From Thermogemmatispora sp. (GTDB taxonomy: Bacteria > Chloroflexota > Ktedonobacteria > Ktedonobacterales > Ktedonobacteraceae): a DNA stretch of 33,846 nucleotides. The stretch covers positions 1 to 33,846 of the forward strand of contig NZ_JADGIA010000031.1 in NCBI RefSeq assembly GCF_019683635.1, read 5' to 3'. A program made the translations under genes and the position numbers. The notes under the pieces were generated by a model. The model was given only the letters and a program-made list of their open reading frames with translations, was not told where the DNA came from and did not search any database. Positions within the stretch are counted from its first letter, which is position 1, and every line of letters begins with the position of its first letter. Of this stretch, positions 1 through 33,846 are shown one piece after another.

Positions 1-89
1 CAGGCCAGGCCAGGCTAGCCCAACCGACCGCAGGCTCACCACCATTCACCTTGCCCCCGGCGCCGGTGGTGCAGGCGGGAGAGACGAGA

Positions 90-944
90 CTAGGCGTAGC
101 GCTGAATGTATTCGTCGATGCGGAACTCGCGAGGCTCAACGACCTCACGGGTCACGCGCTCCATTGTTGGCCGCTCCTCGCGATAAAAGAGGCCGATATA
201 CTGCTTCTCGCTGTCGAGAGCATACTCCAGGGCCTTGAGCCGGTTGCTCGGGTCATGATCCTCCGGCAGCGGCGTTACCGCGGCATCCCAGGCATCGAAG
301 GTATTGTAGAAGGTTGGGCAGGGACTGAGCACATGCACAAAGGAGAAACCCCGATGCAGAGTAGCCTGCTCGATCAGGGCCGCCAGCTCTTTGGGGCGAG
401 CGGAGTAGCCGCGGGCCACAAAGCTCACGTTCAGCGAGAGAGCGGTCGCGATCGGATTGAATTGCGAGGCCAGCAGGCCATAGGGCGACGACTTCGTCTT
501 GTGGCCATGCGGTGAGGTAGGCGAGGTCTGTCCCTTGGTCAGGCCATAGGTCTCGTTATCCATTACAATGGCCGTAATATCGATATTGCGCAGAGCGGCG
601 TGCACCAGGTGGCCCACGCCGATGCTGAAGAAGTCGCCATCACCCCCCACGGCAATCACCGTCAGATCAGGACGGGCCATCTTCAGGCCCTGAGCGACCG
701 GGAGGGCGCGCCCATGCACGCTATGGAAGCCGAAGGTGCGAATAAAGTGGGGGAAGCGGCTGGAGCAGCCAATACCCGAGACAACCACCGTCTGATCGAC
801 TGGCAGCTTGAGGGCCGCCATGCTGCGCAGCGTCGCGTTGAGCACGCCAAAATCGCCGCAACCCGGACACCAGGTCGGCTTGACCTCGCTCTTGTAGTCC
901 TTGAGCGTGAGCGTTGGAGTGGTTGACTGAACCACGGCTAACAA
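90..944 (-). CDS. korB: 2-oxoacid:ferredoxin oxidoreductase, beta subunit
   Basis: This is the thiamine-diphosphate-binding subunit of a 2-oxoacid:ferredoxin oxidoreductase, which decarboxylates 2-oxoacids such as 2-oxoglutarate or pyruvate to acyl-CoA and reduces ferredoxin. The 284-residue protein has the WCPGCG motif at residues 25-30. Cys26 and Cys29, with later cysteines at 60 and in SPCPTFY near 208, fit the [4Fe-4S] cluster ligands of the family. The ThDP/Mg motif is GDGD at 101-104 with Asn130 completing it. Length is normal. Its start overlaps the end of korA by 7 nt, so the two are translationally coupled in one minus-strand operon. The exact 2-oxoacid cannot be read from the sequence; the kor symbol reflects family resemblance. 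No clear terminator follows within the 89 bases left in the window. Confidence 0.93.
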   Translation of the reverse strand: MLAVVQSTTPTLTLKDYKSEVKPTWCPGCGDFGVLNATLRSMAALKLPVDQTVVVSGIGCSSRFPHFIRTFGFHSVHGRALPVAQGLKMARPDLTVIAVGGDGDFFSIGVGHLVHAALRNIDITAIVMDNETYGLTKGQTSPTSPHGHKTKSSPYGLLASQFNPIATALSLNVSFVARGYSARPKELAALIEQATLHRGFSFVHVLSPCPTFYNTFDAWDAAVTPLPEDHDPSNRLKALEYALDSEKQYIGLFYREERPTMERVTREVVEPREFRIDEYIQRYA

Positions 945-2725
945 ACCTCCTCAATGGCCCGCAGGATCTCGCCCGCGGTGAAGGGAATGCCCCCGAATTT
1001 ATTGACACGAATCGGCTGCAGACCATACCTGGCCCCGAGCAGGTTGGCCAGCTGGCCCGAGTAATTGCACTCGGGAACGATGATCGTCTTGACGGAGCTG
1101 ATGAAATTGCGAAGAGCACGGTCGGGCAGGGGCGAGAGAATGCGCAGATGCAGCGAGGCTACCTTGTAGCCCTTGGCCCGTGCGCGATCAACCGCCTCTT
1201 GAATGGCCCCCTCTGTCGACCCCCAGCCGATCAACCCGATCTCGGCGTTGCTGTCCCCGTACGGCTCCGGCTGTGGCAGCTCCTGGGCCGCCGTCTCCAG
1301 CTTGCGAAAGCGCTTCTGCATCATGGCCGTATGGTCTTCCGGCTCGTAGTCTGGATGGCCATGCTCGTTGTGCTCCAGGCCGGTGGCAGAGTAAGGAAGG
1401 GCACCAGGTCCGGGGATCGTCATGGGAGAAACGCCGCTGGCTGTATAGGCGTAGCGCGCGAAGCTGGCCGCCAGGGCTGTTGCCGCTTCGTGCTTGCTGC
1501 CGTTGCTGCTGGCCCCATTGGCGCCGTTGGCGCCATTGCTGCCCACCTTGCCATACTCAAGGCGCCCCTCGATGGTGAAGGGCTGAAAGACGCTGCGGTC
1601 GACGCTCTCAACGCGAGCCGTCAGCGACTGATCGGTGAGAAAGATGACTGGCATCTGGTAGCGGTCGGCCAGGTTGAAGGCCAGACCCATCAAGCTGTAG
1701 CAGTCGGCGACATTGGCCGGCGCCACGATCAGGCGCGGCGTATCGCCGTGGCCGCCGTAGAGGGCAAAGCTGAGGTCAGCCTGCTCCATCTTGGTAGGCA
1801 TACCCGTGCTGGGACCAGCACGCTGGGCATCGACAATGACCGCTGGTAGCTCAGCCATCGAGGCCAGCCCGATCAGCTCAGTCATCAGGGAGAAGCCCGG
1901 GCCAGAGGTCGCCGTCATGGCCCGCACACCGCCGAAGGAGGCTCCCAAAACCGCCGCCAGGGCGGCCATCTCATCCTCCGCCTGCAAGAAGGTGCCTCCT
2001 ACCTGCGGCAGTTCCTTGGCCATCGCCTCCATGATATCGCTGGCCGGCGTAATCGGATAGCCCGCGAAGAAGCCACAGCCCGCTGCCAGGGCGCCCGCTA
2101 CGACCGCCTGGTTGCCATTGAGCACCACGCGATCGGCCTTTTCCACAGGGCCAAGCTGGTAGGGATCTCGCTTTTCGATCTTCTCACGTACATAACGGTA
2201 GGCGATGTCTAGCGCCAGGCGGTTCTTCTCCATCAAGACGGGATTGGCCTTGCGGGATTTGGAGAGGCGGGACTCCACTACCTGAAGCAGGGCCTCCAGG
2301 GGCGGCCCGAAGAGGCCAGCGATGGCCCCCAGCATGACCATGTTCTTGGTCTGAAAAAGCTGCACTTCCTTGCGCGCTAGCTCGTTGAAGGGCACGGCAT
2401 AGGTGATGAAGTCGTCGCTCTCGGGCGTGAAATCACCAGGGTCGTAGACCAGGACCCCCCCCCGGCGCAGGTCGCGAATATTGCGGTCGTAGGCCTCTTT
2501 GTTGAGGCAGATCAGGACGTCCGCATAGTCTCCCATCGATTTCACAGGGCGATCGCTGATGCGCACCTGGAACATACAGGGACCGCCCAGGATCTCCGCC
2601 GGGAAGGTGCGGAAGGTGAAGACATGATACCCCCAGCGCGCGGAGGCGAGCGCCAGGATGTCACCACCCGAGATGGTCCCTTCGCCCGACTCGCCACCAA
2701 TCCGAATCGTCACTTCATTCTCCAT
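938..2725 (-). CDS. korA: 2-oxoacid:ferredoxin oxidoreductase, fused gamma-alpha subunit
   Basis: This is the large subunit that partners KorB. Residues 1 to about 190 are the gamma (acceptor/CoA-related) domain, starting with the family's GGxSGEG motif (IGGESGEGT). From about residue 200 the alpha pyrimidine-binding domain begins, with the characteristic YPITPASDIME motif. The transketolase C-like domain lies at the C-terminus. At 595 residues it is the usual length for gamma-alpha fusions. A low-complexity Gly/Asn/Ala/Ser stretch around residues 393-410 interrupts the alpha domain and looks like a flexible insertion. The start ATG at 2725 is the first in the frame and gives the canonical N-terminus. 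An extended -10 element lies about 300 nt upstream. Substrate specificity is not evident. Confidence 0.93.
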   Translation of the reverse strand: MENEVTIRIGGESGEGTISGGDILALASARWGYHVFTFRTFPAEILGGPCMFQVRISDRPVKSMGDYADVLICLNKEAYDRNIRDLRRGGVLVYDPGDFTPESDDFITYAVPFNELARKEVQLFQTKNMVMLGAIAGLFGPPLEALLQVVESRLSKSRKANPVLMEKNRLALDIAYRYVREKIEKRDPYQLGPVEKADRVVLNGNQAVVAGALAAGCGFFAGYPITPASDIMEAMAKELPQVGGTFLQAEDEMAALAAVLGASFGGVRAMTATSGPGFSLMTELIGLASMAELPAVIVDAQRAGPSTGMPTKMEQADLSFALYGGHGDTPRLIVAPANVADCYSLMGLAFNLADRYQMPVIFLTDQSLTARVESVDRSVFQPFTIEGRLEYGKVGSNGANGANGASSNGSKHEAATALAASFARYAYTASGVSPMTIPGPGALPYSATGLEHNEHGHPDYEPEDHTAMMQKRFRKLETAAQELPQPEPYGDSNAEIGLIGWGSTEGAIQEAVDRARAKGYKVASLHLRILSPLPDRALRNFISSVKTIIVPECNYSGQLANLLGARYGLQPIRVNKFGGIPFTAGEILRAIEEVC

Positions 2726-3027
2726 TGAATGCCCCCTCTAAAAATTCAACCGCGCCCTGTGCACAGAAATGGCGCGGCCCTTAAAAAGCGCTCCCGGGAT
2801 TCCACAGAGTGCTCGCGACTAACAGCGGTCGCTCTCTGCTCTTGCTCCGGTCTGCGTCTGCTCGACTGCCTTGCACTCAAAACAGGGTGCTTCGCCGATG
2901 GCACGGCTCCTGTGTTCACGATGCTGCTGCTTACCGCTGAATCCGCCAATAGGCTCGTCGTTGACTGGCTTGCCCCTTTCTTTTCAGGAACGGAAGCCAG
3001 CCAGGTGCTGTGCTCTACACTTCCGAT

Positions 3028-3033
3028 ATTATA
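3028..3033 (-). promoter_or_regulatory. extended -10 promoter element for korAB
   Basis: On the minus strand this reads TGCTATAAT, a consensus extended -10 (TGn followed by TATAAT). No good -35 hexamer lies 17 nt upstream, which is acceptable for extended -10 promoters. It faces korA, whose start codon is about 300 nt downstream. Confidence 0.45.
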
Positions 3034-3144
3034 GCACAATGTGGACCGTACGATGTATCGATCTATTGCCATGCTGAACCAAATGTCGCGGGGCTTTGTT
3101 GACTTTTCTGGCCTCTCCCTCTTCCCAGAGAATCCCGAGTATGT

Positions 3145-3150
3145 TACAAT
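3145..3150 (+). promoter_or_regulatory. extended -10 promoter element for the tRNA gene
   Basis: TGTTACAAT matches an extended -10 (TGn plus TACAAT) and ends 11 nt before the first base of the mature tRNA, so transcription would start about 5 nt upstream of the tRNA. The region 17 nt upstream (TTCCCA) is a poor -35. Confidence 0.45.
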
Positions 3151-3199
3151 AGTGGTCGCAAGGGCCCATAGCTCAGCGGTTAGAGCAGCCGGCTCATAA

Positions 3200-3872
3200 G
3201 TGCGCCGCTGTGCTCTACCTGTCTCTGCTGCGCAGTGCAGCACCACTGGGACCGTTGTGGTTAAAGCCTGGTCTGACCTGATCCCGAAAGGGTTAGGGGA
3301 CAGTAGCATGGCCAGAAAAGTACGGCTCGGGGGAAACTGCTTACCCCGCTCCGTGCAGCGAGGCCGTATATGGTGAGGAGGAACTTCCGAACCCGAGATG
3401 TGCCCGCTCAACCACCCGTGCGATGGCAGGATTGCGCACGTCGCCCGATTTGACGACCGTGGTTATGAGGGTCGTCAATGGTCCCATCGGGCTGGCGGCT
3501 GGTAGCCCGGCACATCGTAAGGGCACCTACGTACGGACCGAGGCAGGTAGGGAACTGCGGGATCACCTTCCAGGATACGGACGGGTCGCCTCTCTGGCAC
3601 CAACTCTGCCACTGGCATCGCCGTGTCCTCTGGTGACGGAGTGCCCATAGTACTCAAACGATCGGGGTAACGCCCGATACACGGGGAAGGGGCACAGGGC
3701 GCTGCTTCCTGCCCTCCGGCTCGACAGCGCCTGGAGAGCCGTGTGCGTCGAAAGGCGCACGCACGGTTCGGGAAGAGATGACCTTGCTCAGCAGCCTGGC
3801 CTTCCGGCAATCAGCGCTTGCTCGCCTGATCGCTTCCAGGCCAGGCAGAGGCTGGGGAGTCGTCGGCTTCAC
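3200..3872 (+). mobile_element. ORF-less group II intron inside the tRNA anticodon arm
   Basis: The 673-nt insert begins GTGCG (group II 5' consensus GUGYG) and ends CTTCAC, matching the AY 3' end. A canonical domain V sits at 3736-3769. A 7-bp hairpin (3451-3457 with 3471-3477) presents TTATGAG in its loop at 3463-3469, the exact complement of CTCATAA just before the 5' splice site. This is a perfect EBS1-IBS1 pairing. The two G residues before it can pair with the first two bases of the 3' exon. Domain VI is a long hairpin (about 3773-3868) with the strong inner stem GCCTGGCCT/AGGCCAGGC. No reverse transcriptase/maturase is encoded in the intron or elsewhere in the window, so splicing must be autocatalytic or helped in trans. 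I first considered a group I intron; domain V and the end sequences rule it out. Confidence 0.93.
3736..3769 (+). ncRNA. group II intron domain V catalytic hairpin
   Basis: The 34-nt hairpin begins GAGCCG and ends CGGTTC, with a GAAA tetraloop at 3750-3753. It has eight lower base pairs including the AGC catalytic triad at 3737-3739, a two-nucleotide bulge on the 3' strand and six upper pairs. Length, triad, tetraloop and bulge all match the canonical domain V. Confidence 0.93.
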
Positions 3873-4062
3873 CCGGTTGGTCCCTGGTTCGAATCCAGGT
3901 GGGCCCACCTTCACCCTTGCTCGCTCGTCTCCTTGTCCAGTCCCGGCAGCTGGCTGTCATCCAGTGGTTGGCCAGCCGCTCTCTCCCTCTACTGCCAGCT
4001 TGACTGACCCGCCCCGTTCAGATCGTGAGGAGGGGCCTCCCTTGTTAATAAGCCCTTTTCTG

Positions 4063-4125
4063 GCCGCGGTTTCAGGTCTCATCTCTTCTCTCGCTCCTCG
4101 TTCTAGCTGCCGTGGCTCTTTTTTT
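4063..4125 (+). terminator. possible terminator of the tRNA transcript
   Basis: A seven-pair stem with one G-T wobble (4063-4069 with 4110-4116) is followed within three bases by TTTTTTT. The 40-nt loop makes it a weak call; the T run is the strongest part. Confidence 0.3.
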
Positions 4126-4225
4126 GATCCGCCAAGGAGGCAAAGCACAGCCAGAAGCGGGCCAGGGCCGCGAGGGGGCGGAGAGAGAAGCAGGGAGAGA
4201 GTGGGCAAGGCAAGCCAGCAGGGCA

Positions 4226-4242
4226 GGCCCGGATACCGGGCC
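4226..4242 (-). terminator. GC-rich hairpin after the aminotransferase gene
   Basis: A perfect seven-pair GGCCCGG/CCGGGCC stem with a three-base loop sits about 42 nt past the stop codon of the minus-strand aminotransferase. No T tract follows on either strand, so it may act as an mRNA end stabiliser or a non-canonical terminator. Confidence 0.3.
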
Positions 4243-4283
4243 CGATGCAGAAAAAGAGGGGCGTGGTCTGGGCGACCGCCCCC

Positions 4284-5456
4284 CTACTGGTGACGCTTCA
4301 GGAAGCGCTCGATACGTCGCAGGGCTTCCTCTAGCTGCTCATAAGCAGCGCAATAAGCACAGCGTACATAACCGGCTCCGCAGGCACCAAATGAGCTACC
4401 GGGCACAACGGCTACGCGCTCTTCTAGCAGCAACTTTTCGGCAAACTCCTCATCGCTCATGCCAGTCTGGGCCACACAGGGGAAGGCATAGAAGGCCCCT
4501 CGCGGCTCACAGGTTGGCAGGCCAATGCGGTTGAGTCCATCAACAAACATCCGCCGCCGCCGCGCGTACTCGGCATGCATAGCGCGTACGTCTTCCTCGC
4601 CGTGACGCAGGGCCTCCAGAGCCGCGACCTGGGCGACGGTGCCGGCGCACATAATGGCGTATTGATGCACTTTCAGCATGGCCTCTAGCAGGGTGGCCGG
4701 AGCCGCCACGTAGCCGACGCGCCAGCCTGTCATGGCATAGGCTTTGGAAAATCCGTCGAGCAGAATGGTGCGCTCGCGCATACCCGGCAGCGTCGCTATG
4801 CAGACATGCTCAGTCTCGTAGACCAGGCGACTGTAGACTTCATCGACCACCAGGTAAAGATCATGTTCCAGGGCCAGACGCGCGATTCCTTCCAGCTCGG
4901 CCCGCGGAATGACAGCCCCCGTCGGATTGTTAGGGTTGCCAAGGAGCACCACTTTGGTGCGCGGCGTGATCAGGGGCGCGATCTCCGCGGCGCGCACAGC
5001 AAAGTCGTAGCGCGCATAGGTCGGGACCGGTACGACCACGCCGCCGGCAAAGAGAATATCAGCCTCGTAGGCAACGTAGCCGGGGTCAAGCGAGATCACT
5101 TCATCGCCCGGATCAACTAACGCGCGCATCGCCAGATCGACCCCTTCGCTGACGCCAACGGTGACCAGGATCTCTTTCTGCGGATCATACTGCAGGCCGT
5201 AGCGACGCTGCAACATTGCAGCGATCTCTTCGCGCAATTCGAGAATTCCATAGTTCGACGTGTAGTGCGTCTCTCCACGTCTGAGGGCTTCGATGCCCGC
5301 CTGGCGAATATGCTCCGGCGTCACAAAATCAGGCTCGCCTACTCCAAGCGAGATGACGTCTGGCATGCTGTTGATGATGTCGAAGAATTTGCGAATGCCG
5401 GAGGGTTTGACGGCCCGCACTCGCTGTGAGAGCGCTTCGCGTTTGAGTGTATCCAT
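4284..5456 (-). CDS. class I/II pyridoxal-phosphate aminotransferase
   Basis: This is a fold-type I PLP aminotransferase of the aspartate/alanine aminotransferase family, 390 residues with the start chosen here. It shows the N-terminal signature SLGVGEPDF, the NPNNPTG cofactor/substrate motif, DEVYSRLVY with the pyridine-nitrogen aspartate, and SKAYAMTGWRVGY containing the Schiff-base lysine. Near the C-terminus, YVRCAYC supplies the carboxylate-binding arginine. The frame extends upstream to 5510, but the ATG at 5456 gives the family N-terminus (MDTLKREALSQRV) and has a GGGATAGG Shine-Dalgarno-like sequence. The amino-group donor cannot be told; aspartate, alanine or aromatic substrates are all possible. 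A plausible sigma-70 promoter lies at 5612-5640. Confidence 0.9.
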   Translation of the reverse strand: MDTLKREALSQRVRAVKPSGIRKFFDIINSMPDVISLGVGEPDFVTPEHIRQAGIEALRRGETHYTSNYGILELREEIAAMLQRRYGLQYDPQKEILVTVGVSEGVDLAMRALVDPGDEVISLDPGYVAYEADILFAGGVVVPVPTYARYDFAVRAAEIAPLITPRTKVVLLGNPNNPTGAVIPRAELEGIARLALEHDLYLVVDEVYSRLVYETEHVCIATLPGMRERTILLDGFSKAYAMTGWRVGYVAAPATLLEAMLKVHQYAIMCAGTVAQVAALEALRHGEEDVRAMHAEYARRRRMFVDGLNRIGLPTCEPRGAFYAFPCVAQTGMSDEEFAEKLLLEERVAVVPGSSFGACGAGYVRCAYCAAYEQLEEALRRIERFLKRHQ

Positions 5457-5769
5457 AATCAGCTGCCTATCCCTTCTTGTGCACACATGGAGGCCAGGAG
5501 CGGCAAGCAACGCCCGCGGTTGCCCGTCCTTTCTCTGCCAGGATCATCTGCCAGGCGGATGATCCCGCAGGTGCCTTCCTTGTTCAGCATCCCGTTGCCT
5601 CTGCTGTTTCCACTGTAGCACAAACGGGCCGAGGAGACAACGCCTCGCCTCAGCTCCTACCCCAGATGGTCAGGGGGGCACTCGCTGCTGATCCGCTCCT
5701 GCCACCAGCGCGCGACTCTTGCGCTCTGCCCGCGTCCGCCGCTGGCCGCGCAGCCAGGCCCGCCCGCAC
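5457..5769. other. spacer upstream of the aminotransferase
   Basis: This 313-base spacer separates two minus-strand genes. It contains the promoter candidate at 5612-5640 and otherwise no frame with recognisable content. I see no T-rich terminator after the cysteine desulfurase stop codon. Confidence 0.5.
5612..5640 (-). promoter_or_regulatory. sigma-70-like promoter for the aminotransferase
   Basis: On the minus strand TTGTCT (-35, 5635-5640) and TACAGT (-10, 5612-5617) are separated by exactly 17 nt. Each hexamer deviates from consensus at two positions. The start codon is about 150 nt downstream. Confidence 0.42.
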
Positions 5770-6924
5770 TCAGGTGGCCAGACTGCGCAGCTTCTCAACG
5801 ATGCCCGGCAGGACGGTGAGGACGGTGTCGATGTCTTCTTCGCTGTTGTCTTTGCCAAGGGTCAGGCGCAGGCTACCGCGCGCCCACTCGGGCGGCAGGC
5901 CAAGCGCGACGAGGACATGCGAGGGTTCAACCGAGCCAGAGGTGCAGGCCGAGCCGGTCGAGGCGGCAATGTTGAGCAGGTCAAGGTTGAGCAGGATCGA
6001 TTCACCTTCGACTCCTTCGAAGCAGAAGCTGGCGTTGTTGGCCAGGCGCTGCGTCGGATGGCCGGTCAGGCGACTGCGTGGGATGCGGCTCAGGATGCCC
6101 TCGATCAGGCGATCGCGCATGGTTCGCAGCCGCGGCTGGACCTGCTCCAGCTCCTCGTAGGCCAGGCGCAAAGCTGTCGCTGCTCCTACGATGCCGGCCA
6201 CGTTTTCGGTCCCAGCTCGCCGCCCGCGCTCCTGTGAGCCTCCTTGCAGCTGCGGCAGGAGTCGGACGCCCTGGCGCACGTAGAGAATGCCAACGCCCTT
6301 CGGCCCATAGAATTTGTGAGCCGAGAGCGAGAGCAGGTCGGCATTGAGCGCCTTGACGTCGAGTGGTAAGGCCCCGCCCGCCTGAACGGCATCAATGTGG
6401 AAGGGAACTTTACGCTGCCGACAGATGCGCCCAATCTCTTCAACCGGCTCGATGGTCCCGATTTCGTTGTTGGCGTACATGATGGAGACGAGGACGGTCT
6501 CAGCGGTGATGGCTCGCTCAACCGCCTCGGGGTCAATCAGTCCGTGTTCGTCAACTGGTAGATAGGTGACGTTGAAGCCGAAACGCTCCAGATAGTGACA
6601 GGTGTGCAGGACGGCATGATGCTCGATGGACGAGGTGATGATGTGCTGACCTTTGTTGCGCGCGGCCAGGGCCACACCCTTGATGGCCAGATTGTCGCTC
6701 TCGGAGCCACAGCCGGTAAACACGATTTCGGTGGGCCGGCAGTTGAGAATGGCAGCGATCTCTTCACGCGCCCTGTCAATGGCTTGCATGGCCCGCCGCC
6801 CCAGGGTGTAGATACTGCTGGCATTGCCATAGTCGCTGGTGAGATAGGGCAGCATGGCCTCCAGCACCCGCGGATCAAGGGCGGTCGTGGCCGCATGGTC
6901 AAGATAGATGAGTCGCTCTGGCAT
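5770..6924 (-). CDS. iscS: cysteine desulfurase, NifS/IscS family
   Basis: This PLP enzyme takes sulfur from L-cysteine, giving alanine and an enzyme persulfide used for Fe-S clusters and thiolation. The 384 residues start [14 protein letters not shown], the classic NifS/IscS opening. [17 protein letters not shown] holds the PLP lysine, and [15 protein letters not shown] holds the persulfide-forming cysteine on a long mobile loop, as in group I enzymes. No iscU or Rrf2 regulator lies next to it. It stands alone between an aminotransferase and a divergent acetyltransferase, so nifS would be an equally fair name. The start ATG at 6924 has only a weak ribosome-binding site. An inverted repeat TTAACTTT/AAAGTTAA lies in the upstream leader (6935-7000). 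Confidence 0.93.
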
Positions 6925-6934
6925 GGTTACGCTC

Positions 6935-7000
6935 TTAACTTTGAAATTACGGCTATCCCCGAACTTCTTCTTCTGCTGCTGTTCAGATATTGAAAGTTAA
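6935..7000 (-). promoter_or_regulatory. inverted repeat upstream of the cysteine desulfurase
   Basis: TTAACTTT (6935-6942) and AAAGTTAA (6993-7000) are perfect inverted copies 50 nt apart, just upstream of the start codon at 6924. They could close a long leader stem or be paired operator half-sites. The surrounding 6925-7192 spacer is AT-rich compared with the genes and must carry the promoters of both divergent genes. Confidence 0.3.
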
Positions 7001-7192
7001 CAGGTGTTCTCCAGTCGCTCGCTCCCTGCGACGAAAGAGCGCTTGTTTGACGGCTGCCTTCATTGTATCATAGAATGAGCTCCGCTTCCTGTCTCGCTGC
7101 GCTTCAGGAGCCTCTCTTTTCATTTTCATAACTGTAGCAGGTCAAAACATAGTTTTTATACTTATTACAGCATAATAGAAAGGAATAACTCG

Positions 7193-7786
7193 ATGGGGGA
7201 AGAGCTTCTTTTAAGTCTGATGCCCGATTTTGAAGAGCTGAAGGGTGAACGCGTCATTGTAAGACCGTATCGTGAGGAAGATGCTCCTGCGCTCTTTGAG
7301 GCCATCCAGGAATCGCGCCATCACCTGCGCCCCTGGCTGCCCTGGGCTGATCAGCATCAGCGCATCGAGGAGACGCGCGATTGGATCAACCGCCAGCGCG
7401 CTGCCTGGCTGGTGCGCGAGTCTTATGGCTGTGTGGTGCTGAGCCGGGCAGATGAGCGGTTCGTGGGTGGCATCGAGCTGAGGCCCCAAGACTGGCAGGC
7501 GCATGTTTTCGAGATCGGCTACTGGCTGCGCGCCACGGCCACTGGTCGGGGATATATGACGGAAGCAGCGCAACTGCTGACCAGCTTTGCCTTGAGGCAG
7601 CTCGGAGCCAACCGCATCGTCATCCGCTGTGACGAGCGCAACGAGCGCAGCGCTGCCATTCCACGCCGTCTTGGCTTTGTCTTTGAGGGCTGCCTGCGTA
7701 ACGAGGCCCTGGCTCCCGATGGCAAGCTGCGCAATACGCTGGTCTTTGCGCTGACGCCAGCGGACCAGTGGCAGGCTGGCCAGTAA
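7193..7786 (+). CDS. GNAT acetyltransferase, RimJ/RimL type
   Basis: This 197-residue protein belongs to the RimJ/RimL branch of the GNAT superfamily, which acetylate protein N-termini or small molecules with acetyl-CoA. The opening GERVIVRPYREEDAPALF (from about residue 17) is typical of the family. The acetyl-CoA pyrophosphate loop appears as ATATGRGYMTEA, close to the usual RxxGxG/A-y-a-tEA. NERSAAIPRRLGFVFEGCLR matches the C-terminal 'N..S..v..klGF..eG..R' motif. The start at 7193 has AAAGGAA about 9 nt upstream; an internal ATG at residue 10 is the alternative. It is a single-gene unit, divergent from the cysteine desulfurase and followed by a strong hairpin. The substrate cannot be inferred. 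Confidence 0.88.
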   Translation: MGEELLLSLMPDFEELKGERVIVRPYREEDAPALFEAIQESRHHLRPWLPWADQHQRIEETRDWINRQRAAWLVRESYGCVVLSRADERFVGGIELRPQDWQAHVFEIGYWLRATATGRGYMTEAAQLLTSFALRQLGANRIVIRCDERNERSAAIPRRLGFVFEGCLRNEALAPDGKLRNTLVFALTPADQWQAGQ

Positions 7787-7795
7787 ACGAGGAGT

Positions 7796-7823
7796 GGAGA
7801 GGGGTCGGCAGCGACCTCTCTCC
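7796..7823. terminator. strong hairpin between convergent genes
   Basis: GGAGAGGGGTCG pairs with CGACCTCTCTCC (12 pairs, one G-T) around a four-base loop, 10 nt after the acetyltransferase stop. No T run follows, but position and strength suggest the 3' end of the plus-strand transcript and possibly of the convergent minus-strand gene too. Confidence 0.5.
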
Positions 7824-7887
7824 TTCAGGACAGGCCCTTCAGTCAAGCTCAACGCAACGCAACGCCGCGCACGATCGCCATCCGCAA

Positions 7888-8643
7888 CTAGAGGCTGCCC
7901 CAGTTGTAGACCGTGTCAGGTTGCACGTGCGGGCTATTATAGGCCAGAGTGATGAGTTCATGAGCCTGTAGCTGGAGGCTGTGGAAGTCGCCTTGATAGG
8001 GCTTGCCATCGACGTAGACACTCCAGCCGCTGGCCTGGTCAAGCTGGCTGGGGAAGCCGTTGCCCAGTCCGGCGAACTGGCTCTTCCAGATATCGAAGAA
8101 CTGGCCAAGGGTGAAGCGTGCGTTCTGCGGCGCCTCAATATGGATAACGCCGGTCGTGTCGTGGGTATGGAGCCAGTAGATGCAGTCGCCGGCGATACCG
8201 GTGTTAGCAGGGATCTGCATGGCTTGACCGTTGATGTAGATCGAGAGATGGGCGTGATAGTGCACCGCCACCTGCTCGCTGGCATCACAGTAGACCTGAT
8301 CGACCGGCGGATAGGCCGCGTCGACAATCGGATGGTCCTGGCTCTGAACCTGGCTTTGCTGGCCCTGAGACCCGGTATGAATCAGGAAGTAGGCCCCCCC
8401 TCCCAGCAACAGGAGAAAGAGGACAACGACGCCGCTGGATATAAATAAGGTGCGGAGCCTGGCCCGCCGCTGCGCCCGTTCGCGCTGCTGCTGCGCTCGC
8501 CGTCTGCGCTCCTCTCGCGCTTGCTTGATCGATAGTTCCTGTTTCCGCTCTCCCACCTGCGACCCTCCCTGTGGATTGCTCTGGCCGGTTCCTGCAGTGC
8601 GCCTCACAATACCGCTAGCCTGCTGAGCCTTCCTTTTGCTCAT
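7888..8643 (-). CDS. membrane-anchored extracytoplasmic protein with His-rich motifs, unrecognised
   Basis: I do not recognise a named family. The 251-residue protein has a very basic, Arg/Gln-rich cytoplasmic tail (residues 1-65). One transmembrane helix (about 67-90, rich in Leu, Val and Gly) follows with positive residues before it, so the C-terminal 160 residues should face outside. That domain carries HYHAHLSIYING near 127-138 and WLHTHDTTGVIHIEAP near 156-171. These clusters of histidines with Asp and Glu look like a metal site. VYCD and DCIYW supply two cysteines that could pair. It begins inside the end of larE (29-nt overlap), so translation is coupled to that gene. The metal-binding idea is inference. 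Confidence 0.8.
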   Translation of the reverse strand: MSKRKAQQASGIVRRTAGTGQSNPQGGSQVGERKQELSIKQAREERRRRAQQQRERAQRRARLRTLFISSGVVVLFLLLLGGGAYFLIHTGSQGQQSQVQSQDHPIVDAAYPPVDQVYCDASEQVAVHYHAHLSIYINGQAMQIPANTGIAGDCIYWLHTHDTTGVIHIEAPQNARFTLGQFFDIWKSQFAGLGNGFPSQLDQASGWSVYVDGKPYQGDFHSLQLQAHELITLAYNSPHVQPDTVYNWGSL

Positions 8644-9526
8644 GACTGCTCTCCATCGCCAGCCTTTTCTTCTTGAAGAAGCCCTCGTTCATGCTGCCGC
8701 TGCGAAAGCCGAGGAGATCGAGGGTGACATAGAGATAGCCGAGACGGCGCAGGCCCTCCGTGACGCGGCGGCTCGTCTCTTCTTCGATCAGGCGGGGCAT
8801 GTCCTGCCGCTCAACCTCGATGCGGGCTACGACCCCATGATGGCGCACACGGACCTGACGCAAACCCAGCTCGCGCAGCAGCTTCTCCGCCTGATAGACC
8901 CTTTGTAATGTCTCGATGTCGATGCGCGTCCCGTAGGGAATGCGCGAGGAAAAGCAGGCCAGCGCTGGTTTATCCCAGACAGGCAAACCCAGCCAGCGCG
9001 CCAGGGTCCTGATCTCATTTTTGTGCAGCCCCGCCTCCAGCAAGGGGCCCCGCACGCCAAACTCGCGGGCTGCGCGCTGCCCCGGGCGGAAATCGCCCTC
9101 GTCGTCTTTGTTGACCCCATAGGCTACATAGCGCAGGCCGTGCTGCCGGGCCAGGGCCGTCAGGTGAGTGAACAGCTCCGTCTTACAAAAATAGCAGCGA
9201 TTGGGCTGGTTCGCCAGATAGCGCTCATCTTCAAGCTCATGGGTCTCGACGGTCAGCACACGAATGCCCAGTTCGCGCGCCAGCTGTAGCGCGGCTTCGC
9301 CCTCCTCGGGTGCATAGGCGGGTGAGAGCGCCAACGCTCCAAGCGCCCGCTCGCCGAGTTCATCGTGGGCCACCTTCAAGAGCAGGGTACTATCGACGCC
9401 ACCAGAGTAGGCCACCAGGACTGACTGCATCTCTCTCAAGATGGCCTGTAGGCGCCGGTATTTCTCCAGTGTCGCGGCCTCAAGCTCCGTGACACAGTCA
9501 TCCTTCGCCGAGGGAGTTGTGAGCAT
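8615..9526 (-). CDS. larE: LarE, ATP-dependent sacrificial sulfur transferase
   Basis: LarE donates sulfur to the pyridinium precursor of the nickel-pincer cofactor of lactate racemase-type enzymes. The PP-loop SGGVDSTLL follows REMQSVLVAY near the N-terminus. NRCYFCKTELF and the conserved PALACFSSRIPYGTRI, which contains the sulfur-donor cysteine position, identify LarE over other PP-loop ATPases. It is 303 residues from the ATG at 9526; an in-frame GTG at 9559 would add 11. Neither start has a clear ribosome-binding site. No larA, larB or larC lies in the window, so the cofactor pathway is either encoded elsewhere or this is a LarE relative working on another target. It is co-transcribed with the His-motif membrane protein. 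Confidence 0.9.
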   Translation of the reverse strand: MLTTPSAKDDCVTELEAATLEKYRRLQAILREMQSVLVAYSGGVDSTLLLKVAHDELGERALGALALSPAYAPEEGEAALQLARELGIRVLTVETHELEDERYLANQPNRCYFCKTELFTHLTALARQHGLRYVAYGVNKDDEGDFRPGQRAAREFGVRGPLLEAGLHKNEIRTLARWLGLPVWDKPALACFSSRIPYGTRIDIETLQRVYQAEKLLRELGLRQVRVRHHGVVARIEVERQDMPRLIEEETSRRVTEGLRRLGYLYVTLDLLGFRSGSMNEGFFKKKRLAMESSHEQKEGSAG

Positions 9527-9689
9527 AGAACTGCAATCTTGCCTTTCTTGATCTCCCACCCAGAGGGGAACGCCGGAGCTGGCCGTCCTCCTGTCAATTG
9601 CGACGGGGTCAGCCGCGTTCCTCGCCGAGCTGATGATGCTATACTATAGAGCAGTATTGTATTGAAGATCTCGGCTGCGCGCGGTCAAG

Positions 9690-9702
9690 TGCTATTATAG
9701 CA
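9690..9702. promoter_or_regulatory. overlapping divergent extended -10 elements in one palindrome
   Basis: TGCTATTATAGCA is an odd-length perfect palindrome. On the plus strand it gives TGC-TATTAT (for the nucleotidyltransferase at 9750), on the minus strand TGC-TATAAT (for larE at 9526). Both are extended -10 elements with no good -35. Confidence 0.45.
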
Positions 9703-9749
9703 TGGCCGACAAGCCAGAGACGAACACCAGACACTGCGAGGAAGCTATC

Positions 9750-10415
9750 ATGAGCGAAGAGCCAGTGTGCGCCGCCATTCTACTGGCCGCGGGTACCTCT
9801 AGCCGTATGGGTGGGGGCCGACATAAGTTGCTCTTGCCCCTGGCCGGGCGCCCGCTGGTGCAGCACAGCGTGGAGGCCATTTTGCGGTCGCAGGCTCGCC
9901 CTCTGGTGATCGTCCTGGGTCACCGCGCTGAGGAGGTGCGCGCGGCCCTGGGTGACTACGCGACCAATCCAGCGGTCGAGCTGGTCGTCAATCCTGACTA
10001 CGCTCAGGGCATGAGCACCTCGCTGCGCTGCGGCCTCCAGGCCCTGCTGGCCCGCGCCGCTCGCTTAGACCAGCCACCACCCGCTGGCGCCCTGATCTTT
10101 CTAGGCGACCAGCCTTTCATCCCGCCTCACCTGATCGATCGGCTGATCGCCACCTGGCGCAGCTCTGGTCGACGGATCGTGGCCCCCAGCTATGAGGGGC
10201 GACGCGGGAACCCTGTGCTCTTCGCCTCAGATCTCTTTCCGGAGTTGGAGCGTGTCGCCGGCGATGAGGGCGGACGGCGCGTGATTGAGCGCCACCGCGC
10301 AGAGATAGCTCTCGTCGAGGTGGAGGAAGCACTGGCTGCCCACGATGTTGACACATGGGAGGCCTATCAGACGGCCCTGCGCGCTCAGTCAGGCGAGAGC
10401 GACCCTCAGCAATAA
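9750..10415 (+). CDS. MocA-like molybdenum cofactor nucleotidyltransferase
   Basis: This NTP-transferase-fold enzyme resembles MocA, which joins CMP to molybdopterin for xanthine-dehydrogenase-type enzymes. The N-terminus AAILLAAGTSSRMGGGRHKLLLPLAGRPL is the nucleotide-binding signature (LAAGxSxRMG..K). GDQPFIPPHLIDRLI gives the metal-binding aspartate, and GRRGNPVLF the PxxxGxPvlf family motif; GDEGGRRVI is also typical. The ATG at 9750 has GAGGAAG 7 nt upstream and gives 221 residues. An upstream ATG at 9702 overlaps the promoter palindrome and is unlikely. MobA or other sugar/cofactor nucleotidyltransferases are alternatives, and no molybdenum enzyme lies nearby. The TPR gene follows after 54 nt. 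Confidence 0.85.
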   Translation: MSEEPVCAAILLAAGTSSRMGGGRHKLLLPLAGRPLVQHSVEAILRSQARPLVIVLGHRAEEVRAALGDYATNPAVELVVNPDYAQGMSTSLRCGLQALLARAARLDQPPPAGALIFLGDQPFIPPHLIDRLIATWRSSGRRIVAPSYEGRRGNPVLFASDLFPELERVAGDEGGRRVIERHRAEIALVEVEEALAAHDVDTWEAYQTALRAQSGESDPQQ

Positions 10416-10469
10416 GCGACGAGCGGTCGTGGCCAGCTCATGGAGCGCGTGTGAGCGAGGAGGTAGCAG

Positions 10470-10889
10470 ATGTCTAAGGAGCTTGACGAGCACCCGCAGT
10501 CTCAGGATTCAGCGCACGATCAGGCGGCTTTCTGGCTGAACTATGCGCGCGAGCTGTGGGGAGCGATTCGCTATCCCGAGGCGCTCGCCGCCGTCGAGCG
10601 GGCCTTAGCCCTGGCGCCCGACGATCCCGCTGCCTGGTACCTGCGCGGAGCCTGCCTTTGCCTGCTGGCGCGCCATGAGGAGGCTTTGGAGTCCTTTGAG
10701 GAAGCCCTGCGTCGGGATAGACAGTACGTCCCTGCCTGGGACGGCAAGGCCTGGGCTTTAGGGGTGCTCGGACGCCGCGCCGAGGCCCTGGCAGCCGTCG
10801 AAGAAGCTCTACGCCTCGATCCTCATTATCTGCAAGCCCGTCTGCGCAAGGCACGGCTGGAGGCCACCGCTGAGGTTGACGCTGACTGA
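10470..10889 (+). CDS. small tetratricopeptide-repeat protein
   Basis: The 139-residue protein is made mostly of TPR helices. Three repeats are visible, starting near residues 22, 56 and 90, each with the W/Y-A-G-A-P-like spacing and endings such as ALALAPDDPAAW, ALRRDRQYVPAW and ALRLDPHYLQAR. No signal peptide or membrane segment is seen, so it should be a cytoplasmic interaction scaffold. GGAGGT lies 6 nt before the ATG, a strong ribosome-binding site. It probably shares a transcript with the upstream nucleotidyltransferase. The partner is unknown. Confidence 0.85.
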   Translation: MSKELDEHPQSQDSAHDQAAFWLNYARELWGAIRYPEALAAVERALALAPDDPAAWYLRGACLCLLARHEEALESFEEALRRDRQYVPAWDGKAWALGVLGRRAEALAAVEEALRLDPHYLQARLRKARLEATAEVDAD

Positions 10890-11151
10890 GCGAGCGGAGC
10901 GGGGAGAGCGTGGAAGGCGACTGGTCTCGCTCAGGTGAGGATGGGGCCGTAAGACAGTGGGCAAGCAGCCAACAACGTGGTAGGATAGTGGCGTGGTGGC
11001 TGATGGCCGGGCTAAGCCGCGCCCGCCTGCGCCCTGAGCGAGTCAGCCAAGGAGGCTGAGCCACCGCTATGCCTGCTGCAGACAGACCAGACGGGACGGC
11101 CTGACGCAGCAAGCTAGCTACCCGACCACGAGCGAACGGAGAAGTGTCTGC

Positions 11152-12192
11152 ATGTCCTCATCATTGCTTGAGCAAGAGATCCGCAGCCAGCCCGAGGTCC
11201 TCGCCCGCCTGCTCGAACGGGAGCGCCCCCATGTAGAGGAGATTGTCACCTCCCTGCCACCGTTCACCTATGTGCTGATCGCAGCTCGGGGATCATCGGA
11301 CCACGCCGCACTCTACGCGAAATACGTCTGGGCGGCCCTGGCCGGCCATACCATCGCGCTGGCCACGCCCTCGCTTTATACTCTCTATGGTCGGCCTCCG
11401 CGCCTGGATGGGGCCCTCGTCGTTGGCATTTCGCAGTCAGGTCAGTCACCCGATATTGTCGCTGTGCTTGAAGAGGGCCGCCGCCAGGGCCGTCCGACGC
11501 TGGCCATTACCAACGATGCCAGCTCTCCCTTGGCCCGGGCCGCCGACCATGTGGTCGCCCTGCACGCCGGAGCCGAGCGCAGCGTCGCCGCCACCAAGAC
11601 CTACACCGCCCAGCTGACAGCCCTCGCCCTCTTCGCCGCCGCCTGGAGTCCTGAGTCGGCCAGCCATCTGGCGGCTCTAGAGGCCCTGCCCTCCGCTGTC
11701 GCCCAGGTGCTGGCACAATCCACAGACATCGCCCGCCTGGCCGAGCGCTATCGCTATATGGATCGTTGTGTGGTGATCGGGCGTGGCTTCAACTATGCCA
11801 CGGCCTTTGAGCTGACGCTCAAGCTCAAGGAGCTGACCTACGTAATGGCCAATGCCTATTCTTCGGCGGACTTCCGCCACGGCCCCATCGCCACGGTCGA
11901 CGCCGGTCTGCCGGCCATTCTGATTATGCCGCGCGATGCGACCTACAGCGATATGCGCGAGCTGGCCGAGGAGCTGCAGCGCCGCGGCGCAGAGCTGCTG
12001 GTGATCTCGGAGGAGGCCGAGGCCCTGGCTCTGGCCCGCACACCTCTCCCCCTGGTGAGCAGCGTCCCGGACTGGCTGAGTCCAGTGACGGCGATTCTTC
12101 CTGGCCAGATGCTGGCCCTCCATCTGGCGCTGACCCGCGGCTATAATCCAGATGTGCCGCGCGGCCTCCAGAAGGTCACGCTGACGCTCTAA
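11152..12192 (+). CDS. SIS-domain sugar-phosphate isomerase/deaminase, GlmS C-terminal type
   Basis: This 346-residue protein has two SIS domains related to the isomerase half of GlmS but lacks the N-terminal glutaminase. Motifs include ARGSSDHAALYAKY, GISQSGQSPDIV, ERSVAATKTYTAQL, LKLKELTYVMANAYSSADFRHGP and the C-terminal LQKVTL. Their Glu (LKLKE), His (RHGP) and Lys (QK) match the GlmS isomerase catalytic residues. Without glutaminase it most likely works as a glucosamine-6-phosphate deaminase (NagB-II) or related aldose/ketose enzyme. Its tail-to-tail neighbour nagA makes GlcN-6-P, which supports that role. GGAGAAG lies about 8 nt before the ATG. The 262-base gap before it shows no gene. 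Specificity is inferred from context. Confidence 0.87.
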   Translation: MSSSLLEQEIRSQPEVLARLLERERPHVEEIVTSLPPFTYVLIAARGSSDHAALYAKYVWAALAGHTIALATPSLYTLYGRPPRLDGALVVGISQSGQSPDIVAVLEEGRRQGRPTLAITNDASSPLARAADHVVALHAGAERSVAATKTYTAQLTALALFAAAWSPESASHLAALEALPSAVAQVLAQSTDIARLAERYRYMDRCVVIGRGFNYATAFELTLKLKELTYVMANAYSSADFRHGPIATVDAGLPAILIMPRDATYSDMRELAEELQRRGAELLVISEEAEALALARTPLPLVSSVPDWLSPVTAILPGQMLALHLALTRGYNPDVPRGLQKVTLTL

Positions 12193-12246
12193 GCCGGCGC
12201 TCCCAGCCCCGACTACCTGTCTTTCCGCCTGTTTTGTTTCACCTGA

Positions 12247-12294
12247 CAAGACAAAGCAATGCCCCGGCGCTTGTCCGGGGCATCCTTTGTCTTG
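12247..12294. terminator. bidirectional terminator between the SIS gene and nagA
   Basis: CAAGACAAAG (12247-12256) pairs with CTTTGTCTTG (12285-12294), and inside it ATGCCCCGG (12259-12267) pairs with CCGGGGCAT (12275-12283). This gives 19 pairs with a 2-by-1 internal loop. T-rich sequence occurs on both sides, and both flanking genes end within 55 nt. Confidence 0.75.
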
Positions 12295-12298
12295 CCGT

Positions 12299-13495
12299 TT
12301 ATTCTAGCAGGCGAGCCAGTCGCTCACGCCAGGACGCACTGACGAAGGCCAGCCGCCCCCGGCAAAGGACCGCCTGCAGCGCGAGTGTCCGATCGAAAAT
12401 GAGAAGGTCAGCATCGTAGCCAGGCTGGAGCCGGCCCTTGCGCTCGCCGACGCCGGCAGCCAGGGCGGGATTATAAGCAAGCATGCGGGCAGCATCGCGC
12501 AAGGAGAAACCGAGCTTCTGCACAACGTTGCGTAAGGCCTGCTCCATCGTCAGCACACTCCCCGTGATAGTGCCATCCGGCAGGCGCGCCGCACCATCGA
12601 TGACGGTAGCCCGCTGCCCCCCAAACTCAAAGGAGCGCTCCGGGCTGCCCGCGCCGCAGAGGGCATCGGTAATTACCACGGTGCGCTCAGGTCCAAGGGC
12701 CTTGACCAGCGCCTTCATGGCCGCCGGATGAACATGCACCCCATCGGCGATCAGCTCGCCGCGTACATGTCCCGCTTCGACCAAGGCTCCCAGTGGCCCC
12801 GGTTCCCGATGATGGAGGGGACGCATGGCGTTAAAGCAGTGCGTGACGTGGCTCACCCCCAGAGCAAAGGCCCGTCGCGCCTGCTCGTACGAAGCATCAG
12901 AGTGCCCCAGGCTGACAGTGACCCCCGCCTCCAGGAAGCGGCGGATCATGGCCTCAGCCCCGGGCAGCTCGGGCGCCAGGGTCACCAGCCGGAGATGGCC
13001 GCGGGTAAGTTCCAGAATGTGCTCGGCCTCCGCCTCGCTGGGCTGGCGCAGCCACTCGGGCAGGTGCGCCCCCCGGCGCGCAATATTAAGATAGGGACCC
13101 TCCAGATGGATGCCCAGCGGCTCAGCCAACGGCTCTTGGCTGGCCTCACAGCGCTCAATAGCCTCTACCGCCGCCCTCAGCTGCTCTTCCGGCAAGGTAT
13201 AGGGCACCCCAATGACGCCAATAAGAAAGGCCGTGGTCCCGCTGCTAGGCGCCCAACGGGCATAGGCACAGATCTCGCTGGCGTCGTCCGTACTGAGATT
13301 GAAGCCACCTCCACCATGAGTGTGCACATCAATGAAGCCCGGCAGCACCAGGGCATCCTCAGCCTCGATGACTAAGCCCGACTGCTCTCCTCCGCTCGCC
13401 GGCTCAATACGCCCATCGGCAACAGTAATACTGCTGTCAGACAACTCGGCCAGTGCATCGACAAGATGCGCTCCTTGAAAGGTGAATCTGCCCAA
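12299..13495 (-). CDS. nagA: N-acetylglucosamine-6-phosphate deacetylase
   Basis: NagA hydrolyses GlcNAc-6-P to GlcN-6-P and acetate in amino-sugar and peptidoglycan recycling. The 398-residue amidohydrolase shows FIDVHTHGGGG (metal-binding HxH), GIHLEGPYLN with the conserved glutamate, SLGHSDASYEQ and THCFNAMRPLHHREPG histidine motifs, DGVHVHP, and VITDALCGAG with the catalytic aspartate. The start is a TTG at 13495, chosen because AAGGAG lies 7-8 nt upstream and the frame gives the expected N-terminus. Its 3' end meets the SIS-domain gene tail to tail, with a long hairpin between, and the two proteins would act in sequence. A good promoter is at 13593-13621. Confidence 0.93.
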   Translation of the reverse strand: MGRFTFQGAHLVDALAELSDSSITVADGRIEPASGGEQSGLVIEAEDALVLPGFIDVHTHGGGGFNLSTDDASEICAYARWAPSSGTTAFLIGVIGVPYTLPEEQLRAAVEAIERCEASQEPLAEPLGIHLEGPYLNIARRGAHLPEWLRQPSEAEAEHILELTRGHLRLVTLAPELPGAEAMIRRFLEAGVTVSLGHSDASYEQARRAFALGVSHVTHCFNAMRPLHHREPGPLGALVEAGHVRGELIADGVHVHPAAMKALVKALGPERTVVITDALCGAGSPERSFEFGGQRATVIDGAARLPDGTITGSVLTMEQALRNVVQKLGFSLRDAARMLAYNPALAAGVGERKGRLQPGYDADLLIFDRTLALQAVLCRGRLAFVSASWRERLARLLE

Positions 13496-13592
13496 ATACG
13501 TACTCCTTCACTGGTTCAGTGATTTGACAGCTGGTATCTCACACTGTGGAGTATTCCCAGGAGAAGAGAACTTTTCTACCTGCGACCACAGT

Positions 13593-13621
13593 ATTATATA
13601 AAACGCGGCCACGCCTGTAAC
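13593..13621 (-). promoter_or_regulatory. sigma-70-like promoter for nagA
   Basis: On the minus strand GTTACA (-35, 13616-13621) is 17 nt from a consensus TATAAT (-10, 13593-13598). The nagA TTG start is about 90 nt downstream of the expected transcription start. Confidence 0.5.
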
Positions 13622-13833
13622 AAAAGGCATGTGTACGCGCTTGTACGCTCATGCCACTTACCGCCCCATCGCCCGACGGCAGTTTGCGGCTAAGTGGCTA
13701 TGTGATCTATACAACTATTCATTTGTACCTCTAGGCACAAGAGTACCAGGAGAAGAGCAACTTGGCAAGCCCATCCACCTGCTCTGGCTTCTGGAGAGAG
13801 TGCGGAGCGCACGTCAAGCATGACGGTGACGCT

Positions 13834-13853
13834 GGGGACAACAGATCGAGGAA
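13834..13853. repeat. 20-nt exact repeat, copy 1 (intergenic)
   Basis: GGGGACAACAGATCGAGGAA is identical to 15215-15234, which codes for part of the N-terminal region of the FAD oxidoreductase. This copy is non-coding, beyond the 3' end of that gene. Confidence 0.7.
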
Positions 13854-14056
13854 AGCCGGAGGCTGGCGCATTGTGAGCAAAAGCCCACGAAGAGCAGAGG
13901 GACCAGAGAGAGACGACGGGCCTGGACGTCGGGCAGACGAGGCGCCTGGCTCATCACAGTCGTTGGAGAGACAACACGTGCCCGCCCGCCCGACGTCCTC
14001 GCTTCAGCGAGGAATGCACTCCTCTACGGAGGCGAGAAGAGGCATACCGCGCCGCA

Positions 14057-15304
14057 TCAGCGGCTCACCGCGGAAGCCACCTGTTCGCCGGCGCGCTCGC
14101 CCAGCACCATACCGGGTAGCATGCCCAGAGCACCCAGCCCCTCGACAGCCAGAGCAGGAGCCACCGCCCCCACAGGATGCAACTCGGGGACCATCTGCGG
14201 CGTGACCTCCAGGTCCACGGCCCAGGTGTAGGCCGGTTCCTGCTCCGCCAGTTCGGGCAGCCAGCGATAGGTCAACTCCTTGAGCCGGCAATGGTAATGA
14301 GCGTCATTGCGCGTGACCCCGGCGCGACCGTAGCGACCACCGGTCACCGTGAGCCGTCCCTCGCCCGGCCTGAAGTCCGCGTAAGTGTAGGGCAGGGCAT
14401 CCCCAAAGACGGGGAAATCGGGCGGCAGCTCGGCGCGGAAGGCCAGCGCATACAGGCGCGCATTGGGGCGGGCGCCCGGGCCTACGGCCAGGATCAACCC
14501 CCGTGTCAGTAGTGTGCAGCCGTTGGCCAGATGCAGGCGCCAGCCACTTGCCCCACCGGGCAAGGGCACCTCCTCATAGCTGATCACCGGAGCGTTGCCG
14601 CGCAGCTCAACGCCAGCACGACGGGCGCGTCGCGCCAGGTGCGCCAGCAGGGTCAGCGGGTGCACGCGCGCCTCATCCGGCAGCCAGAGGGCCGCATAGA
14701 CAGTGCGCACATTGAGTCGGCCTCCGGTAGCCTCCGCCACCTGGGCCGGGGTCCACAGCTCCGCGCGCAAACCCATGCGCAGCCGCAGATGTACCTCACG
14801 CGCCAGGTTGCGCGCCCCGCTGATGGTCTCGGCCAGGCTCAGTGAGCCAGTCAGACGCAGGGAGAGCAGCGAATCGGGGAGAGCCGCCTCCCTGACCAGC
14901 GAGAAGAGAACTTCGGTCGTGGCAGGCCAGAGGGCAAGCGCTGGATGCCCTGAAGGCAGGGTCGTCAGGTCGGCATTAATGCCAACGCTTAAGATGCCGG
15001 CATTGCGCCCACTCGTACCACATCCAATGAGCGCATTGCGCTCCAGCACCAGGACACGCGCACCCGCACGGCGGGCGCTCAGCGCCGCGCTTAAGCCAGC
15101 AACGCCGGCCCCAATCACTACAACATCCAGCGGTTGGGCGGGAGGACCTTCATCAGCAATGTCCGGAAGGTGCAATTCCGCTCGGACAACAGGATCAAGG
15201 TCATCCTCCCACCAGGGGACAACAGATCGAGGAACAGGAGTGGTTGGTGGGACTAGAGTCGTACGTCGATCAGGATCGGCTTCAGTCTGCGTTTCAACTC
15301 GCAT
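14057..15304 (-). CDS. FAD-dependent oxidoreductase, DAO (D-amino acid/glycine oxidase) family
   Basis: This 415-residue flavoprotein belongs to the DAO superfamily, which oxidises the C-N bond of amino acids and amines. After a 50-residue N-terminal extension rich in Pro and Thr, the Rossmann motif VVIGAGVAGLSAALSA binds the FAD ADP part, ending with VLVLERN. SGRNAGILS is the second flavin-contact motif. GRLTVTGGRYGR and a C-terminal GLGALGMLPGMVLGERAGE stretch resemble the family's closing FAD loop. The frame opens upstream at a GTG (15319), but those codons contain the AAGGAG ribosome-binding site for the ATG at 15304, so that ATG is taken. It is monocistronic with a strong promoter about 260 nt upstream. 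The substrate is unknown. Confidence 0.85.
   Translation of the reverse strand: MRVETQTEADPDRRTTLVPPTTPVPRSVVPWWEDDLDPVVRAELHLPDIADEGPPAQPLDVVVIGAGVAGLSAALSARRAGARVLVLERNALIGCGTSGRNAGILSVGINADLTTLPSGHPALALWPATTEVLFSLVREAALPDSLLSLRLTGSLSLAETISGARNLAREVHLRLRMGLRAELWTPAQVAEATGGRLNVRTVYAALWLPDEARVHPLTLLAHLARRARRAGVELRGNAPVISYEEVPLPGGASGWRLHLANGCTLLTRGLILAVGPGARPNARLYALAFRAELPPDFPVFGDALPYTYADFRPGEGRLTVTGGRYGRAGVTRNDAHYHCRLKELTYRWLPELAEQEPAYTWAVDLEVTPQMVPELHPVGAVAPALAVEGLGALGMLPGMVLGERAGEQVASAVSR
15215..15234. repeat. 20-nt exact repeat, copy 2 (coding)
   Basis: Second copy of the sequence at 13834-13853, here within codons for the N-terminal extension of the FAD oxidoreductase. Confidence 0.7.
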
Positions 15305-15686
15305 AAAGCTCCTTTTCACAAGGGCAGTAGCGCGGCAGTACGTGACGAGATGCGCATCACCGTCCTCCCAAGGGCGTGGCAGCCCAAGCGAGACAACGAC
15401 GGCGGCACGCTACAGCATGCCCTCTGGGGAGCAATGCGTCAGGAGCAACCAGGCTCATCCCGCAAGGTAGCCGGCTAGCGGAGGAGAAAAGCCGCGCGGC
15501 TCCTGGGCGATGGCGGTCCTGCACATCCCGGGCAGGCCACGCTACCACCTGACAACCATCCTATCTATGATTGATGATAAGAAGCTCTACCCCGCTCTGT
15601 CAAGCCGGCATGAGCAGCACAGCCCCCTGCTTAGCTCTTCTTTACTCGTTATACAGCTTTCACCTGCTTTCTCTATCTATCTCGCT
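15305..15686. other. leader and promoter region of the FAD oxidoreductase
   Basis: No gene is supported here. The promoter at 15574-15603 would produce a leader of about 260 nt before the ATG at 15304. I looked for riboswitch signatures in that leader (glycine, cobalamin, TPP) and recognised none. Confidence 0.5.
15574..15603 (-). promoter_or_regulatory. sigma-70-like promoter for the FAD oxidoreductase
   Basis: On the minus strand a perfect TTGACA (15598-15603) is 18 nt from TATCAT (15574-15579), one mismatch from consensus. It lies just past the end of the ABC transporter gene. Confidence 0.6.
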
Positions 15687-17609
15687 TTAGGAAATAGCCC
15701 ATTCCTGCAGCCGATCTGGCGCGTCGTGCCCGGCGGATTCACTCGTCTCGCTGCCTGTAGCCTCGCGAAAGCCCATGGCATAGAGCTTGGCATAGACCCC
15801 GTTACGGGCCAGCAATTCTTCGTGTCTGCCCTGCTCGACCACCTGGCCTTGCTGGAGCACAACGATCAGGTCGGCGTTCTTGATCGTCGAGAGGCGATGA
15901 GCAATAACAATGGCCGTACGCCCCTGCAGCAGGCGCTGGAGTCCTTGTTGCACGATTAGCTCGGTTACGGTATCGATATTGGCAGTGGCCTCGTCGAGAA
16001 TCAGAATACGCGGATCAGCCAGCAGCGCCCGCGCAAAAGAGATCAGCTGTCGCTGACCCATGCTCAGGTTGCGCCCACGCTCGCGAATCGGCGTCTCGTA
16101 GCCCTGGGGCAGGCGTTCGACCAGGTCGTGCAGGCCCACGGCCCGCGCCGCCGCTATGACCTCCTCATCGCTGGCCTCCAGCCGACCGTAACGGATGTTC
16201 TCCTTGATGGTCCCCGTAAAGAGAAAGGGGTCCTGCGGTACAACCCCGATCTGCCGGCGCAGCGAGCGCTGCGTGACGTCACGCACATCATGGCCATCGA
16301 TCAGGACAGCCCCCTCCTGGACATCGTAGAAGCGGGTGACCAGGCCAGCGATGGTCGTCTTGCCAGCTCCCGTCGGCCCGACAATGGCCACGGTCTGCCC
16401 AGGCTCGATGTGCAGATTCAGCCCGCGCAGCACTGTATAGCGGGGCGTGTAACCAAAGGTGACGTTGCGAAATTCAATCTCGCCCCGAATCGGCGGCAGT
16501 TCAGAGGCTCCCGGCCTGTCCTTGATCTCCACTGGGATGGAGAGGATCTGATAAATGCGCTCGGCAGCCACGGCAGCACGCTGGAGCTGCGTGTACTGCA
16601 TGCTCAGCTCCCGAATGGGATCAAAGAAACGGTTAATGTAAAGCGTAAAGGCCACGAGCACGCCGACCTGTAGGGCGCCATGCGCGACCTCCATGCCGCC
16701 GTAGACTACTACCAGGGCGATGGCGATCGCAGCTACAACCTCGACTAGCGGGAGCACAAGCGAGGAAATACGGTTCGCTTCCAGGTTGGTATCGCGATTG
16801 TAGGCATTCAGCTCGTCGAATTCGCTGCGGTTGCGTCCTTCGCGCGCCAGGCTCTGAATAACGCGCATGCCTGAAATATTCTCTTGCAGCGTGGCATTGA
16901 CGAGCGAGATGGCTGCTCGCGTGCGCCGGAAGGAGCGCTCGGCGTGACGCGACCAGAAGGCGGCAATGACGAACATGACTGGCAGTACGGCGAAGGAGAG
17001 CAGGGCCAGCCAGGCGTTCATGGCAATCATGGCTCCAATAATGCCCACGAGAGCCACCAGCGAGCCGAGTATGGAGAGCAGCCCAGAGCTGAGCATGCTC
17101 TCCAGGACGTCAATGTCGCTCTGCAAGCGGGACATGACGCGCCCGATCTGAGTACGATCGTAAAAGCTCAGTGAAAGCTGCTGCAAATGGTTGAACATGT
17201 CAGAGCTGAGCAGATAGAGCACTTGCTGCCCCGCCCAGGACATGGTCCAGATCTGCCAGTATTGGGCCTGCCACATCACAACGTTGACAAGCAGGAGCAG
17301 CAGACAGATCAGGGCCAGGCCCCCCAGGTCGGCGCGGGTGATGAAGTTGTCAATAGCCACCCCGATCAGATAGGGATTGGCGAGATTGGTCGCGGTGTAG
17401 ATGAGCATCAGCAGGACGCTCAGGGCGGTCAGGCCCTTGTAGCGGGCGAGGTAGACACCAAAGAGGCGAATGGAGCGCCAGTCAAAGCGCCGCGTCTCGC
17501 TTTCATCGGCGCTGGCCAGCGTATTCTCTTCCCACAGGAGGCGCCGCCGCTGCTCCAAATAAGAGCGACTGCGCTGGTGCCGCTCGGCTTTCTGCCGCTG
17601 ATCCTTCAT
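15687..17609 (-). CDS. ABC exporter half-transporter (subunit with intact Walker B glutamate)
   Basis: This 640-residue protein fuses a six-helix exporter membrane domain (about residues 50-350) to a nucleotide-binding domain. The NBD has Walker A GPTGAGKTT (about 409), Q-loop VPQDPFLF, a non-canonical signature LSMGQRQ (about 513), Walker B ILILDEATANID (about 533) with the catalytic Glu, and the H-loop AHRLST. The ATG at 17609 is chosen because it overlaps the upstream stop as ATGA and has AGGAGG 7-8 nt before it; an in-frame start at 17633 is less likely. It pairs with the upstream gene as a heterodimeric exporter of the TM287/288 or BmrCD kind. Substrate is unknown; drugs or lipids are typical of the family. 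Confidence 0.92.
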   Translation of the reverse strand: MKDQRQKAERHQRSRSYLEQRRRLLWEENTLASADESETRRFDWRSIRLFGVYLARYKGLTALSVLLMLIYTATNLANPYLIGVAIDNFITRADLGGLALICLLLLLVNVVMWQAQYWQIWTMSWAGQQVLYLLSSDMFNHLQQLSLSFYDRTQIGRVMSRLQSDIDVLESMLSSGLLSILGSLVALVGIIGAMIAMNAWLALLSFAVLPVMFVIAAFWSRHAERSFRRTRAAISLVNATLQENISGMRVIQSLAREGRNRSEFDELNAYNRDTNLEANRISSLVLPLVEVVAAIAIALVVVYGGMEVAHGALQVGVLVAFTLYINRFFDPIRELSMQYTQLQRAAVAAERIYQILSIPVEIKDRPGASELPPIRGEIEFRNVTFGYTPRYTVLRGLNLHIEPGQTVAIVGPTGAGKTTIAGLVTRFYDVQEGAVLIDGHDVRDVTQRSLRRQIGVVPQDPFLFTGTIKENIRYGRLEASDEEVIAAARAVGLHDLVERLPQGYETPIRERGRNLSMGQRQLISFARALLADPRILILDEATANIDTVTELIVQQGLQRLLQGRTAIVIAHRLSTIKNADLIVVLQQGQVVEQGRHEELLARNGVYAKLYAMGFREATGSETSESAGHDAPDRLQEWAIS

Positions 17610-19534
17610 CTCTTCCCTCCTCTCTGTTGACAACAGCCTTCCTTCTCCGCCTCGGCCTGAGACTTCCTTTCCTCTTGAGCTTGAGTCACTCTCTGCTCCT
17701 GACTGATGCGCTGATGGCGATAGCGCTCCTCAAATTCCTCTTGCTCACGTAGCTGCAGGTCGTAGAGACGGCGATAGAGGCCGTTGTGCGCCAGGAGGCT
17801 TTCGTGGGTGCCGCGTTCGACAATGCGACCGCGATCAAGAATGAGAATCTGATGGGCATGCTTGATGGTGCGCAGGCGCGAGGCCACGACGAACGTCGTG
17901 CGTCCACGCATGACCGCCTCCAGAGCCTGCTGAATCAGATATTCGGTCTCCATGTCGACGCTGGAGGTTGAATCGTCCAGGATCAGGATGCGCGGATTGA
18001 GGAGCAGAGTACGCGCGATGGCGATGCGCTGCTTCTGCCCTCCCGAGAGGGTCACACCGCGCTCGCCTACCCAGGTATCGTAGCCATTGGGCAAGCTGCA
18101 GATGAAGTCATGGATGCGGGCAATTTTGGCTGCGGCTATGATCTGCTCCTCGCTGACCTCTTCGACGCCATAGGCAATGTTTTCGCGCAGGGTGGCATTG
18201 AAGAGAAAGACGTCTTGTAGGACCAGCCCTACTGAGCGCCGCAGGGAGGCGAGAGTGATTTCACGTACGTCGTGGCCATCGATGGTAATGCGCCCCGCAC
18301 TGACATCATAGAAGCGTGGAAGCAGGTGTAGCAGGGTGCTCTTGCCGGCCCCGGTGGCACCGAGGATGGCAATGATCTCGCCCGGCCTGGCCTCGATCGA
18401 AATATCGTGCAGCACCTCCTGCCCGCCCGCGTAGGCAAAGGAAACATGCTCGTACCGCACATGGCCACGCACCTCTCGCAGCTCACGCGCCCCGGGAGCA
18501 TCGGTAATGGAGGGAGAGGTGTCGAGAATCTCGAAGATGCGCGCCGCAGAAGAGATGCCCCGCATGAACCAGGTCACCATAAAGCCCAGGGTGCGCGTCG
18601 GCGTGCCCAGCACGAGCACATACTGCGTCACAGCCACCAGCGTGCCCAGACTCAGCTGATGCCCGATTACGGCTACTCCCCCTACCCAGACGAGCAGTAC
18701 CGTGATCAGATTGAGAACGAGGACCATCAAGGGCTGATTCCAGGCCGAGAGGCGCATGGCCTCCAGATTCAGCTCGCGCAGCTTGCGATTCTGTCGGTCG
18801 TATTTCTCGACTTCGAAAGGCTCGCGCGCAAAGGATTTGACGACGCGCATGCCGCTCAGGCTCTCTTGCATAATGGTGCCAAGCACGCCGTTCTCTTGCT
18901 GGACCTTCTCCCAGAGCGGGCGCAGTCGCTTGCCCACCTGAACGGCGAGCAGCATCAAGAGAGGCACACTGATGAGCGTGATGAGAGCAAGAAAGATGTC
19001 GAGCTGGAGCAGGATAATGGCGACGGCGCCAAAGGTGACAATCGCGACCAGGGCACGCAGTAACCCCAAGGGGATGAAGTTGCGCACCCCTTCAATATCA
19101 ACGGTCAGGCGCGACATGAGCTGTCCCGTCTCGGCATCGTCATGGAAGGAGAAGTCGAGCCGCTGCAGATGATCATAGACCTGGTTGCGCAGGTCATAGG
19201 CGACATGATAGGAGACAGCTTGCGAGAGATAGCTCTGGCCGTAAGAAAAGAGGCCACGCAGCGCACTGATGAGCAGGATGGCACCCGCAGCTAGCAAGAG
19301 GCTGTGAAACTGCCCCCCACGAATGCCCACGTCGATGACCCAGGCTAGCAACCAGGGGACGACAAGGGCAGCGATAGTGGCCAGGACCATTGAGATGACC
19401 GCCCCCAATGAGGCTAGCCAGTAGGGTCGCAGGAGGCCAATGATCCGCTTGCAGATGCGCCAGTTGCTTCTCCACCACCCAATATCGATGGAAAAGAATG
19501 TTTTGGGCATCGATTCGGCGACGATCGCTGACAT
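17606..19534 (-). CDS. ABC exporter half-transporter (subunit with degenerate ATP site)
   Basis: This is the first gene of the exporter pair, 642 residues, with an exporter membrane domain (about 30-330) and a C-terminal nucleotide-binding domain. Walker A GATGAGKST (about 391) and the signature LSGGQKQ (about 495) are canonical. Walker B reads ILILDDSTSSVD (about 514), with Asp in place of the catalytic Glu, and the H-loop is ASRLRT (about 548), with Ser for the switch His. Together with the partner's LSMGQ signature, these changes fall in the same composite ATP site. This is the known pattern of heterodimeric exporters with one degenerate site. The start at 19534 has AAGGAA about 9 nt upstream. 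It is divergent from a WYL regulator. Confidence 0.92.
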   Translation of the reverse strand: MSAIVAESMPKTFFSIDIGWWRSNWRICKRIIGLLRPYWLASLGAVISMVLATIAALVVPWLLAWVIDVGIRGGQFHSLLLAAGAILLISALRGLFSYGQSYLSQAVSYHVAYDLRNQVYDHLQRLDFSFHDDAETGQLMSRLTVDIEGVRNFIPLGLLRALVAIVTFGAVAIILLQLDIFLALITLISVPLLMLLAVQVGKRLRPLWEKVQQENGVLGTIMQESLSGMRVVKSFAREPFEVEKYDRQNRKLRELNLEAMRLSAWNQPLMVLVLNLITVLLVWVGGVAVIGHQLSLGTLVAVTQYVLVLGTPTRTLGFMVTWFMRGISSAARIFEILDTSPSITDAPGARELREVRGHVRYEHVSFAYAGGQEVLHDISIEARPGEIIAILGATGAGKSTLLHLLPRFYDVSAGRITIDGHDVREITLASLRRSVGLVLQDVFLFNATLRENIAYGVEEVSEEQIIAAAKIARIHDFICSLPNGYDTWVGERGVTLSGGQKQRIAIARTLLLNPRILILDDSTSSVDMETEYLIQQALEAVMRGRTTFVVASRLRTIKHAHQILILDRGRIVERGTHESLLAHNGLYRRLYDLQLREQEEFEERYRHQRISQEQRVTQAQEERKSQAEAEKEGCCQQRGGKR

Positions 19535-19858
19535 GAGAAGTGTTCCTTTCTGGCAGGCATCGACAGCAACAGGCGAGGATTTCTATCGGACAGGCCCGAC
19601 AAGGGGCTGCTCCGTCTATCGGGAGACTTGGGTGTTCCTCCAGGAACAGTCTAGGCGCCTATAGCTGACAGGTGGGTGTCAGTCTTTCACTCAATCGGGA
19701 GGCAGGCCGCGAAATTCGCTGCGCCTGGGAGAAGCCTGGCCATCTCAGCGCTCGCTTCAAGCCCAGAAAAGAGCAGATAGTGTGTAGAGCGGCACAATTG
19801 TGCAGTGTGTTCCGCAGTATCCCTTGTCTTTTCAGAAGGATCGTTCCATACTAGAAGT
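19535..19858. other. divergent control region between the ABC exporter and the WYL regulator
   Basis: This 324-base spacer has no gene. It holds a perfect 12-bp palindrome (19792-19803) and an inverted repeat reaching into the WYL start codon (19847-19861), both candidate operators. I could not assign clear -35/-10 pairs for either direction. Confidence 0.5.
19792..19803. promoter_or_regulatory. 12-bp perfect palindrome, candidate operator
   Basis: GCACAATTGTGC is its own reverse complement and lies 56 nt upstream of the WYL start codon in the divergent spacer, where a dimeric regulator shared by both transcripts would bind. Confidence 0.4.
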
Positions 19859-19861
19859 ATG
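19847..19861. promoter_or_regulatory. inverted repeat over the WYL gene start, candidate autoregulatory site
   Basis: CATACT-AGA-AGTATG, with the last three bases being the ATG start codon of the WYL regulator. A perfect 6-bp repeat with a 3-bp spacer at this spot would suit autorepression. Confidence 0.35.
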
Positions 19862-20872
19862 CAGAAGATAGAGCGCTTGCTGGCGATTACTCTGCTCCTG
19901 CAAACACGCGGGAAGATGACGGCCCAGCGCCTGGCGAGCATTCTGGGAGTCTCAGCACGCACCATCTATCGCGACATCGATGCCCTTTCGCTTGCTCATG
20001 TCCCCATTGCGATGGATTACGGCCCGGGCGGCGGCTACTACCTTGCAGACAACTATCACTTCGATGCGACCGTCTTTACACGCGAGGAAGCGGTCTCGCT
20101 GGTGCTCGGTGTGGATATGGCCGGCAATTATAGCCTCTTTGCCGACGACGATGGTCTGCATCGGGCCCTCTTTAAGCTGGAGGCCGCCCTGCCGGAGGAG
20201 TACCGCGCCGATATCAAGGCAGCGCGCGAGCATATCTTGTTCGATACCACGGCCTGGGAGGGCGACGAGACAACGGGGGCGTTTTTAGAAAGGATTCGTC
20301 ACGCTGTGCTGGCAGGGCACCGCCTCGATCTGCTTTATCCCTGGACGACCCGCCAGGCGATGCCTGCTCTGCGCTGGCTACGGGTTGACCCCTACGGCCT
20401 GGTCTATAAAGGTCTGACTTCGCGCCAGGTGCGCAGCGGGGTCTGGTATCTGGTAGCCTTCTGCCATGCGAGTCAGCAGGTTGAGACTTTCCGCGTTGGC
20501 TATATTCAGGATCTGCGTGTTCGCCAGGAGCGGATTCAGCCACCACCGGATTTTGATTTGCAGACCTATTGGAAGGAGACACGGCGCCATCTGGCCGAAC
20601 AGGAGCAGCCGCTGACGGTAACCTTGCGTGTCAAGGCAGCAGCGCGCCATCGCTTGCGTGGCAACTATACGGTGCTGCGGGAAGAGGCTGATGGCAGTGT
20701 GCTGGTACGTGTGCAACAGGAGTCGCTGCAGGAGGCTGTCGCCTATGTGCTCTCTCTTGGCAGCGAGGCCGTGGTGCTGAGTCCGGCGCGTCTGCGTTCG
20801 GCGGTGCTGACCACGGCAGAGCGTATCGCTGCGCTCTATCGTGAGGAAGTGAAGGACGCTTCGAATTTCTAG
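19859..20872 (+). CDS. WYL-domain transcriptional regulator with N-terminal HTH
   Basis: This 337-residue regulator resembles the YafY/PafBC group. The N-terminus MQKIERLLAITLLLQTRG followed by MTAQRLASILGVSARTIYRDIDALS is a DeoR-like winged helix-turn-helix (about residues 1-55). GPGGGYYLADNYHF is the conserved link. The WYL domain (about 135-220) includes VWYLVAFCH and the effector-contacting FRVGYIQDLRV, and a C-terminal WCX-like extension follows. The ATG at 19859 gives the standard N-terminus; the frame is open 18 codons further upstream but without family similarity. It is divergent from the ABC exporter, suggesting it controls the exporter, itself, or both. The ligand is unknown. Confidence 0.9.
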   Translation: MQKIERLLAITLLLQTRGKMTAQRLASILGVSARTIYRDIDALSLAHVPIAMDYGPGGGYYLADNYHFDATVFTREEAVSLVLGVDMAGNYSLFADDDGLHRALFKLEAALPEEYRADIKAAREHILFDTTAWEGDETTGAFLERIRHAVLAGHRLDLLYPWTTRQAMPALRWLRVDPYGLVYKGLTSRQVRSGVWYLVAFCHASQQVETFRVGYIQDLRVRQERIQPPPDFDLQTYWKETRRHLAEQEQPLTVTLRVKAAARHRLRGNYTVLREEADGSVLVRVQQESLQEAVAYVLSLGSEAVVLSPARLRSAVLTTAERIAALYREEVKDASNF

Positions 20873-20905
20873 AACGACTGGGCTGGGCTGGGGCCCCACC
20901 ATCTG

Positions 20906-20938
20906 CCTGGCAGGCCGCATCCTTTCTGGCCTGTCAGG
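20906..20938. terminator. hairpin between convergent WYL regulator and sigma factor genes
   Basis: CCTGGCAGGCC (20906-20916) pairs with GGCCTGTCAGG (20928-20938), 11 pairs with one G-T and an 11-nt loop. It overlaps the end of the sigma-factor gene. No T tract is present. Confidence 0.4.
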
Positions 20939-21566
20939 AGGGGGTTCCGGTTCGCACCTGTCCGACGAGGGAAGCCCGCAAGAGAGGCTTGGAGCGCTGG
21001 AAATAGGTTTTGGCCGTGGCCTCGGGCATGCTGAGCGCCTGCCCGATCTCAGCAAAGCTCAATTGCGCTGTGTAGCGCAGTAGCACAACGGCCCGAAAAC
21101 GGGGCGGCAAGCTGTGTATGGCCTCTAGGAGCAGTCGCTGGAGATCATGGCGTTCAGCCAGCTCATCGGGTAGCGGGCGTCCGTCCGCAATGCTTTCAAC
21201 GGCGACAGGTAGCTCTTCCCCTTCCTCTCCCCCACTCTCCAGCTCGGAGAAGGTTACTGCTCGCTTCCTTCTCAGCTCGTCAAGACAGCGGTTGCGCGCG
21301 ACTTGAAAGAGCCAGGGCTTGAGAGGAACGCCCAAATGGAGACCGGGCAGCGAGAGATAGAGTTGGAGCAAGACTTGCTGCAAAATATCACAGGCTTGAT
21401 CGTAGTCACCTAGAAAGTGGCAAATGAAGCTGAAGAGCGGACCGCTGTAGCGCTGGACAAGCGCTTCAAAGGCGCTTTCGTCTCCCTCCAGGGCACGCTG
21501 GGCAAGATGCCCATCGCTTCCACGCTTTCCTCGCCAGGGGCTTTCTTGTTTCTGATCTATTTGCAT
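20934..21566 (-). CDS. sigma-70 family RNA polymerase sigma factor, ECF-like
   Basis: The 210-residue protein has the two-domain plan of extracytoplasmic-function sigma factors. Region 2 is about residues 25-95 (DESAFEALVQRYSGPLFSF, then YDQACDILQQVLLQLY and PWLFQVARNRCLDELRR). An acidic linker rich in Glu (about 105-135) follows. Region 4 is about 145-200 (LPPRFRAVVLLRYTAQLSFAEIGQAL, with a helix-turn-helix ending SMPEATAKTYFQRSK). The normally acidic DxxDLvQE motif appears as DQACDILQQ, slightly unusual. No anti-sigma factor with a membrane helix is adjacent. The gene upstream on the same strand encodes a small acidic protein. The start ATG at 21566 has GAGG about 11 nt upstream. Confidence 0.9.
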   Translation of the reverse strand: MQIDQKQESPWRGKRGSDGHLAQRALEGDESAFEALVQRYSGPLFSFICHFLGDYDQACDILQQVLLQLYLSLPGLHLGVPLKPWLFQVARNRCLDELRRKRAVTFSELESGGEEGEELPVAVESIADGRPLPDELAERHDLQRLLLEAIHSLPPRFRAVVLLRYTAQLSFAEIGQALSMPEATAKTYFQRSKPLLRASLVGQVRTGTPS

Positions 21567-21776
21567 ACACCATTGCCTCGCTTTCGTTCTTCCTGCTAAA
21601 CAGGGTAGCGTCTTCTGCCGGGGATGACAAGCGCAGCAGCGGCGGATAAGCTCCGCTGTAGGCTTTTCTAAGCAGAAACTAACCTTTGCCAGCTCAGCTT
21701 ATCTACGCAGGCTGTGTCTCGTGTCTGCCGGGTCCTTCTTCGCTGCCCTCGATCCGATCTGCAGACCTGGTCACGG

Positions 21777-22118
21777 CTAGCAACGCTCGCGCTTCTCTCC
21801 CGTCTGCCCATCACGGCGCTCCGGTGCCAGCTCAGTGAGTAGAGAGGCCAGCTCGGGCAAGCGCTGCTCTTCGAGGGCAATATCAGCCCCTGCCGGATAG
21901 GCCTTTAAGACGGCGAGCAGCACGAGAGCCAGAGCCTCATTGTCCAGGCGCAACTGCTGCGCTTCGCTCTCGTCGCTGTCTCCATCCCGGTAACGGAGAT
22001 AGCCCAGCCGCTGCTCGTAGCGTTCAAGCCGATCGAGCAGATGGATCAGGCTCCACTGCAGGGTGAGGCCGTCCCGCTTCGCCGCCTGAACCAGCCTGTT
22101 GAGGAGTGAGAAGTTCAT
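21777..22118 (-). CDS. small acidic conserved-looking protein, unrecognised
   Basis: I do not recognise this 113-residue protein. It is predicted helical and charged, with Leu-rich amphipathic stretches (residues 3-40 and 58-95), a Asp/Glu/Ser cluster near 46-53 and a Lys/Arg/Cys tail. There is no signal peptide or membrane span. It is judged real because AAAGGAGG sits 5-6 nt before the ATG and a near-consensus promoter lies about 60 nt upstream. It precedes the sigma-factor gene by 210 nt on the same strand, so a role as a cytoplasmic sigma regulator is conceivable, but that is speculation. Confidence 0.7.
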   Translation of the reverse strand: MNFSLLNRLVQAAKRDGLTLQWSLIHLLDRLERYEQRLGYLRYRDGDSDESEAQQLRLDNEALALVLLAVLKAYPAGADIALEEQRLPELASLLTELAPERRDGQTGEKRERC

Positions 22119-22495
22119 GTTCCCTCCTTTCTATTCACTTCTTTGGTTACTTCCTCTATGATAATCTTCCTTTTATGCAGTATATTCTTAATCAGCATTT
22201 AATGCAAGCAATCAGGCGGCTCTACCAGATGCCGATCGGCCCGGGAAGAGCTTCCCAGGGGGCGGACACTCCAGAACTCCTAGCAATCGCAACTTTCCCA
22301 CCCACTTCTACGTCTAACTCTAGCAGAAGGAGAAGAAGAACCTGAAAGGATTGAGCCGACTCTCCTGGACAAAGATATCTCCAGGCGCCTTTCAGGTGGC
22401 CTATCGCTGGCCTGCATGGAAGCGGCCTGCGTTTTCTTTACCAGAACAGGCAACACGATCGCTCAGTATAGAAGGGAAGTTGAAGAAGAAATTCT
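22119..22495. other. divergent spacer upstream of the DUF2156 gene
   Basis: No gene. It contains the minus-strand promoter at 22179-22207. A 10-bp palindrome GCCGATCGGC at 22231-22240 is directly followed by a CCC-GGGAA/TTCCC-GGG hairpin (about 22241-22260). I do not see a confident plus-strand promoter for the DUF2156 gene. Confidence 0.45.
22179..22207 (-). promoter_or_regulatory. sigma-70-like promoter for the small acidic protein
   Basis: On the minus strand TTGCAT (22202-22207) and TATACT (22179-22184) are 17 nt apart. The palindrome GCATT-T-AATGC (22196-22206) overlaps the -35 and could be an operator. Confidence 0.6.
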
Positions 22496-24256
22496 ATGCT
22501 AGGGGCTGTTTTTCCTCGCCGCATCGTTGCTAACCGACAGTTGCGCCGCCTGAGCCGCCTGGGGATCGTCGCGGTGATTGGTCTGGTGGGGTTGGTTGAC
22601 ATGCTTTCTCTCTTTGTGCCCGCTCTGGCGGCCTGGGATATCCTTCCCAATGCCTGGCTAGGTGCGCTCCCTGTCTCTCACTCGCACGCCCATCCTCTGA
22701 CTGCGGTGGTAGGCTTCTTTCTGTTGATGCTTTCCTACGGCCTGGCCCGAGGCAAGCGCCAGGCCTGGGTGGTCACCCTGGTCTTACTGTTGCTCTCGGC
22801 CTTGCTGCTCCATCATCCTCATGGGGGCTTGTCGCTTCCCTCTCTCGTAGTCTTGGGGCTGACCGCTCTCTTGGGCTGCTGCTCTCCCCTCTTCCAGGCC
22901 CGTAGTGACCCTCCTTCGATCTTTCGCGGCTATGTGGCGCTGGCACTGGGTTTGGGTATCGTCTTTTTCTATACCCTTGGTGGCTTCTTAACACTCTACA
23001 GCGATTTCGAGCCATTGATCGACCGCTGGGGTCTGGAAACTGTCCTCCTGGGACTGTTGAGCCGGGCCCATCTCCATTTCCCACGCGGGACCCCCGCTTT
23101 TCTTTTTGCGCGTGCGCTTCCGCTGTTGTGCATGAGCGCCGTGGGCTATGGCATGCTGCAGCTTTTTCGCCCGGTGGCGGCGGCTTTGCTCTCGCAGACC
23201 GAAGAACGTCAGCGCGTTGAGGAACTGGTCCGCCTCTACGGGCAGAATTCGATTTCTTATCACTTGCTGGTCGGTGAAAAGTCTTTTTTCTTCGCGGATT
23301 CGGGTCGGGCAGTGATCGGTTTTGTGCTCCAGGGGACGACGGCGGTGGTGGCCGGTGATCCCGTGGGACCAGAGGCCGAGCTGCCGGGGCTGATCCGCCA
23401 GTTTCTGGCTTTCTGCGAGCTGCAGGATTGGACTCCGGTCTTCTGGCAGGTGCGTGCTGAGCTGGCTCCTTATTATCGCGCCGCTGGTCTGCATTTGCTG
23501 AAGATTGGTGAGGATGCCATCGTTGAGCTGCCTTCTTTCTCGCTCCAGGGTAGCGCTATGGCGAATCTGCGGACGAGCGCGCGTCGAGCTGAGAAAGCCG
23601 GGCTAACTGTGGTCTTCTATGAGGGGCGCGTGACCTCCTCCGAACATGTGACGCAAATGGCTCGTATCTCCCGTGAGTGGCTCCAGCAAAAGGGCGGCAC
23701 CGAAATGGGCTTCAGTATGAGCCGTTTCCATCCGTTCGAGACATCTCCTCAGCTCTATGCGCTGGCCGTCGATCAAGAGCAAACGGTCCATGCCTTTGTC
23801 TCTTTTGTCCCGATCTATGGGCGCCGTGGCTGGGCCTTGGATTTGATGCGTCGCTCATCTCAAGCTGTTCCTGGCACGATGGAGCTGCTGCTGAGCCGCT
23901 CACTCTTTTTCCTGAAGGAGCGAGGGGCAGAAGTGGTAAGCCTGGGGCTGGCTCCCTTAAGCAACTGCAATCAGGAGGAGGATGAGACGCTGCTGGCAGC
24001 GAGCATCAGTTTCCTGAAGGGCCGCCTCTCCGGCCTGACAGGTGGTCCTTCACTCCTGGCCTTTAAGAAGAAGTTTCAGCCGCGCTGGGAAAGTCGTTAT
24101 CTGGTCTACCCGGAGACGCTGAGCCTGCCCAAGGTTGGCCTGGCGCTCTACCGCGTCCATCAGCATGATGGCTCGCTGGTGCTGGCTCTTCTGCGTTCGC
24201 TACGCCCACGGCTGCGCCCGCAAGGGGTGCCAGCGCTGAAGCGTGGTAGCGCCTGA
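22496..24256 (+). CDS. MprF-like membrane protein with C-terminal DUF2156 (aminoacyl-phosphatidylglycerol synthase domain)
   Basis: This 586-residue protein resembles phosphatidylglycerol lysyltransferases. Residues 1 to about 240 contain about six hydrophobic helices. The remainder is a DUF2156 domain of two GNAT-like folds, recognised from YGQNSISYHLLVGEKSFFF, VVAGDPVGP, NLRTSARRAEKAGL, EMGFSMSRFHP, YGRRGWALDLMRR and the closing FKKKFQPRWESRYLVYP. In MprF this cytoplasmic domain moves lysine or alanine from charged tRNA to phosphatidylglycerol, making the membrane more positive. It is much shorter than full MprF (about 850 residues), so the flippase half is reduced and activity may be limited to synthesis. 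The start has a weak GAAGAAG upstream. It is a single gene. Confidence 0.87.
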   Translation: MLGAVFPRRIVANRQLRRLSRLGIVAVIGLVGLVDMLSLFVPALAAWDILPNAWLGALPVSHSHAHPLTAVVGFFLLMLSYGLARGKRQAWVVTLVLLLLSALLLHHPHGGLSLPSLVVLGLTALLGCCSPLFQARSDPPSIFRGYVALALGLGIVFFYTLGGFLTLYSDFEPLIDRWGLETVLLGLLSRAHLHFPRGTPAFLFARALPLLCMSAVGYGMLQLFRPVAAALLSQTEERQRVEELVRLYGQNSISYHLLVGEKSFFFADSGRAVIGFVLQGTTAVVAGDPVGPEAELPGLIRQFLAFCELQDWTPVFWQVRAELAPYYRAAGLHLLKIGEDAIVELPSFSLQGSAMANLRTSARRAEKAGLTVVFYEGRVTSSEHVTQMARISREWLQQKGGTEMGFSMSRFHPFETSPQLYALAVDQEQTVHAFVSFVPIYGRRGWALDLMRRSSQAVPGTMELLLSRSLFFLKERGAEVVSLGLAPLSNCNQEEDETLLAASISFLKGRLSGLTGGPSLLAFKKKFQPRWESRYLVYPETLSLPKVGLALYRVHQHDGSLVLALLRSLRPRLRPQGVPALKRGSA

Positions 24257-24343
24257 GTGCCCCTCACCTTCGTCCGCTTCTGTTCAGGAGGCCGACTTTG
24301 GAAGAAACAGCGAAAGGGCCGCAGAGCGGTCGGCCATCTGCGG

Positions 24344-24409
24344 CTGGTTGAGGACAGGCCCCGATCTTGGTCAGTCAGTCTGTCTCCTGGTCTGTCTGTC
24401 CTCAACCAG
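24344..24409. terminator. 14-bp perfect inverted repeat between convergent genes
   Basis: CTGGTTGAGGACAG (24344-24357) and CTGTCCTCAACCAG (24396-24409) are exact inverted copies around a 38-nt loop rich in GTC/GTCTGTC repeats. The genes on both sides end toward it. A bidirectional transcription or mRNA end structure is likely, without a classic T tract. Confidence 0.42.
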
Positions 24410-24438
24410 TCTGTTGCCAGGCGGCAGGCTTTTCCCTG

Positions 24439-25350
24439 TCACTCCAAGCGCGGCGAGCCGGGTGAAGGTGCTGTTTGCCGGTCTTCTGACAATGCTCGCT
24501 GTTGCTCTTCTGCCTCCAGCGCCTGCTGAAGCTGCTGATCGCGCACCCTGGCTTTCTCTTCAAGCGCAGCCAGCCAGCGAAAGAAGAGGGGCGTCATGAC
24601 GATCAGGTCCACAAGGCCCGGCACAAGTAACATAGCCCCAGCGGCCTCCTGGTCGCTGAGCGGAGCAATAAGCGGATGCGGCTGCTGGGCGTAGATAGGG
24701 TAGAAGAGGGTCCCCGAGAAGACAAGCAGGAAGGCAAAGATGTCAATCGGTTGCCCATCGAGAAAAGCGTAGAGCATCTGGGCCGGGTAGCTGAGGCGCA
24801 GCTTTTCCTCTGTGGGGCCGAGCAGTGGCCACCAGTTGAGCAAGGCCAGCGGCAGCAGGATCACCAGGGCGAGATCATAGAGGAAAGCTTGCTCGCTGAT
24901 CGCAAGGTAGAGCGGCGGCAGATGCCAGAGGAGGAAGAGGCCGTTATAGAGAATGGAGGCCGGCAAGGGGCGGGTCAGCCAGCGGAGCAGCGCAGACCCG
25001 TTGGCCCTGGCTTGATCCTCGCTCACCCGGAGCCGCCTGGCCAGGGCAGTTGGCAAGGCGAGCAGGAGGAGGGGTGCGCAAACAGTGCTCAGGACAATCA
25101 CCTGGAGCATGTGCATGAGAAAGAGCTGACTACGCGCCAGGTGATCAATGGGGGTCACCAGGACCGCGAGAAAGGCGACGATGGCCACGAGGAAGGCCAG
25201 CAGGCGCCAGCGTGCCTGACTGGGACGCTCCCCCGCCTGGGGCTGCCGCAGATCTCCCCAGAGGGGCGGCAGATAGCTCAGGCAGAGAAGTAGCGCAGCC
25301 ATGATGGCAGGAATGTGGACCTGCCCGAGAAGGCTAATGATCGTTTGCAT
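24439..25350 (-). CDS. ctaG: cytochrome c oxidase assembly factor, caa3-type CtaG family
   Basis: This 303-residue polytopic membrane protein matches the caa3_CtaG family, needed for assembly of caa3-type cytochrome oxidases in many Gram-positive-like bacteria. About seven hydrophobic helices are visible. Conserved pieces include FLMHMLQVIVLSTVCAPLLLLALP, RWLTRPLPASILYNGLFLLWHLPPLY and LLPLALLNWWPLLGP. The His-containing helices are the likely copper/haem-related positions of the family. The frame stays open far upstream to 25791, but the ATG at 25350 (MQTIISLLGQVHIP) has GGAGAG about 8 nt upstream and starts directly before the first helix. The C-terminus is a charged coiled segment rich in Gln and Glu. 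No oxidase genes are in the window. Confidence 0.85.
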   Translation of the reverse strand: MQTIISLLGQVHIPAIMAALLLCLSYLPPLWGDLRQPQAGERPSQARWRLLAFLVAIVAFLAVLVTPIDHLARSQLFLMHMLQVIVLSTVCAPLLLLALPTALARRLRVSEDQARANGSALLRWLTRPLPASILYNGLFLLWHLPPLYLAISEQAFLYDLALVILLPLALLNWWPLLGPTEEKLRLSYPAQMLYAFLDGQPIDIFAFLLVFSGTLFYPIYAQQPHPLIAPLSDQEAAGAMLLVPGLVDLIVMTPLFFRWLAALEEKARVRDQQLQQALEAEEQQRALSEDRQTAPSPGSPRLE

Positions 25351-25567
25351 GGGCTGTCTCTCCGTGCGATAAGACTGTAAGTAAGATAGAATACGCTGCT
25401 CTCTACCAGAGACTATAGCGCACCCCGGCCAGAGGGAGCGCACGCGCGCTCGCTCTTCCTTGCTGCGTCCTGGCTGCCTGGCGGGCCTGCGCTGTCTCGT
25501 TCGCAGCACAAGGAAGGAGCGACAGAGAAATGATAGACAGAGAGAAGCCTGGAGGTACTGCCAAGCG

Positions 25568-26611
25568 ATGTCTGCAGGGACCTGGAGCGAATTTGAGTTA
25601 ATTGCCCGCCTGACAGCCGGCTTGCCCTCGGCTGAGGAGGTCGTGGTTGGCATTGGGGATGACTGCGCCGTCCTCGATACTGGCGGTCCACGGCTCTTGC
25701 TGCTGACCTGTGACAGCCAGGTCGAAGGGGTACATTTTACGCTGCGCACTTCTTCACCGCAGGAGATCGGGCGGAAGGCGTTGGCCATCAACCTCAGCGA
25801 TATTGCGGCGATGGGCGGCGAGCCGCGCTACGCCCTGGTCTCTCTACATATTCCGCGTCGTTGCCCGCTGGAGGTCCTGGAAGGAATCTACACCGGCCTG
25901 CGCCAGGAAGCGGCAGCCGCCCAGACGCTGATCGTTGGCGGCAACGTCAGCGGCACCGGGACAGCGGAGACGCTGGCGATCGATATTACCTTACTTGGAG
26001 AGAGCGAGCGCGGGCGGGTGCTGACGCGCGCCGGCGCTCGCGTTGGTGATACCATTTTCGTGACCGGTTGTCCAGGTGACTCGGCGGCTGGCCTGCATTC
26101 GCTGCTCTATCCAGACCATCCTTATCCTCCAACGGCCTGTGAGCGGCTGCGCGCCATCCATCGTGTGCCGCGACCACGCCTGGCCGAGGGACGCCTGTTG
26201 AGCCAGCTCGGTCCGCAGATTGTGACGGCGCTCATCGATGTGAGCGATGGTCTGAGCGGCGACCTGGGCCATATCTGTGAGCGCAGCGGCGTGGGAGCCT
26301 GCATCGAGGTGGCTCGTTTGCCCCTCTCCGCGGAGCTGCAAGCTCTGGCCGCGACCGTGGGGCGCGACCCACTGGCCTGGGTGCTGCACGGTGGCGAGGA
26401 TTATGAGCTGCTCTTTACGGTCGCTCCGGGCTACGAAGAGACCGTACAAGCGCGCTTCGCCGCGGCGGGGGCGGCTCCCATCACCCGCATTGGACAGATT
26501 ACAGAGGCAGCGAGCGGCCTTCGTCTGCGCTGGCCAGATGGACGCGAGGAGCCGCTATCAGTACAGAGCTGGGATCATTTCACGACGCCCGGCCAGGCCA
26601 GGTCTAGCTAG
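25568..26611 (+). CDS. thiL: thiamine-monophosphate kinase
   Basis: ThiL phosphorylates thiamine monophosphate to the active diphosphate, the last step of the pathway. The 347 residues show IGDDCAVLD (ATP/Mg), VEGVHF, ALAINLSDIAAMGGEPRYALVSL, GGNVSGT (usually GGD, here Asn), VTGCPGDSAAGL, DVSDGLSGDL and GGEDYELLFTV, the standard order. The ATG at 25568 is preceded by GGAGGT at 12 nt, slightly far. An in-frame upstream start at 25460 would add 36 residues without similarity. It is divergent from ctaG and convergent with thiE, sharing the palindrome CTAG as both stop codons. It lies outside the riboswitch-controlled operon. Confidence 0.93.
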   Translation: MSAGTWSEFELIARLTAGLPSAEEVVVGIGDDCAVLDTGGPRLLLLTCDSQVEGVHFTLRTSSPQEIGRKALAINLSDIAAMGGEPRYALVSLHIPRRCPLEVLEGIYTGLRQEAAAAQTLIVGGNVSGTGTAETLAIDITLLGESERGRVLTRAGARVGDTIFVTGCPGDSAAGLHSLLYPDHPYPPTACERLRAIHRVPRPRLAEGRLLSQLGPQIVTALIDVSDGLSGDLGHICERSGVGACIEVARLPLSAELQALAATVGRDPLAWVLHGGEDYELLFTVAPGYEETVQARFAAAGAAPITRIGQITEAASGLRLRWPDGREEPLSVQSWDHFTTPGQARSS

Positions 26612-27306
26612 GTCGCTTCCCCGGTCAGACCAGCCGCGGCCCGCGCCGCCCTGACCTGCTCGGCAATAGCTCGCGCAGCCGCGGTGATGTCCTCGGCGTT
26701 GACAACGGAGGTGATCACGGCGACACCGCAGGCGCCCGCCGCAATCACCTCCGGCGTATTGGCCGCCGTGATCCCGCCAATCGCTACCAGCGGCACTTGA
26801 TAGCGGGCGCTGATAGCTTGCAGGAGCGCGGGACCGGTAGCCGGTCCAGCATCGGCCTTGCCGCGCGTCGGATAGATCGGGCCGACGCCCAGGTAGTCCG
26901 CCCCTTCGGCTACCGCTTGCTCGGCTTCCGCGAGGTTACCCGCCGAGACTCCAAGGATGCGCCCGGGGCCTAGGAGCTTGCGAGCCAGCGCCACGGGCAT
27001 GTCATCCTGCCCCACGTGAGCGCCGTCGGCCTCGATCGCCAGGGCCACATCAACACGGTCGTTGACAATCAGCAAGGCACCGTGACGACGAGTCAGCTCG
27101 CGCAGCGCCAGGCCCTCCTCAACCAGGGTGCGTGTTGTCGCCTGCTTATCGCGCAGTTGGATAATCGTGGCCCCACCAGCCAGGGCCGCCGCGGCCACCG
27201 TCTGCATATCGCGCCCTCGCGACCACTCGCGGTCGGTGAGGACATGCAACGCCAGGCGCGGAATCAACTCTTCGCGCTTCCAGCCACAGGGCAATAGCTC
27301 CGACAT
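26608..27306 (-). CDS. thiE: thiamine-phosphate synthase
   Basis: ThiE couples hydroxymethylpyrimidine diphosphate with hydroxyethylthiazole phosphate to make thiamine monophosphate. The 232-residue TIM-barrel protein has LHVLTDREWS, GGATIIQLRDKQ, LLIVNDRVDVALAIEADGAHVGQDD, LGVSAGN, GADYLGVGPIYPTRGKAD and VAIGGI, all diagnostic. It is the last gene of the tenA-thiD-thiM-thiE operon. Its ATG overlaps the thiM stop as TGATG, so translation is coupled. The first 15 residues ([15 protein letters not shown]) are a short extension. Its stop codon shares CTAG with the convergent thiL. Confidence 0.95.
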   Translation of the reverse strand: MSELLPCGWKREELIPRLALHVLTDREWSRGRDMQTVAAAALAGGATIIQLRDKQATTRTLVEEGLALRELTRRHGALLIVNDRVDVALAIEADGAHVGQDDMPVALARKLLGPGRILGVSAGNLAEAEQAVAEGADYLGVGPIYPTRGKADAGPATGPALLQAISARYQVPLVAIGGITAANTPEVIAAGACGVAVITSVVNAEDITAAARAIAEQVRAARAAAGLTGEAT

Positions 27307-28145
27307 CAGGCGATCACTCTCACTTTCTGTCCACGACGGATGGTCTCCTCGTCAAGAGCGGCGACGGCATCGATCAGATGGGAGCGGAAGGTACCGGGGC
27401 CAGCCGCTTTCTGGGCAGCCAGCTCTCCGGCCAGACCGAGGGCCACGAGAGCAGCGATGCTGGCCTTCCAGGCATCCGGCTCCACGGCGAGGAAGGCCGC
27501 CACCAGGGTGGTAGCCATGCAGCCGCTGCCGGTAATGCTGGCCAGCAAGGGATGACCATTCTCGACATAGGCCAGGCGCCGGCCATCGCTGATGACGTCG
27601 CGCGCTCCAGTGATCGTTACACAACAGCCGAACTGGCGCGCCGCCCGCTGGGCAACGCTTTCCCGCTCCTCGGACAAAGAGATCGACTCGACGCCGCGCG
27701 TTTCGCCCTCCACACCCAGCAAGGCCCCGATTTCGGAGGCGTTGCCGCGCAGAGCCGTGATGTGCAGCTCCCGCAGCAGGCGTAGAGCGCTCTCGGTGCG
27801 CAGGCGTGTGGCTCCGGCGCCGACAGGATCGAGGACAATGGGGATCTGCCTCTCATTCGCTCGTCGGCCAGCCAGGAGCATGGCCTCGATCTGCTCGGGC
27901 ACAAGGGTTCCGATGTTGAGCACCAGGGCGCCGGCGAGACTGACCATCTCCTCCACTTCCTCGCGCGCATGGGCCATGACGGGCAAGGCCCCGATGGCGA
28001 GCGTCACGTTGGCAGTGTCGTTCATCACTACCATGTTGGTGATGTGATGCACCAGGGGCTTGCGAGCACGAATAACTCCTACCAGGGGCGCCAGTCCTTC
28101 TAGCTTTCCCGAGCTGGCATTTTCGTTTTCTTGTTGCTGATTCAT
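27306..28145 (-). CDS. thiM: hydroxyethylthiazole kinase
   Basis: ThiM phosphorylates the thiazole alcohol, a salvage step. In 279 residues the ribokinase-like fold is clear: [63 protein letters not shown] and [18 protein letters not shown] with the anion-hole GSGC cysteine. The ATG at 28145 overlaps the thiD stop as ATGA and is chosen over an upstream in-frame start at 28175 that would sit inside thiD. The first 20 residues are Gln/Glu/Asn-rich and poorly conserved. Confidence 0.94.
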
Positions 28146-28963
28146 GGGGTCTCTGCCTCTTTGCTCTGCTTCCATTGCCAGAAGTGTTCGGTGGGTCCGT
28201 GACCGTGACCGAGACCCGGTGCATGCCGAATAGCTTCGGTCACATAGCGCTTGGCCTCGGCTACAGCCTCAGCAACGGAGAGGCCGCGCGCCAGGAAGGC
28301 GGCAATGGCTGCCGAGAAGGTGCAGCCGGTGCCGTGGGTATGACGGGTCTCGATGCGCTCGGCGCGCAATTCGCTGAAGCCGGTTCCATCAAAATAGACA
28401 TCGATCGGGGCATCCAGACGATGCCCACCTTTGACAACGACGTGGCGCGCTCCGAGATCGTGGATAGCCCGGGCCGCCTCGTGCATCTCCTCCAGGGTCT
28501 CAATGTGCCGTCCGGTCAGCATCTCAGCCTCCGGCAGGTTGGGCGTTACCACCTCCGCCAGAGGTAGCAGGACGCCGCGCAGGGCCGCGACCGCCTCGGG
28601 CCGCAGCAGCGGGTCTCCACTTTTGGCGGCCATTACCGGATCAACGACCAGACGCAATTTCCAGCGAGCGACGCTGCGGGCGACGGCTTCAATAATGGGG
28701 GCTGTAGCAAGCATGCCAGTCTTGGCGGCGTCGGCTCCGATGTCTTCAAGCACAGCGTCGATTTGGGCCTCCACCAGCTCCGGGGGCAGTTCGAAAGCGG
28801 CCCGCACCCCCAGGGTGTTCTGGGCTGTGATGGCCGTGATGGCTGAGAGTCCATAGACCTCCAGGGCGGCGAAGGTTTTGAGATCGGCCTGAATGCCGGC
28901 CCCAGCGGACGAATCCGAGCCGGCGATGGTCAACGCCCGAGGGTGTCGCTGCTCCTCGCTCAT
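28142..28963 (-). CDS. thiD: hydroxymethylpyrimidine/phosphomethylpyrimidine kinase
   Basis: ThiD phosphorylates hydroxymethylpyrimidine twice to the diphosphate used by ThiE. The 273 residues show [79 protein letters not shown] and the C-terminal [19 protein letters not shown] with the catalytic cysteine loop. GAGGAAG lies just before the ATG. It follows tenA after 69 nt. No thiC or thiazole synthesis genes are present here, so this operon appears geared to salvage and the final joining steps. Confidence 0.95.
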
Positions 28964-29032
28964 ATTCTTCCTCGCTCTTCTTTTGTCTCGATGGCATTCC
29001 TAGCCTCTGGCAGTATTCCCTGTCACTGGCGC

Positions 29033-29737
29033 TCAGGCCGGCCATTGCTCTTGTCGCCAGGCCATTTCCCAAAAGAGCCATTCATAGCAGGTGCTGATGC
29101 GAAAGATCTCGTAGAGACGGGCAATGGCTTCTGCCGAGAGGCGCTCAGCGTGCAGATCCAGACGCTCGCGGAGCCAGCGCCCCACGGCATCGAATTCGGG
29201 ATCGGCATAGGTGCGCAGCCAATCGGCATAGGGATGATCAGGGGCTGGCGGTCTGTTGCCCGTGAGATGCGTGCCCACCTCGGCGTAGATCCAGGCACAG
29301 GGCAGCATGGAGGTGATGATCTCGGGAAGAGAGCCAGTGGTGGCGATCGCCAGAAGATGGCGGGTATAGGCGTAGTTGGTGGGCGCCATCGGCGTGGCGG
29401 CCATTTGCTCGGGCGTCAGCCCAAAGCGCTCGCCATAACGGCGGTGGAGATCCTGCTCAACCACGAGGGTGTTGAGCAACAGACGGCCAAATTGCTCGAT
29501 CTCCGCGTGATCTTCGCTGCGCGTCGCGGCATAGGCGAAGCACTTCGCAAGGACGTCCAGAAAGAGGGCATCTTGCCGAATGTAGAATTCGAAATTGGCG
29601 CGCGGCAGCGAGCCGTCGCCCAGGGCGACAACAAAGGGATGTTGCAGCTGGCGCTGCCATAGGGACAGGACACTCTCGCGCAGACGGAAGGAGAGATTGC
29701 CATTTGTAGATGCGGCGGACATTTCAGCGGCAGACAT
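29033..29737 (-). CDS. tenA: TenA/thiaminase II family aminopyrimidine aminohydrolase
   Basis: TenA hydrolyses aminopyrimidines from degraded thiamine so that ThiD can reuse them. The 234-residue all-helical protein has RQDALFLDVLAKCFAYAATR, TNYAYTRHLL, MLPCAWIYAEVG with the active-site cysteine, and STCYEWLFWEMAW with the catalytic glutamate near the C-terminus. GGAGGT lies 9 nt before the ATG at 29737; Met6 is a lesser alternative. It is the first gene of the thi operon, directly behind the TPP riboswitch, so it is expected to be expressed when thiamine diphosphate is scarce. Confidence 0.93.
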   Translation of the reverse strand: MSAAEMSAASTNGNLSFRLRESVLSLWQRQLQHPFVVALGDGSLPRANFEFYIRQDALFLDVLAKCFAYAATRSEDHAEIEQFGRLLLNTLVVEQDLHRRYGERFGLTPEQMAATPMAPTNYAYTRHLLAIATTGSLPEIITSMLPCAWIYAEVGTHLTGNRPPAPDHPYADWLRTYADPEFDAVGRWLRERLDLHAERLSAEAIARLYEIFRISTCYEWLFWEMAWRQEQWPA

Positions 29738-29824
29738 GATGACCTGACCTCCACAAAGCGGATCAAGCGCGGGGAGAGCGTTCAGGCCAGGAATCGCCGA
29801 TTGCAGGATGAATGGAGGGGAAGA

Positions 29825-29863
29825 AGAAAACTATGACAGCTGCTGACGAGGCCACAGTTTTCT
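29825..29863 (-). terminator. candidate expression-platform terminator of the TPP riboswitch
   Basis: On the minus strand AGAAAACT pairs with AGTTTTCT eight for eight around a 23-nt loop, 10 nt after the aptamer. The 3' arm runs into TTTTCTTCTT. This is a plausible regulated terminator, with an imperfect U tract. Confidence 0.45.
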
Positions 29864-29872
29864 CAATCACCC

Positions 29873-29970
29873 GCGTTCCCTTCGCTGGCATTACCCAGAT
29901 CAGGTTGGTTCAGGGTCCCCCACACACTCCGGTGGTGTTCTCAGCCTGGCTGCACCAAGCTCCCCTAGCG
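29873..29970 (-). ncRNA. TPP riboswitch (THI element)
   Basis: On the minus strand the conserved THI-box pieces appear in order: GCTAGGGGAGC at the 5' side, GGCTGAGA, then ACCCTGAACC, CCTGATCTGGGTAATGCC and AGCGAAGGGAA. The pyrimidine-sensing CTGAGA and the pyrophosphate-side GATCTGGGTAATGCCAGCG are near-exact matches. A short GC stem fills the variable P3 position (about 29905-29936). It controls the tenA-thiD-thiM-thiE operon directly downstream, turning it down when thiamine diphosphate binds. Confidence 0.95.
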
Positions 29971-30155
29971 AGTACAGCTGCGCCACAGGACGGGACGATC
30001 GATCGCTCCAGACGTGGTTGCAGCGCCCGTTTCTCCTGCCTGCGCTCCACTCCTGCCGGCTAGTCGCGGTCAACCAGGTCCTTTGCCTGTGGAGGTGGAG
30101 GCAGGTGAAAGAGATAATCGCCGCAGCGCCGATCATCCTGACGCTTCCATCGCCA

Positions 30156-30184
30156 ATTATAGCCAACGCGCAGTGAAAGTGCAA
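30156..30184 (-). promoter_or_regulatory. sigma-70 promoter of the thi operon
   Basis: On the minus strand TTGCAC (30179-30184) and a perfect TATAAT (30156-30161) are 17 nt apart. It is the best promoter in the window and faces the TPP riboswitch. Confidence 0.72.
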
Positions 30185-30237
30185 TTCCGCCTCGTGGGTG
30201 CAGCGGTTGACAGAGCGCCCGGCCCGCTATGCTGGCT

Positions 30238-30582
30238 TCAGCGGCCTGCAATCGCCGGTTGACGCTGTCGCCAATCGACTTCGTTGACGCAGCCGCCCGT
30301 GATGGCCACCGTGCCCGCCGCCTGGCCGTCGAGGTTCCACAAGGTATAGACGCCGGCAGGCAGGGCTGCAAAGACGGCGGCGAAGAGCTGCTTGCCGTTG
30401 AAATGTCGCTCTAATACCGCCGTGTGGGTGCGTCGCTGTGGCTCTTGCACGGGACTCACCTCGATCTCTTTGCCGCGCAGCTCAGGGTCGGTATACAGGA
30501 CCAGGGCCCCGATCTCGCCCCCAATCTCCAGAACCACCGGCTCGCTGTGAACACGCTCAAAAAACGAGTGACTTTCTTCCAT
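30238..30582 (-). CDS. small conserved beta-rich protein of unknown function
   Basis: This 114-residue cytoplasmic-looking protein has the pattern EIGGEIGALVLYTDPELRGKEIEVSP, then RRTHTAVLERHFNGKQLFAAVFAALPAGVYTLW and TVAITGGCVNEVDWR. I recall similar short proteins in Actinobacteria and Chloroflexota, sometimes labelled phospholipase, but no catalytic motif is visible and I give no function. Alternating hydrophobic residues suggest a small beta sandwich. The 'LPAGxYTLW' ending resembles carboxypeptidase-regulatory-like beta folds. The ATG at 30582 has only a purine-rich AAGAAGAG in front, with GGAGG further upstream. It ends just before the thi operon promoter. Confidence 0.75.
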   Translation of the reverse strand: MEESHSFFERVHSEPVVLEIGGEIGALVLYTDPELRGKEIEVSPVQEPQRRTHTAVLERHFNGKQLFAAVFAALPAGVYTLWNLDGQAAGTVAITGGCVNEVDWRQRQPAIAGR

Positions 30583-30702
30583 CTCTTCTTACCTTACCTC
30601 CCATCCTGGCCATTATGGACCTGTCACTATACTTGTTGTACTGCGCTGTAGACCGGCAGGGCAGGCAGCCAACCTGCGCCCCCTGACTGAACGATCTTGG
30701 TC

Positions 30703-30737
30703 GGCTGGCTGCTGGGCAATCCAGGCAGCAGCCAGCC
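30703..30737 (-). terminator. 12-bp perfect hairpin after the DUF4331 gene
   Basis: GGCTGGCTGCTG (30703-30714) pairs perfectly with CAGCAGCCAGCC (30726-30737) around 11 nt. It is about 62 nt beyond the DUF4331 stop codon on the minus strand, without a T tract. Confidence 0.42.
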
Positions 30738-30798
30738 GTGTGTGGCACCTGGCTCAACGACCGCGGTATGGCTCGGACTGGGCCGCCCGCTCTGTCGT

Positions 30799-32160
30799 TC
30801 AGCTCGCCGGCACCTCAAAGCCGCTCTTGGGCGTGGCTAAGTAAGGAAAGTGCTTCAGGTAGTTGGTGCGAGGAGGAACACCACCGGTGAGCTTGGAGAC
30901 AGCCGCATCGGGCATGTAGTGGTGATCGATGAGCGGATAGGTGGCTCCGGCCACAGCCCGCAGCTCAATGGTCACCACGTCGTCGAAGACACGCCGCCCG
31001 TTGGGGAAGCCAGCCAGGTCGCCGCCCAGAAGTCCGAAGACGTTCGGCTTGCTGGCGGGCGGAATGGCTACATTCAGCCGCAGCAGGTCGGCAGGCTTCG
31101 AGCCGGTGAAGTTCTGGAAGCCGTCTATGAGGCCGGCGGGGATTCCCGTGAGCAGAATGGCTACCAGGTCAGCACGCGGGGCCGTGAGGGCCTGCAGGTG
31201 AGGGAAAACACCGGGGTAGAGTACAGGCAGCAGGCGCGCTACTTCTGGATGCTCGACGTATTTGACGAAGGCAGCGTCATCCTTGGGAGCCAGGCGATTC
31301 CAGAGGTTTTTCTTGCCCAGCGGGACAATGACCTCGTTGAAGAGAGGGTTGCCCAGGCGCGAGACCTGCACCCACGGCCCCGTATGGGCAGGCTCCTGCC
31401 CATTGTCGTGTAGGGTCACCTTCTGGCGGCTGGCTGAGGCCCAGACGCCGATAACCGAGCGCGGATTTTTGTGATCGGTAGCGGCATAGCCCTCACGCGT
31501 CAGGCTGGATTTGGGCACCTGCAGGGCAATGCTGTGAACATTGAGATCTTTGGTAGCATCAACCCCCGGCTGGGGAGGCCGCGGAAAGAGATGCAGATTC
31601 TGCAACGGACGAATGTCGAGCAGGTCGAAAATAGCCCCCAGGTCCACGTAGAAACCTTCGTTGCGCTGACCAGCGAAGACCTGAGCACCGCCCGGCAGCT
31701 GATGAATAGCTGCCTTGGCCAGTTCCTCATAGTTGGGTGTTGAGAGCGGCCCAATGTTGCAAGGCGGACAGGCCAGGTGCCGCCCCAGCACTTTGCTGGT
31801 ACCGTCCTCTTCGAGGCGCGTCACCGTGTAGAACTGACGCCGGTTCCAGTTGGGGCTGTCAAGCGCGGTGATCGGCCCAGTATTGTAGAGAAAGGTATCG
31901 GGGTTGCGTACCTCCGTCTCAAAGCGAAATTGATAGGTAATATCGGCCAGGGCGTCGCCGTCGTTGTCGATGTGGATCTCGTAGAGGACATCGTCGCCAA
32001 ATTCGTAAAAGTTAGGGCCCCCGGCTGGCTCCTGGAGCGGAATGTAGTTGGCGATCAGGGTAACCGTCTCCGGCCTGTCTGGGCTGACAAAGGCATAGAC
32101 GTCGGTATTGTCGGCAACCGGATCTTTGGCAATCTCTGGAGCTTCGCGATGCGAGGACAT
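30799..32160 (-). CDS. DUF4331 family protein
   Basis: The 453-residue protein opens MSSHREAPEIAKDPVADNTDVYAFVSPD, the hallmark of the DUF4331 family, whose function is unknown. Further family features are LIANYIPLQEPAGGPNFYEF, YEIHIDNDGDALADITYQF, EGFYVDLGAIFDLL and the late GRRVFDDVVTIELRAVAG. Acidic loops with DNDGD look like possible calcium sites. From this ATG (32160) there is no signal peptide. The frame stays open 51 codons further upstream, but that part overlaps the preceding gene and shows no signal either. GGAGAGGT lies about 8 nt upstream. It follows a small Tat-signal protein by 40 nt, which may explain how it reaches the outside. Confidence 0.9.
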   Translation of the reverse strand: MSSHREAPEIAKDPVADNTDVYAFVSPDRPETVTLIANYIPLQEPAGGPNFYEFGDDVLYEIHIDNDGDALADITYQFRFETEVRNPDTFLYNTGPITALDSPNWNRRQFYTVTRLEEDGTSKVLGRHLACPPCNIGPLSTPNYEELAKAAIHQLPGGAQVFAGQRNEGFYVDLGAIFDLLDIRPLQNLHLFPRPPQPGVDATKDLNVHSIALQVPKSSLTREGYAATDHKNPRSVIGVWASASRQKVTLHDNGQEPAHTGPWVQVSRLGNPLFNEVIVPLGKKNLWNRLAPKDDAAFVKYVEHPEVARLLPVLYPGVFPHLQALTAPRADLVAILLTGIPAGLIDGFQNFTGSKPADLLRLNVAIPPASKPNVFGLLGGDLAGFPNGRRVFDDVVTIELRAVAGATYPLIDHHYMPDAAVSKLTGGVPPRTNYLKHFPYLATPKSGFEVPAS

Positions 32161-32200
32161 TGACCTTACCTCTCCTTCCCCTGCCACGTGCAGGCGATAA

Positions 32201-32509
32201 TCATGGCCGTGCAACCTTCTTGAGGAGGTGAGCAACCAGGCGTGGATCGCGATAGGTGATCTCGCGCGTGCCGGTGAGAATGCTGACTTCTCCTGTGCTA
32301 CGCTGGCGTACATGCAGCACCAGCGGCTCGTCGTTCGCTGGCGCGGATGTCAGGTCGGCATACGTCACCCGACCCGCGCCTGCAGTACTTGCCCCTGCTG
32401 GCTGGGCTTCAATCGGCTTCGCCACAGCAAAGGCCCCCACCAGGGCACTTCCGGTGGCCACGCCGACGGAGGTTCGCTTGAGGAAACTGCGCCTTGTCAT
32501 TCGCGGCAT
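32201..32509 (-). CDS. small protein with twin-arginine signal peptide
   Basis: The 102-residue product starts MPRMTRRSFLKRTSVG, a textbook Tat motif (RRSFLK), followed by a hydrophobic stretch to about residue 30 and a likely cleavage after the IEAQPA region. The mature part is only about 70 residues, with VTYADLTSAPANDEPLVLHVRQRSTGEVSILTG and a basic C-terminus (HLLKKVARP). I recognise no domain. The ATG at 32509 has GAGGAG 8 nt upstream; an upstream in-frame start (32563) would bury the Tat motif. It is the first gene of a two-gene unit with DUF4331. An inverted repeat at 32567-32594 lies upstream. Export is confident; the role is not. Confidence 0.82.
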   Translation of the reverse strand: MPRMTRRSFLKRTSVGVATGSALVGAFAVAKPIEAQPAGASTAGAGRVTYADLTSAPANDEPLVLHVRQRSTGEVSILTGTREITYRDPRLVAHLLKKVARP

Positions 32510-32566
32510 GATTCTATCTCCTCGTTTCGCCTTGATAAGCCGTTTAGTTCGGCTACATGACACCTG

Positions 32567-32594
32567 CCCTCATGACTTGCTACCACCATGAGGG
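32567..32594. promoter_or_regulatory. 8-bp perfect inverted repeat upstream of the Tat/DUF4331 genes
   Basis: CCCTCATG (32567-32574) and CATGAGGG (32587-32594) are separated by 12 nt, giving two half-sites 20 bp apart (two helical turns) about 60 nt upstream of the Tat gene start. A TTATAA at 32608-32613 may be part of the promoter. Confidence 0.4.
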
Positions 32595-32813
32595 CCAGGA
32601 AAATCTCTTATAACCGCTTCGCCATTGAAGCTAGCTGGTCTTTACCCCCAGTATAGAGAGGCGCAGAATTCATCTCCATCAAGCAAGGGTCTTCAAGAGA
32701 GCTGTAAGACTCACAGGGAACAGCAAGCCATACCACGAGATCCCAAACGACCTTACTGCTTCAACACAGCGGAGGTTGAGCCAGCTACTGACAGGTCAGC
32801 GCTGGCTGCTTGC

Positions 32814-33259
32814 TTATTCGCCAGCCCAGGCGGCTCCAATGCGCTTGTAGCGGGGCTGGTGCTCACCGGCTGAAATCGCCGAGCAATCGCAGGTCGCTGG
32901 AACCAGGAGCGCCCGGATGACACTGGCATCCGGCAAAACGGTGATGCCAGCGCTGCAGAGAGGTAAGCTAGCCACCACCAGACCGCTCCACACGATCACG
33001 AGTAGCAGGACCACCAAGGGGAGGGAGGATCACCAGCTCAGCTCTCTCCAAATCCTGGCTGACCTGGTGACTGAGCCGAACAGCAAAAGGCACATTGCCC
33101 CCAGCAGTGATCTGCAAGACCGGTGAGGTCAACAGCGGCTGAAATAGCGAGATACTCTTGTTCTTTTGTCGATTCATCTGTAGGAGCAAGCTGGATGAAC
33201 ACCAGCGTTTCACTCCCATCGTCGACGAGGAGCAGGTGACTTCTCAGGCTATAAGACAA
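32814..33259 (-). pseudogene. possible frame-disrupted membrane protein gene
   Basis: Three minus-strand frames join into something protein-like. Frame one carries SHLLLVDDGSETLVFIQLAPTD (about 33240-33140), frame two SPVLQITAGGNVPFAVRLSH and DLERAELVILPP (about 33140-33020), and frame three continues VVLLLVIVWSGLVVASLP (from 33017), a good transmembrane helix. Two shifts, near 33140 and 33020, would be needed. No fragment alone has a strong ribosome-binding site. It may be a decayed gene, sequencing error, or chance. Confidence 0.25.
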
Positions 33260-33846
33260 GCGATGAGTGTGGTCATCCGCGCACCAGCAGCCAGTAGCGG
33301 GAGCACCAGGGCTGCGCCAATCTCCCCGCTGCTCCCGCGACCAGCTTCACCTTATTTCGACAGCCTGAGCCTCTCACAGCAACCCTCTTTCATGCCTTAA
33401 CGGTCAGACGCCGGCAGCAGCGACCAGGCCAGTAAGCCAACGGGGAGCAGCACCGGCTCACGTCGCTCACGTGCTCTGATAGCGCTCCCGCCTTCTCCAC
33501 CGGCCCTTCCTCCACGCTGCGCCCGTTCGATCCAGAGCTTGCGCAGGAACGCGAGGGTACAGAGGGCCGCCAGGCCGCTCAGCAGCAGCGGCTCCTCGCG
33601 ATCTCTCAGTAGCGCCTGCCAAGCAAGAAGCCCGAGGAGCAGCAGCCGCACAGATAGGCCAAGATCCGGTCAACACCGGCCTAAGCGCAGGGCTGGTTCC
33701 CCTCTTCATACAAGGGGCAAGCCCGTGGCCCTGGCCTTGCCTTCGCTAGCCTGGCAGCTTCAGCTATCGAGGGCGCGCGGCAACAAGACTGCTGCCAGCA
33801 GGCGGCCCTCAACCAGGCGCTGTGCAGGTCCAGCGCGGCCCAGCAA

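Follow-up and report, generated by a model that had tools for sequence, protein, structure and literature searches.

Group II introns interrupt several plastid tRNA genes, trnK with its MatK maturase being one example, and trnI, trnA, trnV and trnG carry such introns as well. Like the intron described here, the plastid tRNA introns sit in essential tRNA genes and are stably inherited (PMC4424553, extract). The florideophyte trnMe intron also interrupts a tRNA with a CAU anticodon, although it is inserted after the third anticodon position and encodes a reverse transcriptase (RT)/maturase (PMC3607583, extract). Unlike the plastid introns, which are aided by maturases or nuclear factors, the Thermogemmatispora introns described below are bacterial, follow nucleotide 38 of the tRNA, come from genomes in which no RVT_1 domain was found, and contain an exon-binding site (EBS1) that pairs with the anticodon loop over its full length.

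In the literature, group II introns of bacteria figure as mobile elements residing mostly outside housekeeping genes, with exceptions, for example in cyanobacteria, and their ORF-less forms as rare and short-lived (PMC4424553, extract). An ORF-less intron whose host genome lacks any intron-encoded protein has been reported from Clostridium tetani (C.te.I1), the first such according to its authors (PMC3919590, extract); however, it lies in a surface-layer protein gene and takes part in alternative splicing, whereas the introns reported here lie in tRNAs, three to a genome and across a genus. The introns documented in bacterial tRNA-Leu(UAA), tRNA-fMet and the tRNA-Ile of Azoarcus are likewise located in the anticodon loop and self-splicing (PMC4033280, PMC4390854 and PMC3984707, extracts), but they are group I introns, a ribozyme class other than that of the intron analysed here. 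Extracts of two of these sources (PMC4033280 and PMC4390854) mention both group I and group II introns for the tRNAs of bacteria, but only in a general way, and the 2022 prokaryotic survey PMC8919778, in its available text, brings up tRNA solely in connection with introns of archaea and eukaryotes and in its references. In the literature covered, which lies mostly outside subscription journals, no account of an individual bacterial tRNA interrupted by a group II intron was found. The splitting of a tRNA by a group II intron, known from chloroplasts, is apparently undescribed in bacteria.

Anatomy of the split tRNA gene

The window, which is the whole 33,846-nucleotide stretch of Thermogemmatispora sp. 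DNA analysed here, is contig C252 of an assembly (G000) of 5.41 Mb in 361 contigs that is 93% complete. Over the entire window ARAGORN in ordinary mode called zero tRNA, and its intron mode yielded a single tRNA(cat), which spans 3162-3909 and holds an intron of 673 nt. The interruption (3200-3872) separates position 38 of the loop from position 39 of the stem, immediately after the last nucleotide of the anticodon loop CTCATAA, and the exon halves, when joined, form a full cloverleaf. In the 3' exon the discriminator A is nucleotide 3907, followed by CC. A chance origin of this arrangement is excluded, because it recurs in all six genomes of the genus, one of which (G003) is a single contig. 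Upstream of the tRNA, a single promoter-like site was found where 0.3 would be expected, and this count is no argument for function.

Several lines of evidence identify the insert as a group II intron. The Rfam model RF00029 matched 3734-3872 with 51.3 bits (E 2e-07), above its gathering score of 40, and the fold of the intron was equalled in stability by none of 20 shuffles (z -4.39). Domain V is 34 nt long in all 28 ORF-less tRNA introns compared, and the intron of the window contains zero reading frames of RT size. A group I intron was rejected, as no group I family reached its gathering threshold in the Rfam scan of the window, and an archaeal or eukaryotic bulge-helix-bulge intron appears unlikely from the length of the insert and its group II core. 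The original prediction, made from the letters of the window, had described an insert at 3200-3872 with GTGCG and AC ends, whose removal restores the cloverleaf of a tRNA with anticodon CAU split at 38/39; these boundaries proved exact to the base in the sequence and in the ARAGORN call, and the loop CTCATAA bears out the anticodon and the split point. Its description of the insert as an ORF-less group II intron with a canonical 34-nt domain V agrees with the results above, as does the outcome of the covariance-model search it had proposed for the window. The coordinates of the features are collected in Table 1.

Table 1. Positions in the window of the split tRNA gene, its intron and the elements recognised in them.
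Feature	Position	Strand	Basis
Promoter-like site TTCCCA-17-TACAAT, weak, 11 bases 5' of the tRNA	3122..3150	+	1 found, 0.3 expected
5' exon: acceptor 5' strand, D arm, anticodon stem 5' strand, whole loop CTCATAA (anticodon CAU)	3162..3199	+	ARAGORN, joined cloverleaf
IBS1, the complete anticodon loop CTCATAA	3193..3199	+	7/7 Watson-Crick pairs with EBS1
Group II intron, ORF-less, 673 nt, GTGCG...AC	3200..3872	+	RF00029, 28-intron alignment, fold
EBS1 hairpin, 9-bp stem 3450-3458/3470-3478	3450..3478	+	28-intron alignment
Delta nucleotide G, pairing with delta' C3873 (first 3' exon nucleotide)	3462..3462	+	Alignment
EBS1 (TTATGAG), within the loop of a domain I hairpin	3463..3469	+	Complementarity, exon-blind hairpin search
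Conserved core common to the family introns, domain III region by position	3631..3699	+	Search (query 470-538), alignment
Domain V, 34 nt, AGC triad	3736..3769	+	RF00029; 392/392 cells paired over 28 introns
Enlarged domain VI, with G at 3866 (-7) in place of the expected branch-point A	3770..3872	+	28-intron alignment
3' exon: anticodon stem 3' strand, variable loop, T arm, acceptor 3' strand	3873..3909	+	ARAGORN, joined cloverleaf

Apart from the intron, the Rfam scan of the window returned only a TPP riboswitch, on the minus strand at 29859-29976, with a score (54.3) exactly equal to its gathering score; it precedes genes at 26608-29737 that, judged by eye, are thiamine-like.

The 28 ORF-less tRNA introns aligned for covariation comprise 27 from genomes of the family and one from a metagenome-assembled genome (MAG) labelled Acidobacteria (L161). 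Across this set IBS1 and EBS1 pair in 195 of 196 cells, a count that is partly circular, EBS1 having first been picked by complementarity. Of the 252 cells of the EBS1 stem, 250 are paired, and eight of its nine base pairs show two-sided changes. The sequence of EBS1 tracks the anticodon, reading TTATGAG in Ile2, TTTGGAG in Trp, TTAGGAG in Lys(CUU), TTAGAAG in Lys(UUU) and TTAGGAT in Arg(CCU) introns, with one G-U pair in each of the Lys types and one mismatch in Arg. A search blind to the exons, in which a stem of 8 or more pairs had to carry an 11-nt loop, recovered the EBS1 hairpin in 25 of the 28 introns, pairing with their own anticodon loop at 7/7 positions in 24 and at 6/7 in one; the Ile2 introns of G005 and G020 and the Trp intron of G016 lie outside this geometry. 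Two assignments were made by judgement: in the Arg intron of G016 the 7-mer of the hairpin was chosen where another outscored it by count, and the split tRNA of G020, misread as Ala by ARAGORN, was assigned to Ile2 from its exons. The delta-delta' pair is present in 22 introns, the six Trp introns of the genus being unpaired (A/A). None of 500 shuffles, which ignore relatedness, reached the observed values for IBS1-EBS1, stem, delta and domain V. A search for an EBS2-IBS2 pairing found no site at a consistent place.

Taken together, this covariation supports a functional role for the intron structure. Since a delta nucleotide that adjoins EBS1 and pairs with the first base of the 3' exon is a criterion of group IIA, the delta-delta' pair, in combination with the GUGCGCC start, suggests subclass IIA. 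As a separate observation, EBS1 of the Lys(CUU) introns of the genus (L003 and relatives; TTAGGAG at intron nt about 290-305), which forms one G-U pair with its own loop, is an exact match to the loop CTCCTAA of the intact tRNA-Arg(CCU) in the genome (L013), and may possibly preserve a trace of an earlier host gene.

Maturases and the splicing route

Using RF00029, 18 group II introns were found in the six Thermogemmatispora genomes, three in each, with 150 of 206 first-look candidates scored in the genome of the window and 140 of 196-262 in each of the other five (G001-G005). All 18 lie at 38/39 of tRNA genes, namely those for Ile2(CAU), Trp(CCA) and Lys(CUU), and the exon pairs are identical over the six genomes for Ile2 and Lys and occur in two versions for Trp. 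None of the six genomes yielded an RVT_1 domain with all candidates scored, and 20 of the 29 genomes of the family have one. GIIM likewise gave no match over its cut-off in the genus, two weak matches (E 0.19 and 0.48) being seen in G004; in G026, 44 of 58 GIIM matches exceeded the cut-off. With neither a frame of RT size in the intron nor RVT_1 in the genome, the intron lacks the intron-encoded RT/maturase that characterises a mobile retroelement. These two negatives would miss a MatK-like protein devoid of RVT_1, because the maturase domain of the RT-bearing relatives described below is Intron_maturas2 (PF01348) and not GIIM over its cut-off. Judged from these genome sequences, the three tRNA introns of the genus are likely to splice without an RT-type maturase.

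We regard it as probable that the ORF-less intron of the window self-splices from the tRNA-Ile2 precursor without an RT-type maturase and so yields what is likely the sole AUA-reading tRNA. Transcription would give a precursor RNA holding the intron, in which the 7-bp EBS1-IBS1 helix across the anticodon loop, together with delta-delta' at nucleotide 39, would fix both splice sites. Water or another nucleophile would then attack after A38, and this first step would probably be a hydrolysis that releases a linear intron and no lariat, because the branch A is replaced by G. The exons would be ligated and the tRNA would fold, TilS acting on C34 only once splicing has taken place. General RNA-binding proteins of the host or the heat of growth may assist, and the introns themselves probably derive from mobile RT-bearing introns of the same family that homed to tRNA anticodon loops.

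A somewhat less than even chance is given to a different course, in which the bare ribozyme would be inactive in the cell and splicing would proceed only with a dedicated host protein, be it a MatK-like maturase without an RT domain, an RNA chaperone or another splicing factor, as in chloroplast tRNA introns. Group II introns are said to require their intron-encoded protein under physiological conditions (PMC4424553, extract), the lost branch A and the unlocated EBS2 point to reduced autonomy, and PF01348, the maturase domain of the family, was outside the RVT_1 and GIIM searches of the genus. Against this stand the complete lack of RVT_1 and of GIIM over its cut-off in the six genomes and the retention of the core helices, and growth heat combined with a high GC content could stabilise the folding of the RNA.

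Position -7 of domain VI is normally the bulged branch-point A, and its loss impairs branching in a canonical intron. All 18 introns of the genus have G at this position, as opposed to A in eight of the ten others, the two exceptions being T in the Ile2 intron of G015 and G in the Trp intron of G016. At position -8, A is present in all six Trp introns of the genus, and G or T in the Ile2 and Lys introns; the intron of the window, with G at both -7 and -8, has no bulged A at either of the places expected of a branching intron. Because neither -7 nor -8 is an A, hydrolytic, lariat-free splicing is likely for at least the Ile2 and Lys introns, as far as can be read from their sequences. The trnV intron of barley chloroplasts reportedly splices in this way. 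Branching from another adenosine, for instance the A at -8 of the Trp introns, seems unlikely to us; such an A is shared by all six Trp introns of the genus and shifts of the branch site are conceivable, but the Ile2 and Lys introns of the genus offer no A at either position.

Fungal mitochondrial rRNA genes contain group II introns that have lost the branch motif and EBS2 and are spliced upstream of GUGYG (PMC4424553, extract), and extra 5' nucleotides are also found in C.te.I1 (PMC4424553, extract). Among the 28 introns analysed here, six, none of them a Thermogemmatispora intron, carry additional nucleotides that separate the loop from the GUGCG-like start, and 20 are without A at -7. The fungal introns belong to IIB1 and in the majority carry LAGLIDADG ORFs; moreover, the two traits are uncoupled in our set, as the genus lost the A without gaining a 5' insert whereas four of the six introns with an insert keep the A.

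Identity of the tRNA and the need for it

Although labelled Met by ARAGORN, the split tRNA is most likely tRNA-Ile2(CAU). Besides the split gene, the same genome contains three contiguous CAU tRNAs, of which two resemble initiator tRNAs and one an elongator Met tRNA, and with these Met genes present elsewhere a Met identity was dropped. The body of the split tRNA is of a type that we take to be that expected for tRNA-Ile2, unlike the Met tRNAs. A tRNA-Ile2 reads AUA once TilS has converted C34 to lysidine; TilS is present in the genome, being encoded in all three genomes searched, and AUA makes up eight of the 337 Ile codons in the 17 ORFs of the window taken as genes.

A pattern for contiguous CAU, CCA and CUU tRNAs, which variant T-loop copies would escape, found no contiguous copy of Ile2, Trp(CCA) or Lys(CUU) in G000, G001, G002, G003 and G005, and recovered the three Met tRNAs in each of these; in G004 it gave no match of any kind and is uninformative. 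In the genome of the window, ARAGORN typed 44 of 46 tRNA matches and none was Ile2, Trp(CCA) or Lys(CUU); the single-contig G003 also has 46 tRNA matches. One further locus (L075, G000:C271, about 6241-6306) is a weak tRNA match of 33.8 bits that ARAGORN did not call. Apart from the product of the split gene, the cell likely has no tRNA for AUA codons. For Trp no other isoacceptor can replace the tRNA. With an intact tRNA-Lys(UUU) in the genome of the window (L011), the cell may be able to do without tRNA-Lys(CUU).

The original prediction had called for a search of related genomes, and this turned up intron-containing versions in all six genomes of the genus and intron-less Ile2 genes in other relatives. 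Two observations that it named as speaking against it did not materialise: no published series of identical bacterial introns was found in the literature, and no second intact copy of the tRNA in the genome of the window or in four of its five relatives within the genus, the fifth being the uninformative G004.

Could the introns be mobile elements that inserted recently and are still on the move, instead of being fixed in the tRNAs? RT-bearing relatives occupy the same spot in tRNAs, and Ile2 introns fall at more than one place in the tree presented below; nevertheless, 18 of 18 positions are common to the six genomes, RVT_1 is absent and each intron type groups within the genus, so that we hold this to be very improbable. 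That the three split genes are dead remnants, with other tRNAs used in their place, is scarcely credible: the assembly of G000 is incomplete, but the single-contig G003 has no contiguous copy by pattern, the Ile2 and Lys exons are identical in all six genomes, with Trp in two versions, and are folded by ARAGORN, covariation is strong and tRNA-Trp is irreplaceable.

If fixed, functional introns are indeed what these genes contain, the translation of a whole genus would depend on three ORF-less group II introns, an organelle-like state in free-living bacteria, with essential tRNA genes holding introns that only splice. The system is tractable, comprising cultured thermophiles, introns of 575 to 754 nt and three natural pairs of EBS1 and anticodon, and it bears on how selfish introns turn obligatory, on whether hydrolytic splicing suffices in vivo and on what may substitute for a maturase.

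RT-bearing relatives and the history of the family

A scan of GTDB contigs returned 26 stretches, of which 12 are from Thermogemmatispora, one from a Ktedonobacteraceae MAG, one from the Acidobacteria-labelled MAG and six from Proteobacteria; the remaining six (L158, L159, L160, L162, L168 and L177) contain no tRNA and were set aside as chance. In all six Proteobacteria the 5' half of a tRNA-Ile2 enters a group II intron after position 38. Domain V and the 3' half of the tRNA are present in P. fragi (L164), Massilia (L169), Marinobacter (L170) and Psychrobacter (L173), the split cloverleaf being called by ARAGORN in the latter two and its halves read by eye in the former two; in Cupriavidus (L166) and Burkholderia (L171) the 3' end of the intron lies beyond the stretch read. 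A frame with RVT_1 and Intron_maturas2 occurs in five of the six, the exception being Burkholderia. Four of these introns (P. fragi, Massilia, Cupriavidus and Burkholderia) contain in addition a complete CAU tRNA, which in P. fragi starts at intron nt 440; the Marinobacter intron has a decayed copy and that of Psychrobacter none. These spare tRNAs, typed as Met by ARAGORN, were assigned to Ile2 in this analysis.

Similar arrangements exist within the family. In G022 (L116) a tRNA-Arg(CCU) is split by an intron that contains a complete tRNA-Arg(CCU) and a 626-codon frame matching TIGR04416 with 263 bits, under its cut-off of 300. In G009 (L238, G009:C1:9608900-9614500) a tRNA-Val(CAC) is split by an intron with a frame bearing RVT_1 and Intron_maturas2, a complete tRNA-Val(CAC) and two copies of domains V-VI. 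The two copies flank the spare tRNA-Val, one on each side, and each is followed by CGAA. The tRNA-Val intron looks from its sequence as if a unit had been duplicated.

Genomic islands and phages that target tRNA genes restore the tRNA gene on integration. Several of the RT-bearing introns resemble them in that they bring a spare tRNA with the same anticodon as the one invaded, and such spares would rescue the host after insertion; islands, however, leave a complete and a partial tRNA at their ends (PMC9897764, extract), whereas here the spare lies inside the intron that splits the loop. If this is what the spare tRNAs do, they would represent a new means for a retroelement to render its own insertion harmless. 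We give a nearly even chance to a broader proposal, namely that one group II family parasitises tRNA anticodon loops by means of an EBS1 spanning the whole loop, that its mobile forms are harmless through their own spare tRNA, and that the three Thermogemmatispora introns have been tamed into maturase-free hydrolytic splicers on which the cell's only Ile2, Trp and Lys(CUU) tRNAs depend.

The ORF-less introns extend beyond the genus. Nine more were found in tRNAs of seven other genomes of the family, interrupting Ile2 in G007, G011, G013, G015, G020 and G023, Lys(UUU) in G013, and Trp and Arg(CCU) in G016; other relatives, such as G010, G014, G017, G018 and G022, have an uninterrupted tRNA-Ile2. 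The RF00029 scan of 21 of the 29 family genomes gave 82 matches (three in the genome of the window and 79 elsewhere), of which 27 are ORF-less introns in split tRNAs, one is the RT-bearing intron of G022 and 54 are without a tRNA that ARAGORN recognises as split; six of these 54 were read at their ends and showed no tRNA half.

In a tree with long branches and limited backbone support, built on 318 columns that include EBS1, the intron types of the genus each form a group (Ile2 99/99, Lys 100/100, Trp 91/98). The Ile2 introns of the genus fall with the Lys(UUU) intron of G013 (99/96), and six other Ile2 introns form a separate group (97/90), to which the Val intron of G009, on a long branch, also belongs; in G020 the Ile2 intron is placed with the Trp introns (87/93). 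With the Ile2 introns scattered in this manner, moderate evidence weighs against the idea that the whole family goes back to one ancestral insertion in tRNA-Ile2, which is not favoured, and the sequences suggest that the introns may have hopped between tRNAs with a change of EBS1.

A strict pattern, consisting of a tRNA 5' half followed by GTGYGC and therefore missing introns with 5' inserts or other loop types, found 25 matches in 14 of 400 Chloroflexota genomes, against nine matches for a reversed-pattern control. Split tRNAs account for 21 of the 25, in ten genomes of the family, and the other four (in G331, G243, G033 and at 10159513 in G009) appear chance-like from their letters. The same pattern matched one of the 369 genomes of P. 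fragi's class, that of P. fragi itself.

Two minor observations concern the spread of the family. The tRNA-Ile2 intron of the Acidobacteria-labelled contig (MNJR01000081.1) resembles those of Ktedonobacteraceae, which would reflect either a mislabelled bin or horizontal transfer. In L047, L056 and L123, presumed to come from K. racemifer and relatives, several copies of introns of the same family lie in genes that by eye are transposase-like.
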